Source of the DNA: an uncultured bacterium | Lineage (GTDB): Bacteria; Desulfobacterota_D; UBA1144 | Length of the DNA stretch: 45,091 nucleotides | NCBI GenBank assembly: GCA_913050325.1 | Contig: CAJWZP010000005.1 | Span: forward strand, 1 to 45,091 | Reading direction: 5' to 3' | Shown here: piece by piece, positions 1-45,091 of the stretch | How positions within the stretch are numbered: the stretch's first letter is position 1 | How the letters are laid out: the number at the start of each line of letters is the position of its first letter | Notes under the pieces: model-generated | Told to the model about the DNA's origin: nothing | What the model saw: only the letters and a program-made list of their open reading frames with translations | The model's database searches: none | Position numbers and translations under genes: made by a program

Positions 1-215
1 GATTTAGACAACATTGGAGTTTTTACTTCTACATCTTTTTTCTCTTCTACAGCCTTAGTCTCAACTGGTTTCTCTTCTACAGCCTTAGTCTCAACTGGTT
101 TTTCTTGGGTTGATTGATCGTTAGTAGGGCCAGATTTAAACAACATTGGAGTTTTTATTTCAATTTCATCTGGTTTACTTGAATTTTCTCCCTCTTCTTT
201 GATTTTTTCGGTCAT
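1..215 (-). CDS. Unrecognised protein with repeated short peptides, N-terminal part only
   Basis: An ATG at 215-213 on the minus strand opens a frame that runs without a stop off the left edge, giving 71 codons. I do not recognise the protein. The visible part is very hydrophilic, rich in Glu, Lys, Thr and Pro, has no signal peptide or membrane segment, and is probably disordered. It holds two kinds of repeat: KTPMLFKSG near residue 21, recurring as KTPMLSKS at the window edge, and KPVETKAVEE twice in tandem. A short conserved peptide repeated on a disordered tether suggests a docking motif, but that is inference. It is divergent from sseA. The purely in-frame repeats and good start make a real gene likely; the function is unknown. 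Confidence 0.6.
   Translation of the reverse strand, partial: MTEKIKEEGENSSKPDEIEIKTPMLFKSGPTNDQSTQEKPVETKAVEEKPVETKAVEEKKDVEVKTPMLSK
41..100. repeat. Perfect 30-bp tandem repeat (two copies)
   Basis: Positions 41-70 and 71-100 are identical over 30 bp and encode the tandem KPVETKAVEE peptide of the minus-strand frame. A second, imperfect direct repeat of 25 bp (1-25 versus 133-157, one mismatch) encodes the recurring KTPML peptide. Both units keep the reading frame, so they look like coding-repeat expansion and not mobile DNA. Confidence 0.9.
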
Positions 216-228
216 AGATAAAAAATAT

Positions 229-268
229 CATAAGTTAAAACTTATGCAAAACCTTTTGTTTTTGCATA
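229..268. promoter_or_regulatory. Two overlapping inverted repeats between divergent genes
   Basis: The first dyad is CATAAGTT (229-236) with AACTTATG (239-246), an 8-bp arm around a 2-base centre. The second is TATGCAAAA (243-251) with TTTTGCATA (260-268), 9-bp arms around 8 bases. They share 243-246, so as RNA hairpins they would be mutually exclusive. The first lies 13 bases upstream of the minus-strand start at 215 and covers a possible minus-strand -10 (TATGAT), which fits an operator. The second is followed by a T-rich run (274-280) and could instead act as a weak terminator. The role is inferred. Confidence 0.45.
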
Positions 269-348
269 GTTACTTTTTTTATACTACTACCCAAAAAGAA
301 TATATAGTATAGAATATTGAAATTATTTTTTAACGGAGGATGTAAAAA

Positions 349-1191
349 ATGGCAGAATATGCAAATCCAGAAGTTCTAGTATCAACTGAATGGGTACAGG
401 ACAATATTGGGAAAGAAGGGATTAAAATAGTGGAATCTGATGAGGATATTTTACTATATGAAATAGGTCATATAGAAGGAGCTATAAAGCTTGATTGGGA
501 AACTGAATTACAAGATGCACTAGTAAGAGATTATATAAATAAAGAAAATTTTGAAAAATTAGTTTCGTCGAAGGGTATTTCACCTGATGATACAATAGTC
601 TTTTATGGTGATAAAAGTAATTGGTGGGCATGTTATGCCTTGTGGACTTTTAAAATTTATGGACATGAAAAATGTTTAATAATGAATGGCGGAAGACAAA
701 AGTGGGTAGACGAAAAAAGAGATCTTACTAAAGACGTTGTAGAATATCCTGCAACGGATTATAAAGTATCAAATGTAAACAATAATATTAGAGCTTTCAG
801 AGATGAGGTAAGACAACATAGTGATTCTGGTAAACAACTAATAGATGTAAGATCACCTAAAGAATATTCAGGTGAATTATTACATATGGAAGCTTATCCC
901 CAAGAAGGTGCGCTTAGAGGCGGACACATTCCTAATGCTCAGAGTGTTCCATGGGCAACGGCTGCAAATGAGGATGGGACTTTCAAAAATGCTGATGAAC
1001 TTTCCAAAATATATGAAGATGGTGCAGGTCTAAAAAAAGGCGAAGATGTTATTGCCTATTGTAGAATCGGAGAAAGATCATCACACACTTGGTTTGTATT
1101 AACTTATTTGCTAGGTTATGAAAATGTTAAAAATTATGATGGTTCATGGACAGAATGGGGTAATTTAGTTCAAGCACCAATTGAAAAATAA
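349..1191 (+). CDS. sseA: Thiosulfate/3-mercaptopyruvate sulfurtransferase (two-domain rhodanese)
   Basis: Transfers sulfane sulfur from thiosulfate or 3-mercaptopyruvate to cyanide or another thiol acceptor in the cytoplasm. The 280-residue length is normal for the tandem-rhodanese family: an inactive N-terminal domain (about 8-125, with [11 protein letters not shown]) and a catalytic C-terminal domain (about 150-275) with the active-site Cys238 in CRIGERSS. From memory it is strikingly like mycobacterial CysA/SseA over its whole length, including DEDxxxYxxGHIxGAIKLDW, RAFRDEV and [10 protein letters not shown]. The start has a GGAGG at 335-339, 9 bases upstream. It is followed by a sufU-like gene, so a role in sulfur supply or thiol chemistry is plausible. 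Which sulfur donor it uses cannot be read from the sequence. Confidence 0.93.
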
Positions 1192-1231
1192 CTCAGCTTG
1201 TTTTAAAATTAATCTGGTTGTAAATTCATTC

Positions 1232-1277
1232 AAAACACTTTTGACATAGATTTATTAATCTAGTTAAGGTGTTTTTT
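1232..1277 (+). terminator. Possible terminator hairpin after sseA
   Basis: AAAACAC (1232-1238) can pair with GTGTTTT (1269-1275), and an inner hairpin AGATT/AATCT (1248-1252, 1257-1261) sits in the loop. A T-run follows at 1272-1277. The stem is AT-rich and interrupted, so it would be a weak terminator; the same T-run is part of the presumed sufU promoter. Confidence 0.35.
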
Positions 1278-1292
1278 GGGTAAAATCAATAT
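1273..1292 (+). promoter_or_regulatory. Presumed promoter of sufU, leaderless type
   Basis: TAAAAT at 1281-1286 ends 6 bases before the sufU ATG, so a normal transcription start would fall at or next to the start codon. The 14-base string TTTTTGGGTAAAAT (1273-1286) recurs exactly upstream of gcvT at 16917-16930. No Shine-Dalgarno sequence lies before the ATG. Confidence 0.45.
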
Positions 1293-1715
1293 ATGGCTAT
1301 AGATAAACAAGAGTTAATGGATTTCATTTTAGACCATTACGAAAATCCTAGAAATTCGGGAACAATTAGTGATGCGGATAAAGTCCAGAACAGCGTATGT
1401 CAAAATGGGGGAAATCCTGGTTGTGGTGATATAGTTACCATTTGTCTTAATGTAGAAAACGGAATAGTAAAAGACATAAAATTTGAAGGTGAAGGTTGTA
1501 TTGTGAGTCAAGCTGGTACATCAATTATTTCAGAGAAAATTATAGGAAAGTCCATTGAAGACATTATTGGCATGGGACCTGAAACAATGACTGATATACT
1601 AGGTGAAGAACTCTGCCTATCAAGGCCTAAATGTGCCACTTTAGGCTTGCAAACTGTTAAGCTTGCAATAAATGAGATGAAAAGAAATGAATTAAAAGAA
1701 GAAGCGGCAAAATAA
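1293..1715 (+). CDS. sufU: SufU-like iron-sulfur cluster scaffold / sulfur-transfer protein
   Basis: A 140-residue member of the NifU N-terminal/IscU/SufU fold. SufU binds zinc, accepts sulfur from the cysteine desulfurase SufS and passes it on for Fe-S cluster assembly. The ligand positions are present: Cys44 and Asp46 in NPGCGD, Cys69 in GEGCIVSQAGTS and Cys114 in RPKCATLGL. The N-terminal HYENPRNSG and terminal KCATL signatures are SufU-like. However, only 45 residues separate Cys69 from Cys114, close to IscU and lacking the roughly 18-residue insertion of typical SufU; the IscU LPPVK motif for HscA is absent too. It is therefore a short SufU-type protein. No sufS, sufB, sufC or sufD is nearby; sseA precedes and a nitroreductase-like gene follows. 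It has no Shine-Dalgarno sequence (see the promoter at 1273). Confidence 0.85.
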   Translation: MAIDKQELMDFILDHYENPRNSGTISDADKVQNSVCQNGGNPGCGDIVTICLNVENGIVKDIKFEGEGCIVSQAGTSIISEKIIGKSIEDIIGMGPETMTDILGEELCLSRPKCATLGLQTVKLAINEMKRNELKEEAAK

Positions 1716-1792
1716 TTTATAAATTTAACTTTTTAGAACATATTTTATGGATTATAATATAAACTTAAATTTTATTACATGAGGTATTAGGT

Positions 1793-3145
1793 ATGTCGAA
1801 AAAAAATGGAAAGAATGGGAAAGTAAATTTTGATGCAGCTTTAAATTATCCACTATTTGAAGCTATCTTTAATAGAAGATCAAGAAGATTTGGAGCCGGT
1901 ATGGAATTACCATCTGATAGCAGTCTTGGTCATAAATCTGAGATACCTCCAATTCCTTTGACTGAATTTCAAGAAGCAATGTTAGTTTGGGCTGGAACCG
2001 GTCTTACCGGACTTTGCTTAGCTGACCTACCACCTGAAAACGGAATAGATTTATTATGTCAATGGACGGGTAGAACATGGCCTTCTGCATGTAATAATCA
2101 TGGTACAGAACTTTTTTTCACAAATGATAGTGGACTATATTGGGTAGATGTAAAAAATATGCTCCCAAAAGATAAAGAACTTGATATGTTTTTCAAGTTA
2201 GACAGAGATGATAAAGTTGAAAGGTTATTAGAATTATATAGAGAGGGTCTAGTTAAGCTTGAAGATGGTAGAGCTAATCTTCCAGATAAAATGCCTGGAT
2301 TGTTTGATTTTAATCAGTGGAATACGAATAAGCCAGGAACTACAACATTCATTCCGGTCACTGATATTACTGAGGAGTACTTAAATCTTTTAACACTTTA
2401 TTGTAGTAGTACATATGCATTTAATATTTGGGATGAAAAAAATAATCGATCATGTGGTCAAGATAAATGGATTAAAACTGGGAGAATTAAAGAAGAAGTT
2501 AAAATGTCTTTATACGATTTAGAAGTTAGAATTCTTACCGGTTTAAATGTTGAACAGGCTTTCATTTGTCAGAACATGTCATTAGCTTTACAAGCTCTAG
2601 GTTTAGGCGGATGGACTTTTACAGGTTTGATTCCTAGATTTACTTTAGGATCAAACCCAGAGTTATTTAAAGGTTTAGGTTTTAGATTTGAACAACCAAA
2701 TTTTGGACCTACTAGACCGGTGGGAAGAGATGGAGTTTTTCAAGGTTACTGTCCACCTTATTATAAAACAATGTCTGATGCTTATGATGCTATGGACAGG
2801 CATAAATGGGCAGCATGGGATAGCAGTAAAAAACCATTTCCTTATGAGGAACCTGACAAGCATTTAGTTAAAGCCCCTAGGCCAACAGATACAACAAGTG
2901 AAATTGTTAAATCAGTTGCAGATTATATTTATGATACATATGGCTCATTTCCTGCATTTGTTGACCCTATGTATATGAGATTAGTTTTTCAGGCTCAGAA
3001 TTTAGACTTAGACTTTTATGATAAGTATTATCCACCTGGATCTTATACAGATCAGCATGTAAATACATTTAAATATTTTAATCCTGACGTGGAAAATCCA
3101 TATAAACAAGTACCTACTAAAAAATATCCTTGGGATAAAGAATAG
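1793..3145 (+). CDS. Large nitroreductase-like flavoprotein of unknown substrate
   Basis: The N-terminus has FEAIFNRRSRRFG (about 24-36), like the FMN-phosphate-binding Arg-rich start of the nitroreductase family, and a region near residue 255-285 (QNMSLALQALGLGGWTFTGL) matches the family's second conserved block. At 450 residues it is about twice the usual size, with roughly 200 residues between the two blocks and 165 after the second. It has no signal peptide or membrane segment, and is rich in Trp, Tyr and Phe. A GAGG (1781-1784) precedes the ATG, and TATAAT at 1753-1758 could be its own -10. It is the third plus-strand gene after sseA and sufU, ending 4 bases from a convergent ligase gene. 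An FMN-dependent oxidoreductase is a reasonable inference; the substrate is unknown. Confidence 0.65.
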   Translation: MSKKNGKNGKVNFDAALNYPLFEAIFNRRSRRFGAGMELPSDSSLGHKSEIPPIPLTEFQEAMLVWAGTGLTGLCLADLPPENGIDLLCQWTGRTWPSACNNHGTELFFTNDSGLYWVDVKNMLPKDKELDMFFKLDRDDKVERLLELYREGLVKLEDGRANLPDKMPGLFDFNQWNTNKPGTTTFIPVTDITEEYLNLLTLYCSSTYAFNIWDEKNNRSCGQDKWIKTGRIKEEVKMSLYDLEVRILTGLNVEQAFICQNMSLALQALGLGGWTFTGLIPRFTLGSNPELFKGLGFRFEQPNFGPTRPVGRDGVFQGYCPPYYKTMSDAYDAMDRHKWAAWDSSKKPFPYEEPDKHLVKAPRPTDTTSEIVKSVADYIYDTYGSFPAFVDPMYMRLVFQAQNLDLDFYDKYYPPGSYTDQHVNTFKYFNPDVENPYKQVPTKKYPWDKE

Positions 3146-3149
3146 AAGT

Positions 3150-4838
3150 TTAGTTTTTTAGAGAGTCCCAAGTATCACTTGTTATGCCTTCATCTCTAAG
3201 TTTTGCTTTTTGGACTCTATTTGTGGGTGTTTTTGGTAAATTCTCCCTAAATTTAATAAATCTAGGAATCATAAATTTTGGCATTATTGGTTTTAAGAAC
3301 TCTATAATTTCTTTGGGTTCTAATGATTCATTATTTTCCATAACTACAATAATCATTACTTCATCTTCAGAATATCTACCTTCTTCGTCAACTTTCACAG
3401 CAATTGCAGCGGCCTCTTGAATTTTAGGGTGGGATGAAACCATATTTTCGACTTCAAAAGAACTTATATTTTCGCCCCTTCTTCTTATATAGTCTTTAAC
3501 TCTATCCATGAAAAAAATATATCCATCATCATCTTTTCTACATAAATCACCTGTATGAAACCAGAAATTTCTAAAATCAGAAACAGTTTTTTCTGGCATC
3601 TTGTGATAATAATGTAAGCATATGTTAGGTATTCTTGGTCTTAATACCAATTCTCCAGGAGTATCAGGTGGTAACTCTTCATCTGTTTCAGGGTTTACAA
3701 TTTTAATTTCATATCCTGGAGACTCCTTACCGCAAGATCCTATTCTAAAAGCTTCACCTGGTCTCATAAAAGTACATTGACCAACTTCAGTAAGTCCATA
3801 CCCCTCCATAAATTTAATATTAAATCTCTCCATAAATTCTTCAATAATATCGTGAGGTGCAGGACTACCTAAAACTAATTTAACATTGTGTTCTTTTTCT
3901 TCAGGAACTACAGGAGCATTCCACATAAAATATGACATAACACCAACTAAATTAAATTTTGTTATTCCAAAATCTTTCATCCATTTCCAAAACTTTGTTG
4001 CTGAATATTTTTCTTCCACTACAATTTTTGCACCTTGTATCATAGCTGGGTAAACACCCATTACCATGGCATTGGAATGAAATAGTGGTAAACAGGTGAA
4101 TACAGTATCATCTTCAGTAATATCCATTGTTAAAGAGTAATTCATAGCTGAGGAATAATCTGCGGCGCAAGGTCTAACAACTCCTTTGGACCTTCCTGTT
4201 GTACCTGATGTATACATTAACCTGGCATGATCCAAATGTGTTAACTCAATTTCTGGCTCATTCTTGCTACCATTATCAATAAAATTTTCCCATGAAATAT
4301 AGTTTTCAGATTTATAACCCATAAGGTCCAAATTTTCTTTTTTTTCTCTTGGCCAAATAATAACTTTTTCAATTAAAGGTATTCTGTCTTGAATGTTAGC
4401 TAGTCTATCCATATATTCTTCTGCTATGATGATTACTTTAGAATCAGAGCTTTCTATTATATATTGAAGAAAATCCATAACATAAGCTGTATTAATTGGA
4501 ACCATTACAGAACCATTTTTTAAAATTCCAAACCAGGATAAACATAACTCCAGTGAATTAGGCATATATACCGAAACTTTATCACCTTTTTTTATTCCAA
4601 TATTATTTAAAGAATTTGCAATTTGATTGGCGCAATCATTAACTTCAGAATAAGTTAAACACTTGTTGTAGCTGAACTGAAGAAAATCTTTATCACCATT
4701 TTTTTTAGCTTGATCCTTAAGTACTTTTGGAAGAATCCAGTTTTTCTGATCACTTTTTGTATTCCAAAAATAATCATATTTTGTATTCCACTTATATTCA
4801 ACTGGATGTGTTAAATCTCTTTTTTCAAATTTCTTCAT
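3150..4838 (-). CDS. AMP-forming acyl-CoA ligase (CaiC/FadD-like)
   Basis: Activates a carboxylic acid with ATP to an acyl-adenylate, then to the acyl-CoA. The 562 residues carry the family motifs in order: the P-loop-like YTSGTTGRSKG (about 210-220), the GYGLTE motif (about 346), the TGDL aspartate (about 427), the hinge DRVKDYIRRRGENIS (about 440) and the catalytic lysine region TPTNRVQK near the C-terminus. The N-terminal half resembles crotonobetaine/carnitine-CoA ligases more than long-chain FadD, but the substrate cannot be read from sequence. Its ATG overlaps the stop of the upstream MaoC gene by one base (TAATG), so the two are translationally coupled and probably serve one pathway: acid activation followed by hydration or dehydration of the CoA ester. 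Confidence 0.85.
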   Translation of the reverse strand: MKKFEKRDLTHPVEYKWNTKYDYFWNTKSDQKNWILPKVLKDQAKKNGDKDFLQFSYNKCLTYSEVNDCANQIANSLNNIGIKKGDKVSVYMPNSLELCLSWFGILKNGSVMVPINTAYVMDFLQYIIESSDSKVIIIAEEYMDRLANIQDRIPLIEKVIIWPREKKENLDLMGYKSENYISWENFIDNGSKNEPEIELTHLDHARLMYTSGTTGRSKGVVRPCAADYSSAMNYSLTMDITEDDTVFTCLPLFHSNAMVMGVYPAMIQGAKIVVEEKYSATKFWKWMKDFGITKFNLVGVMSYFMWNAPVVPEEKEHNVKLVLGSPAPHDIIEEFMERFNIKFMEGYGLTEVGQCTFMRPGEAFRIGSCGKESPGYEIKIVNPETDEELPPDTPGELVLRPRIPNICLHYYHKMPEKTVSDFRNFWFHTGDLCRKDDDGYIFFMDRVKDYIRRRGENISSFEVENMVSSHPKIQEAAAIAVKVDEEGRYSEDEVMIIVVMENNESLEPKEIIEFLKPIMPKFMIPRFIKFRENLPKTPTNRVQKAKLRDEGITSDTWDSLKN

Positions 4839-5986
4839 TACTTAAATGCACTCACTTTTGGTACCGCTAGAATCATTTCCATTGTTAATACCCTAATTTT
4901 ACCATCTATGATATTTGTAACACCTTTGAAACCGGCTTTTTCATATGCTTTTAATCCAGCTTCTGTTACAATCTTATCCCCTATTAGCTCTATTTTTAAT
5001 AATCCAATATCGCTTCTATCCTCAAGATCAATTTTTTCCAAAACTTTAAAACTTCCAATAATTTTCTCGTCATTTTCATCATTAGAATCAAATAAGTCTT
5101 GAACAATATTTCCTGGATATGTCGGTGCGTCATGTGATCCACTTGTCATTGCAAGAAAATATGTCAAAGGCAAGTGGGAACTTATAGCCCCCTCAACAGT
5201 TGATTTTATAGCTCCACCATAACCAATAAAATTTGATTTAGGATTATGATGAACACTTGCATCATTAAGTGTAGAAATTTGTAACCATGAAAAATCAACA
5301 AGACTGATTGATTTTTCAAAATTTCCAACATAAATCTTGTTTTCTTCAAAGTCTTCAAAAGTCTTTCCATTTTCACCTAAATCTTTTAAATTTAAATTCT
5401 GGTAATTATTTGGTAGATTCAAATCACTTAAGTTCAAATTGTTTTGATTTTCTAAATTTGAAATTTTATTAATTTTTTTTCCTGGGGATGTACGTAAAAG
5501 TACTTGTCTAACATATTCTAAAACAATTTCATCTCTTTGATTGGAAATAGTTGTTCTAACTTGAACAGAACCGTTTGACGCTTCATCTTTTTTTACTTCA
5601 ATTCCTATAACTTTAGATTTCCCAAATAAAACATCACCCTCATAAACCGGTACTCCATATTTAAGGTTTTTATAAGATAAATTTGCAATCGCATTAAAAG
5701 ATATGTCATGAACACTTAATCCAAAACCAACATTAAAAATATATCCTTGGCTAACCATGTCGGGCTGGGATATGTTAAATTTTTTTTTCTTTATTTCTTC
5801 TTCAGGGTCTTTGTAACCTATGGACAAAGCAAAATTCGTATCACTTCCTAATAGAAAAGATTTATTAAATTTCTTTATATATTCTTTATTCCTAAATGGA
5901 GTAATTTGTACACATCCATGATGTAGCTCTTCACCTATAATAAATTCTTCTATATGTTTTGATGAAATTAAATTTTGGTAACTCAT
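4838..5986 (-). CDS. MaoC-family double hot-dog dehydratase, mesaconyl-CoA hydratase-like
   Basis: A 382-residue protein with two hot-dog halves. The block at about 95-165 (GLSVHDISFNAIANL, then PVYEGDVLFGKSKVIGIEV, NQRDEIVLEYVRQVLL) closely resembles mesaconyl-CoA hydratase / beta-methylmalyl-CoA dehydratase. The second half (about 215-380) is more divergent. Between them lies an Asn/Leu-rich low-complexity linker (about 176-210). Such enzymes add or remove water on CoA esters in the cytoplasm. A GGAG sits 6 bases before the ATG, and a possible internal -10 (TATAAT on the minus strand, 6011-6006) lies upstream. It follows tatC by 55 bases and is coupled to the acyl-CoA ligase. The reaction class is fairly sure; the exact substrate is not. 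Confidence 0.7.
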   Translation of the reverse strand: MSYQNLISSKHIEEFIIGEELHHGCVQITPFRNKEYIKKFNKSFLLGSDTNFALSIGYKDPEEEIKKKKFNISQPDMVSQGYIFNVGFGLSVHDISFNAIANLSYKNLKYGVPVYEGDVLFGKSKVIGIEVKKDEASNGSVQVRTTISNQRDEIVLEYVRQVLLRTSPGKKINKISNLENQNNLNLSDLNLPNNYQNLNLKDLGENGKTFEDFEENKIYVGNFEKSISLVDFSWLQISTLNDASVHHNPKSNFIGYGGAIKSTVEGAISSHLPLTYFLAMTSGSHDAPTYPGNIVQDLFDSNDENDEKIIGSFKVLEKIDLEDRSDIGLLKIELIGDKIVTEAGLKAYEKAGFKGVTNIIDGKIRVLTMEMILAVPKVSAFK

Positions 5987-6041
5987 TTTTTCTCCTTATT
6001 AATAAATTATAAATGTTACATTAATAAGAATTCTTATCAAT

Positions 6042-6764
6042 TCAATTTCTTGTAATTTTTGCAATCAAAATACCCAATTCGTAAAATAAGAGCAAAGGTA
6101 TAAACATAAAAAGCATAGAAATAACATCAGTTGTCGGAGTTAGGAGTGCCGATATAATTGCGCAAATTAATACAGCATATTTTCTTTTTTGCGATAAAAA
6201 ATCTGCAGAGGTAAAACCAATTTTAGATAAAAGAAAAATAACTAATGGGTATTCAAAAATTATCCCAAAACTTAATATCAGAGATGTTAAAAATCCAATG
6301 GTTTGAGATATGTTTGGAAAAGCGGTAATTATTTCACTTGTGTATTCATTTAATAAGATTTTAAAAGCAACTGGAGCAACAAAGAGAAAACAAAAAGCAG
6401 CTCCAGTAAGAAATAATAGTGTGCCAAAAAGTATTATATAAGCGCTGAACCTGATTTCATTTTCATAAAGTGCGGGTTTTATAAAAGACCATATCTCATA
6501 AATTATTAGTGGAGTAGTAAAAATAAAACTTGAGAGAAAAGCAAGTTTTATATTTGTAGCTAACCCCTCCGTTGGCTTTGTAAAAATAATCTTTGAATCA
6601 ACAGGTAAATTTTTTAATATAGGTGTCAAAGCTATTTCCATTAAAAAGTCCCGATAGTAAAACATTGGAATAAATAATAAGATCATCAAAAAAATAATCC
6701 TAAGAAAACTCTTCCTAAGAATTCCAAAATGTTCTATAAATGTCATTTTTTGTTCGCTGTTCAC
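6042..6764 (-). CDS. tatC: Sec-independent protein translocase subunit TatC
   Basis: Core receptor of the twin-arginine translocon, binding Tat signal peptides in the inner membrane. The 240-residue length and roughly six hydrophobic segments fit, with the early motif EHFGILRKSFLR (the usual HLxELRxR), the periplasmic-loop FTKPTEG and the ALLTPTTDVISM block near residues 205-216 (family: A-x-x-TPPDxxSQ). The start is taken as GTG at 6764 because AGGA lies 7 bases upstream; an internal ATG six codons on has no such signal. No tatA or tatB is present in the window. Divergent from serA. The first gene of a minus-strand group with the MaoC protein and ligase, though no shared function is apparent. 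Confidence 0.92.
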   Translation of the reverse strand: MNSEQKMTFIEHFGILRKSFLRIIFLMILLFIPMFYYRDFLMEIALTPILKNLPVDSKIIFTKPTEGLATNIKLAFLSSFIFTTPLIIYEIWSFIKPALYENEIRFSAYIILFGTLLFLTGAAFCFLFVAPVAFKILLNEYTSEIITAFPNISQTIGFLTSLILSFGIIFEYPLVIFLLSKIGFTSADFLSQKRKYAVLICAIISALLTPTTDVISMLFMFIPLLLFYELGILIAKITRN

Positions 6765-6811
6765 TCTTTAATCCTAAATGGTGAATATATTTTTATCAAT
6801 TTACTTAAAAA

Positions 6812-6840
6812 TTGACATATACTTAATGCTAAAATATATT
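6812..6840 (+). promoter_or_regulatory. Sigma-70-type promoter of serA
   Basis: TTGACA at 6812-6817 and TATATT at 6835-6840 are separated by 17 bases, the consensus spacing. Transcription would begin near 6847, about 9 bases before the serA Shine-Dalgarno sequence at 6856-6860. This also argues against starting the protein at the upstream in-frame codons. Confidence 0.7.
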
Positions 6841-6867
6841 TTTATTTTACATTCTGGAGGTCTCTAT

Positions 6868-8466
6868 TTGAAAATTTTAGTTACGGATGGTCTTTCAAAA
6901 GAAGGTCTCAATCTTTTTGATAAATACTCTAACTTAGACGTCGACGTTAGAAAGAAAACTGACAGAGATGAATTAAAAAAAATTATAAATAATTATAATG
7001 CTGTAATTGTTAGAAGCGCTACTAAAATTGATAAAGAAATTATTGATTTAATGAATGATAATTTTAAATTAATAGGAAGAGCAGGAATAGGTGTTGATAA
7101 CGTTGATGTTTCTGAGGCTTCAAAGAAAGGAATTATCGTAATGAATACACCTTCGGCAAATGCAATAACAACTGCAGAACATACGATAGCTTTATTGTTT
7201 TCTCTAGTAAGAAATATTCCACAAGCATATGAGTCTATGAAGGAAAAAAAATGGGAACGTTCAAATTTTCAGGGTAAAGAATTATATGGGAAAACTTTCG
7301 GATTAATTGGCCTTGGTAATATTGGAAGATTGGTTGCTGAAAGAGCTTTAGGTTTGAAGATGAAAGTTATTGCTCATGATCCATTTATATCTAAAGATAC
7401 TGATCTTAACATGCCGATTGAATTAGTAGACTTAGAAGAAATTTTTAAAAATTCTGATGTAATATCAGTTCATACGCCGTTAACTCAAGGAACTAAAAAT
7501 CTGATATCAAAAGGTTCGATTGATATAATGAAAGACGGAGTTCTTATAATTAATTGTGCAAGGGGTGGAATTGTTAATGAGGAGGACATTGCAAGTGCTT
7601 TAAAATCTGAAAAAATTGGAGGTTTAGGAATAGATGTTTATGAACCAGAACCGCCAGACTTTAAATCCCCAATTTTTACTATTGACAAAAACATTGTATA
7701 TACGCCTCATTTAGGTGCTTCTACAAAAGAAGCACAAACTAAAGTAGGTATTGCAATGGCGGAGCAAGTAATTGAATATGCTGAAAATAATGTAGTTTTA
7801 AATGCTGTTAATATGCCATCGATGAATCTTGAAGTCCTATCAAAAATCCAGCCTTTCATCTCTTTGTGTGAAAAAATGGGAAAATTCATGGGTCAAGTTT
7901 GTAAAACTGGCGTTAAAAAAATAAAAGTTAAATACCATGGAAATGTATCTGAGAACGATGTAAAGCCTTTAACTATGTCAGCTTTAAAAGGGTACTTAAC
8001 ACCCATTATGAGCGCACCCGTAACTTTTGTTAACGCACCATTAATAGCAGAAGAAAGAGGGATTGAAATTGTAGAATCAAAAGATACAACTTTAAGTGAT
8101 TTTTCAAGTTTAATTTCATTAGATGTAGTAACAGAAGCAAATAGTTTTTCTTTATCTGGCTCTATCTTTGGTAAAAAAGAACCAAGATTTACAAATTTTA
8201 ATGACCATTCAATAGATATTTTACCAGAAGGTAATATTCTCATGATTGAAAATGATGATAAACCTGGCGTTATTGGTTTGCTAGGAAATGTTTTAGGTAA
8301 AAAAGATATTAATATAAATAGATTGTATTTGTCTAATCAAAAAGATGCTAAGAAAAATTATGCTTTGGCTTTAATTTCTGTAGATTCTCCAGTTTCAGAG
8401 GATGTGTTAGAATTTATTGCAAATATGGATGAGGTTAAAAGCATAGATCAAGTGATACTAGATTGA
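6868..8466 (+). CDS. serA: D-3-phosphoglycerate dehydrogenase
   Basis: First step of serine synthesis: oxidises 3-phosphoglycerate to 3-phosphohydroxypyruvate with NAD+. The 532-residue long form has an N-terminal substrate domain, a Rossmann NAD domain with GLIGLGNIGR (about 147-156), the catalytic HLGAST region near residue 282, an intervening ASB domain (about 315-455) and a C-terminal ACT domain (about 455-532) that usually gives serine feedback control. The start is TTG at 6868, with GGAGG 7 bases upstream; an open frame reaches back to 6778, but that would include the promoter and lies before the conserved KILVTDGL start. Followed by hisZ with overlapping stop and start, then purA. The serine made here could feed the gcv system at 16.9-21.3 kb. 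Confidence 0.95.
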   Translation: MKILVTDGLSKEGLNLFDKYSNLDVDVRKKTDRDELKKIINNYNAVIVRSATKIDKEIIDLMNDNFKLIGRAGIGVDNVDVSEASKKGIIVMNTPSANAITTAEHTIALLFSLVRNIPQAYESMKEKKWERSNFQGKELYGKTFGLIGLGNIGRLVAERALGLKMKVIAHDPFISKDTDLNMPIELVDLEEIFKNSDVISVHTPLTQGTKNLISKGSIDIMKDGVLIINCARGGIVNEEDIASALKSEKIGGLGIDVYEPEPPDFKSPIFTIDKNIVYTPHLGASTKEAQTKVGIAMAEQVIEYAENNVVLNAVNMPSMNLEVLSKIQPFISLCEKMGKFMGQVCKTGVKKIKVKYHGNVSENDVKPLTMSALKGYLTPIMSAPVTFVNAPLIAEERGIEIVESKDTTLSDFSSLISLDVVTEANSFSLSGSIFGKKEPRFTNFNDHSIDILPEGNILMIENDDKPGVIGLLGNVLGKKDININRLYLSNQKDAKKNYALALISVDSPVSEDVLEFIANMDEVKSIDQVILD

Positions 8467-9674
8467 TGAAAAGAGTCACGCTACCTCCAGGAATTAAAGA
8501 TTACTCTACTGATATCGTAAAAAAGATTGATTATATTAATGAAATTTTTTTTACCGAAACAGAAAATTGGGGTTATCAAAAAGTATTAACTCCAATTTTA
8601 GAAAATTTAGACTCTTTGATTCATGATTCAAAGGATAATTCTTCCTCTAATATTCTTAAAATGGTTGATCCACTCAACGGAAATATTTTAGGAATAAGAT
8701 CGGATGTGACACAGCAAATATTACGATATGTAATTTCAAATTTTAACTTAGATAATCTTCCAGTGAAGCTTTCATATTCCGAGAGAGTTATTAGAAATAA
8801 CCTGACAGAGAAATCAAATGTTAGGGAAGTGTTTCAAATTGGCTGTGAATCTATTGGTACAAACGGTCAGATAGATGATATTGAAACTATTCAATTAGCT
8901 TCAACATTATTAAAAAAAATAGGTTTTCCCAAACAAGTAATAACCTTAAGTTCATCATACATAGTTAATTTTGTTTTACTTCAATTACCAAACTGCAGGG
9001 AAAATATCAAAGATTTATTTTCTAAAAAAGACTTTTCAAGTATTAAAAATCTTGTTAAAGATAAAGCAATTCCTACTAAGGAGAGAGTATTTATTAATAA
9101 AGTTGTAATTTCTTTATTACAAAATAAAATTCCTAAGAATTTTTTATTGAATAGAAATGTAAAAAAAGAAATAGATAAAATAATTAACCTAAGAAATCAA
9201 TTAAGCAAAATTAATAAAGATGTTAATTTTGTTGTTGATTTATTAGACGTTAAGGATTTTGATTATTACTCTGATATAACTTTTGAAATAAATGTACCTC
9301 AGATAAATGTTAGTTTAGTTAAAGGTGGGAGGTATAATAATATTTTTGAAAATTATGGAGTTTCTATACCAGCTATTGGTTTTGCGCTTAATATAATGCC
9401 AGTAGTAAACAGTATTAAAATTGATGATTTACCAAAACCTGCAGCTTTAGTTTTAATTAATAAAAAATTATCACTTTCAGATTTATTTGTTGTTCGTGAT
9501 TTTTTATCTTCACAAGGATTCTTTGTTGAATTATCTGAAAAAAATCATAAAAATAAAAAATTCCAATTAATAATTAAAATTTCAACAAATAAAGAAATTA
9601 TTATTTATGATGGCGAGATGAGAAAAATTTTAAAATTTAAATCATTAAAAGATTTTATTGAGGATGAAATTTAG
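8466..9674 (+). CDS. hisZ: ATP phosphoribosyltransferase regulatory subunit HisZ
   Basis: HisZ is a catalytically dead HisRS paralogue that pairs with short HisG to start histidine synthesis. It shows the HisRS-like core PPGIKDY at the N-terminus, LSYSERVIRNN, REVFQIGCESIG and DYYSDITFE, without HisRS-specific catalytic blocks. The 402 residues are rather long for HisZ, and the C-terminal 80 residues (from about 325, PKPAALVLINKK) could be a vestigial anticodon-binding-type domain. The start is ATG at 8466, sharing its A with the serA TGA (TGATG). The neighbours serA and purA are typical for alphaproteobacterial hisZ. hisG is not in the window; hisD-hisC lie 33 kb away. Confidence 0.85.
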   Translation: MKRVTLPPGIKDYSTDIVKKIDYINEIFFTETENWGYQKVLTPILENLDSLIHDSKDNSSSNILKMVDPLNGNILGIRSDVTQQILRYVISNFNLDNLPVKLSYSERVIRNNLTEKSNVREVFQIGCESIGTNGQIDDIETIQLASTLLKKIGFPKQVITLSSSYIVNFVLLQLPNCRENIKDLFSKKDFSSIKNLVKDKAIPTKERVFINKVVISLLQNKIPKNFLLNRNVKKEIDKIINLRNQLSKINKDVNFVVDLLDVKDFDYYSDITFEINVPQINVSLVKGGRYNNIFENYGVSIPAIGFALNIMPVVNSIKIDDLPKPAALVLINKKLSLSDLFVVRDFLSSQGFFVELSEKNHKNKKFQLIIKISTNKEIIIYDGEMRKILKFKSLKDFIEDEI

Positions 9675-10952
9675 TTGAATAAAAACAATAACCTTGTAAT
9701 AGTAGGGGCCCAATGGGGTGATGAAGGTAAGGGAAGGATTATTGATCTTTTGTCTCTTGATTATGATGTTATAGCACGATTTCAAGGTGGTAGTAATGCC
9801 GGGCATACAATCATTGTTGGAAATAAAAAGATTGTATTACATCATATTCCTTCTGGTGTTTTGAGACCTAGTAAAGTTTCAGTTATTGGAAACGGTGCCG
9901 TAATTGATCCCGAAGTAATTGTAGAAGAAATAAAGGCCTTAAGGAGAAAGGGTTATAAGATAAATTCCAGGAATTTAAAAATAAGTAATCTTTCTCATAT
10001 TATTCTCCCGTATCATAAGCTTTTAGATAAGGGCCGAGAAGTATTAAAAGGTAAAAATGCAATTGGTACAACTGGTAGAGGTATTGGACCTTGTTATGAG
10101 GATAAAATTGCTCGCCAAGGAATAAGATTTATTGACCTAGCTAATAAAAAATTATTGAAAGATAAATTAAAATTATATTTAAGAGAAAAAAATAAAATAT
10201 TGTCTTTAGTTTTTAATTTAAAGAAAATTAATATTGACGATTTAATTCAATTACTTCAAAAAAAATATAAATTTCTAAAAGAATTTATTTGTGATACTGA
10301 AGATTTTCTCAATAAGTCTGACGAAAAAGGAAAAAAAATTCTTTTTGAGGGTGCTCAAGGAGTTATGCTCGACATAGACTTTGGAACATATCCCTTTGTT
10401 ACATCTTCATCAACATTATCTTCTAATGCTTCTTCTGGTACAGGATTTCCTAGTAAAAAAATTACAAAATCTATTGGAATTTCAAAAGCCTATACTACTA
10501 GGGTAGGACACGGTCCTTTTCCCACAGAGATGATTGATGATCAAGGGTTAAGCTTAAGAGAGTTTGGAGATGAATACGGAGCAACAACTGGTAGGCCAAG
10601 AAGATGTGGCTGGTTAGACTTAATAGCCCTTAAACATTCTGTCGAAATATGTGGACTTGATGAAATTATTCTTACCAAAGTTGATATTCTGGCAATGTTT
10701 AAAAATATAAAATTATGCACAGGATACAAACACAAAGGGAAAATTATAAAAAAATTTCCATTAGACAATTCGTTATTAGATGAGGTTGAGCCAATTTATA
10801 AAACATTTAAATCCTGGAATCCAAATGAACTAAACAGCAAAAAAATGCCTAAAACATTAATGTCAATGATTAAGTTTATTGAAAAATTTTTAAAAGTAAG
10901 AATATCTATGATTTCGGTTGGTCCTGAAAGAAAACAGATTGTTTATTTGTAA
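9675..10952 (+). CDS. purA: Adenylosuccinate synthetase
   Basis: Joins IMP and aspartate using GTP to give adenylosuccinate, the committed step to AMP. The 425 residues carry the GTP loop GAQWGDEGKGR at about 10-20 (catalytic Asp and Lys), GGSNAGHTI with the catalytic His, GTTGRGIGPCYEDK, TRVGHGPFPTE and TTGRPRRCGWLD. The start is TTG at 9675 immediately after the hisZ TAG, with a distant GAGG (9660-9663); no other start precedes the conserved glycine loop. Its last 10 bases overlap the end of convergent phoH. Confidence 0.96.
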   Translation: MNKNNNLVIVGAQWGDEGKGRIIDLLSLDYDVIARFQGGSNAGHTIIVGNKKIVLHHIPSGVLRPSKVSVIGNGAVIDPEVIVEEIKALRRKGYKINSRNLKISNLSHIILPYHKLLDKGREVLKGKNAIGTTGRGIGPCYEDKIARQGIRFIDLANKKLLKDKLKLYLREKNKILSLVFNLKKINIDDLIQLLQKKYKFLKEFICDTEDFLNKSDEKGKKILFEGAQGVMLDIDFGTYPFVTSSSTLSSNASSGTGFPSKKITKSIGISKAYTTRVGHGPFPTEMIDDQGLSLREFGDEYGATTGRPRRCGWLDLIALKHSVEICGLDEIILTKVDILAMFKNIKLCTGYKHKGKIIKKFPLDNSLLDEVEPIYKTFKSWNPNELNSKKMPKTLMSMIKFIEKFLKVRISMISVGPERKQIVYL

Positions 10953-11899
10953 GCTTCAATTATATCTTTGACCAGAGGATGCCTAACGACATCATCACCG
11001 TTAAAATTTACAAATTCTATTCCTTCAATGTTATTTAAAAGTGAATTTGCTTCTATTAAACCAGATTTAATATTTTTATCTAAATCAATCTGAGTTATAT
11101 CTCCAGTTATTATTACTTTTGAATTAAATCCAAAACGAGTTAAAAACATTTTCATTTGTGAGGATGTAGTATTTTGAGCTTCATCTAAAATTATAAAAGC
11201 GTCATTAAGGGTTCTACCTCTCATAAATGCCAAAGGTGCTATTTCTATAGTTCCCCTGTCTATAAATCTACTAATTCGATCAGGATCAATCATATCATTT
11301 AAAGAATCAAATAGTGGTTTTAGGTAAGGATCTACTTTTTCACTTAAATCTCCAGGTAAAAAACCTAGTTTTTCTCCAGCTTCTACCGCTGGCCTTGTTA
11401 AAATAATTTTTTTTACTTTTTTGAGATTTAAAAAAGATATCGCCATCGCAACTGCAAGATATGTCTTACCTGTTCCTGCTGGCCCAACACCAAAAACAAC
11501 ATCATTTTTTCTAATTGAATCAATATAAAGCTTTTGGTTTACGCTTTTTGGTGCAATTGTTTTTTTATCTGTTGATAAACACACTGTATCCAAAAAAATT
11601 TCTTCGATACTATAATTTTTATTTTTTATAATTTTAGATCCTAAGTCAAAGTCACTTTGATTTGGCGAATAACCTTTTTTAATTATTTTATAAAAACTTT
11701 TTAATAAATTTGAGCAATTTTCTATTGAACTCTGAATCCCATTTAATTTTAAAACACATCCTCTAGAATGAATTTCTATTTCATATAGTGCCTCTATATA
11801 TTTTAAATTTTTATTTTCAACACCTGCCAATGTATTGAAAGAAGCATTCTCGTCGAATTCAATCGTTATCTCTGAAATAGGTTCTAAAATTACACTCAT
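10943..11899 (-). CDS. phoH: PhoH-like ATPase
   Basis: A cytoplasmic P-loop ATPase linked in other bacteria to RNA metabolism, often next to ybeY. The 318 residues have an N-terminal KH-like region (about 30-80), then Walker A GPAGTGKT (139-146), LTRPAVEAGEKLGFLPG and Walker B FIILDEAQN. The ATG overlaps the stop of the upstream exchanger gene by 4 bases (ATGA). Third gene of a purC-exchanger-phoH operon. No ybeY is seen; lnt, a frequent neighbour of phoH-ybeY in Proteobacteria, is at the far right edge. The 3' end overlaps convergent purA by 10 bases. Confidence 0.92.
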   Translation of the reverse strand: MSVILEPISEITIEFDENASFNTLAGVENKNLKYIEALYEIEIHSRGCVLKLNGIQSSIENCSNLLKSFYKIIKKGYSPNQSDFDLGSKIIKNKNYSIEEIFLDTVCLSTDKKTIAPKSVNQKLYIDSIRKNDVVFGVGPAGTGKTYLAVAMAISFLNLKKVKKIILTRPAVEAGEKLGFLPGDLSEKVDPYLKPLFDSLNDMIDPDRISRFIDRGTIEIAPLAFMRGRTLNDAFIILDEAQNTTSSQMKMFLTRFGFNSKVIITGDITQIDLDKNIKSGLIEANSLLNNIEGIEFVNFNGDDVVRHPLVKDIIEAYK

Positions 11900-12828
11900 A
11901 TTTTAACTACGAAAATAATATAAATAAAAACCAAAAATATTCCACAATAATTAGGTAGTATATTTTTTCTTGTAGGTAAAAAAACTATTAATAACATCAT
12001 AAATTCTGCTAGTAATAATAATAAAATAGTAAAATTTGAAAAAATTGGAAAAGAAATTCCATATAATATGCTAATTATTGAAAAAATTAGAAAATTTGCA
12101 ATATTGCTTCCAAATATGTTTCCCAAAACAAAATCATTTTTTTGATATTTATAAACGGAGATTAAAGAAGTTATTATTTCTGGGGATGATGTACTAAGGG
12201 CCATAAAAAGGCTACTTACAAGGGTATTATCGATACCAAATATATCAATAAATTTTACCGCAATGCTAACTAGTGCGTTAGAGGAACCATATATTGTGAG
12301 TGACCCAAATATTATATATAGCACAGCCCGTGAAATTGATATTTCGCTTTTATTAAAATCACCTACATTGTTACTATTATCCGAATAGTTTTTAAAATAA
12401 AAAAAAGCAGTTGCCAGTATTAAGAAAAATAAAATTATTTTTGTATTTATAATTCCATACATACAAAAAAGCAAAGTTGCTAAAAAAATAATTATATAAT
12501 TTTGTTTAATTTTTTTAACTTCAAATTTAAATCTCGATTTGAAAGTAATTAATAAAGTTCCACCAAGAATTAAGCAAGTATTAGCTACATTACTTCCAAG
12601 TATTGTTCCATAGATAAAATTATTTGAATGTTCTGGTACATTTGCAGAATTAATAAGTATAAGTAATTCTGGCAGTGACGTAGCTATAGCTATAACTGTT
12701 GTACCTATAAGAAAATCCGAAAGATTTAATTTTTTTGATATTTTTACGGCACCGGATATTAATAATAATGAACCAATATATAAACCTAGTGCGGCGAAAA
12801 GGAATTCTAAAATTATAAAATAGTTCAA
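11896..12828 (-). CDS. Cation/Ca2+ exchanger family membrane protein (YrbG/CaxA-like)
   Basis: A 310-residue integral membrane antiporter of the Ca2+/cation antiporter superfamily, with about ten hydrophobic segments and the two inverted alpha-repeats: GTTVIAIATSLPELL in the first half and FMALSTSSPEIITSLIS in the second. The acidic residues of these repeats normally coordinate Ca2+ or Na+. The start is TTG (12828), overlapping the purC TGA as TTGA, with no Shine-Dalgarno sequence, so translation is probably coupled. It sits between purC and phoH. Ion specificity cannot be told from sequence. Confidence 0.85.
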   Translation of the reverse strand: MNYFIILEFLFAALGLYIGSLLLISGAVKISKKLNLSDFLIGTTVIAIATSLPELLILINSANVPEHSNNFIYGTILGSNVANTCLILGGTLLITFKSRFKFEVKKIKQNYIIIFLATLLFCMYGIINTKIILFFLILATAFFYFKNYSDNSNNVGDFNKSEISISRAVLYIIFGSLTIYGSSNALVSIAVKFIDIFGIDNTLVSSLFMALSTSSPEIITSLISVYKYQKNDFVLGNIFGSNIANFLIFSIISILYGISFPIFSNFTILLLLLAEFMMLLIVFLPTRKNILPNYCGIFLVFIYIIFVVKI

Positions 12829-13721
12829 TTGGTTAAGAGATCCAATACTTCAACATATTTCTCTGTAGTTTTTTTAGATATTTCATCTGGTAATTCAGGT
12901 GCAGGGGGTTTTTTATCCCATCCCACAGAAGTTAAATAATCTCTAACAAATTGTTTATCATAACTTTGTTGACCTCTACCTGCTTCATATAAAGATTTAG
13001 GCCAAAATCTTGATGAATCTGGGGTTAGAACTTCGTCAATTAGTATAATTTTATTTTCATCCACTAATCCAAATTCAAATTTTGTATCAGCTATTAATAT
13101 TCCTTTTGATTCAGCATAGTCTCTTGCTTTAGAATATATTTTTATAGACAAGTCTTTAACCTTATTCGCAATTTCATCACCTACAATTTCAGAACATTTT
13201 TCAAAACTAATATTTTCATCATGTTCACCTTGTTCAGCTTTGGTTGATGGAGTAAATATAGGTTCATCCAATTTTTCAGATTCAATCAAACCTTCCTTTA
13301 ATTTTAGACCACAAACAGTTCCTTGCTTTTTATATTCTGACCAACCTGAGCCTGTAATATAACCCCTAACTATACATTCAATTGGTAACGGTTTTGCTTT
13401 TTTTACAACCATTGATCTTCCAGCAAGTTGATCAATGTCTTTTTCTAAATCTGGATAAAGTTCTGTTATCTTCTCTGTTATAAAATGATTTTCAACGATA
13501 TCTTCTGTTAAAGAAAACCAAAACTTGGACAGTTTTGTTAAAACTTCTCCTTTTCCGAATATTCCTGATGGTAATACAGAGTCATATGCTGAAATTCTAT
13601 CTGAAGATACTATCAATAAGTTATCACCAAGATTATAAAGGTCTCTTACTTTTCCTCTATTGAGTAATTCATAAGAGTTAATATTTGATTCTAAAATAAT
13701 ATTTTTGTTTTCTATATCCAT
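12825..13721 (-). CDS. purC: Phosphoribosylaminoimidazole-succinocarboxamide synthase
   Basis: SAICAR synthetase of de novo purine synthesis: joins CAIR and aspartate with ATP. The 298-residue long form has the N-terminal RGKVRDLYNLG ATP loop (about 22-32), SSDRISAYDSVLPSGI, VRGYITGSGWSEYKKQGTVCG, FTPSTKAEQGEHDENIS and DEVLTPDSSRFWP. The long form differs from the roughly 240-residue type usual in Alphaproteobacteria and Bacillus. TATAAT on the minus strand lies 16 bases upstream of the ATG, within an AT-rich gap to tRNA-Val; no Shine-Dalgarno sequence is evident. First gene of an operon with the exchanger and phoH. Confidence 0.95.
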   Translation of the reverse strand: MDIENKNIILESNINSYELLNRGKVRDLYNLGDNLLIVSSDRISAYDSVLPSGIFGKGEVLTKLSKFWFSLTEDIVENHFITEKITELYPDLEKDIDQLAGRSMVVKKAKPLPIECIVRGYITGSGWSEYKKQGTVCGLKLKEGLIESEKLDEPIFTPSTKAEQGEHDENISFEKCSEIVGDEIANKVKDLSIKIYSKARDYAESKGILIADTKFEFGLVDENKIILIDEVLTPDSSRFWPKSLYEAGRGQQSYDKQFVRDYLTSVGWDKKPPAPELPDEISKKTTEKYVEVLDLLTN

Positions 13722-13761
13722 AATAAAACAATAATAAATTATAAAATAAATTCAACAAAAT

Positions 13762-13789
13762 TTGATTTATCTAGCCCAGTAATTACAAT
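13762..13789 (+). promoter_or_regulatory. Promoter of tRNA-Val and the thrS-infC-rpmI-rplT operon
   Basis: TTGATT (13762-13767) and TACAAT (13784-13789) with a 16-base spacer. Transcription would begin near 13796, a few bases before the mature tRNA 5' end at 13801. No other good promoter lies before thrS, so the tRNA and thrS are probably one transcript. Confidence 0.6.
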
Positions 13790-13800
13790 ATTTTCTTTAT

Positions 13801-13872
13801 GAGCGCGTAGCTCAGGGGGAGAGCGCTTGCTTGACATGCAAGAGGTCGGTGGTTCAAATCCACTCGTGCTCA
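13801..13872 (+). tRNA. tRNA-Val (anticodon GAC)
   Basis: A full cloverleaf: acceptor GAGCGCG with CGTGCTC (one G-U), D stem GCTC/GAGC, anticodon stem CTTGC/GCAAG around loop TTGACAT (GAC at 13834-13836), and T arm GGTGG-TTCAAAT-CCACT. Discriminator A at 13872; CCA is not encoded. It reads GUC and GUU valine codons. It ends only 8 bases before the thrS ATG. Confidence 0.97.
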
Positions 13873-13880
13873 CGAATTTT

Positions 13881-15788
13881 ATGAGATATTACGTAGGTAA
13901 AAAAGAATTAGATTCAGAAAAGAAATTAAATCTTGGTGAAATCTTTTGTAAATTGGAATTTGATTCAACTGTAATTGGGGCTGAAATAGATGGAGAGCTT
14001 CAAGATTTCTACTTTTTCCCTCAAGATGAATCAAAAATTAAACCTATATTTGTTGATTCACAAAAAGGATTGAACTTAATAAGGCATTCAACAGCTCATA
14101 TATTAGCTGAAGCTGTCCAAGCTACATACCCTGATACAAAAGTAACAATAGGCCCTGTAATTGAGAATGGTTTTTATTATGATTTTTATACAGATAGAAC
14201 TTTTACTGAAAATGATTTAGAAATCTTTGAGAACAAAATGCAAGAGATAATCGATAATCAAACATCTTTTGTTAAAGAAGAAATCTCTAGAGATGAAGCA
14301 TTAAAATTGTTCGGAAAAATGGGAGAAGTTTTTAAAGAAGAAATAATTAATGATTTAGATGTAAAAGAAAGTATCTCAATTTATAAACAAGATGGTTGGT
14401 TTGATTTATGCAGAGGCCCCCATATACCAAATTCTAAATATATTAAATCCTTTAAACTTTTAAGCGTAGCTGGATCATATTGGAGAGGTGATGAAACAAG
14501 AGAATCATTACAAAGAATTTATGGTACGGCTTTTTTTAATAAAAAAGACTTGAGCAGTTATTTGAAAACTGTAGAGGAAGCTAAGAAAAGAGATCATAGA
14601 AAACTTGGCAAAGAATTAGATTTATTTTCGATAAATGATGATATAGGACCTGGATTGGTTTTATGGCATCCCAATGGTGCAACTATAAGAAATATTATTG
14701 AGAATTATTGGAGAGAAAAACACATAGAAACAAATTATCAAATTATCTATACACCTCACATAGCAAAAGCAAATCTATGGGAAACAAGTGGCCACTTGGA
14801 ATTTTATAGTGAAAATATGTTTTCACAGATGGAAATTGATACAAATAAATATCAAACCAAACCCATGAATTGTCCTTTTCACATTATGATCTATAAGAAT
14901 GGCCTCAAGAGTTATAGAGATTTACCAGTTAAGTTTGCAGAAATAGGTACTGTTTACAGATATGAAAGATCAGGAGTATTACATGGACTTTTCAGGGCTA
15001 GAGGATTTACACAAGACGATGCCCATATTTTTTGCTCATTAGATCAAATAGAAAAAGAAGTGAGTGATGTTATGGATTTAACTATTGAATTTCTCAACAA
15101 GTTTGGTTTTTCAGATTATGAAATTTATGTATCAACTAAGCCCAAAAAATATGTGGGCAGTGATGACGAGTGGGAATCAGCAACAAATTCTTTAAAAAAA
15201 TCCTTAGATAATAAATCATTAAAATATTCCATAGATGATGGTGGGGGAGCATTTTATGGTCCTAAAATTGACTTAAAAATTAAAGATGTACTTGGAAGGC
15301 TATGGCAATGTTCTACTGTTCAAGTAGATTTTAATCTTCCAAAGAGATTTGACCTTGAGTATATTTCAAGTAATAATCAAAGACTTCAGCCAGTTATGAT
15401 TCATAGAGCAATTTTTGGATCTTTTGAAAGGTTTTTTGGAATACTGATTGAGCATTATGGGGGAGCATTCCCAACATGGTTGTCTCCTTACCAGATTAGG
15501 TTGCTAACGGTTTCTGATGAACAGGTTGACTTTGCAAATGAGGTTGCAGATAATCTTAAATCCAATAATTTAAGAGTTTATTTAGATTTAAGAAATGAAA
15601 AATTAGGTTTGAAAATTAGGGAAAGTGAAATATCAAAAGTTCCATTTATAGGAATAATTGGTAATAATGAAAGTGAGAATAAAACAATTAATATCAGAAG
15701 ATATGGAGGCGAGCAAATAGGAGAAATTAAAATAGATGAGCTTGTTAAATTAATTTGTGGTGATACTTCAAAGGAGGTTGTTTCATAA
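13881..15788 (+). CDS. thrS: Threonyl-tRNA synthetase
   Basis: Charges tRNA-Thr. The 635 residues comprise an N-terminal TGS domain (about 1-60), the editing domain with HSTAHILAEAV (HxxxH) and RGPH, the class II catalytic core with the zinc-binding Cys in MNCPFH and motif 2 region RGFTQDDAHIF, the motif 3 block HRAIFGSFERF, and a C-terminal anticodon-binding domain (about 530-630). The start is ATG 13881 (MRYYVGKK); an open frame back to 13827 would read through the tRNA and is rejected. There is no Shine-Dalgarno sequence: once the tRNA is cut off, the mRNA would have an 8-base leader. Its end carries the infC ribosome-binding site, and the stop overlaps the infC start. Confidence 0.96.
   Translation: MRYYVGKKELDSEKKLNLGEIFCKLEFDSTVIGAEIDGELQDFYFFPQDESKIKPIFVDSQKGLNLIRHSTAHILAEAVQATYPDTKVTIGPVIENGFYYDFYTDRTFTENDLEIFENKMQEIIDNQTSFVKEEISRDEALKLFGKMGEVFKEEIINDLDVKESISIYKQDGWFDLCRGPHIPNSKYIKSFKLLSVAGSYWRGDETRESLQRIYGTAFFNKKDLSSYLKTVEEAKKRDHRKLGKELDLFSINDDIGPGLVLWHPNGATIRNIIENYWREKHIETNYQIIYTPHIAKANLWETSGHLEFYSENMFSQMEIDTNKYQTKPMNCPFHIMIYKNGLKSYRDLPVKFAEIGTVYRYERSGVLHGLFRARGFTQDDAHIFCSLDQIEKEVSDVMDLTIEFLNKFGFSDYEIYVSTKPKKYVGSDDEWESATNSLKKSLDNKSLKYSIDDGGGAFYGPKIDLKIKDVLGRLWQCSTVQVDFNLPKRFDLEYISSNNQRLQPVMIHRAIFGSFERFFGILIEHYGGAFPTWLSPYQIRLLTVSDEQVDFANEVADNLKSNNLRVYLDLRNEKLGLKIRESEISKVPFIGIIGNNESENKTINIRRYGGEQIGEIKIDELVKLICGDTSKEVVS
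15771..15787 (+). promoter_or_regulatory. Ribosome-binding site and AUA start of infC
   Basis: A perfect AAGGAGG (15771-15777) lies inside the last codons of thrS, 7 bases before an ATA at 15785-15787. This ATA is in frame with the conserved IF3 sequence, whose N-terminal part has no ATG, GTG or TTG before Met35. The thrS TAA (15786-15788) overlaps it (ATAA). It therefore appears to decide an unusual AUA start. Confidence 0.75.
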
Positions 15789-16366
15789 GAAAAAAAAGCT
15801 TTTCTAAAAATAGAAAAAAAAGTAACAGGATTAATACTGAGATTAGAGCCAATGAAGTTAGATTAATCGGCTTAGATGGTGGACAAATGGGCATCGTAAA
15901 TATTAGTGAGGCCTTAGACCATGCAAAAACTAACTCTACTGATTTAGTTGAGATATCTCCTGATTCTTCTCCACCTGTGTGTAAATTAATGGATTACGGT
16001 AAATTCATGTATGACAGTAAGAAAAAACAGTCTGCACAGAAGAAAGTAAAAGCCCAAGTATTAAAAGAAATTAAATTTAGGCCTAATATTGGAGAAAATG
16101 ATTTTAATGTTAAAATAAACAGGCTTAAAGATTTTTTAAGTGATGGACATAAAGTAAAAATTAGACTTTGGTTCAAAGGCAGAGAAATTGTTCACAAACA
16201 AATTGGTGAACAATTAGTTGATAAAATAGTTGAATCTGTCTCAGAAAGTGGCGAATTAGATAATGAGCCAAAATTTGAAGGGAAGAATTTAACAATGATG
16301 GTTCTTCCAAAAAAAACTAAGGTGGTTAAAAAAGCAAATGGCGACGCAAAAAATGAAGTCCAATAG
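15785..16366 (+). CDS. infC: Translation initiation factor IF-3
   Basis: IF3 binds the 30S subunit, prevents premature 50S joining and rejects non-standard start codons and wrong initiator tRNA. From the AUA start the protein has 193 residues: a basic leader (RKKSFSKNRKKSNR), the signature RINTEIRANEVRLIGLDG, the N domain, a lysine-rich linker near residue 85, and the C domain with IRLWFKGREIVHKQIG. Starting at the first in-frame ATG (15887) would delete the conserved N-terminal block and leave no Shine-Dalgarno sequence. E. coli infC starts at AUU for autoregulation by IF3; AUA here would work likewise by analogy. The end overlaps rpmI by 29 bases. Confidence 0.9.
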   Translation: MRKKSFSKNRKKSNRINTEIRANEVRLIGLDGGQMGIVNISEALDHAKTNSTDLVEISPDSSPPVCKLMDYGKFMYDSKKKQSAQKKVKAQVLKEIKFRPNIGENDFNVKINRLKDFLSDGHKVKIRLWFKGREIVHKQIGEQLVDKIVESVSESGELDNEPKFEGKNLTMMVLPKKTKVVKKANGDAKNEVQ

Positions 16367-16538
16367 AAGTGCAGCCAAAAGGTTTAAATTAAAGCCTAAT
16401 GGTAAACTCAAAAGAATTAAAGGTAGTAAGCACCATTGCAATGTTCACAAGGCTCAATCTAGAATTAGAAGGCTCAAGGAATCGGATGTTGTAGACGGAA
16501 ACAAAGCTGATAAATTAAGAAAAGTTATATTTGCATAG
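16338..16538 (+). CDS. rpmI: 50S ribosomal protein L35
   Basis: A small basic large-subunit protein; 66 residues is the usual length, with the signature MKSNRSAAKRFKLKPNGK and the C-terminal DKLRKVIFA. I chose ATG 16338 because AAGGTGG (16319-16325) lies 12 bases upstream inside infC. The internal ATG at 16353 would give a slightly short protein with no ribosome-binding site. The gene overlaps the infC 3' end in another frame, and rplT follows after 12 bases, the standard infC-rpmI-rplT order. Confidence 0.93.
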   Translation: MATQKMKSNRSAAKRFKLKPNGKLKRIKGSKHHCNVHKAQSRIRRLKESDVVDGNKADKLRKVIFA

Positions 16539-16550
16539 GGATTAAAAAAC

Positions 16551-16892
16551 ATGAGAGTTAAAACATCTGTTTCAAGTAAAAAAAGAAAAAAAAGACTTTT
16601 AAAACAAACCAAAGGTTTTTGGGGTCAAAGGAAAAATGTATTTAGAAGAGCGAAAGAGACTCTATTAAGATCATTAGCTTTTTCCTATAGGGATAGACGT
16701 GTAAAAAAACGTACAATGAGATCATTGTGGATAACTCGTATAAATGCTGCTTTAAGAGAAGAGGGCTATACATATAGTAAATTTATTCATCAATTAAAAT
16801 CAAAAAACATTGATTTAGATAGGAAAATACTTGCTGAATTAGCTACTAACCACCCTGATAAATTTAAGCAATTACTTCAAACAATAAATTAA
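16551..16892 (+). CDS. rplT: 50S ribosomal protein L20
   Basis: A large-subunit assembly protein, 113 residues (family about 117). A basic N-terminal extension is followed by GFWGQRKNVFRRAKETLLRS, YRDRRVKKRTMRSLWITRIN and the globular C-domain. L20 represses its own operon in E. coli and Bacillus by binding mRNA mimics of 23S rRNA; no obvious long leader for that exists here. An AGGGAT lies shortly upstream of the ATG. pheST, often next, is absent; gcvT follows. Confidence 0.96.
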   Translation: MRVKTSVSSKKRKKRLLKQTKGFWGQRKNVFRRAKETLLRSLAFSYRDRRVKKRTMRSLWITRINAALREEGYTYSKFIHQLKSKNIDLDRKILAELATNHPDKFKQLLQTIN

Positions 16893-16916
16893 TTTTAACT
16901 TTATAAAATTTCTGAC

Positions 16917-16939
16917 TTTTTGGGTAAAATATATAATAT
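16917..16939 (+). promoter_or_regulatory. Presumed promoter of gcvTHP
   Basis: TTTTTGGGTAAAAT (16917-16930) matches 14 of 14 bases of the sufU upstream element, with the -10-like TAAAAT ending 9 bases before the gcvT ATG. An alternative TATAAT at 16932-16937 is too close to the ATG. The rplT-gcvT gap is only 47 bases, so no glycine riboswitch fits. Confidence 0.4.
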
Positions 16940-18049
16940 ATGAAGACTACTCCTTTATATGAAACCCATAAAATAAATGGTGCAAAATTTACAAATTTCA
17001 ATGGTTGGGATATGCCATTGTGGTTTTCATCACTTGAAAATGAACACTTACATGTCAGAAAAGATTCAGGAATTTTTGATGTAAGTCACATGGGTGAAAT
17101 AGAAATTGAAGGTAAAGATTCTTTGGCCTTTTTGGAAAAAACTTTTACTAATAAAGTATCTGGCTTGAAAAATGGTTATGCCAAGTATGGTTTCTTTTGT
17201 AATAATGATGGATATGTCATTGATGATGTAATAGTTTATAATTTAGATGGATATAGATTCTTTTTATGTGTAAATGCAGGAAACATTGATAGTGTTGAGA
17301 AATGGTTGCTACACAATACTAATGATTTTGATGTTAAGGTAAAGAATTTAAGTAATTTTTATGGACAAGTTGCTATACAAGGCCCAAATTCAATCAAATA
17401 TTTATCTACTTTATATCCAAATTCTAATTTAAATGACATGCCAAAATATACTATTAAGATATTAGAAGATTTAGATAATACTCTAACAGCGAATTTAAAA
17501 TCTCCTTGCCCAAATGGGAATAATTTTTTAATTGCACGAACAGGTTATACAGGCGAGGATGGTTTTGAATTATTTGTGCCTAACGAGATTCTATCTACTG
17601 TGTATGAACATATTTTAACTAATTGCGCAAATATAATCCCATGCGGTCTAGGTTCGAGAGATACCTTAAGAATAGAAATGGGGTTTCCTTTACACGGCAA
17701 TGAACTTATTGAGGGTACTACTCCTTCGGATTATAATTTAGATAGATTCATTGATATCGATAGGGAAGAATTTATTGGAAAAGATGCAATAATTAATAAA
17801 ATTGAAAAAAATGAATTCTCTTTTATTGGTTTTAAAATGATCGATAATTCAATAGCCAGAAGTGGATATGAAATATATCAAGATGAAAAGTTAATTGGTA
17901 ATGTAACCAGTGGTACTTTCTCTCCATTATTAAAGAAAGGGATCGGGATGGCATTAGTTGACTCAAATTTTTCATCAAATAAAAACCTACAAATAAAAAT
18001 AAGAAAAAATTTTAAAGATGCAAAAATGGTGAATTATCCATTTATTTAG
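16940..18049 (+). CDS. gcvT: Glycine cleavage system T protein (aminomethyltransferase)
   Basis: Takes the aminomethyl group from the lipoyl arm of GcvH and passes the methylene unit to tetrahydrofolate, releasing ammonia. 369 residues, normal length. The N-terminal FNGWDMPLWFSS and FDVSHMGEIEIEG are family signatures, ARTGYTGEDGFELF (about 194-207) holds folate-site residues, and the C-terminal barrel follows from about 285. The ATG lacks a Shine-Dalgarno sequence. gcvH starts 11 bases downstream. Confidence 0.96.
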   Translation: MKTTPLYETHKINGAKFTNFNGWDMPLWFSSLENEHLHVRKDSGIFDVSHMGEIEIEGKDSLAFLEKTFTNKVSGLKNGYAKYGFFCNNDGYVIDDVIVYNLDGYRFFLCVNAGNIDSVEKWLLHNTNDFDVKVKNLSNFYGQVAIQGPNSIKYLSTLYPNSNLNDMPKYTIKILEDLDNTLTANLKSPCPNGNNFLIARTGYTGEDGFELFVPNEILSTVYEHILTNCANIIPCGLGSRDTLRIEMGFPLHGNELIEGTTPSDYNLDRFIDIDREEFIGKDAIINKIEKNEFSFIGFKMIDNSIARSGYEIYQDEKLIGNVTSGTFSPLLKKGIGMALVDSNFSSNKNLQIKIRKNFKDAKMVNYPFI

Positions 18050-18060
18050 GAGTTTTTTGA

Positions 18061-18444
18061 ATGTCAGAGATTAAAAAAGATTTAAAATATACAGAAGAAC
18101 ATGAGTGGGTTCTTAAGGATGGTGAAACCATGTTGATTGGAATTACTGATCATGCTCAAGATTCCTTAGGTGAAATTGTTTATCTAGAATTACCAACGGT
18201 TGGTTCTAGTCTTGAAAAGTCCTCTACTTTTGGAGCTGTAGAATCTACTAAGTCTGTTTCTGATCTCTTTACTCCTCTTGATTGTGAAGTTATTGAAGTT
18301 AATTCTGAAGCAGAAAACGCTCCTGAATTAATTAATCAAAGTCCCTATGGTGATGGTTGGCTCATCAAAGTTAAAGCTAGTGATGAAGCTGATTTCAATA
18401 ATTTGTTAAGCCCTGAAGATTATGAGAGTTTGATAAATGAATAA
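18061..18444 (+). CDS. gcvH: Glycine cleavage system H protein
   Basis: The lipoyl carrier shuttling the aminomethyl intermediate between GcvP, GcvT and the L protein. 127 residues; the lipoylated lysine is Lys64 in VESTKSVSD, preceded by GEIVYLELPTVG. The C-terminal GDGWLIKVK is typical. AGGAG lies before the ATG. The stop overlaps the gcvP start by 8 bases. Confidence 0.97.
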   Translation: MSEIKKDLKYTEEHEWVLKDGETMLIGITDHAQDSLGEIVYLELPTVGSSLEKSSTFGAVESTKSVSDLFTPLDCEVIEVNSEAENAPELINQSPYGDGWLIKVKASDEADFNNLLSPEDYESLINE

Positions 18445-21340
18445 AAATTTTAATTTTAATACAAATATTAAAGAATTTGATGACTCAGGCAGCTTTATTG
18501 ATAGACATATCGGTAGCTCTCAGGAAGATATAATAGATTCATTAAAATATCTTGGTTACTCCGACTTGGACCAACTAATTATGGACACACTTCCAACAAA
18601 AATAATTTTAGATGTAGATGTTGATTTAGATAAGCCCTTATCTGAACATGAGGCTTTAAAGTTTCTTAATGAACAAGTGTTAAAAAATAAAATTTTTAAA
18701 TCATATATAGGTATGGGTTACAGTGATACCAAAACCCCGACTGTAATTTTAAGAAACATCTTGGAAAATCCAGGATGGTATACAGCTTATACCCCATATC
18801 AACCTGAAGTTTCTCAAGGTCGATTAGAGATGCTTTTGAATTATCAGCAAATGGTTATGGATTTAACAGGTTTAGAAGTGTCTAATGCATCTTTATTAGA
18901 TGAAGGTACCGCAGCTGTTGAAGCCATGTTGTTGGCTTTCAGAAACTGCAAAGATGATAAAAGTATTTTCCTTGTATCAGAGTATTGTCATCCTCAAACA
19001 ATAGAGATTCTTAAAACTAGAGCAGAGCCGTTAAATATAAAAATAATTATCGGTGATTTAAATAAAATAGTTTCAGAAAATGAAGGCTCTTTTTTTGGAT
19101 TTATTGCCCAGTATCCAAATACAATAGGCACAATTGATGATTTTGAATTTATTATAAATAAAGCGGCTACCCAAAATGCTATTTCCATTTTAGCTTGTGA
19201 CCTTATGTCTTTATTAATTTTGAAAACCCCTGGTGAAATGGGTGCTGATATTGCCATTGGTTCTTCTCAGCGCTTTGGTGTCCCACTGGGTTTTGGTGGT
19301 CCACACGCTGCTTTTATATCTTGTAAAGATAAGTATAAACGTTTATTGCCTGGAAGGATTATCGGTATTTCTATAGATAAGAATTCAGACGTAGCTTATA
19401 GAATGGCCTTGCAAACGAGGGAGCAACATATTAGGCGTGAAAAAGCTACTAGTAATATTTGTACAGCTCAATCATTATTAGCTATAGTTGCAGCATCTTA
19501 TGCTATATACCATGGACCCGTTGGTTTAAAGAATATAGCATTAAGGATTCATAGATTAACAAAGCTGTTAGCAAGAAAACTTCAAGTAGATGGCTATGAA
19601 ATTACAAGTAATAATTTTTTTGACACTATAGCATTTAAGATTCCAAAAAATAAAATTTTAACTATTAAAAGAAAAGCTTTAAAAAAACATATTAATTTTA
19701 GATATTATTCAAGTGAGATCATTACGATATCATTAGATGAAACTACATCATTAGAAAATATTAATGATATATTAAATTGCTTTGGATCAAAAATTGATAG
19801 TTTTGATGAATTGGACAATGAATTAAATTCATCAACTTTAAATCTGCCTAAAAGTATATTGAGAAAAAGTTCTTTTTTAACACATTTTGTTTTTAATTCA
19901 TATAAATCTGAAACCGATTTTCAGAGATATATAAAAAGATTAGAAGATAAAGATATTGCATTAAATAAATCTATGATTCCTTTAGGGTCTTGTACGATGA
20001 AACTAAACTCAGCAACTGAAATGATTCCTATTAGTTGGCCTTTAATTAATAACTTACATCCATTTGTTCCAAAATCACAAACTAAAGGATATAAATTAAT
20101 TATTGAAAAATTAAAAGAAATGTTACGTTCAATAACTGGTTTTGATGATGTATCTCTGCAACCAAATGCAGGTGCACAAGGAGAACTTGCAGGTTTGTTA
20201 ACAATAAGAAAATTTCTTATAGCAACTGGTGAGTCTCAAAGAAATATTTGTCTTATACCTAGTTCTGCCCACGGAACAAATCCTGCAAGTGCAGTTTTAG
20301 CTGGCATGCAGGTTGAGATTATTCAATGCGACGAAAATGGAAATATCGATACCAAAGACTTAGCTGATAAAATTCAACAATATCCTGATAGAATAGCCGC
20401 ATTGATGGTAACTTATCCATCAACACATGGAGTATATGAAGAATCAATTTCAAAAATCTGTAGCATGATTCATGAAACCGGAGGCCAAGTCTACATGGAT
20501 GGTGCAAATTTAAATGCATTAGTAGGCATATCCAAGCCTGGCCATTTTGGCCCTGATTTGTGTCATATAAATTTACATAAAACTTTTTGTATTCCTCATG
20601 GTGGCGGTGGCCCTGGAGTAGGCCCTATTGCTGTAAAAGAACATTTAGCACCTTTTATGCCAAATCATCCTTTGAATTCTGATGCAGGACCTAAAAATGG
20701 ATTTGGACCAATGTCTTCCGCGCCTTGGGGGAGTGCTTCTATTCTTCCAATATCATTGATGTATGTATATATGATGGGAAGTCAAGGTATAAAGAAGGCT
20801 ACGCAGGTTGCAATTTTAAATGCTAATTATATCGCTGAAAAAATTGGAAGTTATTTTCCAATTTTATATACAGGGCGAAACGGCAGAGTAGCTCATGAGT
20901 GTATAATTGATATTAGACAAATTAAAAAAGAACATTCCATAACTGAAGAAGATATAGCTAAAAGATTAATTGATTATGGTTTTCATGCTCCTACGATGTC
21001 TTTTCCTGTTCCGGGAACATTAATGATCGAACCTACAGAAAGTGAATCAAAGACAGAACTCGATAGATTTTGTGATGCTTTAATTTCAATTAAAGGTGAG
21101 ATTGAAAAATATAGCAATGTCCTTGAAACAAATAAGTCTCCGCTTAAAAATGCTCCTCATACTTTTAAAGATATAGTTGATAGAAACTTTGATTATGAAA
21201 TCAATATTGCTTTCCCTCTCTTTGTTGATGGAAATAAAAATTTTAAATACATTGCACCCATAGGAAGAGTTAACAATGCTTACGGTGATAAAAATTTTGT
21301 GTGTAGTTGTTTACCATTAGAATTTTATAGTGAAAAATAA
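18437..21340 (+). CDS. gcvP: Glycine dehydrogenase (decarboxylating), single-chain P protein
   Basis: A PLP enzyme that decarboxylates glycine and loads GcvH. 967 residues in one chain, the proteobacterial/eukaryotic form, not the split gcvPA/gcvPB. The N-terminal FIDRHIGSS and GMGYSDTKTP are typical. The PLP-binding lysine is Lys715 in NLHKTFCIPHGGGGPG, and PLGSCTMKLN opens the C-terminal half. The ATG lies inside the end of gcvH. lpdA (L protein) is not in the window. It ends 3 bases from the convergent SurA-like gene. Confidence 0.97.
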   Translation: MNKNFNFNTNIKEFDDSGSFIDRHIGSSQEDIIDSLKYLGYSDLDQLIMDTLPTKIILDVDVDLDKPLSEHEALKFLNEQVLKNKIFKSYIGMGYSDTKTPTVILRNILENPGWYTAYTPYQPEVSQGRLEMLLNYQQMVMDLTGLEVSNASLLDEGTAAVEAMLLAFRNCKDDKSIFLVSEYCHPQTIEILKTRAEPLNIKIIIGDLNKIVSENEGSFFGFIAQYPNTIGTIDDFEFIINKAATQNAISILACDLMSLLILKTPGEMGADIAIGSSQRFGVPLGFGGPHAAFISCKDKYKRLLPGRIIGISIDKNSDVAYRMALQTREQHIRREKATSNICTAQSLLAIVAASYAIYHGPVGLKNIALRIHRLTKLLARKLQVDGYEITSNNFFDTIAFKIPKNKILTIKRKALKKHINFRYYSSEIITISLDETTSLENINDILNCFGSKIDSFDELDNELNSSTLNLPKSILRKSSFLTHFVFNSYKSETDFQRYIKRLEDKDIALNKSMIPLGSCTMKLNSATEMIPISWPLINNLHPFVPKSQTKGYKLIIEKLKEMLRSITGFDDVSLQPNAGAQGELAGLLTIRKFLIATGESQRNICLIPSSAHGTNPASAVLAGMQVEIIQCDENGNIDTKDLADKIQQYPDRIAALMVTYPSTHGVYEESISKICSMIHETGGQVYMDGANLNALVGISKPGHFGPDLCHINLHKTFCIPHGGGGPGVGPIAVKEHLAPFMPNHPLNSDAGPKNGFGPMSSAPWGSASILPISLMYVYMMGSQGIKKATQVAILNANYIAEKIGSYFPILYTGRNGRVAHECIIDIRQIKKEHSITEEDIAKRLIDYGFHAPTMSFPVPGTLMIEPTESESKTELDRFCDALISIKGEIEKYSNVLETNKSPLKNAPHTFKDIVDRNFDYEINIAFPLFVDGNKNFKYIAPIGRVNNAYGDKNFVCSCLPLEFYSEK

Positions 21341-21343
21341 ATT

Positions 21344-22231
21344 TTAAAGTCTATTTGATATATACATACTTTTTCTTAAATCACTGAACCAAACATCAAG
21401 TAGTTTTAAAGATTTTTCATTATAGATAGTCGTTCTAATGCTTTCTTTTACTTCAATAAAATTTGGATCTGAAAAGACTTCATCTAATACTATAAAAAAT
21501 TGAACCTCTCCATCAACTTTTAATGGGCCAATTAAACCTGAATCCTTTCGTTGCTTAATTTCATTTCTTATTTCTTCAGACAAATCGTTAAGACTGACAT
21601 AACCAAGATTTTTTGGCTTCTCTTTTACTAATTTTAATTCTTGAATTTTGTTTATTTTTGCATCGAGTAGCAAAGATTTATCTTCAAAAATTTCAAATAT
21701 ATTTTCAATCTTTTTTTGATTTATTGCTTTAAATTCTTTTAACTTTACTAAGTTTTCATTTTTAATTTTAGAAAAATTTTCTGAATAGTATTTTTCTATT
21801 TCATTATTTGAAATGATTATTTTGTTCTTTAATACTATTGCGGCTATATTTTCCTGCAATATTTGTACTGTTAATTCAAACTTTAATCTATATAAATTTG
21901 AATTCGTTCTTTCCAATTCAGAAAGAAATTTTTCTTCACCGTTTTTATCTTTTATTTGTTGAACAATTGAGTTTAATCTTTCTTCAGTAACTTCTATACC
22001 CATTTTTTTGCCTTGAATTTTTAAAATTTTCAAGTCAATGAGTTCTTTTAAGAATTTCTCCTTATCAGATTTTAATTCTGTATTTTTATTACTCTTTTCC
22101 ATGTGATTATTGAGTTCTGATAAAAGAATAATCTCATTATTTACAACACCTACAATACCTTCAATTATTTGCGCATTTATCGAAGTTCCTAGTAAAATGG
22201 AGAAACAAGCAATCATTATAAAATTCTTCAT
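21344..22231 (-). CDS. SurA-like periplasmic chaperone / peptidyl-prolyl isomerase
   Basis: 295 residues with a signal peptide (about 1-20, hydrophobic, ending INAQ), then the SurA-type start IVGVVNNEIILLSEL and a helical chaperone region to about 165. A single parvulin-like domain is recognisable at its end (LGYVSLNDLSEEIRNEI, GLIGPLKVDGEVQFFIVLDE). E. coli SurA is 428 residues with two parvulin domains; this is a shorter one-domain relative of the kind many bacteria have. It probably escorts outer-membrane proteins. The ATG overlaps the mfd TGA (ATGA). Last gene of the long minus-strand operon. Confidence 0.8.
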   Translation of the reverse strand: MKNFIMIACFSILLGTSINAQIIEGIVGVVNNEIILLSELNNHMEKSNKNTELKSDKEKFLKELIDLKILKIQGKKMGIEVTEERLNSIVQQIKDKNGEEKFLSELERTNSNLYRLKFELTVQILQENIAAIVLKNKIIISNNEIEKYYSENFSKIKNENLVKLKEFKAINQKKIENIFEIFEDKSLLLDAKINKIQELKLVKEKPKNLGYVSLNDLSEEIRNEIKQRKDSGLIGPLKVDGEVQFFIVLDEVFSDPNFIEVKESIRTTIYNEKSLKLLDVWFSDLRKSMYISNRL

Positions 22232-25200
22232 GTTTTTATACTCTCGAAATCTATTAAGAATTTATCTTTAGAAAAAATTGCATTTTCTTTAATAAATGTC
22301 TCTAGATTATCAATTTTAGAAAAAATTGTTTTTGCATCAACTATTCTTCCATTAAAATTATTAACATATATATTCACTTTTTTCATCTTTTGTATATTAG
22401 AGGTTTTAAAAATTATATTTTTTTGATTGATAACAAAATCATAAATTTTTAGTTCTTTCAATATAATTTTCAGCTCTGCAATTTTTATTAAATTTTCAAT
22501 TTCAGAAGGTATTGTTCCAAACAATTCAAGTAATTCCTCTATTATATCATTGCATTCATTTTTAGATTCAACATTAGATATTCTTTTGTAATAATAAATC
22601 CTTTTTTCAGCCGATTGGATATAATTTTCTGGAATACTAATATTTTCGTTTGTATTAATTTCAAAATTAATTAAGTCATCTAAAATATTTTTATTTATTT
22701 TTCTGATTTCAGCATCTAAAAGTTCCAAGTAAAATTCAATACCTACATCATAAATATTCCCTGACTGGTCTGTACCAAATAAGTTTCCAGCTCCACGTAT
22801 TTCGAGATCTTCAATTGCTAAATTAAATCCTGAGCCTAGTGATGATAAAGATTTAATCGCATTAAGTCTTTTAATTGCATTTTTTGTAATTTTATTTTTT
22901 TTATCTATTAGTAAATAAGCAAAACCTTTTTTATTACTTCTACCTATTCTCCCTCTAATCTGATATAAATCTGACAAACCAAATTTATTAGCATTATTGA
23001 TAATAATTGTATTTGCTTCTTGAATATCAATACCAGACTCTATTATCGTGGTAGTTAAAAGTACGGAAATTTTACCATGTATAAAATCAATTATACTATT
23101 TTCTATTTCATCCGCATTCATTTTTCCATGGATAAATTTAATTTTTACATTTGGTAAAATAGATTTTAGTTTTTTATATACATTTTCAATACTCTTAATT
23201 TCATTATGTATAAAAAAAACTCTTCCATCTCTATTGAGCTCATTTTGAATAGCTTCTTTTATAATTTTTTCATTATAAATTTCAACGGTTGTATCAATTG
23301 ACAATCTATCTGTTGGTGGTGTAGCAATAATACTAATATCTTTAATCCCGCTTAAGGATAACTGCAATGTTCTGGGAATTGGGGTTGCTGATAATGCTAA
23401 ATAATCAACACCCATTCTCACTTGTTTTATTTTTTCTTTTTGTTTAACTCCAAATTTGTGCTCTTCATCAATAATTATTAACCCTAGATTCTTAAATTTT
23501 ATTTTATCATTTAAAAGTTTATGAGTGCCAATTATTATATCTATTTTTGAATCATATAAATTTTCAATAATTTCATTAAATTTTTTATTTGTTGTGTTTC
23601 TAGATACGCTTTCTATATTTATTGGAAAGTCTCTAAATCTTGCATTGAATGTCTCTAAATGTTGATTTACTAAAAGTGTTGTAGGCGCGATAATAGCAAC
23701 TTGCTTTGCATTGATAGCTGATAAGTATGCCGCTCTTAAAGCAATTTCTGTTTTACCAAAACCAACATCTCCACAAACCAATCTATCCATAGGATTATCT
23801 TTTCTCATGTCATTATAAACATCATTAATTGCACTAAGTTGATCTTTTGTTTCAATAAATTGAAAGTTTTTTTCAAATTCATTAATTTCATTAGGATTGA
23901 AGTTGAACGAATATCCTCTAGAAATTTTTCTTTTTGCATACAGAGTAAGTATTTCCTTAGCTACTTTTTCAGCAATTTTTTTGGCTTTTTTAACTTTTAT
24001 TATCCAAGATTTTGTTCGTAGAGAATCAATTTTGACTTCATTTTTATTTCCAACATATTTTTGTAATAGGTTTATTTTTAAACTAGGAACAAAAAGTAAA
24101 TCTCCTCCATCAAATATGCATTTAACTAATTCAATGTTTGTCTCATTAATATTTTTTTTTACTAATCCATTGTATGTACATATCCCATATTCCTTATGAA
24201 CAAGATAATCATTTTCATTAAGTTCAGCAAAATTTTTGAATTTGTATGTTAATTTCTTAAAATCATCAAACTTATTTCTGTCATCTTTTAATTCATTGTT
24301 ATGAGAAACAAAAATACTTTTACTATTTTTTATATAAAAAGTTTTAGTATATTTTCCAAAAAAGAAATTTCTTTCTAACTGATTAGTCAAGTTATTATTA
24401 ATATATTCTTCTTCGTTTTTATTGTTGATTAAAAAGTTAATTTCTTTAAATTTATATTTTTTATCTAAAAATTTTATTTTTTCATCAAATCCCATATATT
24501 TATCAATCTCTGGATATTCAATTTTTAATGTACAGAAATCAACTCCTAAATTTGTCAAAGGATTAATGATAAAAACTTTGTGCTTTTTCTTTATATAATT
24601 AATAATTTTGGAATTTTTAAATAAAATTTCAGGACCAATTAAAATTAATGAATTTTTAGGTATTAATTCATATGTTTTAATTTCAGCGGATTCTGGTTTT
24701 CTTTTTAATTTATATATTTTTATGTAATTATAATTTTTATCCTCCACTTTACCAAAGTTGACATTAAATGTAGCTATAGAAGAAATTTTATTTTTGAAGA
24801 ATTGAATCCTAATAGGTTTTTCAAAATTTGGGCTAAAAATATCAATAATTGAACCTCGCTCTGAGTATTCTCCTATTGATTCAACAAAGTCTTTTTGTAC
24901 ATAATTATAATTACGAATTGTATCTAATAATAACTCTCTTGTTATACTAGAACTATTTACTTCAACCTTTAATGTTTCAGAATGTTTTAATAGTTTTAAT
25001 TTTTTATCAAAATTTGTATTATCAAATATTACTATTCTTTTAGTATTTAAATCATCAGTTATAACATCATTTATGAGTGGGGCCTTATCACTTATAATCT
25101 CGGACGAAGTATAATAGCTACTATCTATATAATTTATTTCTGCAGCTATATTTTTTTTTAAAAATGTGAACTTGTCTCTAGATTCTTTAGCATCATTCGT

Positions 25201-25323
25201 AATATAAAATATTTTCTCGTTATTATTAAGGCAATACAGCATGAAGGTTGATTCCAAAATGGAATTAAAACCCTTCATTTCATAGATTCCATTTTCTAAA
25301 GGTATATTAGGATATATATTCAC
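22228..25323 (-). CDS. mfd: Transcription-repair coupling factor Mfd
   Basis: An ATP-driven translocase that removes RNA polymerase stalled at DNA lesions and recruits UvrA. 1031 residues versus 1148 in E. coli. The N-terminal UvrB-like modules (about 1-330) are strongly divergent and short, the CarD-like RNA polymerase-interaction domain begins near ENDYLVHKEYGICTYNG (about 365-430), Walker A GDVGFGKT is near 515-522, DEEH near 618, and the TRCF domain is at the C-terminus. It is very rich in Lys, Asn and Ile. The start is GTG at 25323 with no clear Shine-Dalgarno sequence. The gene lies between leuB and the surA-like gene and shares no obvious function with them. Confidence 0.95.
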   Translation of the reverse strand: MNIYPNIPLENGIYEMKGFNSILESTFMLYCLNNNEKIFYITNDAKESRDKFTFLKKNIAAEINYIDSSYYTSSEIISDKAPLINDVITDDLNTKRIVIFDNTNFDKKLKLLKHSETLKVEVNSSSITRELLLDTIRNYNYVQKDFVESIGEYSERGSIIDIFSPNFEKPIRIQFFKNKISSIATFNVNFGKVEDKNYNYIKIYKLKRKPESAEIKTYELIPKNSLILIGPEILFKNSKIINYIKKKHKVFIINPLTNLGVDFCTLKIEYPEIDKYMGFDEKIKFLDKKYKFKEINFLINNKNEEEYINNNLTNQLERNFFFGKYTKTFYIKNSKSIFVSHNNELKDDRNKFDDFKKLTYKFKNFAELNENDYLVHKEYGICTYNGLVKKNINETNIELVKCIFDGGDLLFVPSLKINLLQKYVGNKNEVKIDSLRTKSWIIKVKKAKKIAEKVAKEILTLYAKRKISRGYSFNFNPNEINEFEKNFQFIETKDQLSAINDVYNDMRKDNPMDRLVCGDVGFGKTEIALRAAYLSAINAKQVAIIAPTTLLVNQHLETFNARFRDFPINIESVSRNTTNKKFNEIIENLYDSKIDIIIGTHKLLNDKIKFKNLGLIIIDEEHKFGVKQKEKIKQVRMGVDYLALSATPIPRTLQLSLSGIKDISIIATPPTDRLSIDTTVEIYNEKIIKEAIQNELNRDGRVFFIHNEIKSIENVYKKLKSILPNVKIKFIHGKMNADEIENSIIDFIHGKISVLLTTTIIESGIDIQEANTIIINNANKFGLSDLYQIRGRIGRSNKKGFAYLLIDKKNKITKNAIKRLNAIKSLSSLGSGFNLAIEDLEIRGAGNLFGTDQSGNIYDVGIEFYLELLDAEIRKINKNILDDLINFEINTNENISIPENYIQSAEKRIYYYKRISNVESKNECNDIIEELLELFGTIPSEIENLIKIAELKIILKELKIYDFVINQKNIIFKTSNIQKMKKVNIYVNNFNGRIVDAKTIFSKIDNLETFIKENAIFSKDKFLIDFESIKT

Positions 25324-25357
25324 TCGAAATTAACTTAACTGAAATACTTTATTAATT

Positions 25358-26437
25358 TTATAATTTTTGTTCTAGTTTAGAAACAATTAAATCACCCATT
25401 TGATTACAATTTAAGACATTATTATTGTCAGTTGAAATATCTCTTGTTCTATTGCCCTCATCTAAGACTTCAGTTATTGCTTGATCAATTTTATCTGAAA
25501 TATTATCTTCATTGAAGCTATACTTATACATCATTGCCAGAGATAATATTGCGGCAATAGGATTTGCTATATTTTGTCCAGCAATATCAGGAGCACTACC
25601 ATGAACTGGTTCGTATATTGCTTTTGATTCACCTATAGAAGCAGAGGGTAGCATTCCTAAAGATCCAGTTAATTCTGCTACTTCATCACTTATGATGTCG
25701 CCAAAAAGGTTACTAGCAAGTATTACATCAAAGGTTGAAGGTCGTTTTATTACTTGCATTGCTGCATTATCTATATAAAGATGCTCTAGCTCAATGTCAC
25801 TGTATGCATTTTCGTGAACTTCAGTCACAACATCTCTCCAAAGCTGCATTACTTCAAGAACATTTGCTTTATCTAAAGATGTAACTTTTTTATTTCTTTT
25901 TCTAGCTATTTCGAAAGCACTTTTAGCAACTCTAGCTATCTCATCTTCATTATATATCAATGGATTTGATGCAATTCTCTTTCCATCTATTTCTTTAGAA
26001 AACCTTGGTTCACCAAAATATATTCCTCCCGTGAGTTCTCTAACAACAAAAATATCGGTTCCATTCAAAATCTCTGGTCTTAATGATGATGCAGAAGCTA
26101 ATGATGAAAAAACTTTTCCCGGTCTTAAGTTTGCAAAAGTTTGTAATTCCTTTCTAAGAGTTAATAAACCTTTTTCAGGTTTTAAATCATGTTCCATTGT
26201 TTCCCACTTGGGGCCTCCAACTGCTCCTAAAAAAACAGCATCAGATTTCATAGCTATATCTAAAACTTTTTTACTAAGGGGCTCACCACAATCATCAATA
26301 GAAGCGCCTCCAAATAAAGCCCTCTGATATTTGATTACATTTTTACTTTTTGAATTTATTAAATCAATTATCTTTATACATTGTTCAGTTACTTCAGGCC
26401 CAATTCCGTCCCCAGGTAATATTAAAACATTTCTCAT
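25358..26437 (-). CDS. leuB: 3-isopropylmalate dehydrogenase
   Basis: Oxidatively decarboxylates 3-isopropylmalate in leucine synthesis, using NAD+ and Mg2+/Mn2+. The 359 residues show LPGDGIGPEV at the start, AVGGPKWE, RELTGGIYFGEPR with the substrate arginines, DNAAMQVIKRPSTFDVI and FGDIISDEVAELTGSLGMLPSAS with the metal aspartates, and the NAD block EPVHGSAPDIAGQ. GAGGAG precedes the ATG. leuA, leuC and leuD are not in the window. Confidence 0.97.
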   Translation of the reverse strand: MRNVLILPGDGIGPEVTEQCIKIIDLINSKSKNVIKYQRALFGGASIDDCGEPLSKKVLDIAMKSDAVFLGAVGGPKWETMEHDLKPEKGLLTLRKELQTFANLRPGKVFSSLASASSLRPEILNGTDIFVVRELTGGIYFGEPRFSKEIDGKRIASNPLIYNEDEIARVAKSAFEIARKRNKKVTSLDKANVLEVMQLWRDVVTEVHENAYSDIELEHLYIDNAAMQVIKRPSTFDVILASNLFGDIISDEVAELTGSLGMLPSASIGESKAIYEPVHGSAPDIAGQNIANPIAAILSLAMMYKYSFNEDNISDKIDQAITEVLDEGNRTRDISTDNNNVLNCNQMGDLIVSKLEQKL

Positions 26438-26454
26438 TTTATGCTCCTCTATTC

Positions 26455-27180
26455 TTAAAATGATAATTGTACTTTATTTTTTGTTTGACTTAATCCATCA
26501 ATTTTAACACTTACTTCGTCATTTTCTATTATTTCTCCTACACCACCAGGAGTTCCGGTTAAAATCATATCTCCAGGTAAAAGAGTCATAATTTTGCTTA
26601 TGAAGCTTATTAGAAAATCGATTTTATGTATCATGTAGCTCGTGTTTGAATTTTGCTTAATAATACCATTTACATAGGTTTGTATAGTTAAGTTCTGAAA
26701 ATCTAGCTCGTCTGAGATGTAAGGACCAATAGGGCAAAATGTATCAAAATTTTTTCCTCTACCAAATTGAATATCAACTTTTTGTAGATCCCTGGCTGTA
26801 ATATCATTTATACAAATACCCCCTAAAATATATTTATGAGATTCCAATGTACTTACCCATCTTGCTTCTTTAGAAATAATTATTCCTAATTCACCCTCAT
26901 AATCTACTTTTGAACTCATATGATTTGGAATAAGTATATTGCTATCATGTGATATGATACTTGAGGGAGATTTTAAAAATAGCATTGGTTCTTTTGGAGG
27001 AGTCTTTTTCATTTCATCAGCATGATCATGATAATTTAAACCAACTCCTACGATTTTTGATGGCTTAACATATGGAACTATCCTCCCTGTAATTTGGGAG
27101 GTTTCTTTTACATATTCCAACTCAGATTTATAAACTTTATTAAAAACTTTCCCTTTTTCTTCTATAGAACAATAAATCAT
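26455..27180 (-). CDS. Fumarylacetoacetate hydrolase-family protein
   Basis: 241 residues of the FAH fold. The core KIVGVGLNYHDHADEM, then KVDYEGELGIIISKEARW with the metal-binding acidic residues, the FDTFCPIGPYI block and LPGDMILTGTPGGVGE are all present. Family members include fumarylpyruvate hydrolases, 2-hydroxyhepta-2,4-diene-1,7-dioate isomerases and oxaloacetate decarboxylases. The sequence does not tell which. The start overlaps the truA stop by one base. No aromatic catabolic genes are nearby, so a metabolite-repair role such as oxaloacetate tautomerase or decarboxylase is also possible. Confidence 0.85.
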   Translation of the reverse strand: MIYCSIEEKGKVFNKVYKSELEYVKETSQITGRIVPYVKPSKIVGVGLNYHDHADEMKKTPPKEPMLFLKSPSSIISHDSNILIPNHMSSKVDYEGELGIIISKEARWVSTLESHKYILGGICINDITARDLQKVDIQFGRGKNFDTFCPIGPYISDELDFQNLTIQTYVNGIIKQNSNTSYMIHKIDFLISFISKIMTLLPGDMILTGTPGGVGEIIENDEVSVKIDGLSQTKNKVQLSF

Positions 27181-27917
27181 TATCTATACCTAACCTTTTT
27201 TAAGTATAGCCCATGTGGTGGAACCGAATAATTTTTACTTAATTTCTTATAGGGCTTCTTTAATGAATTTTTAATTTCTTCTAATGTAACACTACCTTTG
27301 GAATAATTTAAAATCGCTCCAACTATTAATCTTACCATCCCCCTTAAAAATCCGTTTCCTGTTATAGTAAATGTAAAATATACTCCTCTTTTTATAATTT
27401 TAATGTTTTCAACTTTTCTAATGGTTGTCTTTCCTGAGTAACCTTTTTTAGTATAGTTTTGAAAATCCTTTACTCCTTTAAAGTAATTAATAATATTTTG
27501 TAATTTATCTAAATCTAATTTCTCTTTATAGAAGAGGAACAAATTTTTCTCAAAAACTGTTAATTCCTTTAATGTTTTAATTTTATAAATATAAGTTTTA
27601 TTTTTGGCATCAAATTGTGGATGAAAATTATCAGATACTTTTTCGGCTTTCAACACTTTTATATCTTCTGGCAAAAGTTTATTTAATTTAAACTTCAATC
27701 CCTTTAAATTTGTTTTTTTAATTATTTTAAATACTGCTATCTGATTTAAGGCATGTACTCCAGCATCAGTCCTACCTGATCCAACTAAAGAAATGTTTTC
27801 TTTTAGTATTTTTTTCAATTTTTTCTCCAGAATTTCTTGAATAGACAATCCATTTTTTTGTCTTTGCCATCCAACATATTCTGTTCCTTTGTATTGTATA
27901 CAAATTTTAATTTGCAT
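27180..27917 (-). CDS. truA: tRNA pseudouridine(38-40) synthase
   Basis: Isomerises uridines 38-40 in the anticodon arm of many tRNAs. 245 residues, normal length. The catalytic Asp51 lies in GSGRTDAGVHAL, the N-terminal YKGTEYVGWQRQ is family-typical, and GNGFLRGMVRLIVGAIL is the C-terminal RNA-binding block. The start overlaps the permease 3' end by 11 bases. Confidence 0.96.
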   Translation of the reverse strand: MQIKICIQYKGTEYVGWQRQKNGLSIQEILEKKLKKILKENISLVGSGRTDAGVHALNQIAVFKIIKKTNLKGLKFKLNKLLPEDIKVLKAEKVSDNFHPQFDAKNKTYIYKIKTLKELTVFEKNLFLFYKEKLDLDKLQNIINYFKGVKDFQNYTKKGYSGKTTIRKVENIKIIKRGVYFTFTITGNGFLRGMVRLIVGAILNYSKGSVTLEEIKNSLKKPYKKLSKNYSVPPHGLYLKKVRYR

Positions 27918-28830
27918 CTCTATTAACCCTTTTATCTATAATTGGATAGATAAAATCAATAACTGTATTTACCATTAATAAAATAATTGTATAAAATATC
28001 GTTAATCCACATATCAAAGTATAGTCTCTATTTATTATTGAAAATATAAATGCTTTCCCGGTACCAGGTATGGCAAAAATACTTTCAACTACAAAAGATC
28101 CAGTAATCATAAAAGCTGTAATAGGTCCCAAAGCAGTTATTAAAGGGATAATAGAATTTTTAAATATAAAATGATATAAGTAGTGGAATTTTTTAATATT
28201 ATTTAATCTCGCAACTCTACTGTACATTTTATTTTTAGTATCTTTCATTGAGTCCATTAATAAATTAGTAAGATATGAAATTGAAGGAAGTGATAGAGTT
28301 AGAATTGGTAATATTAAGTCAGACCAATTTTGAACTAATCCGAAGTTGAACAATTTAAATTTAACTGAAAAAACAAGTATCAATATTGCACCAATTAGAA
28401 AAGTAGGTACTCCAACAAATATAAAAAGTATGTTTCTTAATAAATTTGCAAGCATACTATTATTTTCAAATAAATATAAAGACAGGAAAATAGTTAATAA
28501 AAATGTAAAAATAATAGACAGTATGCCTATTTTTATTGATATTCCAGCTGATTCCGAAATAATCTCTTTTACTGTTTTATTAGGATAAGAGTATGACATT
28601 CCAAAATCTCCAACCATTGCATTTTTCATATAATTTGAGTATTGAACCAGTAGTGGTTTATCAAGATTATATTTTTTCTCTATATTTTGTTTTATTTGCA
28701 TTGGTAATTTTTTGTCTTTATCAAACGGACCACCCGGCAAGAGTCTTAAAAGTAAAAAAGTTAATGATAAAACTATGAGTAGTACCAAAAATAAACTTAA
28801 AAGTTTTAAAAAATAATAATTAACCTTCAT
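27907..28830 (-). CDS. DppB/OppB-type ABC transporter permease, no partner genes nearby
   Basis: A 307-residue inner-membrane permease with about six hydrophobic segments and the family features RLLPGGPFD near the N-terminus, QYSNYMKNAMVGDFGMSY and ESIFAIPGTGKAF. These proteins pair with a DppC-type permease, two ATPases and a peptide-binding protein; none is in the window. The cytoplasmic EAA-type loop (ARLNNIKKFHYLYHFI) lacks the usual ARxKGL glycine, so contact with the ATPase may be altered. The ATG lies 11 bases inside the end of the S41 protease gene, and the 3' end overlaps truA. Peptide uptake is the family default; the substrate is unknown. Confidence 0.8.
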   Translation of the reverse strand: MKVNYYFLKLLSLFLVLLIVLSLTFLLLRLLPGGPFDKDKKLPMQIKQNIEKKYNLDKPLLVQYSNYMKNAMVGDFGMSYSYPNKTVKEIISESAGISIKIGILSIIFTFLLTIFLSLYLFENNSMLANLLRNILFIFVGVPTFLIGAILILVFSVKFKLFNFGLVQNWSDLILPILTLSLPSISYLTNLLMDSMKDTKNKMYSRVARLNNIKKFHYLYHFIFKNSIIPLITALGPITAFMITGSFVVESIFAIPGTGKAFIFSIINRDYTLICGLTIFYTIILLMVNTVIDFIYPIIDKRVNRDAN

Positions 28831-31582
28831 CTTTTGTTATATAAAAATTTTTAATTGTTTTAAAATGATTTTCATCAACTGCTAAAATTGAAATTTTATT
28901 TCTTTTTTTTGGAAGAGTATAATTTATCATTATTTCTTCTGTGAGCAGATTTGTCTCTTTAAGACCAATTTTTTTATCATTTAGAAAATAATTAATTATT
29001 TTTAATTTACTACCATCTGATACCTTATAGGTTAAGGTTTTATTTTCTTTCTTAATTAAATTTATTTTAGGAGGCGAATCTTTTTTTTGAATTACTATAG
29101 CTTTTAAGAATCTTGATTTTTCATTTTCTGAAATTTTTTCACACGAATTTTTTGGAATCCAATAATTTACATTATTATCCTCCATTAAAATAAAATTATT
29201 AGTACTACCGGTAGAATAAATTAGATTACCACTTTTAATTTTGCTTAATAAAGTATGATCAAAACTAGGCTCCGAATAAATAGAGTCTTTGTCTTTAATT
29301 AAATGAGGTTGTTTTTTATTGTTTGGTTTGAAAGATAAGATTTCATCTAACTTCATATTTATTTCTTTATGATAAAATTCGTTTGTATCTTCATCGTGAA
29401 AACTAATATTAAAAATTATATTTTCCATTTTGTTTTTTTTGTTAATAGACAATGTAATATCGTCAATATAATTTTCATTTGAAATATTTTCTAATAAAAT
29501 ATTTCTTTTTGATATGCGCAAGTTTTTATTTTTCGAATAAATTTTTAAATAACATTTTTTACATTTATTTTTAGTTTTATCTAAATTGATATTTAATCTT
29601 AGCTTCCTTTCTTTTGGTTCTATTTTTATTGAATAAAATAATTTTGGAAATTCATACTGCTTTTTTTGTATTATAATATCCATAGTTTTTTTGCTGATTA
29701 TATTTAATTTAGGTTTTAAAATTGGTGAAAAAACAAAGTTTGTAATTGAAAAAGTAATTTTCTCATCTGCTGATTCTACCCAGTCCGGAATTTTCACATT
29801 TATCTTAACTTCTTTTATCTCATTAGGGTCTAATTCATTTATGAAATAAAATTTATTATCTAAGGTTTTATTGCTAGATGTTAATTTAATAAATAAATTT
29901 TTTACTTTAATATTATTTGAATTAAATATTTCAAATTTTATTTGATTCGTTTTACCAGATATTAATTTATCACTTCTGATTTCTTTTATTATTACATTTT
30001 TAATACTATTTTCTTTTTCATCAATATCAAATCCTTTAATTTCTCTAAATAATTTATTAGTTAACTTTATCGATTCCTCATAAATTAATTCTTCGGATAT
30101 AGTTAAAAAATTTTTAATATTTTCATTAAAATTTATTTTTTTTATATATTTCGAGTTTAATATTTTTTTACTGATATTTATCGAATAATCTTCATCTTCA
30201 CCTTCATCTTTTTTTAGTACTATTATTTTGTAATTATCGTTTTCTTTATAATCTTTAAAATCATTATTAAAAAAAATCTTTTTATCTTTAATTTCTGTAT
30301 TTATAAATTCTATATGTGGTATGACACCATTTTTATCAACTTTATATTCATTTGGATTTAAATATTCTGCAATTGTTAACTTTACAGCTGATCCATCATT
30401 TTGTTTATAAACCTCTTGAACTGTTCCTTTTCCAAAACTTTTTTCACCAATTATGACTGCTCTATTATTATTTTTTAAAGCACCTGCAACAATTTCAGAT
30501 GCGCTTGCGCTACCATTATCTATTAGCACAACTAATGGGCCTAAGTATTTAGTTACAACTCCAGCTTTTGTAAAGAAATCAATATCCATTCTTGAATCTT
30601 TACCCCTAGTTGAAACAATTAATTTGTCTTTTAGAAAAATATTGGAAATCTTAATTGCTTGATCTAACAAGCCACCGGGGTTCCCTCTCAAATCAACGAT
30701 TAATCCATTAATACCTTCACTTCTTAAATTTTTCAGATTATTTAAAAAGTCTTCATAACTATTAACTTGAAAAGAATTGACCTTTATATATCCAATTTGG
30801 TCAATTTTTTTTGATGTAACACTTTCAACCTTAATGATATCTCTAACTATATTAAATCTGATTAACTCATCTTCATTTTTTCTATCAACATATAAAATTA
30901 CATTTGTCCCTTTTTCACCCCTTAATATTTTAATTGCTTGAGTAAGTGATAGTCCTGTGGCATCGATTGAATCAATTCTTCTGATTACATCATTAGCTTT
31001 AATACCTGCGCGAAAAGCTGGTGTATTATCAATAGGAGATATTACTGTTAATTCATTATTTTTAATTCCTATCACAATACCTAACCCACCAAATGTACCT
31101 TTAGTCTCAACTAGGAATTGTTCCATTTCTTCAGGCTCAATGACAGAAGAATATTCATCAACTTGTTGAAGAATCGCATTCGCTACTACATATCTAAGCA
31201 TACTTATTTCATGAGATTTTATGTTTTGATTTTCAATTATTCTTACAATTGTAAATAGATTGGATGTAATATTATTGAGCTTTTTATTATTTTGAATAGT
31301 TATATTTTTTTTTATACCATTATCATTGATTTCAACTAATATTTGATTTCCATTATTTTTATATTTATAAGTGATTAATATATCTTCAGAGGTATTATTT
31401 ATCGCATCTATACCCGCCTCGAAAATTTCATCCAAACCCGAATCTTTATAGAAATAACCATTATTTTTAATATAATTGCCTGTTGATGAAATTATATTTT
31501 CTGCGTGGCATATATTATTTAAATTAAAAAGGGTAAAAAATAGTACAAAAATCAAATTTTTTTTAAAAAAATTAAAAAGCAT
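28820..31582 (-). CDS. Large periplasmic S41 (C-terminal processing) protease with PDZ and extra C-terminal domains
   Basis: 920 residues. A signal peptide (about 1-27, ending CHA), a helical N-region, a PDZ domain (about 160-250, GTFGGLGIVIG), then the S41 protease with catalytic Ser360 in GSASASE and Lys385 in SFGKGT. Their 25-residue spacing equals that of Ser430/Lys455 in E. coli Prc. After about residue 430 come some 490 residues not found in ordinary CtpA: Ig/CARDB-like beta regions, an SH3-like segment (about 763-818) and a final beta domain. The layout resembles large deltaproteobacterial S41 proteases (the type named MXAN_5808, from memory). It probably trims envelope proteins. A TATAAT lies 6 bases before the ATG with no Shine-Dalgarno sequence. 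First gene of a seven-gene operon. Confidence 0.85.
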   Translation of the reverse strand: MLFNFFKKNLIFVLFFTLFNLNNICHAENIISSTGNYIKNNGYFYKDSGLDEIFEAGIDAINNTSEDILITYKYKNNGNQILVEINDNGIKKNITIQNNKKLNNITSNLFTIVRIIENQNIKSHEISMLRYVVANAILQQVDEYSSVIEPEEMEQFLVETKGTFGGLGIVIGIKNNELTVISPIDNTPAFRAGIKANDVIRRIDSIDATGLSLTQAIKILRGEKGTNVILYVDRKNEDELIRFNIVRDIIKVESVTSKKIDQIGYIKVNSFQVNSYEDFLNNLKNLRSEGINGLIVDLRGNPGGLLDQAIKISNIFLKDKLIVSTRGKDSRMDIDFFTKAGVVTKYLGPLVVLIDNGSASASEIVAGALKNNNRAVIIGEKSFGKGTVQEVYKQNDGSAVKLTIAEYLNPNEYKVDKNGVIPHIEFINTEIKDKKIFFNNDFKDYKENDNYKIIVLKKDEGEDEDYSINISKKILNSKYIKKINFNENIKNFLTISEELIYEESIKLTNKLFREIKGFDIDEKENSIKNVIIKEIRSDKLISGKTNQIKFEIFNSNNIKVKNLFIKLTSSNKTLDNKFYFINELDPNEIKEVKINVKIPDWVESADEKITFSITNFVFSPILKPKLNIISKKTMDIIIQKKQYEFPKLFYSIKIEPKERKLRLNINLDKTKNKCKKCYLKIYSKNKNLRISKRNILLENISNENYIDDITLSINKKNKMENIIFNISFHDEDTNEFYHKEINMKLDEILSFKPNNKKQPHLIKDKDSIYSEPSFDHTLLSKIKSGNLIYSTGSTNNFILMEDNNVNYWIPKNSCEKISENEKSRFLKAIVIQKKDSPPKINLIKKENKTLTYKVSDGSKLKIINYFLNDKKIGLKETNLLTEEIMINYTLPKKRNKISILAVDENHFKTIKNFYITKDEG

Positions 31583-31588
31583 TAATAC

Positions 31589-31611
31589 ATTATAGATTAT
31601 TTCTTTATAAT
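31589..31611. promoter_or_regulatory. Divergent, leaderless-type promoters of the S41 protease operon and nadE
   Basis: On the minus strand TATAAT (31594-31589) ends exactly 6 bases before the S41 ATG at 31582. On the plus strand TATAAT (31606-31611) ends 8 bases before the nadE ATG at 31620. Only 37 bases separate the two start codons, and neither has a Shine-Dalgarno sequence. -35 matches are weak. Confidence 0.55.
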
Positions 31612-31619
31612 TTAATAAT

Positions 31620-33248
31620 ATGAATAAATCATTAAAGCTTTGTATAGCTCAAAAAAACTTTATTGTTGGAGATTTAAATTATAATCTTGATAAAATTTTA
31701 AAATCTATCAGATTGGCCAAAAAGAATAAAGTTGATATAATTTGTTTTCCTGAATTGGCCATAACTGGATACCCACCAGAAGACTTACTATTGAATAAAG
31801 CATTTCAAAAAGAAGTTGTAAGGAAATTAGATACTATTATTAGTGAATCGAGTAATATTTGTTGTATAGTTGGATATCCTTTTTTAGACAAGAAAAAAAT
31901 ATTTAATAGTGCTTTAATAATTAAAAACAAAAAAATCTTAGGAAGATACGATAAAAGACATTTACCAAACTATGGGGTATTTGATGAGAAAAGATATTTT
32001 ACTACGGGAAAAGAAAATTTTGTTTTTTTCCATAAGAAAAAGAAAATAATGATTTCAATTTGTGAGGATATTTGGATATCTGATGATTCGGAAGTAGAAG
32101 ATTTTATAAATAAAAATCAACCTGATTTATTAATAAATATTTCTGCTTCACCTTTTTCCTTAAACAAACAAAAGTTAAGAAAAAATAAAGTTTCAAAATT
32201 TGCTAAAAAAAATAATATAGATGTAATTTATTGTAATTTGGTTGGTGCCCAAGATGAACTAATTTTTGATGGCAACAGTATGGCGATTGGAAAAAATGGT
32301 GTTTTAGTAGGGTCTTCTCATAATTTTAAAGAGCAAGATTTTCAAATTAAATATCCCTTTAAAAAAATAAAAAATAAAAAATTATATTCTAATATTAATG
32401 AAAGTATTATCGAAGCGCTTGTACTCGGCATTAAAGACTATGTAAATAAAAATGGTTTTCAAAAAGTTTTATTAGGTATTTCTGGTGGTATAGATTCAGC
32501 AATGGTAGCTGCACTATCTTGCTTAGCTGTAGGAAAGAAGAATGTTTACGGCATAGCTATGCCAACTATTTTTAATTCAGATAAAAGTCTTCAACTTGCT
32601 TTGGAATTAAAAAAGAACTTGGGCTTTCATCTAGACATAGTAAATATTCAGGATTTATTTCAGAATAATATTAATGTACTTCATTCTGATTTATTGAAAG
32701 GATTCAAGTGGGATGTTACCGAAGAAAATCTTCAATCAAGAATTAGATCAAACATATTAATGGCAGTTTCAAATAAAAAAAATTATTTATTACTTTCAAC
32801 AGGGAATAAAAGTGAAATGAGTGTGGGTTATTCAACAATTTATGGTGACTTGTCGGGTGGCTTAGCACCTTTGAAAGATATTCCAAAAACTTTAGTCTAT
32901 GATTTAGCTAAATATTTAAATAAAAAGTATTTAAAGATAAAAATACCTATAAACATCATCAAGAGAGAACCAAGTGCAGAATTGAGACTTAATCAAAAAG
33001 ATGCTGATTCTTTACCCCCATATAATGTTCTAGATAATATCTTGAATTTATATATAGAAGAGCATTTGGGAGCAAAAGATATTAGTAATAAATTAAAAGT
33101 TAGTAAAAAATTAGTTGTAAAAATTATTAATATGGTTGATAAAAATGAGTTTAAAAGAAGACAAGGACCGCCAGGAATTAAAGTTACTAATGTTGCTTTC
33201 GGAAAAGATAGACGATTTCCTATTACCAATGGATTTAAAAATTATTAA
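31620..33248 (+). CDS. nadE: Glutamine-dependent NAD+ synthetase
   Basis: Amidates nicotinate adenine dinucleotide to NAD+ with ATP, using ammonia released from glutamine. The 542 residues comprise a nitrilase-type glutaminase domain with the triad Glu45 (FPELAITGY), Lys112 (KRHLPN) and Cys148 (ISICEDIW), then the synthetase domain with the ATP pyrophosphatase loop SGGIDS (288-293) and STGNKSEMSVGY. Starts from a presumed leaderless promoter; tyrS follows 24 bases downstream. Confidence 0.96.
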   Translation: MNKSLKLCIAQKNFIVGDLNYNLDKILKSIRLAKKNKVDIICFPELAITGYPPEDLLLNKAFQKEVVRKLDTIISESSNICCIVGYPFLDKKKIFNSALIIKNKKILGRYDKRHLPNYGVFDEKRYFTTGKENFVFFHKKKKIMISICEDIWISDDSEVEDFINKNQPDLLINISASPFSLNKQKLRKNKVSKFAKKNNIDVIYCNLVGAQDELIFDGNSMAIGKNGVLVGSSHNFKEQDFQIKYPFKKIKNKKLYSNINESIIEALVLGIKDYVNKNGFQKVLLGISGGIDSAMVAALSCLAVGKKNVYGIAMPTIFNSDKSLQLALELKKNLGFHLDIVNIQDLFQNNINVLHSDLLKGFKWDVTEENLQSRIRSNILMAVSNKKNYLLLSTGNKSEMSVGYSTIYGDLSGGLAPLKDIPKTLVYDLAKYLNKKYLKIKIPINIIKREPSAELRLNQKDADSLPPYNVLDNILNLYIEEHLGAKDISNKLKVSKKLVVKIINMVDKNEFKRRQGPPGIKVTNVAFGKDRRFPITNGFKNY

Positions 33249-33260
33249 ATTTTAAAGTAC

Positions 33261-33266
33261 TATATT
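33261..33266 (+). promoter_or_regulatory. Possible -10 element of tyrS
   Basis: TATATT ends 6 bases before the tyrS ATG at 33273, the same spacing as at sufU, hisD and the S41 gene. No Shine-Dalgarno sequence lies in the 24-base gap after nadE. In such AT-rich DNA a chance match is possible. Confidence 0.35.
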
Positions 33267-33272
33267 ATTTAT

Positions 33273-34469
33273 ATGTCAGTTTTCTTAGACCCAAAAGAAC
33301 AAATTGAAATAATTAAAGATAATGTCGATGATATTGTTCCTGAAGAGGAACTTTTATTTAAATTAGAAAAATCTTTTAATTCAAAAAAACCATTAAATAT
33401 TAAAGCAGGATTTGATCCTACATCAGCAGATTTACATTTAGGTCATACTTTATTGATTAAAAAACTAAAAGTTTTCCAAGAACTTGGTCATAAAATATCT
33501 TTCTTAATTGGTGATTTTACTGCTAGAATTGGAGATCCCACAGGAAGAGATAAAACAAGACCACCTCTAGATGAAGATAAAATAAAAGAAAATTCTTTAA
33601 CTTACGAAAAACAAATATTTAAAATATTGAATAAAAAAAATGTTGATATTTTATATAATTCGAATTGGTTTAATAAATTTGATTTAAAAGAAATCATAAA
33701 TCTTTCCTCTTACGGAAATGTAGCAAGAATATTAGAGAGGGACGATTTTAAAAAAAGACATAAATCTGGAGATTCTATTACATTAACTGAATTTATTTAT
33801 CCTTTATTACAAGCTTATGATTCAGTCCATATAGATTCTGATATTGAACTAGGTGGTAGTGATCAAAGATTTAATATTCTCTTAGGCAGACAAATTCAAA
33901 AAGCTTTTAAAAAAGGGCAACAGGTTGCAATATTTCTTCCTATACTCGAAGGCCTAGATGGAAAGTTAAAAATGTCAAAAAGCTACAATAATTATATTGG
34001 AATTGATGAAAATCCAAATGATATCTTTGGTAAAATAATGTCGATTTCAGATAATTTGATGGAAAGATATATTGATATTCTATATCCCGAGAAGAGAGAT
34101 TATTTTAATGACATTGATAATCCTCTTATTAAAAAAAAGCAATTAGCATGTGAATTAATAAATGATTACAACGATGAGTCTGCTGCTAAAAAAGCATTAG
34201 AAAATTTTGATAAAACATTTTCTAAGAAAGATTTTCCAGATGATATTAAATTAGTTGAGATTAAATTGTTAAATAAAACAATAATAGACTTGATTGAAGA
34301 GTTAACTCAAAATTCATTGACAAGGTCTGAGATAAAAAGATTAATTAAAAGCAAATCGATACAACTTAATGACAATAGGAATTTTGAATTAGATTTTATA
34401 CCGCTTAAAAACGAAACTTATAATATTAAAATTGGAAAAAGAAAATTTTATAAGGCTATTTTTAATTAA
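33273..34469 (+). CDS. tyrS: Tyrosyl-tRNA synthetase
   Basis: A class I synthetase charging tRNA-Tyr. The 398 residues show the HIGH-type HLGHT at 55-59, KAGFDPT before it, the tyrosine-site block YPLLQAYDSV, GGSDQRFNILLGR, and a true KMSKS at 233-237. KMSKS and the overall pattern point to the TyrZ-type branch, not the KFGKS type. A C-terminal S4 RNA-binding domain (about 330-395, with LTRSEIKRLIKSKSI) is present. Downstream gene rnpB is convergent. Confidence 0.95.
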   Translation: MSVFLDPKEQIEIIKDNVDDIVPEEELLFKLEKSFNSKKPLNIKAGFDPTSADLHLGHTLLIKKLKVFQELGHKISFLIGDFTARIGDPTGRDKTRPPLDEDKIKENSLTYEKQIFKILNKKNVDILYNSNWFNKFDLKEIINLSSYGNVARILERDDFKKRHKSGDSITLTEFIYPLLQAYDSVHIDSDIELGGSDQRFNILLGRQIQKAFKKGQQVAIFLPILEGLDGKLKMSKSYNNYIGIDENPNDIFGKIMSISDNLMERYIDILYPEKRDYFNDIDNPLIKKKQLACELINDYNDESAAKKALENFDKTFSKKDFPDDIKLVEIKLLNKTIIDLIEELTQNSLTRSEIKRLIKSKSIQLNDNRNFELDFIPLKNETYNIKIGKRKFYKAIFN

Positions 34470-34511
34470 ATCTCTTTGACGTGATTATTTTTTATCATTG
34501 GAAAATTTTAC

Positions 34512-34858
34512 AAGAGTGGATTAGTAAGCCGAATTCTGTTTTATGTGATCATTTATCTACGCTAATAATTACTTATTAGCTTTAGCGACCCACCCAGAAG
34601 CATTTGTAAGGGAGAACAGCTTCTTTACTTGGTCTTTCTCCAGATAGGGTTTACCTTGCCATTTTTTGTCACCAAAAAAAGCGGTAGTCTCTTACACTAC
34701 CTTTTCACCCTTACCATTAATATCATATGTTTATTAATGGCGGTTATTTTCTGTGGCACTTTCCATTGCCTCACGACACCTGGACGTTATCCAGTATCTT
34801 ATCCCTTAGGAGTTCGGACTTTCCTCTTGCAAAGCAAGCGATCACTCAATCCACTCTT
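34512..34858 (-). ncRNA. rnpB: RNase P RNA, bacterial type A
   Basis: On the minus strand the ends form helix P1: AAGAGTGGATT (34858-34848) pairs with AATCCACTCTT (34522-34512). The universal conserved blocks follow in order: GAGGAAAGTCCGAAC near the 5' end, ACAGAAAATAACCGCC, AGGGTGAAAAGGT, and ACAGAATTCGGCTTAC near the 3' end. About 347 nt. It forms the catalytic subunit that removes tRNA 5' leaders. An open frame on the plus strand across it is not a gene. A further hint is the rnhA and zinc-ribbon neighbourhood, common for rnpB in several phyla. Confidence 0.96.
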
Positions 34859-34863
34859 ATATT

Positions 34864-34892
34864 AATTTAATTATTTATTGCACTTTTTGCAA
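34864..34892 (-). promoter_or_regulatory. Possible promoter of rnpB within the end of rnhA
   Basis: On the minus strand TTGCAA (34892-34887) and TAAATT (34869-34864) are 17 bases apart, and the -10 ends 6 bases before the predicted mature 5' end of the RNA. This would give rnpB its own start despite lying 9 bases after rnhA. Confidence 0.4.
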
Positions 34893-35274
34893 GTGCATCA
34901 GCTTCCGTATTTAATTCTCTGGGTATATGTTTTAATTTAATATTTACATTTATTTCTGAATAAATTAAATGAGCGTTATTTAAAAGTTGCTGCAATTTTA
35001 AATCTTTACATTTCCAGAATTTATTAAATTGCATACAAACCAATTTTGAATCTGTATAAATAACTATTTCATCAAATTTCATAAATTTATTTTTTATAAA
35101 GTTCAAACATTTAATTAATGCCTCATACTCTGCAATATTATTTGTTACTTCATCCTTTAATGTAAACGAATACTTTTCTTGAAAATCTGAACTCTTAATA
35201 AATATGCCAATTCCACCTTTTCCTGGGTTGGGCTGACATGCACCATCTATAAATATTTCTAGGATTTTAGACAT
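34867..35274 (-). CDS. rnhA: Ribonuclease HI family protein
   Basis: Degrades the RNA strand of RNA-DNA hybrids. 135 residues with the catalytic acidic residues in place: Asp10 (FIDGACQPNPG), Glu49 (NNIAEYEAL), Asp75 (IYTDSKLV) and Asp126 (EADALAK). It resembles the short RNase HI branch with NNxAEYxAL, not E. coli RnhA. The start overlaps the zinc-ribbon gene by 8 bases, so they are coupled; rnpB follows at once. Confidence 0.92.
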   Translation of the reverse strand: MSKILEIFIDGACQPNPGKGGIGIFIKSSDFQEKYSFTLKDEVTNNIAEYEALIKCLNFIKNKFMKFDEIVIYTDSKLVCMQFNKFWKCKDLKLQQLLNNAHLIYSEINVNIKLKHIPRELNTEADALAKSAINN

Positions 35275-35977
35275 TATTTTCTTCGGGTATTAAAATTTTT
35301 CTACAGTGTGGGCAATTTACTATCTCTTTTTGTTGTAAAACTTTAATATATGTTTGAGGAGGAATTGTCAAAAAACATTGACCACAGGTTTCTCCAATTG
35401 CTGAAACAATAACTGGCGGGTTATCTTCTAATAAGGATTCATATTGTATTAAAATGTTTTCATCTAATGTTTTAGTAATTTGATTTCTATCTGCTATTAA
35501 AGTTTCTTTTTTCTCATTACATTCTTTTAAGTTATTCTCAAGTTTTTTTATTTCTTCTTTCAAAGGCTCAATATCAGTTTGAAATTGTGAAGTAAAGTTA
35601 TTTAAATTCTCTTTGGATAATTCTAGATTTTCCATGGTTTTCAGTTGTTTATCTTCAATTTCTATTTTTAATCTTTTTAAATCACCGGTTTCTTTTTGAA
35701 GCGCTTCAAACTCCTTATTAGAATTTATTGTAAACAACTTATCCTCTTGATTTTTAATTTTTGTATTTATTGTTTCGATTTGAGAATTATAATCATCAAG
35801 TTCTTTTTCCAGAACAGAAATTTTATCTTTTAAATTATTTATTTTTATTTCCTCAGTTGATATTTTATTCTCTAAAACATCTATCTCTTTTGGAATATTT
35901 TCAAATGTTTTTTTAAAATCTGAAATATCTATATCTATTTTTTGTAATTTTAAAAATTCTAGCAATTTATTTTCCAT
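35267..35977 (-). CDS. Coiled-coil protein with C-terminal C4 zinc ribbon (DUF164/CdsZ-like)
   Basis: 236 residues: a long antiparallel coiled coil (about 10-180, heptads rich in Leu, Ile, Glu and Lys) followed by a zinc ribbon with CGQC and, 22 residues on, CPHC. This is the C4-type zinc-ribbon family, reported as ribosome- or nucleic-acid-associated in some bacteria; the exact role here is not established. I prefer ATG 35977 because AAAGGTG lies about 9 bases upstream; GTG 35989 is possible but has no ribosome-binding site. The order tRNA, zinc ribbon, rnhA, rnpB suggests one transcript about RNA metabolism. Confidence 0.85.
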   Translation of the reverse strand: MENKLLEFLKLQKIDIDISDFKKTFENIPKEIDVLENKISTEEIKINNLKDKISVLEKELDDYNSQIETINTKIKNQEDKLFTINSNKEFEALQKETGDLKRLKIEIEDKQLKTMENLELSKENLNNFTSQFQTDIEPLKEEIKKLENNLKECNEKKETLIADRNQITKTLDENILIQYESLLEDNPPVIVSAIGETCGQCFLTIPPQTYIKVLQQKEIVNCPHCRKILIPEENNV

Positions 35978-36004
35978 AAATATTTTCACCTTTTACTTTT
36001 AAAA

Positions 36005-36078
36005 TGGGCCCAACTGGATTCGAACCAGTGACCGCCCGGTTATGAGCCGGGAGCTCTAACCAACTGAGCTATGGGCCC
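36005..36078 (-). tRNA. tRNA with anticodon CAU (probably tRNA-Ile2, otherwise elongator tRNA-Met)
   Basis: Cloverleaf on the minus strand: acceptor GGGCCCA/TGGGCCC, D stem GCTC/GAGC, anticodon stem CCCGG/CCGGG around loop CTCATAA, T arm ACTGG-TTCGAAT-CCAGT, discriminator A at 36005, CCA not encoded. It is not initiator-like, as position 1 pairs with 72. The GGCTCATAACC anticodon region resembles Ile2 tRNAs (CAU modified to lysidine by TilS) more than elongator Met, but sequence alone does not settle it. Confidence 0.9.
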
Positions 36079-36096
36079 CTAACTTAGCAAGATGAA

Positions 36097-36125
36097 ATCC
36101 TAGTTAATTTATACTTGTTTGTCAA
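36097..36125 (-). promoter_or_regulatory. Promoter of the tRNA(CAU)-zinc ribbon-rnhA operon
   Basis: On the minus strand TTGACA (36125-36120) and TAGGAT (36102-36097) are 17 bases apart. Transcription would start near 36090, about 12 bases before the tRNA. Confidence 0.65.
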
Positions 36126-36168
36126 ACAGCTTACTAATTTAAAAATATTTTACACTTTTTTATAACGT

Positions 36169-36196
36169 TTGACACAAACTAACTTCTATTTATAAT
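36169..36196 (+). promoter_or_regulatory. Strong sigma-70-type promoter of the sco-cox operon
   Basis: Consensus TTGACA (36169-36174) and TATAAT (36191-36196) with a 16-base spacer. Transcription would start near 36203, giving a short leader before the SCO start at 36221. The -35 sits in GTTTGACA, the same octamer as in the divergent tRNA promoter. Confidence 0.75.
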
Positions 36197-36220
36197 TTAG
36201 TCTTACCCCTATGGATAATT

Positions 36221-36997
36221 ATGAAATTTATTTTTTTTCTAGCTTTCTTAACAATTAATGTATTTGGGGTCAGTGATGTAGCTGATATTAGAAATAATGT
36301 AGGGTGGGATGAAAAATATGGCCAAATGCTTGATGTTAATTCTAGACTCATATCACAAACAGGCCAAGAAACAACTTTTGATAATATACTTTCTGATGAC
36401 AATCCTACAGTTTTAGTCTTAGCCTATTATTCATGTCCAAAAATGTGTTCTTTTATTCTAGATGGTGTTTCAGAAGTTGTCGCAGCGTCTGAAATGAGGC
36501 CTGGAGTCGATTATAATCTTGTTACATTGAGCTTTAATCAATCTGACACACCTGAATTATCTCAGAATTACTATAATAAGTTTGCCAATAACCTTTCAAA
36601 TGAAGAGTCTTGGAGCTTTTATACTTCTGATGAAGAATCTATTCAAAAAATTACAGCATCTGTGGGTTTTAAATTTCAACCTGATGGGGATGAATTTGCG
36701 CATCCTGCTGGTATAATAATATTGACGAGCGAAAGGGTTGTTTCAAGATATTTATCAGGAGTTATTTATGATCCTAGAGATTTTAAATTAGCTCTTCTTG
36801 AAGCTTCAGAGGGAACTACAGGTAAAGTTTCATTAACTGATAAAGTTTTATTGTATTGTTTTGATTTTGATCCTGTAGGTAAAAGATATGCACTCAAAGC
36901 CCTAAACGTTATGAAGCTTGGTGGAGCCATAACCCTAATCGCTATTATAATAATGATGGGGATTTTGTGGTTGAAAAAAAGTAAGGGGGATACTTAA
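36221..36997 (+). CDS. SCO1/SenC-family copper chaperone, C-terminally anchored
   Basis: Delivers copper to the CuA site of cytochrome oxidase. 258 residues with an N-terminal signal sequence (about 1-16), a thioredoxin fold with the copper ligands Cys72 and Cys76 (SCPKMC) and His161 (FAHPAG), and a transmembrane helix near the C-terminus (about 234-252). Most SCO proteins are anchored at the N-terminus; the C-terminal anchor form, preceded by a CFDFDPVGKRY segment, occurs with caa3 clusters. The conserved Asp/Glu before the His is replaced by the local DGDEF context. Starts the oxidase operon, 3 bases before coxB. Confidence 0.9.
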   Translation: MKFIFFLAFLTINVFGVSDVADIRNNVGWDEKYGQMLDVNSRLISQTGQETTFDNILSDDNPTVLVLAYYSCPKMCSFILDGVSEVVAASEMRPGVDYNLVTLSFNQSDTPELSQNYYNKFANNLSNEESWSFYTSDEESIQKITASVGFKFQPDGDEFAHPAGIIILTSERVVSRYLSGVIYDPRDFKLALLEASEGTTGKVSLTDKVLLYCFDFDPVGKRYALKALNVMKLGGAITLIAIIIMMGILWLKKSKGDT

Positions 36998-37000
36998 TAT

Positions 37001-37951
37001 ATGAATTGGTTACCTACATCTGCATCTACATTTGCACCTCAGGTAGATTCAATTTTATTTTTAGTGACTATTATTTCGGTTGTATCAATTATTTTGGTCA
37101 GCTTTATGTTGATTTATTTCGTCTTTAAATACAAAAGAAAAAGTGTAAATGATCAAACCCCTGCCATAACACATGATAGTTTTTTAGAAACTTTGTGGAC
37201 AGTTATACCAACCATACTTTGTATTGTAATTTTTATATACGGCTATGTTTATTATGATAGATACACAACCACTCCCAAAGATGCTTACGAGATTAATGTA
37301 ACAGCAAGAAGATGGTCATGGTCATTTGCTTATCCTAATGGTAAGAAAACTTTTAATGAATTATATGTTCCAATAAATAAGCCAATAAGGCTAGTAATGC
37401 AGTCTGATGATGTTTTACATAGCTTTTTTGTGCCAGCATTTAGAGTTAAGCAAGATCTTATAGGAAATAGATATACTTTTATTAATTTCACTCCAACTAA
37501 AGAAGGTGTTTTTGATATTTATTGCACTGAATATTGCGGTCTATCTCATTCTGATATGATTGCAAAAGTACATGTTGTTTCTGAATTTGAATATGCAAAA
37601 TGGGAATCAGGAGAAGAGGCTAAAGTTGAAAATGCTTATGCCGACATGGCGCCTAGTAAAGTTGGTGAACAACTTTATTCTTCAAAAGGTTGTGTTGCTT
37701 GCCATAGTATTGATGGTGCAAATGGTGTGGGACCTTCTTGGAAGGCTTTATATGGTAAAAAAAGAGAGTTCACTGACGGCTCAAGTGAATTAGCTGACGA
37801 AAATTATATTAAAAATTCAATTTTATACCCTGTTAAGGGACCTGATGCAAAGCTGGTAAAAGGTTATGGACCTGTTATGCCATCTTATCAGGGCTTGCTC
37901 AGTGATTCTGAAATTACAGCAATTATTGAGTATATTAAAACAATAAAGTAG
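37001..37951 (+). CDS. coxB: Cytochrome c oxidase subunit II fused to cytochrome c (caa3 type)
   Basis: 316 residues. Two transmembrane helices (about 18-43 and 66-84) anchor a periplasmic cupredoxin domain with a full CuA site: His140, Cys175, Glu177, Cys179, His183 and Met186 (CTEYCGLSHSDM). A C-terminal cytochrome c domain has the heme motif CVACH (231-235) and Met293 (PVMPSY) as likely sixth ligand. The fusion makes this a caa3 oxidase that takes electrons through its own heme c. No clear lipobox is seen at the N-terminus. Encoded between sco and coxA. Confidence 0.96.
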   Translation: MNWLPTSASTFAPQVDSILFLVTIISVVSIILVSFMLIYFVFKYKRKSVNDQTPAITHDSFLETLWTVIPTILCIVIFIYGYVYYDRYTTTPKDAYEINVTARRWSWSFAYPNGKKTFNELYVPINKPIRLVMQSDDVLHSFFVPAFRVKQDLIGNRYTFINFTPTKEGVFDIYCTEYCGLSHSDMIAKVHVVSEFEYAKWESGEEAKVENAYADMAPSKVGEQLYSSKGCVACHSIDGANGVGPSWKALYGKKREFTDGSSELADENYIKNSILYPVKGPDAKLVKGYGPVMPSYQGLLSDSEITAIIEYIKTIK

Positions 37952-37961
37952 GAGATGGATA

Positions 37962-39560
37962 ATGACAGATCATCATGATTTTGATAAAAATTATTTAGAA
38001 AATGGTAAAGGATTTAAGTCTTGGTTTTTCTCAGTGGATCATAAAAGATTAGGTGTTATGTATTTATGGGCTATTGGTGTTTTTTTTGTTTTAGCTGCCA
38101 TTGCATCTTTTTTAATAAGATTTGAACATTTAAGTCCTGGCCAAACTATAGTTAGTGCTCAAACATATAATGTTCTATTTACATTGCATGGAGCGGTAAT
38201 GGTTTTTCTTTTCATAGTCCCTGGAGTAGCTGCGAGTTTTGGTAATTTCTTGATTCCCTTAATGATTGGTGCAAGAGATGTCATTTTTCCGAAATTAAAC
38301 CTATATAGTTTTTGGGTTTATTGTGCAGGATCAATAATTCTTTTAGGATCACTTTTAGCGCCTGTTGATACTGGGTGGACTTTTTATACTCCTTATTCTA
38401 TTGATACTGGTACAAATGTTATCATGGTAACTTTTGGTGTTTTTGTTCTAGGTTTTTCATCTATTCTAACTGGTATAAATTTTATTGTTACAATGCATAA
38501 GTTAAGAGCACCAGGATTAACCTGGGACAGGCTTCCACTTTTCTGTTGGGCCGCTTATGCAACATCCCTTTTACAAGTTTTAGCAACTCCTGTTGTTGGT
38601 ATAACACTTCTTTTGCTAATAGGTGAACGATATTTTGGTTTGGGATTCTTTGATCCTGCCAAAGGTGGAGACCCAGTTTTATTCCAACATTTTTTTTGGT
38701 TTTACTCTCATCCTGCTGTTTATATAATGATACTGCCTGCAATGGGCATTATATCGGAAGTTTTGCCTGTTTTTTCCAGAAAGCCAATTTTTGGGTATAA
38801 AGCTATTGCATATTCAAGTTTAGCAATAGCATTAATTAGCTTCTTAGTTTGGGGTCACCACATGTTTACAAGTGGACAATCAAAATTAATTAATATTATT
38901 TTTTCAGTTATAACTTTTGCAGTTGCTGTACCTACGGCGATTAAGGTATTTAATTGGTTGTGGACAATGTATAAGGGATCAATTGAATTAAGTACAGCGA
39001 TGCTGTATTCACTAGCTTTTATTTTTCTATTTACCATAGGTGGCTTGACCGGACTTTTCCTAGGAGCTTTAGCTGCTGATGTACATTTGCATGATACTTA
39101 TTTTGTTGTTGCTCATATGCACTATGTTATGATCGGTGGAACTGTCTTTGGTTTATTTTCGGCGATACATTTTTGGTACCCTAAGATGTGGGGTAAAATG
39201 TTTGATGAATTCAAAGCAAAAATCGCTTTTGTTTTAATATTTATAGGTTTTAATGTAGTGTTTTTTCCCCAATTTATTTTAGGAACACAAGGAATGCCAA
39301 GAAGATATTTTAACTATTCACCTGAATTTGCATTCCTTCATCAATTATCCACATATGGTACATGGATATTAGGAGTTGGTTTCATATTGATGTTATATGT
39401 ATTATGTAGACCTACTGGGCCTGCTAGTGCTAATCCTTATAATTCTTTATCACTTGAATGGCAGATGCCTTCACCTCCACCTACATTAAATTTTAAGGAA
39501 ATCCCTACAGTAAATGATTCAACATATGCTTATGGGACTAAGATAGAGCAAGAGGCATAA
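37962..39560 (+). CDS. coxA: Cytochrome c oxidase subunit I, A2-type
   Basis: The catalytic subunit that reduces O2 at the heme a3-CuB centre and pumps protons. 532 residues, about 12 helices. Ligands: His76 and His387 for heme a, His385 for heme a3, and His250, His299 and His300 for CuB, with Tyr254 as the cross-linked tyrosine. The motif YSHPAVY (248-254) replaces GHPEVY; absence of the glutamate with YS before HP is the mark of the A2 subfamily, known from Rhodothermus caa3. Asp106 in MIGARDVIFP matches the D-channel entrance. GGAG precedes the ATG. Confidence 0.97.
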   Translation: MTDHHDFDKNYLENGKGFKSWFFSVDHKRLGVMYLWAIGVFFVLAAIASFLIRFEHLSPGQTIVSAQTYNVLFTLHGAVMVFLFIVPGVAASFGNFLIPLMIGARDVIFPKLNLYSFWVYCAGSIILLGSLLAPVDTGWTFYTPYSIDTGTNVIMVTFGVFVLGFSSILTGINFIVTMHKLRAPGLTWDRLPLFCWAAYATSLLQVLATPVVGITLLLLIGERYFGLGFFDPAKGGDPVLFQHFFWFYSHPAVYIMILPAMGIISEVLPVFSRKPIFGYKAIAYSSLAIALISFLVWGHHMFTSGQSKLINIIFSVITFAVAVPTAIKVFNWLWTMYKGSIELSTAMLYSLAFIFLFTIGGLTGLFLGALAADVHLHDTYFVVAHMHYVMIGGTVFGLFSAIHFWYPKMWGKMFDEFKAKIAFVLIFIGFNVVFFPQFILGTQGMPRRYFNYSPEFAFLHQLSTYGTWILGVGFILMLYVLCRPTGPASANPYNSLSLEWQMPSPPPTLNFKEIPTVNDSTYAYGTKIEQEA

Positions 39561-39561
39561 A

Positions 39562-40206
39562 ATGCAATTAATGAAATTTATTAAATCATTAGCATATCCA
39601 TCTGAAATGCTTCCACCTATTATTGAAGAAGAAGAAAGTCATTTTGATCCTGAAACTGTTCATAGTAGTGCTAAAATGGGAATGTGGCTTTTCTTAGCTA
39701 CAGAATTATTACTTTTTGGTGGACTTTTTGCGGCTTATGCTATTTTTAGAGCCAAATATCCAGTTATGTTTTTAGAAGGTTCTGATAGTCTCGATGTTGT
39801 TTTAGGTTCTGTTAATACCGTAATTCTAATATTTAGTAGCTGGACTGTAGCGATTGCTGTTCAGGCTATCCAAGAAAATAAAATAAAACTAGTTCAAGTA
39901 ATGATTTGGATTACTTTAATATGTGCAACTATATTTGCAATTAATAAATATTTTGAATATACCTATAAATTCAGTAAGGGCATTGGTCCTGGTACTGATA
40001 TTTTCTATTCAATTTATTTTGCGTCTACAGGTGTTCACATGTTACATGTTTTTATTGGGATGATTGTTTTAGGCATCATATTAAAGAAAACGTACCAAGG
40101 AAGATATTCAAAAGATAACTTTACTGCAATTGAAATAGGAGGTCTTTATTGGCATTTAGTAGATCTGGTTTGGATTTACTTATTTCCATTACTATATTTA
40201 GCTTAA
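39562..40206 (+). CDS. coxC: Cytochrome c oxidase subunit III
   Basis: 214 residues with about five transmembrane helices, the short form found in caa3 oxidases. Conserved blocks KMGMWLFLATELLLFGGLF, the central VNTVILIFSSWT, and STGVHMLHVFIGM near 155 and YWHLVDLVWIYLFP at the C-terminus. GAGG within the coxA end serves as ribosome-binding site, 6 bases before ATG 39562. Confidence 0.95.
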   Translation: MQLMKFIKSLAYPSEMLPPIIEEEESHFDPETVHSSAKMGMWLFLATELLLFGGLFAAYAIFRAKYPVMFLEGSDSLDVVLGSVNTVILIFSSWTVAIAVQAIQENKIKLVQVMIWITLICATIFAINKYFEYTYKFSKGIGPGTDIFYSIYFASTGVHMLHVFIGMIVLGIILKKTYQGRYSKDNFTAIEIGGLYWHLVDLVWIYLFPLLYLA

Positions 40207-40218
40207 TAAAGGAGTTTT

Positions 40219-40500
40219 ATGGCTGGTTCTAATCCTTACAAAACATATTTAAACATATTTATATTATTAATGTTTTTAACTTTCGTCACTGTTGCAGTTG
40301 CACAATTTGATTTTGGCGCATTGAATGTTCCAATTGCTCTTTTAGTTGCATCTATTAAAGCTGGTGTTGTTGCTTTACATTTTATGCACCTAAAATATGA
40401 AGATTCAATGACATGGGTTTTTGCACTTTATCCTATTTTTTTAATGTTTTTATTAATAGGTTTTTCAGCAACTGATATATTTACAAGAGTAACAAACTAG
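40219..40500 (+). CDS. coxD: Cytochrome c oxidase subunit IV (prokaryotic caa3 type)
   Basis: 93 residues, three hydrophobic helices, with the family signature KAGVVALHFMHLKYEDSMTW. A small accessory subunit of caa3 oxidases. AGGAG lies 5 bases upstream of the ATG. Between coxC and ctaA in the operon. Confidence 0.9.
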   Translation: MAGSNPYKTYLNIFILLMFLTFVTVAVAQFDFGALNVPIALLVASIKAGVVALHFMHLKYEDSMTWVFALYPIFLMFLLIGFSATDIFTRVTN

Positions 40501-40513
40501 TTATTTTTTATTT

Positions 40514-41368
40514 ATGGGAAGTATTGAAAAACTAACTCTATACTCTTTAATCTTACTTCTAATCTGGGGTAATATGGTAAGTGGCTTAGGTCATGGCCTA
40601 GCATGTCCGGATTGGCCTCTTTGTTTTGGTCAATTTTTCCCTGAAATTAATTTTCCAATTTTTATGGAACATGGCCATAGAGTTCTTGGTTTGATAGTTT
40701 CAGTTTTTTTCTTTTTTCTTGCAAAAGATAGGCTTAGAAAATATGTTGGAAAGCAAAAAATACTACCTTTTTTTGCAGGTTTTTTACTTTTAATTCAGAT
40801 TGTTTTAGGAGGCTTAGTAGTTATTTTTCAACTTGAAACAAATTTAACTACTTTCCACTTCAGTAATGCAATAGCTATCTTTCTATTAATTTATACAATG
40901 TGTAAATATCCATCTTCTGATAGTTTGAAAGCTGCTAAGTTCTTTACTTTAAAATCATCTAAATATATTTTCTTTTTTGTTATTATTTATATTCAACTTA
41001 TATTAGGGGCCTATGTAAGACATTCTAACGCAGGTTTAGCATGTCCTGATTTTCCAACCTGTTTAGGCTTTTGGCTTCCGCCTTATTTAAGTAAAACTGT
41101 TTTTCTTCATCTTATGCACAGAGTTTGGGGATTTGTCATTCTTTTCTATGCTGTATTCTTGCTTCTTTACACTTATAAAAGTAAAATTTACGATCAGTTC
41201 AAAAGGGTAAGAAATCTTTTATTATTAATACTGGTTCAAATTGCTCTTGGAATATATGTAGTTGTTTCTAAACTAGCTTTTTCTATGACCGCAATCCATT
41301 TATTTGTAGCTCTTATGATTATTATGATTGCATTAGATGCTATTTTTGATGAAAATAATGCATTATAG
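40514..41368 (+). CDS. ctaA: Heme A synthase
   Basis: Oxidises the C8 methyl of heme O to give heme A. 284 residues, about eight helices in two similar halves. Histidines of the two heme sites are present: His53/His55 (MEHGHRVLG), His115 (TFHFSN), His202 (HLMHRVWG) and His263 (AIHLFVA). Both halves carry a cysteine pair after the first helix, ACPDWPLC (Cys31/Cys37) and ACPDFPTC (Cys177/Cys183), showing the internal duplication clearly. The size fits the bacterial CtaA branch, not the longer alphaproteobacterial/mitochondrial COX15. No Shine-Dalgarno sequence lies in the 13-base gap after coxD. Confidence 0.93.
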   Translation: MGSIEKLTLYSLILLLIWGNMVSGLGHGLACPDWPLCFGQFFPEINFPIFMEHGHRVLGLIVSVFFFFLAKDRLRKYVGKQKILPFFAGFLLLIQIVLGGLVVIFQLETNLTTFHFSNAIAIFLLIYTMCKYPSSDSLKAAKFFTLKSSKYIFFFVIIYIQLILGAYVRHSNAGLACPDFPTCLGFWLPPYLSKTVFLHLMHRVWGFVILFYAVFLLLYTYKSKIYDQFKRVRNLLLLILVQIALGIYVVVSKLAFSMTAIHLFVALMIIMIALDAIFDENNAL

Positions 41369-41370
41369 AT

Positions 41371-42231
41371 ATGAATAAATTCAGAGCAATTATCTCATTG
41401 TCAAAACCAAATATTATTTTAAGTGTAGCTCTTACGGGTCTTTGCGGAATGGTGCTTGCTCAGGGCTCCTTGCCTGACTTAAAAATTATTTTTTTTACAT
41501 TAGTATCTTTAATTTTTTCCGCAGGTGGTTCAGCGATAATTAATAATCTTATTGAAGAAGACAAAGATAAATTAATGGAAAGACTTTCTAAAAGAGTTAA
41601 ATATTTTAATATTGTTGGCTCGAGGAATTTAACAATAATTGCGTCTTTTTTAATAACTTTTTCGCTTGGTATATCTTTTTTTAAAATTAATATTGTAAAT
41701 TTTTCTTTCACATTATTAGCAATTTTGAGTTATACAGTTTACTACACCCTGTTTCTTAAAAGATCTTCTCCATTTGGAACTGTTTTGGGAGGTATACCTG
41801 GTGCTTTACCTGTAATAATTGGCTTTTCTGCAATTGAGCCAAATATTTCAATTTTATATTTAAATGGAATTATAATGTTTATATTTATGATGTTGTGGCA
41901 ACCACCACATTTCTGGCTTTTAGCTCAATATCAAGCTGAGGACTACGAAAAGGCGGGCTTTCCTGTTATGCCTTTAATATATGGTAAAAAGTTCACTAAT
42001 TATTTAATAATGATTTATAGCCTCTCTCTGTTGCCATTTTCTCTTTTTTTCTGGCTTAATGGTACTGCCTCTAATTACTTTGCAATAATAGCTATTGGGT
42101 TAGCGTCAATCTTTTTATATTTGATATATTCCTCATTTAAAAATAATGATAAATATAAAATAGCTTTTTTATTCTCAATTATTTATATGTTATTAATTCA
42201 TATTTCACTTATTAGTGATATCGTTTTTTAA
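41371..42231 (+). CDS. ctaB: Protoheme IX farnesyltransferase (heme O synthase)
   Basis: Adds a farnesyl group to protoheme, giving heme O for CtaA. 286 residues, about nine helices, a UbiA-family prenyltransferase. The first acidic motif is NNLIEEDKDKLMERLSKR (about 57-74; family N-x-x-D-x-x-x-D-x-x-M-x-R, here with Glu for the first Asp). The characteristic MLWQPPHFWLLA with DYEKAGFPVMP follows near 170-200. It begins 2 bases after the ctaA stop and completes the oxidase operon. Confidence 0.94.
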   Translation: MNKFRAIISLSKPNIILSVALTGLCGMVLAQGSLPDLKIIFFTLVSLIFSAGGSAIINNLIEEDKDKLMERLSKRVKYFNIVGSRNLTIIASFLITFSLGISFFKINIVNFSFTLLAILSYTVYYTLFLKRSSPFGTVLGGIPGALPVIIGFSAIEPNISILYLNGIIMFIFMMLWQPPHFWLLAQYQAEDYEKAGFPVMPLIYGKKFTNYLIMIYSLSLLPFSLFFWLNGTASNYFAIIAIGLASIFLYLIYSSFKNNDKYKIAFLFSIIYMLLIHISLISDIVF

Positions 42232-42261
42232 TTTAATTTATTTCAAAATTTATAATTATAG

Positions 42262-42267
42262 TATAAT
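42262..42267 (+). promoter_or_regulatory. -10 element of the hisD-hisC operon, leaderless type
   Basis: TATAAT ends 6 bases before the hisD ATG at 42274, placing the expected transcription start at the start codon. No Shine-Dalgarno sequence is present, and the -35 region is poor (TATTTC). Confidence 0.5.
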
Positions 42268-42273
42268 TCACAA

Positions 42274-43563
42274 ATGAAAATAATTAGTTTATCAAAAAGC
42301 AAAATAAATGATCAAATTGTTAAATTAAGAAAGTCACAAGAAGAGGACTTTAAAATTGTTGACAAATCTGTTGAGAATATTATCAATGATGTTAGAAAAT
42401 ATGGCGATAAATCATTATACAAATTCACAAATGAATTTGACCAAATTAAATTAAAATCATTAATTTTAGATACTAATCTTATTAATAGATCGGATAATCA
42501 ATTATCCAATAAATTAAAATTATCTATTAAAAATTCAATTAAAAGAGTTTCCTTTTATCAGAAAAAGAAATTAACTAAATCATATCAATTTAAAGATAGT
42601 TTAGGTAATAAATTAGGATGGATTGTCACTCCTCTACAGAGAGTCGGTGTATATGTTCCGGGCGGCACTGCGGCCTATCCCTCAAGCTTAATTATGACCG
42701 CATCTCTTGCAAGAACTGCTGGTGTTAAAGATGTTATCGTTTTTACACCACCATCAGAGAATGGTATTAATCCTGCCATATTATATGTTTGTAAACTTTT
42801 AAATATAAAAGAAGTTTATAACGTAGGTGGTGCACAAGCTATTGCAGCAATGGCTTATGGAACTAAAACTATTAAAAAAGTTAATAAAATTGTTGGTCCA
42901 GGTAATATTTATATTGCATCCGCAAAAAGAAAAGTTTTTGGTCAAGTAGGTATAGATATGGTGGCGGGACCAAGTGAAGTTTTAATTATTGCAGATTCGA
43001 CCGCTAATCCAAGAGTTTTATCAAGGGATTTATTGGCTCAGGCAGAACATGATGTTAATGCAAGTTCTATACTTTTGACAACTTCAAAGAATTTAGCAAA
43101 ACAAGTAAAATCTAAAGTTGACCAAGACACATCTTTATCTAAAAGAAAGAATATTGTTGAAAAGTCTTTGAAGAAGAATGGGAAAATTTTTATTTTACCA
43201 TCTATAGATGCATGTATAGAATTTACAAATCTATATGCACCTGAGCATCTGCAAATAGTTATTAAATCACCAGATAAAATAATTAAAAAAATTAATAATG
43301 CAGGATCTATATTTCTTGGTATTAATTCCGCTGAAGCTTTTGGTGATTACATTGCAGGACCTAGCCACGTGTTACCAACAAGTGGAAATGCAACTTTTTC
43401 TTCACCCCTAAGTTCATTAGATTTTATTAAATATTCAAGCCTAACATCTATTTCTAAGAAGGGATTAAAAAAACTTTCTTCTCAGGTTCAAGAACTTGCA
43501 GAATCTGAGGGTCTTTACGAACATTCAAATTCAATAAAGGTAAGAATTAATAATGAAAATTAG
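42274..43563 (+). CDS. hisD: Histidinol dehydrogenase
   Basis: A zinc enzyme for the last two steps of histidine synthesis, histidinol to histidine with 2 NAD+. 429 residues, usual length. Family blocks: RVGVYVPGGTAAYPSSLIM (about 127-145), VGGAQAIAAMAYGT, KIVGPGNIYIASAKRKVFGQVGIDM, AGPSEVLIIAD, LLAQAEHDVNA with catalytic Glu/His and APEHLQIV, and AGPSHVLPTSGNA with a zinc ligand. The 3' end overlaps hisC by 11 bases. Confidence 0.97.
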   Translation: MKIISLSKSKINDQIVKLRKSQEEDFKIVDKSVENIINDVRKYGDKSLYKFTNEFDQIKLKSLILDTNLINRSDNQLSNKLKLSIKNSIKRVSFYQKKKLTKSYQFKDSLGNKLGWIVTPLQRVGVYVPGGTAAYPSSLIMTASLARTAGVKDVIVFTPPSENGINPAILYVCKLLNIKEVYNVGGAQAIAAMAYGTKTIKKVNKIVGPGNIYIASAKRKVFGQVGIDMVAGPSEVLIIADSTANPRVLSRDLLAQAEHDVNASSILLTTSKNLAKQVKSKVDQDTSLSKRKNIVEKSLKKNGKIFILPSIDACIEFTNLYAPEHLQIVIKSPDKIIKKINNAGSIFLGINSAEAFGDYIAGPSHVLPTSGNATFSSPLSSLDFIKYSSLTSISKKGLKKLSSQVQELAESEGLYEHSNSIKVRINNEN

Positions 43564-44623
43564 AATAAAAAAAAATCTAATAGATTTAGAACCTTATTTG
43601 CCAGATGCAGTAGACTTTGCTGTGAGATTAAATGCTAATGAGTCGCCATATAACAATGATAAGTTTTTATTAGAAAAAATATCAAATTCAAAATATTCAA
43701 AGTTTTTGAATAAAAATTCTTTAAATCGATATCCTGATCCTACATATCAAACCTTAATAAATAAAATTGCAAAAAATCATAATGTTAAAGAAAATCAAAT
43801 TATTTTATCCAATGGTTCCGATGAGTTAATTTCATACTTATTAACTTGCCTTAGTGGTAAAACTAATTCTGTTTTAACGTTTAATCCTACATTTTCAATG
43901 TATGAAATCTTATCGAAAGTTTTTAATGTTAATTGTTATAAAATATCATTAGATAAAAATTTTGATATTCCAATATTAAAAACTATTTCCAACATAAAAA
44001 AAAATGACCCAGATATTATATTTATAGCCTCTCCTAATAATCCTTCAGGTAATGATTTTTCGAAAGAAAAAATAAGGGAAATTATTGATATATCAAATGG
44101 TTTAGTTGTTATTGATGAGGCTTATAGTGATTACTCTAATAATTCTTTTGTTCCACTTGTTAAGAAATTTAAAAATCTTGCAATAATGAAAACCATGTCA
44201 AAAATTGGTTTTGCATCACTACGAGTAGGATATTTGATCTCAAACAAAGAAATTATAAACGCATTAAATAAAGTTAAATTACCCTATAATGTTTCAACAT
44301 TATCAACTATAATCGCTCAAGATTTTTTCGATAATAAAAAGAAATATATCAAAAATATTGAAGAAATTAAGAATCAAAGGGATTATCTTTTTAAAAATCT
44401 ATTAAAAATTAATAAAATTAAGCCATATCCATCAAATTCTAATTTTATATTTATTTATTCTCAATATGCTGCTAAATTATCTCGCTATATGGAAAGTAAT
44501 AAAATAAAAATAAAAACTTTTAATCCTAAAAAGTTAAAGAATTATTTCAGGGTAACTATTGGCGAAGCTAAAGAAAATAAAAAATTTTTAAAATTTCTTT
44601 ATAAATTTTTTGAGAACAATTAA
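43553..44623 (+). CDS. hisC: Histidinol-phosphate aminotransferase
   Basis: A PLP enzyme converting imidazole-acetol phosphate and glutamate to histidinol phosphate. 356 residues, fold type I. The N-terminal VRLNANESPYNN, SNGSDELI, SPNNPSG (substrate and PLP contacts), VVIDEAYSDYS and the PLP-binding Lys217 in TMSKIGFASLRVGY are in order. AAGGTAAG inside hisD provides the ribosome-binding site. Its last 36 bases overlap the end of the convergent lnt gene. Confidence 0.95.
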   Translation: MKIRIKKNLIDLEPYLPDAVDFAVRLNANESPYNNDKFLLEKISNSKYSKFLNKNSLNRYPDPTYQTLINKIAKNHNVKENQIILSNGSDELISYLLTCLSGKTNSVLTFNPTFSMYEILSKVFNVNCYKISLDKNFDIPILKTISNIKKNDPDIIFIASPNNPSGNDFSKEKIREIIDISNGLVVIDEAYSDYSNNSFVPLVKKFKNLAIMKTMSKIGFASLRVGYLISNKEIINALNKVKLPYNVSTLSTIIAQDFFDNKKKYIKNIEEIKNQRDYLFKNLLKINKIKPYPSNSNFIFIYSQYAAKLSRYMESNKIKIKTFNPKKLKNYFRVTIGEAKENKKFLKFLYKFFENN

Positions 44624-45091
44624 AATAATAAATGTTAAATAGAATAAATTATATATATTTTTTTTATTCTCGTAGTAAAAGGTTTTTTGTTTAATAATTG
44701 GAAGATCAAAAATGATTTTGTCCACTTTATTTGCATCAATTTTTCTTAATATTTTTCCATTAGGTGATATAACAGCACTAATACCATTATTTGCAGATCT
44801 TATAAAAAATTTATTTTGCTCTAGGGACCTAGGTATAGAAAGCATTAGATGTTGATAGGATGCTATTGAATCACCATACCATATATCATTAGTAATATTT
44901 ATTAGTAACCCAGAATCCTTATCAGTTTTATTATCTGATAGATTATTTTCAAAAAGATCTTCATAACAGATATAAATTTCTGCAAAAATATCTTTTTTTA
45001 TTTTAATAAATTTATCTTTACCTTTTTTTAAATCAATAAAATTATCATATCTTGGTATTAATTTAGATATTATTTTTTTAAATGGATAGTA
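44588..45091 (-). CDS. lnt: Apolipoprotein N-acyltransferase, C-terminal part
   Basis: Adds the third acyl chain to lipoproteins in the inner membrane, a Gram-negative trait. The frame is open from the right edge and gives the last 167 residues. The nitrilase-domain catalytic cysteine is in IYICYEDLF, followed by LLINITNDIWYGDSIASYQHL (the family's N-x-x-W-F/Y-G-x-S and QH blocks, more than one segment), SANNGISAVISPNG and a final transmembrane helix before a Lys-rich end. The upstream membrane region and the other catalytic residues lie outside the window. The stop lies 36 bases inside convergent hisC. Confidence 0.9.
   Translation of the reverse strand, partial: YYPFKKIISKLIPRYDNFIDLKKGKDKFIKIKKDIFAEIYICYEDLFENNLSDNKTDKDSGLLINITNDIWYGDSIASYQHLMLSIPRSLEQNKFFIRSANNGISAVISPNGKILRKIDANKVDKIIFDLPIIKQKTFYYENKKNIYNLFYLTFIILIVLKKFIKKF

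Follow-up and report, generated by a model that had tools for sequence, protein, structure and literature searches.

A candidate docking peptide apparently shared by the tails of a small membrane protein and of ActD in one species of Dadabacteria

Multivalent short linear motifs on disordered tails are reportedly exemplified by the repeats of CsoS2 and by the C-terminal peptide of FtsZ. The peptide KTPML(F/S)KS described here is like them in that it is short, hydrophobic-centred and repeated on charged linkers; unlike them, it was found in one species and has no library match. Its putative carriers are a small membrane protein and ActD of the respiratory alternative complex III, a complex for which, to our knowledge, no cytosolic partner has been described. 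The folded part of this ActD resembles that of described alternative complexes III (PF11821; PDB 6f0k, 6lod, 6btm, 8k9e), and a further likeness lies in the termini, both of which are cytoplasmic in the structure of the Rhodothermus marinus protein, according to PMC5928083. In several pelagic Dadabacteria an acidic repeat tail is added after the ActD domain, but KTPML was found in this genome only. Borg proteins, as described in PMC9879509, likewise have disordered regions in which in-frame tandem repeats quickly make new disordered tails; unlike these, the KTPML tails are found in a small bacterial genome and are shared between two genes. The genomes of marine pelagic Dadabacteria are streamlined, as stated in PMC8115339.

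The repeated peptide at the contig edge

The window, that is the whole stretch of 45,091 nucleotides that was analysed, has its left edge at the start of contig C5 (125,914 bases), one of the 16 contigs of a genome of 1.0 Mb. An open minus-strand frame extends from an ATG at 215 to the contig edge (3..215) and is translated to MTEKIKEEGENSSKPDEIEIKTPMLFKSGPTNDQSTQEKPVETKAVEEKPVETKAVEEKKDVEVKTPMLSK. As claimed in the earlier note, this frame contains the peptide twice. Reading of the frame and a scan with a DNA pattern placed the first copy, KTPMLFKS, at 132..155 (minus strand), starting at residue 21, and the second at 1..23 (minus strand). The last two bases at the edge, TC, begin only Ser codons, and copy 2 is therefore KTPMLSKS. 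Also confirmed was the perfect 30-bp tandem duplication, which repeat analysis located in the linker (39..106, minus strand; units coding for EKPVETKAVE): the repeat comprises 2.3 copies, the first two without any difference and the incomplete third with a single mismatch (37 matching positions out of 38 at period 30).

When the 72 residues of the edge frame were shuffled 20,000 times, 298 of the shuffled versions had a repeated 5-mer of any kind, and the DNA pattern for KTPM(L/F) has three sites in the whole genome of 999,934 bases, as compared to none for the reversed control pattern. The peptide repeat is thus more than expected by chance. Two of the three sites are the copies in the window and the third is on another contig, C8.

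The visible part of the frame has a maximal 19-residue hydropathy of −0.6, and Pfam had no match to the window tail at E ≤ 0.1. Neither profile A1 nor, subsequently, A2 found the remainder of the gene in the assembly of this genome, and the orthologue of the neighbouring UvrA was not found either, the best hit being only a 44% match. Just upstream of the frame, at 229-246, lies a short inverted repeat, cataagttaaaacttatg, that is not intact in the relatives G001-G003.

A family of small tail-anchored membrane proteins

The edge frame is divergent from a gene for a rhodanese-domain sulfurtransferase (349..1191, plus strand; Pfam PF00581, E = 9.5e-34), which was used as syntenic anchor. The closest matches of this rhodanese, 81-90% identical, are from marine-type MAGs and one single-cell genome; one of the records is named Candidatus Dadabacteria (UBA1144), others are named only 'bacterium', Thermodesulfobacteriota or Hydrogenedens (NAT53, SP78, SFB_South_Co_19, AG-470-J09); further down the matches, the name Candidatus Dadabacteria is frequent again. 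The rhodanese was found in 12 of the 13 other genomes of the family (78-90% identical), and in each of these 12 its divergent neighbour is the gene of a small membrane protein of about 72-93 residues. Alignment with five relatives revealed that the intergenic DNA (216..348), the start codon and roughly eight initial codons of the edge frame are continuous with the small-protein gene; the alignment is clearest with G001-G003, and G007 and G010 align less well. Place, start and intergenic alignment thus identify the edge frame (1..215, minus strand) as the 5′ part of the gene predicted to encode the small tail-anchored membrane protein of this species, of which only the N-terminal tail is visible. 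The window copy has the gene place, the divergent orientation, the start and the acidic N-terminal tail in common with the other members; it differs from them in that KTPML repeats are present and in that it is cut before the conserved core and the transmembrane helix.

The members share a layout in which a variable, acidic tail at the N terminus is followed by a conserved VPNxxKG segment and, at the C terminus, by a single hydrophobic helix. The core of the family is [RS]VPNxxKGY plus the single transmembrane helix, with a variant, GPDSKRG, in G006; the loci of G008, G010 and G012 hold ambiguous bases, and the frame of G010 is broken. In an AlphaFold2 model made on the orthologue alignment, residues 53-77 form the helix (mean pLDDT of blocks 84-97), and the tail (residues 5-29) is below 50. 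This agrees with the earlier description of the tether as charged, of low complexity and disordered. The folded domain expected beyond the tail, on the other hand, did not materialise, the orthologues having only the conserved juxtamembrane segment and one transmembrane helix. The positive residues preceding the helix suggest, by the positive-inside rule, that the tail would be cytoplasmic.

A script pattern applied to 80 rhodanese loci found the small protein in 22 of them, on the minus strand and no more than 4 kb upstream of the rhodanese gene; L071 and L089 carry it too, though the pattern missed them. A profile of 16 sequences (A2) matched in 39 of the 57 genomes of the phylum, and the 18 genomes that gave no match include the present one, G004 and all seven of family f5. 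Matches of the family to the libraries are weak, the best being E = 0.0063 in NCBIfam (3 of 9 members) and E = 0.061 in Pfam (1 of 9). Judged from its sequences, the small protein is a conserved, uncharacterised family of Dadabacteria with no convincing match in Pfam or NCBIfam. In the small proteins of deeper Dadabacteria (L073, L075, L076, L088, L093, L096) the helix is preceded by a conserved segment, KGLM(E/Q)RRxSFxQ(S/T)SVPNAH(K/R)GY, that is possibly a membrane-surface element.

The third copy and the tail of ActD

The end of contig C8 reads EEKKDVEVKTPMLSKSTPVKEKNEGGNNEE, followed by a stop, and contains the further copy of the peptide that had been looked for. It does not belong to the same protein but, by synteny, to the tail of ActD. 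A gene for an ActE-type cytochrome c starts within the last codons of the C8 tail frame, and the same overlap of stop and start is seen after ActD in G001. Beyond ActE, C8 continues with ActF, a 51-residue frame, PurM and a TonB-like gene. On C5, the genes for ActA, ActB, ActC and ActD lie at the far end, the last of them cut at TEEEKTEEEKTEEEK; the gap between C5 and C8 falls inside TEEEK repeats. In six of the seven genomes compared (G001, G002, G003, G006, G007, G010) the order ActC-ActD-ActE-ActF-51 aa-PurM-TonB-like is unbroken, and in the seventh, G004, a contig end cuts it between ActD and ActE. Finally, the distance from the rhodanese to ActE in G001 and G002 is about 126 kb, roughly the span of C5. 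Since gene order, stop/start overlap and the rhodanese-ActE distance agree, the C8 peptide was assigned to ActD: by synteny across the contig gap, the KTPMLSKS tail on C8 is the putative cytoplasmic C-terminal tail of this subunit. That C8 simply overlaps with C5 was ruled out by DNA that differs at 6 of 45 bases, and C8 as continuation of the window gene was rejected in favour of ActD, since ActE follows directly and the gene order is kept in the relatives.

The body of ActD on C5 matches Pfam PF11821 over residues 12-174 (E = 6.6e-40) and the PDB entry 6f0k_D (E = 1e-11); PF11821 was found in 54 of the 57 genomes of the phylum. AlphaFold2 models the G001 orthologue with long helices at 66-91 and 107-136, in keeping with the two transmembrane helices of ActD, and a mean pLDDT of 69.7. 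Residues 217-240 are below 50 and 185-225 are drawn as a helix of low confidence, for which reason disorder of the whole ActD tail is not established.

Tails of ActD in the pelagic family range from VKNEE (G007, G010) to long Glu/Lys repeats. Their length and sequence vary between sister species, and they are minimal or absent in other lineages: in 17 loci taken from other Dadabacteria families, all 16 frames that were printed (L026 was not) end with the domain. The contigs of four of the 14 genomes of the pelagic family break between ActD and ActE (L036/L003 in the genome of the window, L182/L040 in G004, L183/L048 in G011, L184/L046 in G012; the ActD tail of G012 was taken from its piece C4), and either side of the break carries the same acidic repeat words in G004 and G011. 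In G013 there was no match to ActE or ActD. The ActD tails of pelagic Dadabacteria are a recurrent, repeat-rich assembly breakpoint.

Two further gene groups were seen on the Act contigs. The 51-residue hydrophobic frame between ActF and PurM (L003, 8061..8216, minus strand) is 66-94% identical in seven relatives. On the contig with ActA-D, window positions 36221-42231 hold genes which, from reading the sequences and without a library search, we take to be SCO-like, cytochrome c oxidase subunits II, I and III and CtaA-/CtaB-like.

One peptide in two tails: constraint, docking or chance

The longest peptide common to the two tails of this genome has 16 residues, EEKKDVEVKTPMLSKS (window 1..47, minus strand; L003 10003-10050, minus strand). 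In an 11 by 11 comparison of tails (11 of the 14 family genomes; G004, G010 and G013 were left out), none of the remaining 120 pairs shares more than six residues, and 5000 shuffles gave no more than eight. The 45 comparable bases in 15 full codons differ at six positions, all of them synonymous, with p = 1.2e-4 under random single-base change, a figure based on only 15 codons and on a match found by protein search, which favours synonymous differences. By comparison, the last 21 codons of ActD have synonymous/non-synonymous counts of 0/2 (G001-G002), 1/6 (G001-G003) and 1/4 (G002-G003), and the small-protein tail has 5 synonymous and 8 non-synonymous differences between G001 and G002, as opposed to 10 and 1 in its core and helix; in the folded part of ActD the sister pairs give 17/7, 38/10 and 43/4. 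A Fisher test of 6:0 against the pooled tails of sister species (6:14; the G001-G003 ActD pair, which is not independent, was left out) gave p = 0.004, and so did the ActD tail alone (1:6); with the small-protein tail alone (5:8) p was 0.017. Non-synonymous counts take in every difference within a changed codon, and because of this way of counting and of the discovery by protein search the figures lean towards selection. With this in mind, the peptide in the edge frame and in the ActD tail bears a signature of constraint at the codon level, in line with the proposal that a short peptide is kept while its linkers expand.

The motif appears to be a novelty of this species, as far as the genomes compared show. 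A protein search for KTPML in the 13 other genomes of the family had no match, and the DNA pattern had a single hit there, in G007, out of frame inside a 251-residue frame. KTPMLxK was not found in frames of at least 30 residues in the 80 rhodanese loci, and of the 57 genomes of the phylum a longer pattern matched only the present one and G041, where the match falls in a frame of 125 residues that is antisense to one of 866. Conservation of the motif in relatives, the lack of which the earlier note had named as refuting its proposal, is therefore not borne out: no in-frame copy was found in the 13 other genomes of the family, and the 56 other genomes of the phylum yielded none in a credible frame. 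Neither tail had a match at E ≤ 10 among all PDB sequences (phmmer) or in NCBIfam and Pfam, and a search of the open PMC full texts found no paper with KTPML. A scan of viral_contigs returned 21 stretches; the eight KTPML[SFL]K in frames of at least 40 residues are all KTPMLLK, in frames of 41-91 residues that are unlike the window tail, and were not taken as relatives.

The leading reading, with a probability of roughly 0.4, is that of a species-specific candidate docking peptide shared by two tails on the inner face of the membrane. In this reading the edge frame would code for an N-terminal tail on the cytoplasmic side, belonging to a small membrane protein with a single pass; in this species the tail would have grown by small tandem duplications, and it bears two KTPML(F/S)KS. 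In ActD, which makes up most of the cytoplasmic domain of alternative complex III, the C-terminal tail would also have grown in this lineage, and it appears to bear the same 16-residue peptide. The peptide may have moved between the acidic tails by recombination of similar repeats and may be kept because it provides a short docking element at the membrane's inner face, with the acidic repeats as spacers that are free to vary in length. The small anchor and complex III would then bind the same cytosolic partner or be brought together. What speaks for the docking scaffold suggested in the earlier note is the further copy, the charged tail and a peptide that differs only synonymously; against it, no folded domain follows in the orthologues and the motif was not found in the relatives, which keep both the small protein and ActD without KTPML.

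The same tails could also have exchanged sequence without any function. The peptide would be filler in fast-evolving acidic repeats, and the two copies in the window would stem from a recent internal duplication. The nearly identical core DNA of window copies 1 and 2 fits such an origin, as do the variation of ActD tails between sister species and their minimal form or absence in other lineages, the motif not having been found in any relative, and the words EKPVET, TQEKP and AVEEKP, which the window tail shares with the ActD tails of other genera. A neutral copy in which 6 of 45 bases have changed should, however, also show changes of amino acids, and there are none (see the p values for codons and for real tails above). 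We therefore consider functionless exchange possible but on the unlikely side.

Returning to the docking peptide, its more specific form, in which it is a tag on ActD of alternative complex III and on the small tail-anchored protein and gathers the two around one cytosolic partner or each other, is doubtful. If true, a transplanted short linear motif would only recently have come to organise a respiratory complex. Should the docking peptide be real, one genome would display a bacterial short linear motif of very recent origin together with both carriers, the spacers and a synonymous-only divergence. It would also connect alternative complex III, on its cytoplasmic side, with an uncharacterised membrane protein found in 39 of the 57 genomes of the phylum. 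Should the peptide instead be functionless, the orphan frame at the edge is still tied to a conserved family without convincing library match, and the ActD tails of pelagic Dadabacteria are exposed as repeat-rich sites of assembly breaks.

An artefact of assembly would account for the shared peptide in another way: the end of C5 would be chimeric, the start of the small-protein gene having been joined there to an ActD tail from a related strain, and the peptide would come from one gene in two strains. The end of the window is indeed the end of a contig whose adjoining DNA was not found in the assembly, contigs of the family break between ActD and ActE in 4 of 14 genomes, and the window tail shares words with ActD tails of other genera. 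On the other hand, the intergenic DNA, the start codon and the first codons run on unbroken into the real gene and copy 1 starts at residue 21, which leaves about a dozen codons for a junction that would remove both copies. The 6 differences in 45 bases between C8 and the window are too many for a repeat-induced join within one strain, and the peptide would still be conserved between the ActD tails of two strains. On balance, a chimera is unlikely.

That the peptide imitates the element EVETPxLTKSTPEGARD of aspartyl-tRNA synthetase (AspRS), the tails recruiting or mimicking this enzyme, is highly improbable and was dismissed: in the same genome, AspRS aligns with 24 residues of a composite query at 46% identity and a best E of 0.19, and similar matches come from the enzymes of G006 (E = 0.26) and G003 (E = 0.49), but these values are not significant, the three matches are not independent, and the searches of PDB, NCBIfam and Pfam gave nothing for either tail. 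The gene concerned (L152, 268..2043, minus strand), presumably for AspRS as read from its sequence, carries EVETPYLTKSTPEGARD, and its resemblance to EVKTPMLSKSTP is probably due to chance.
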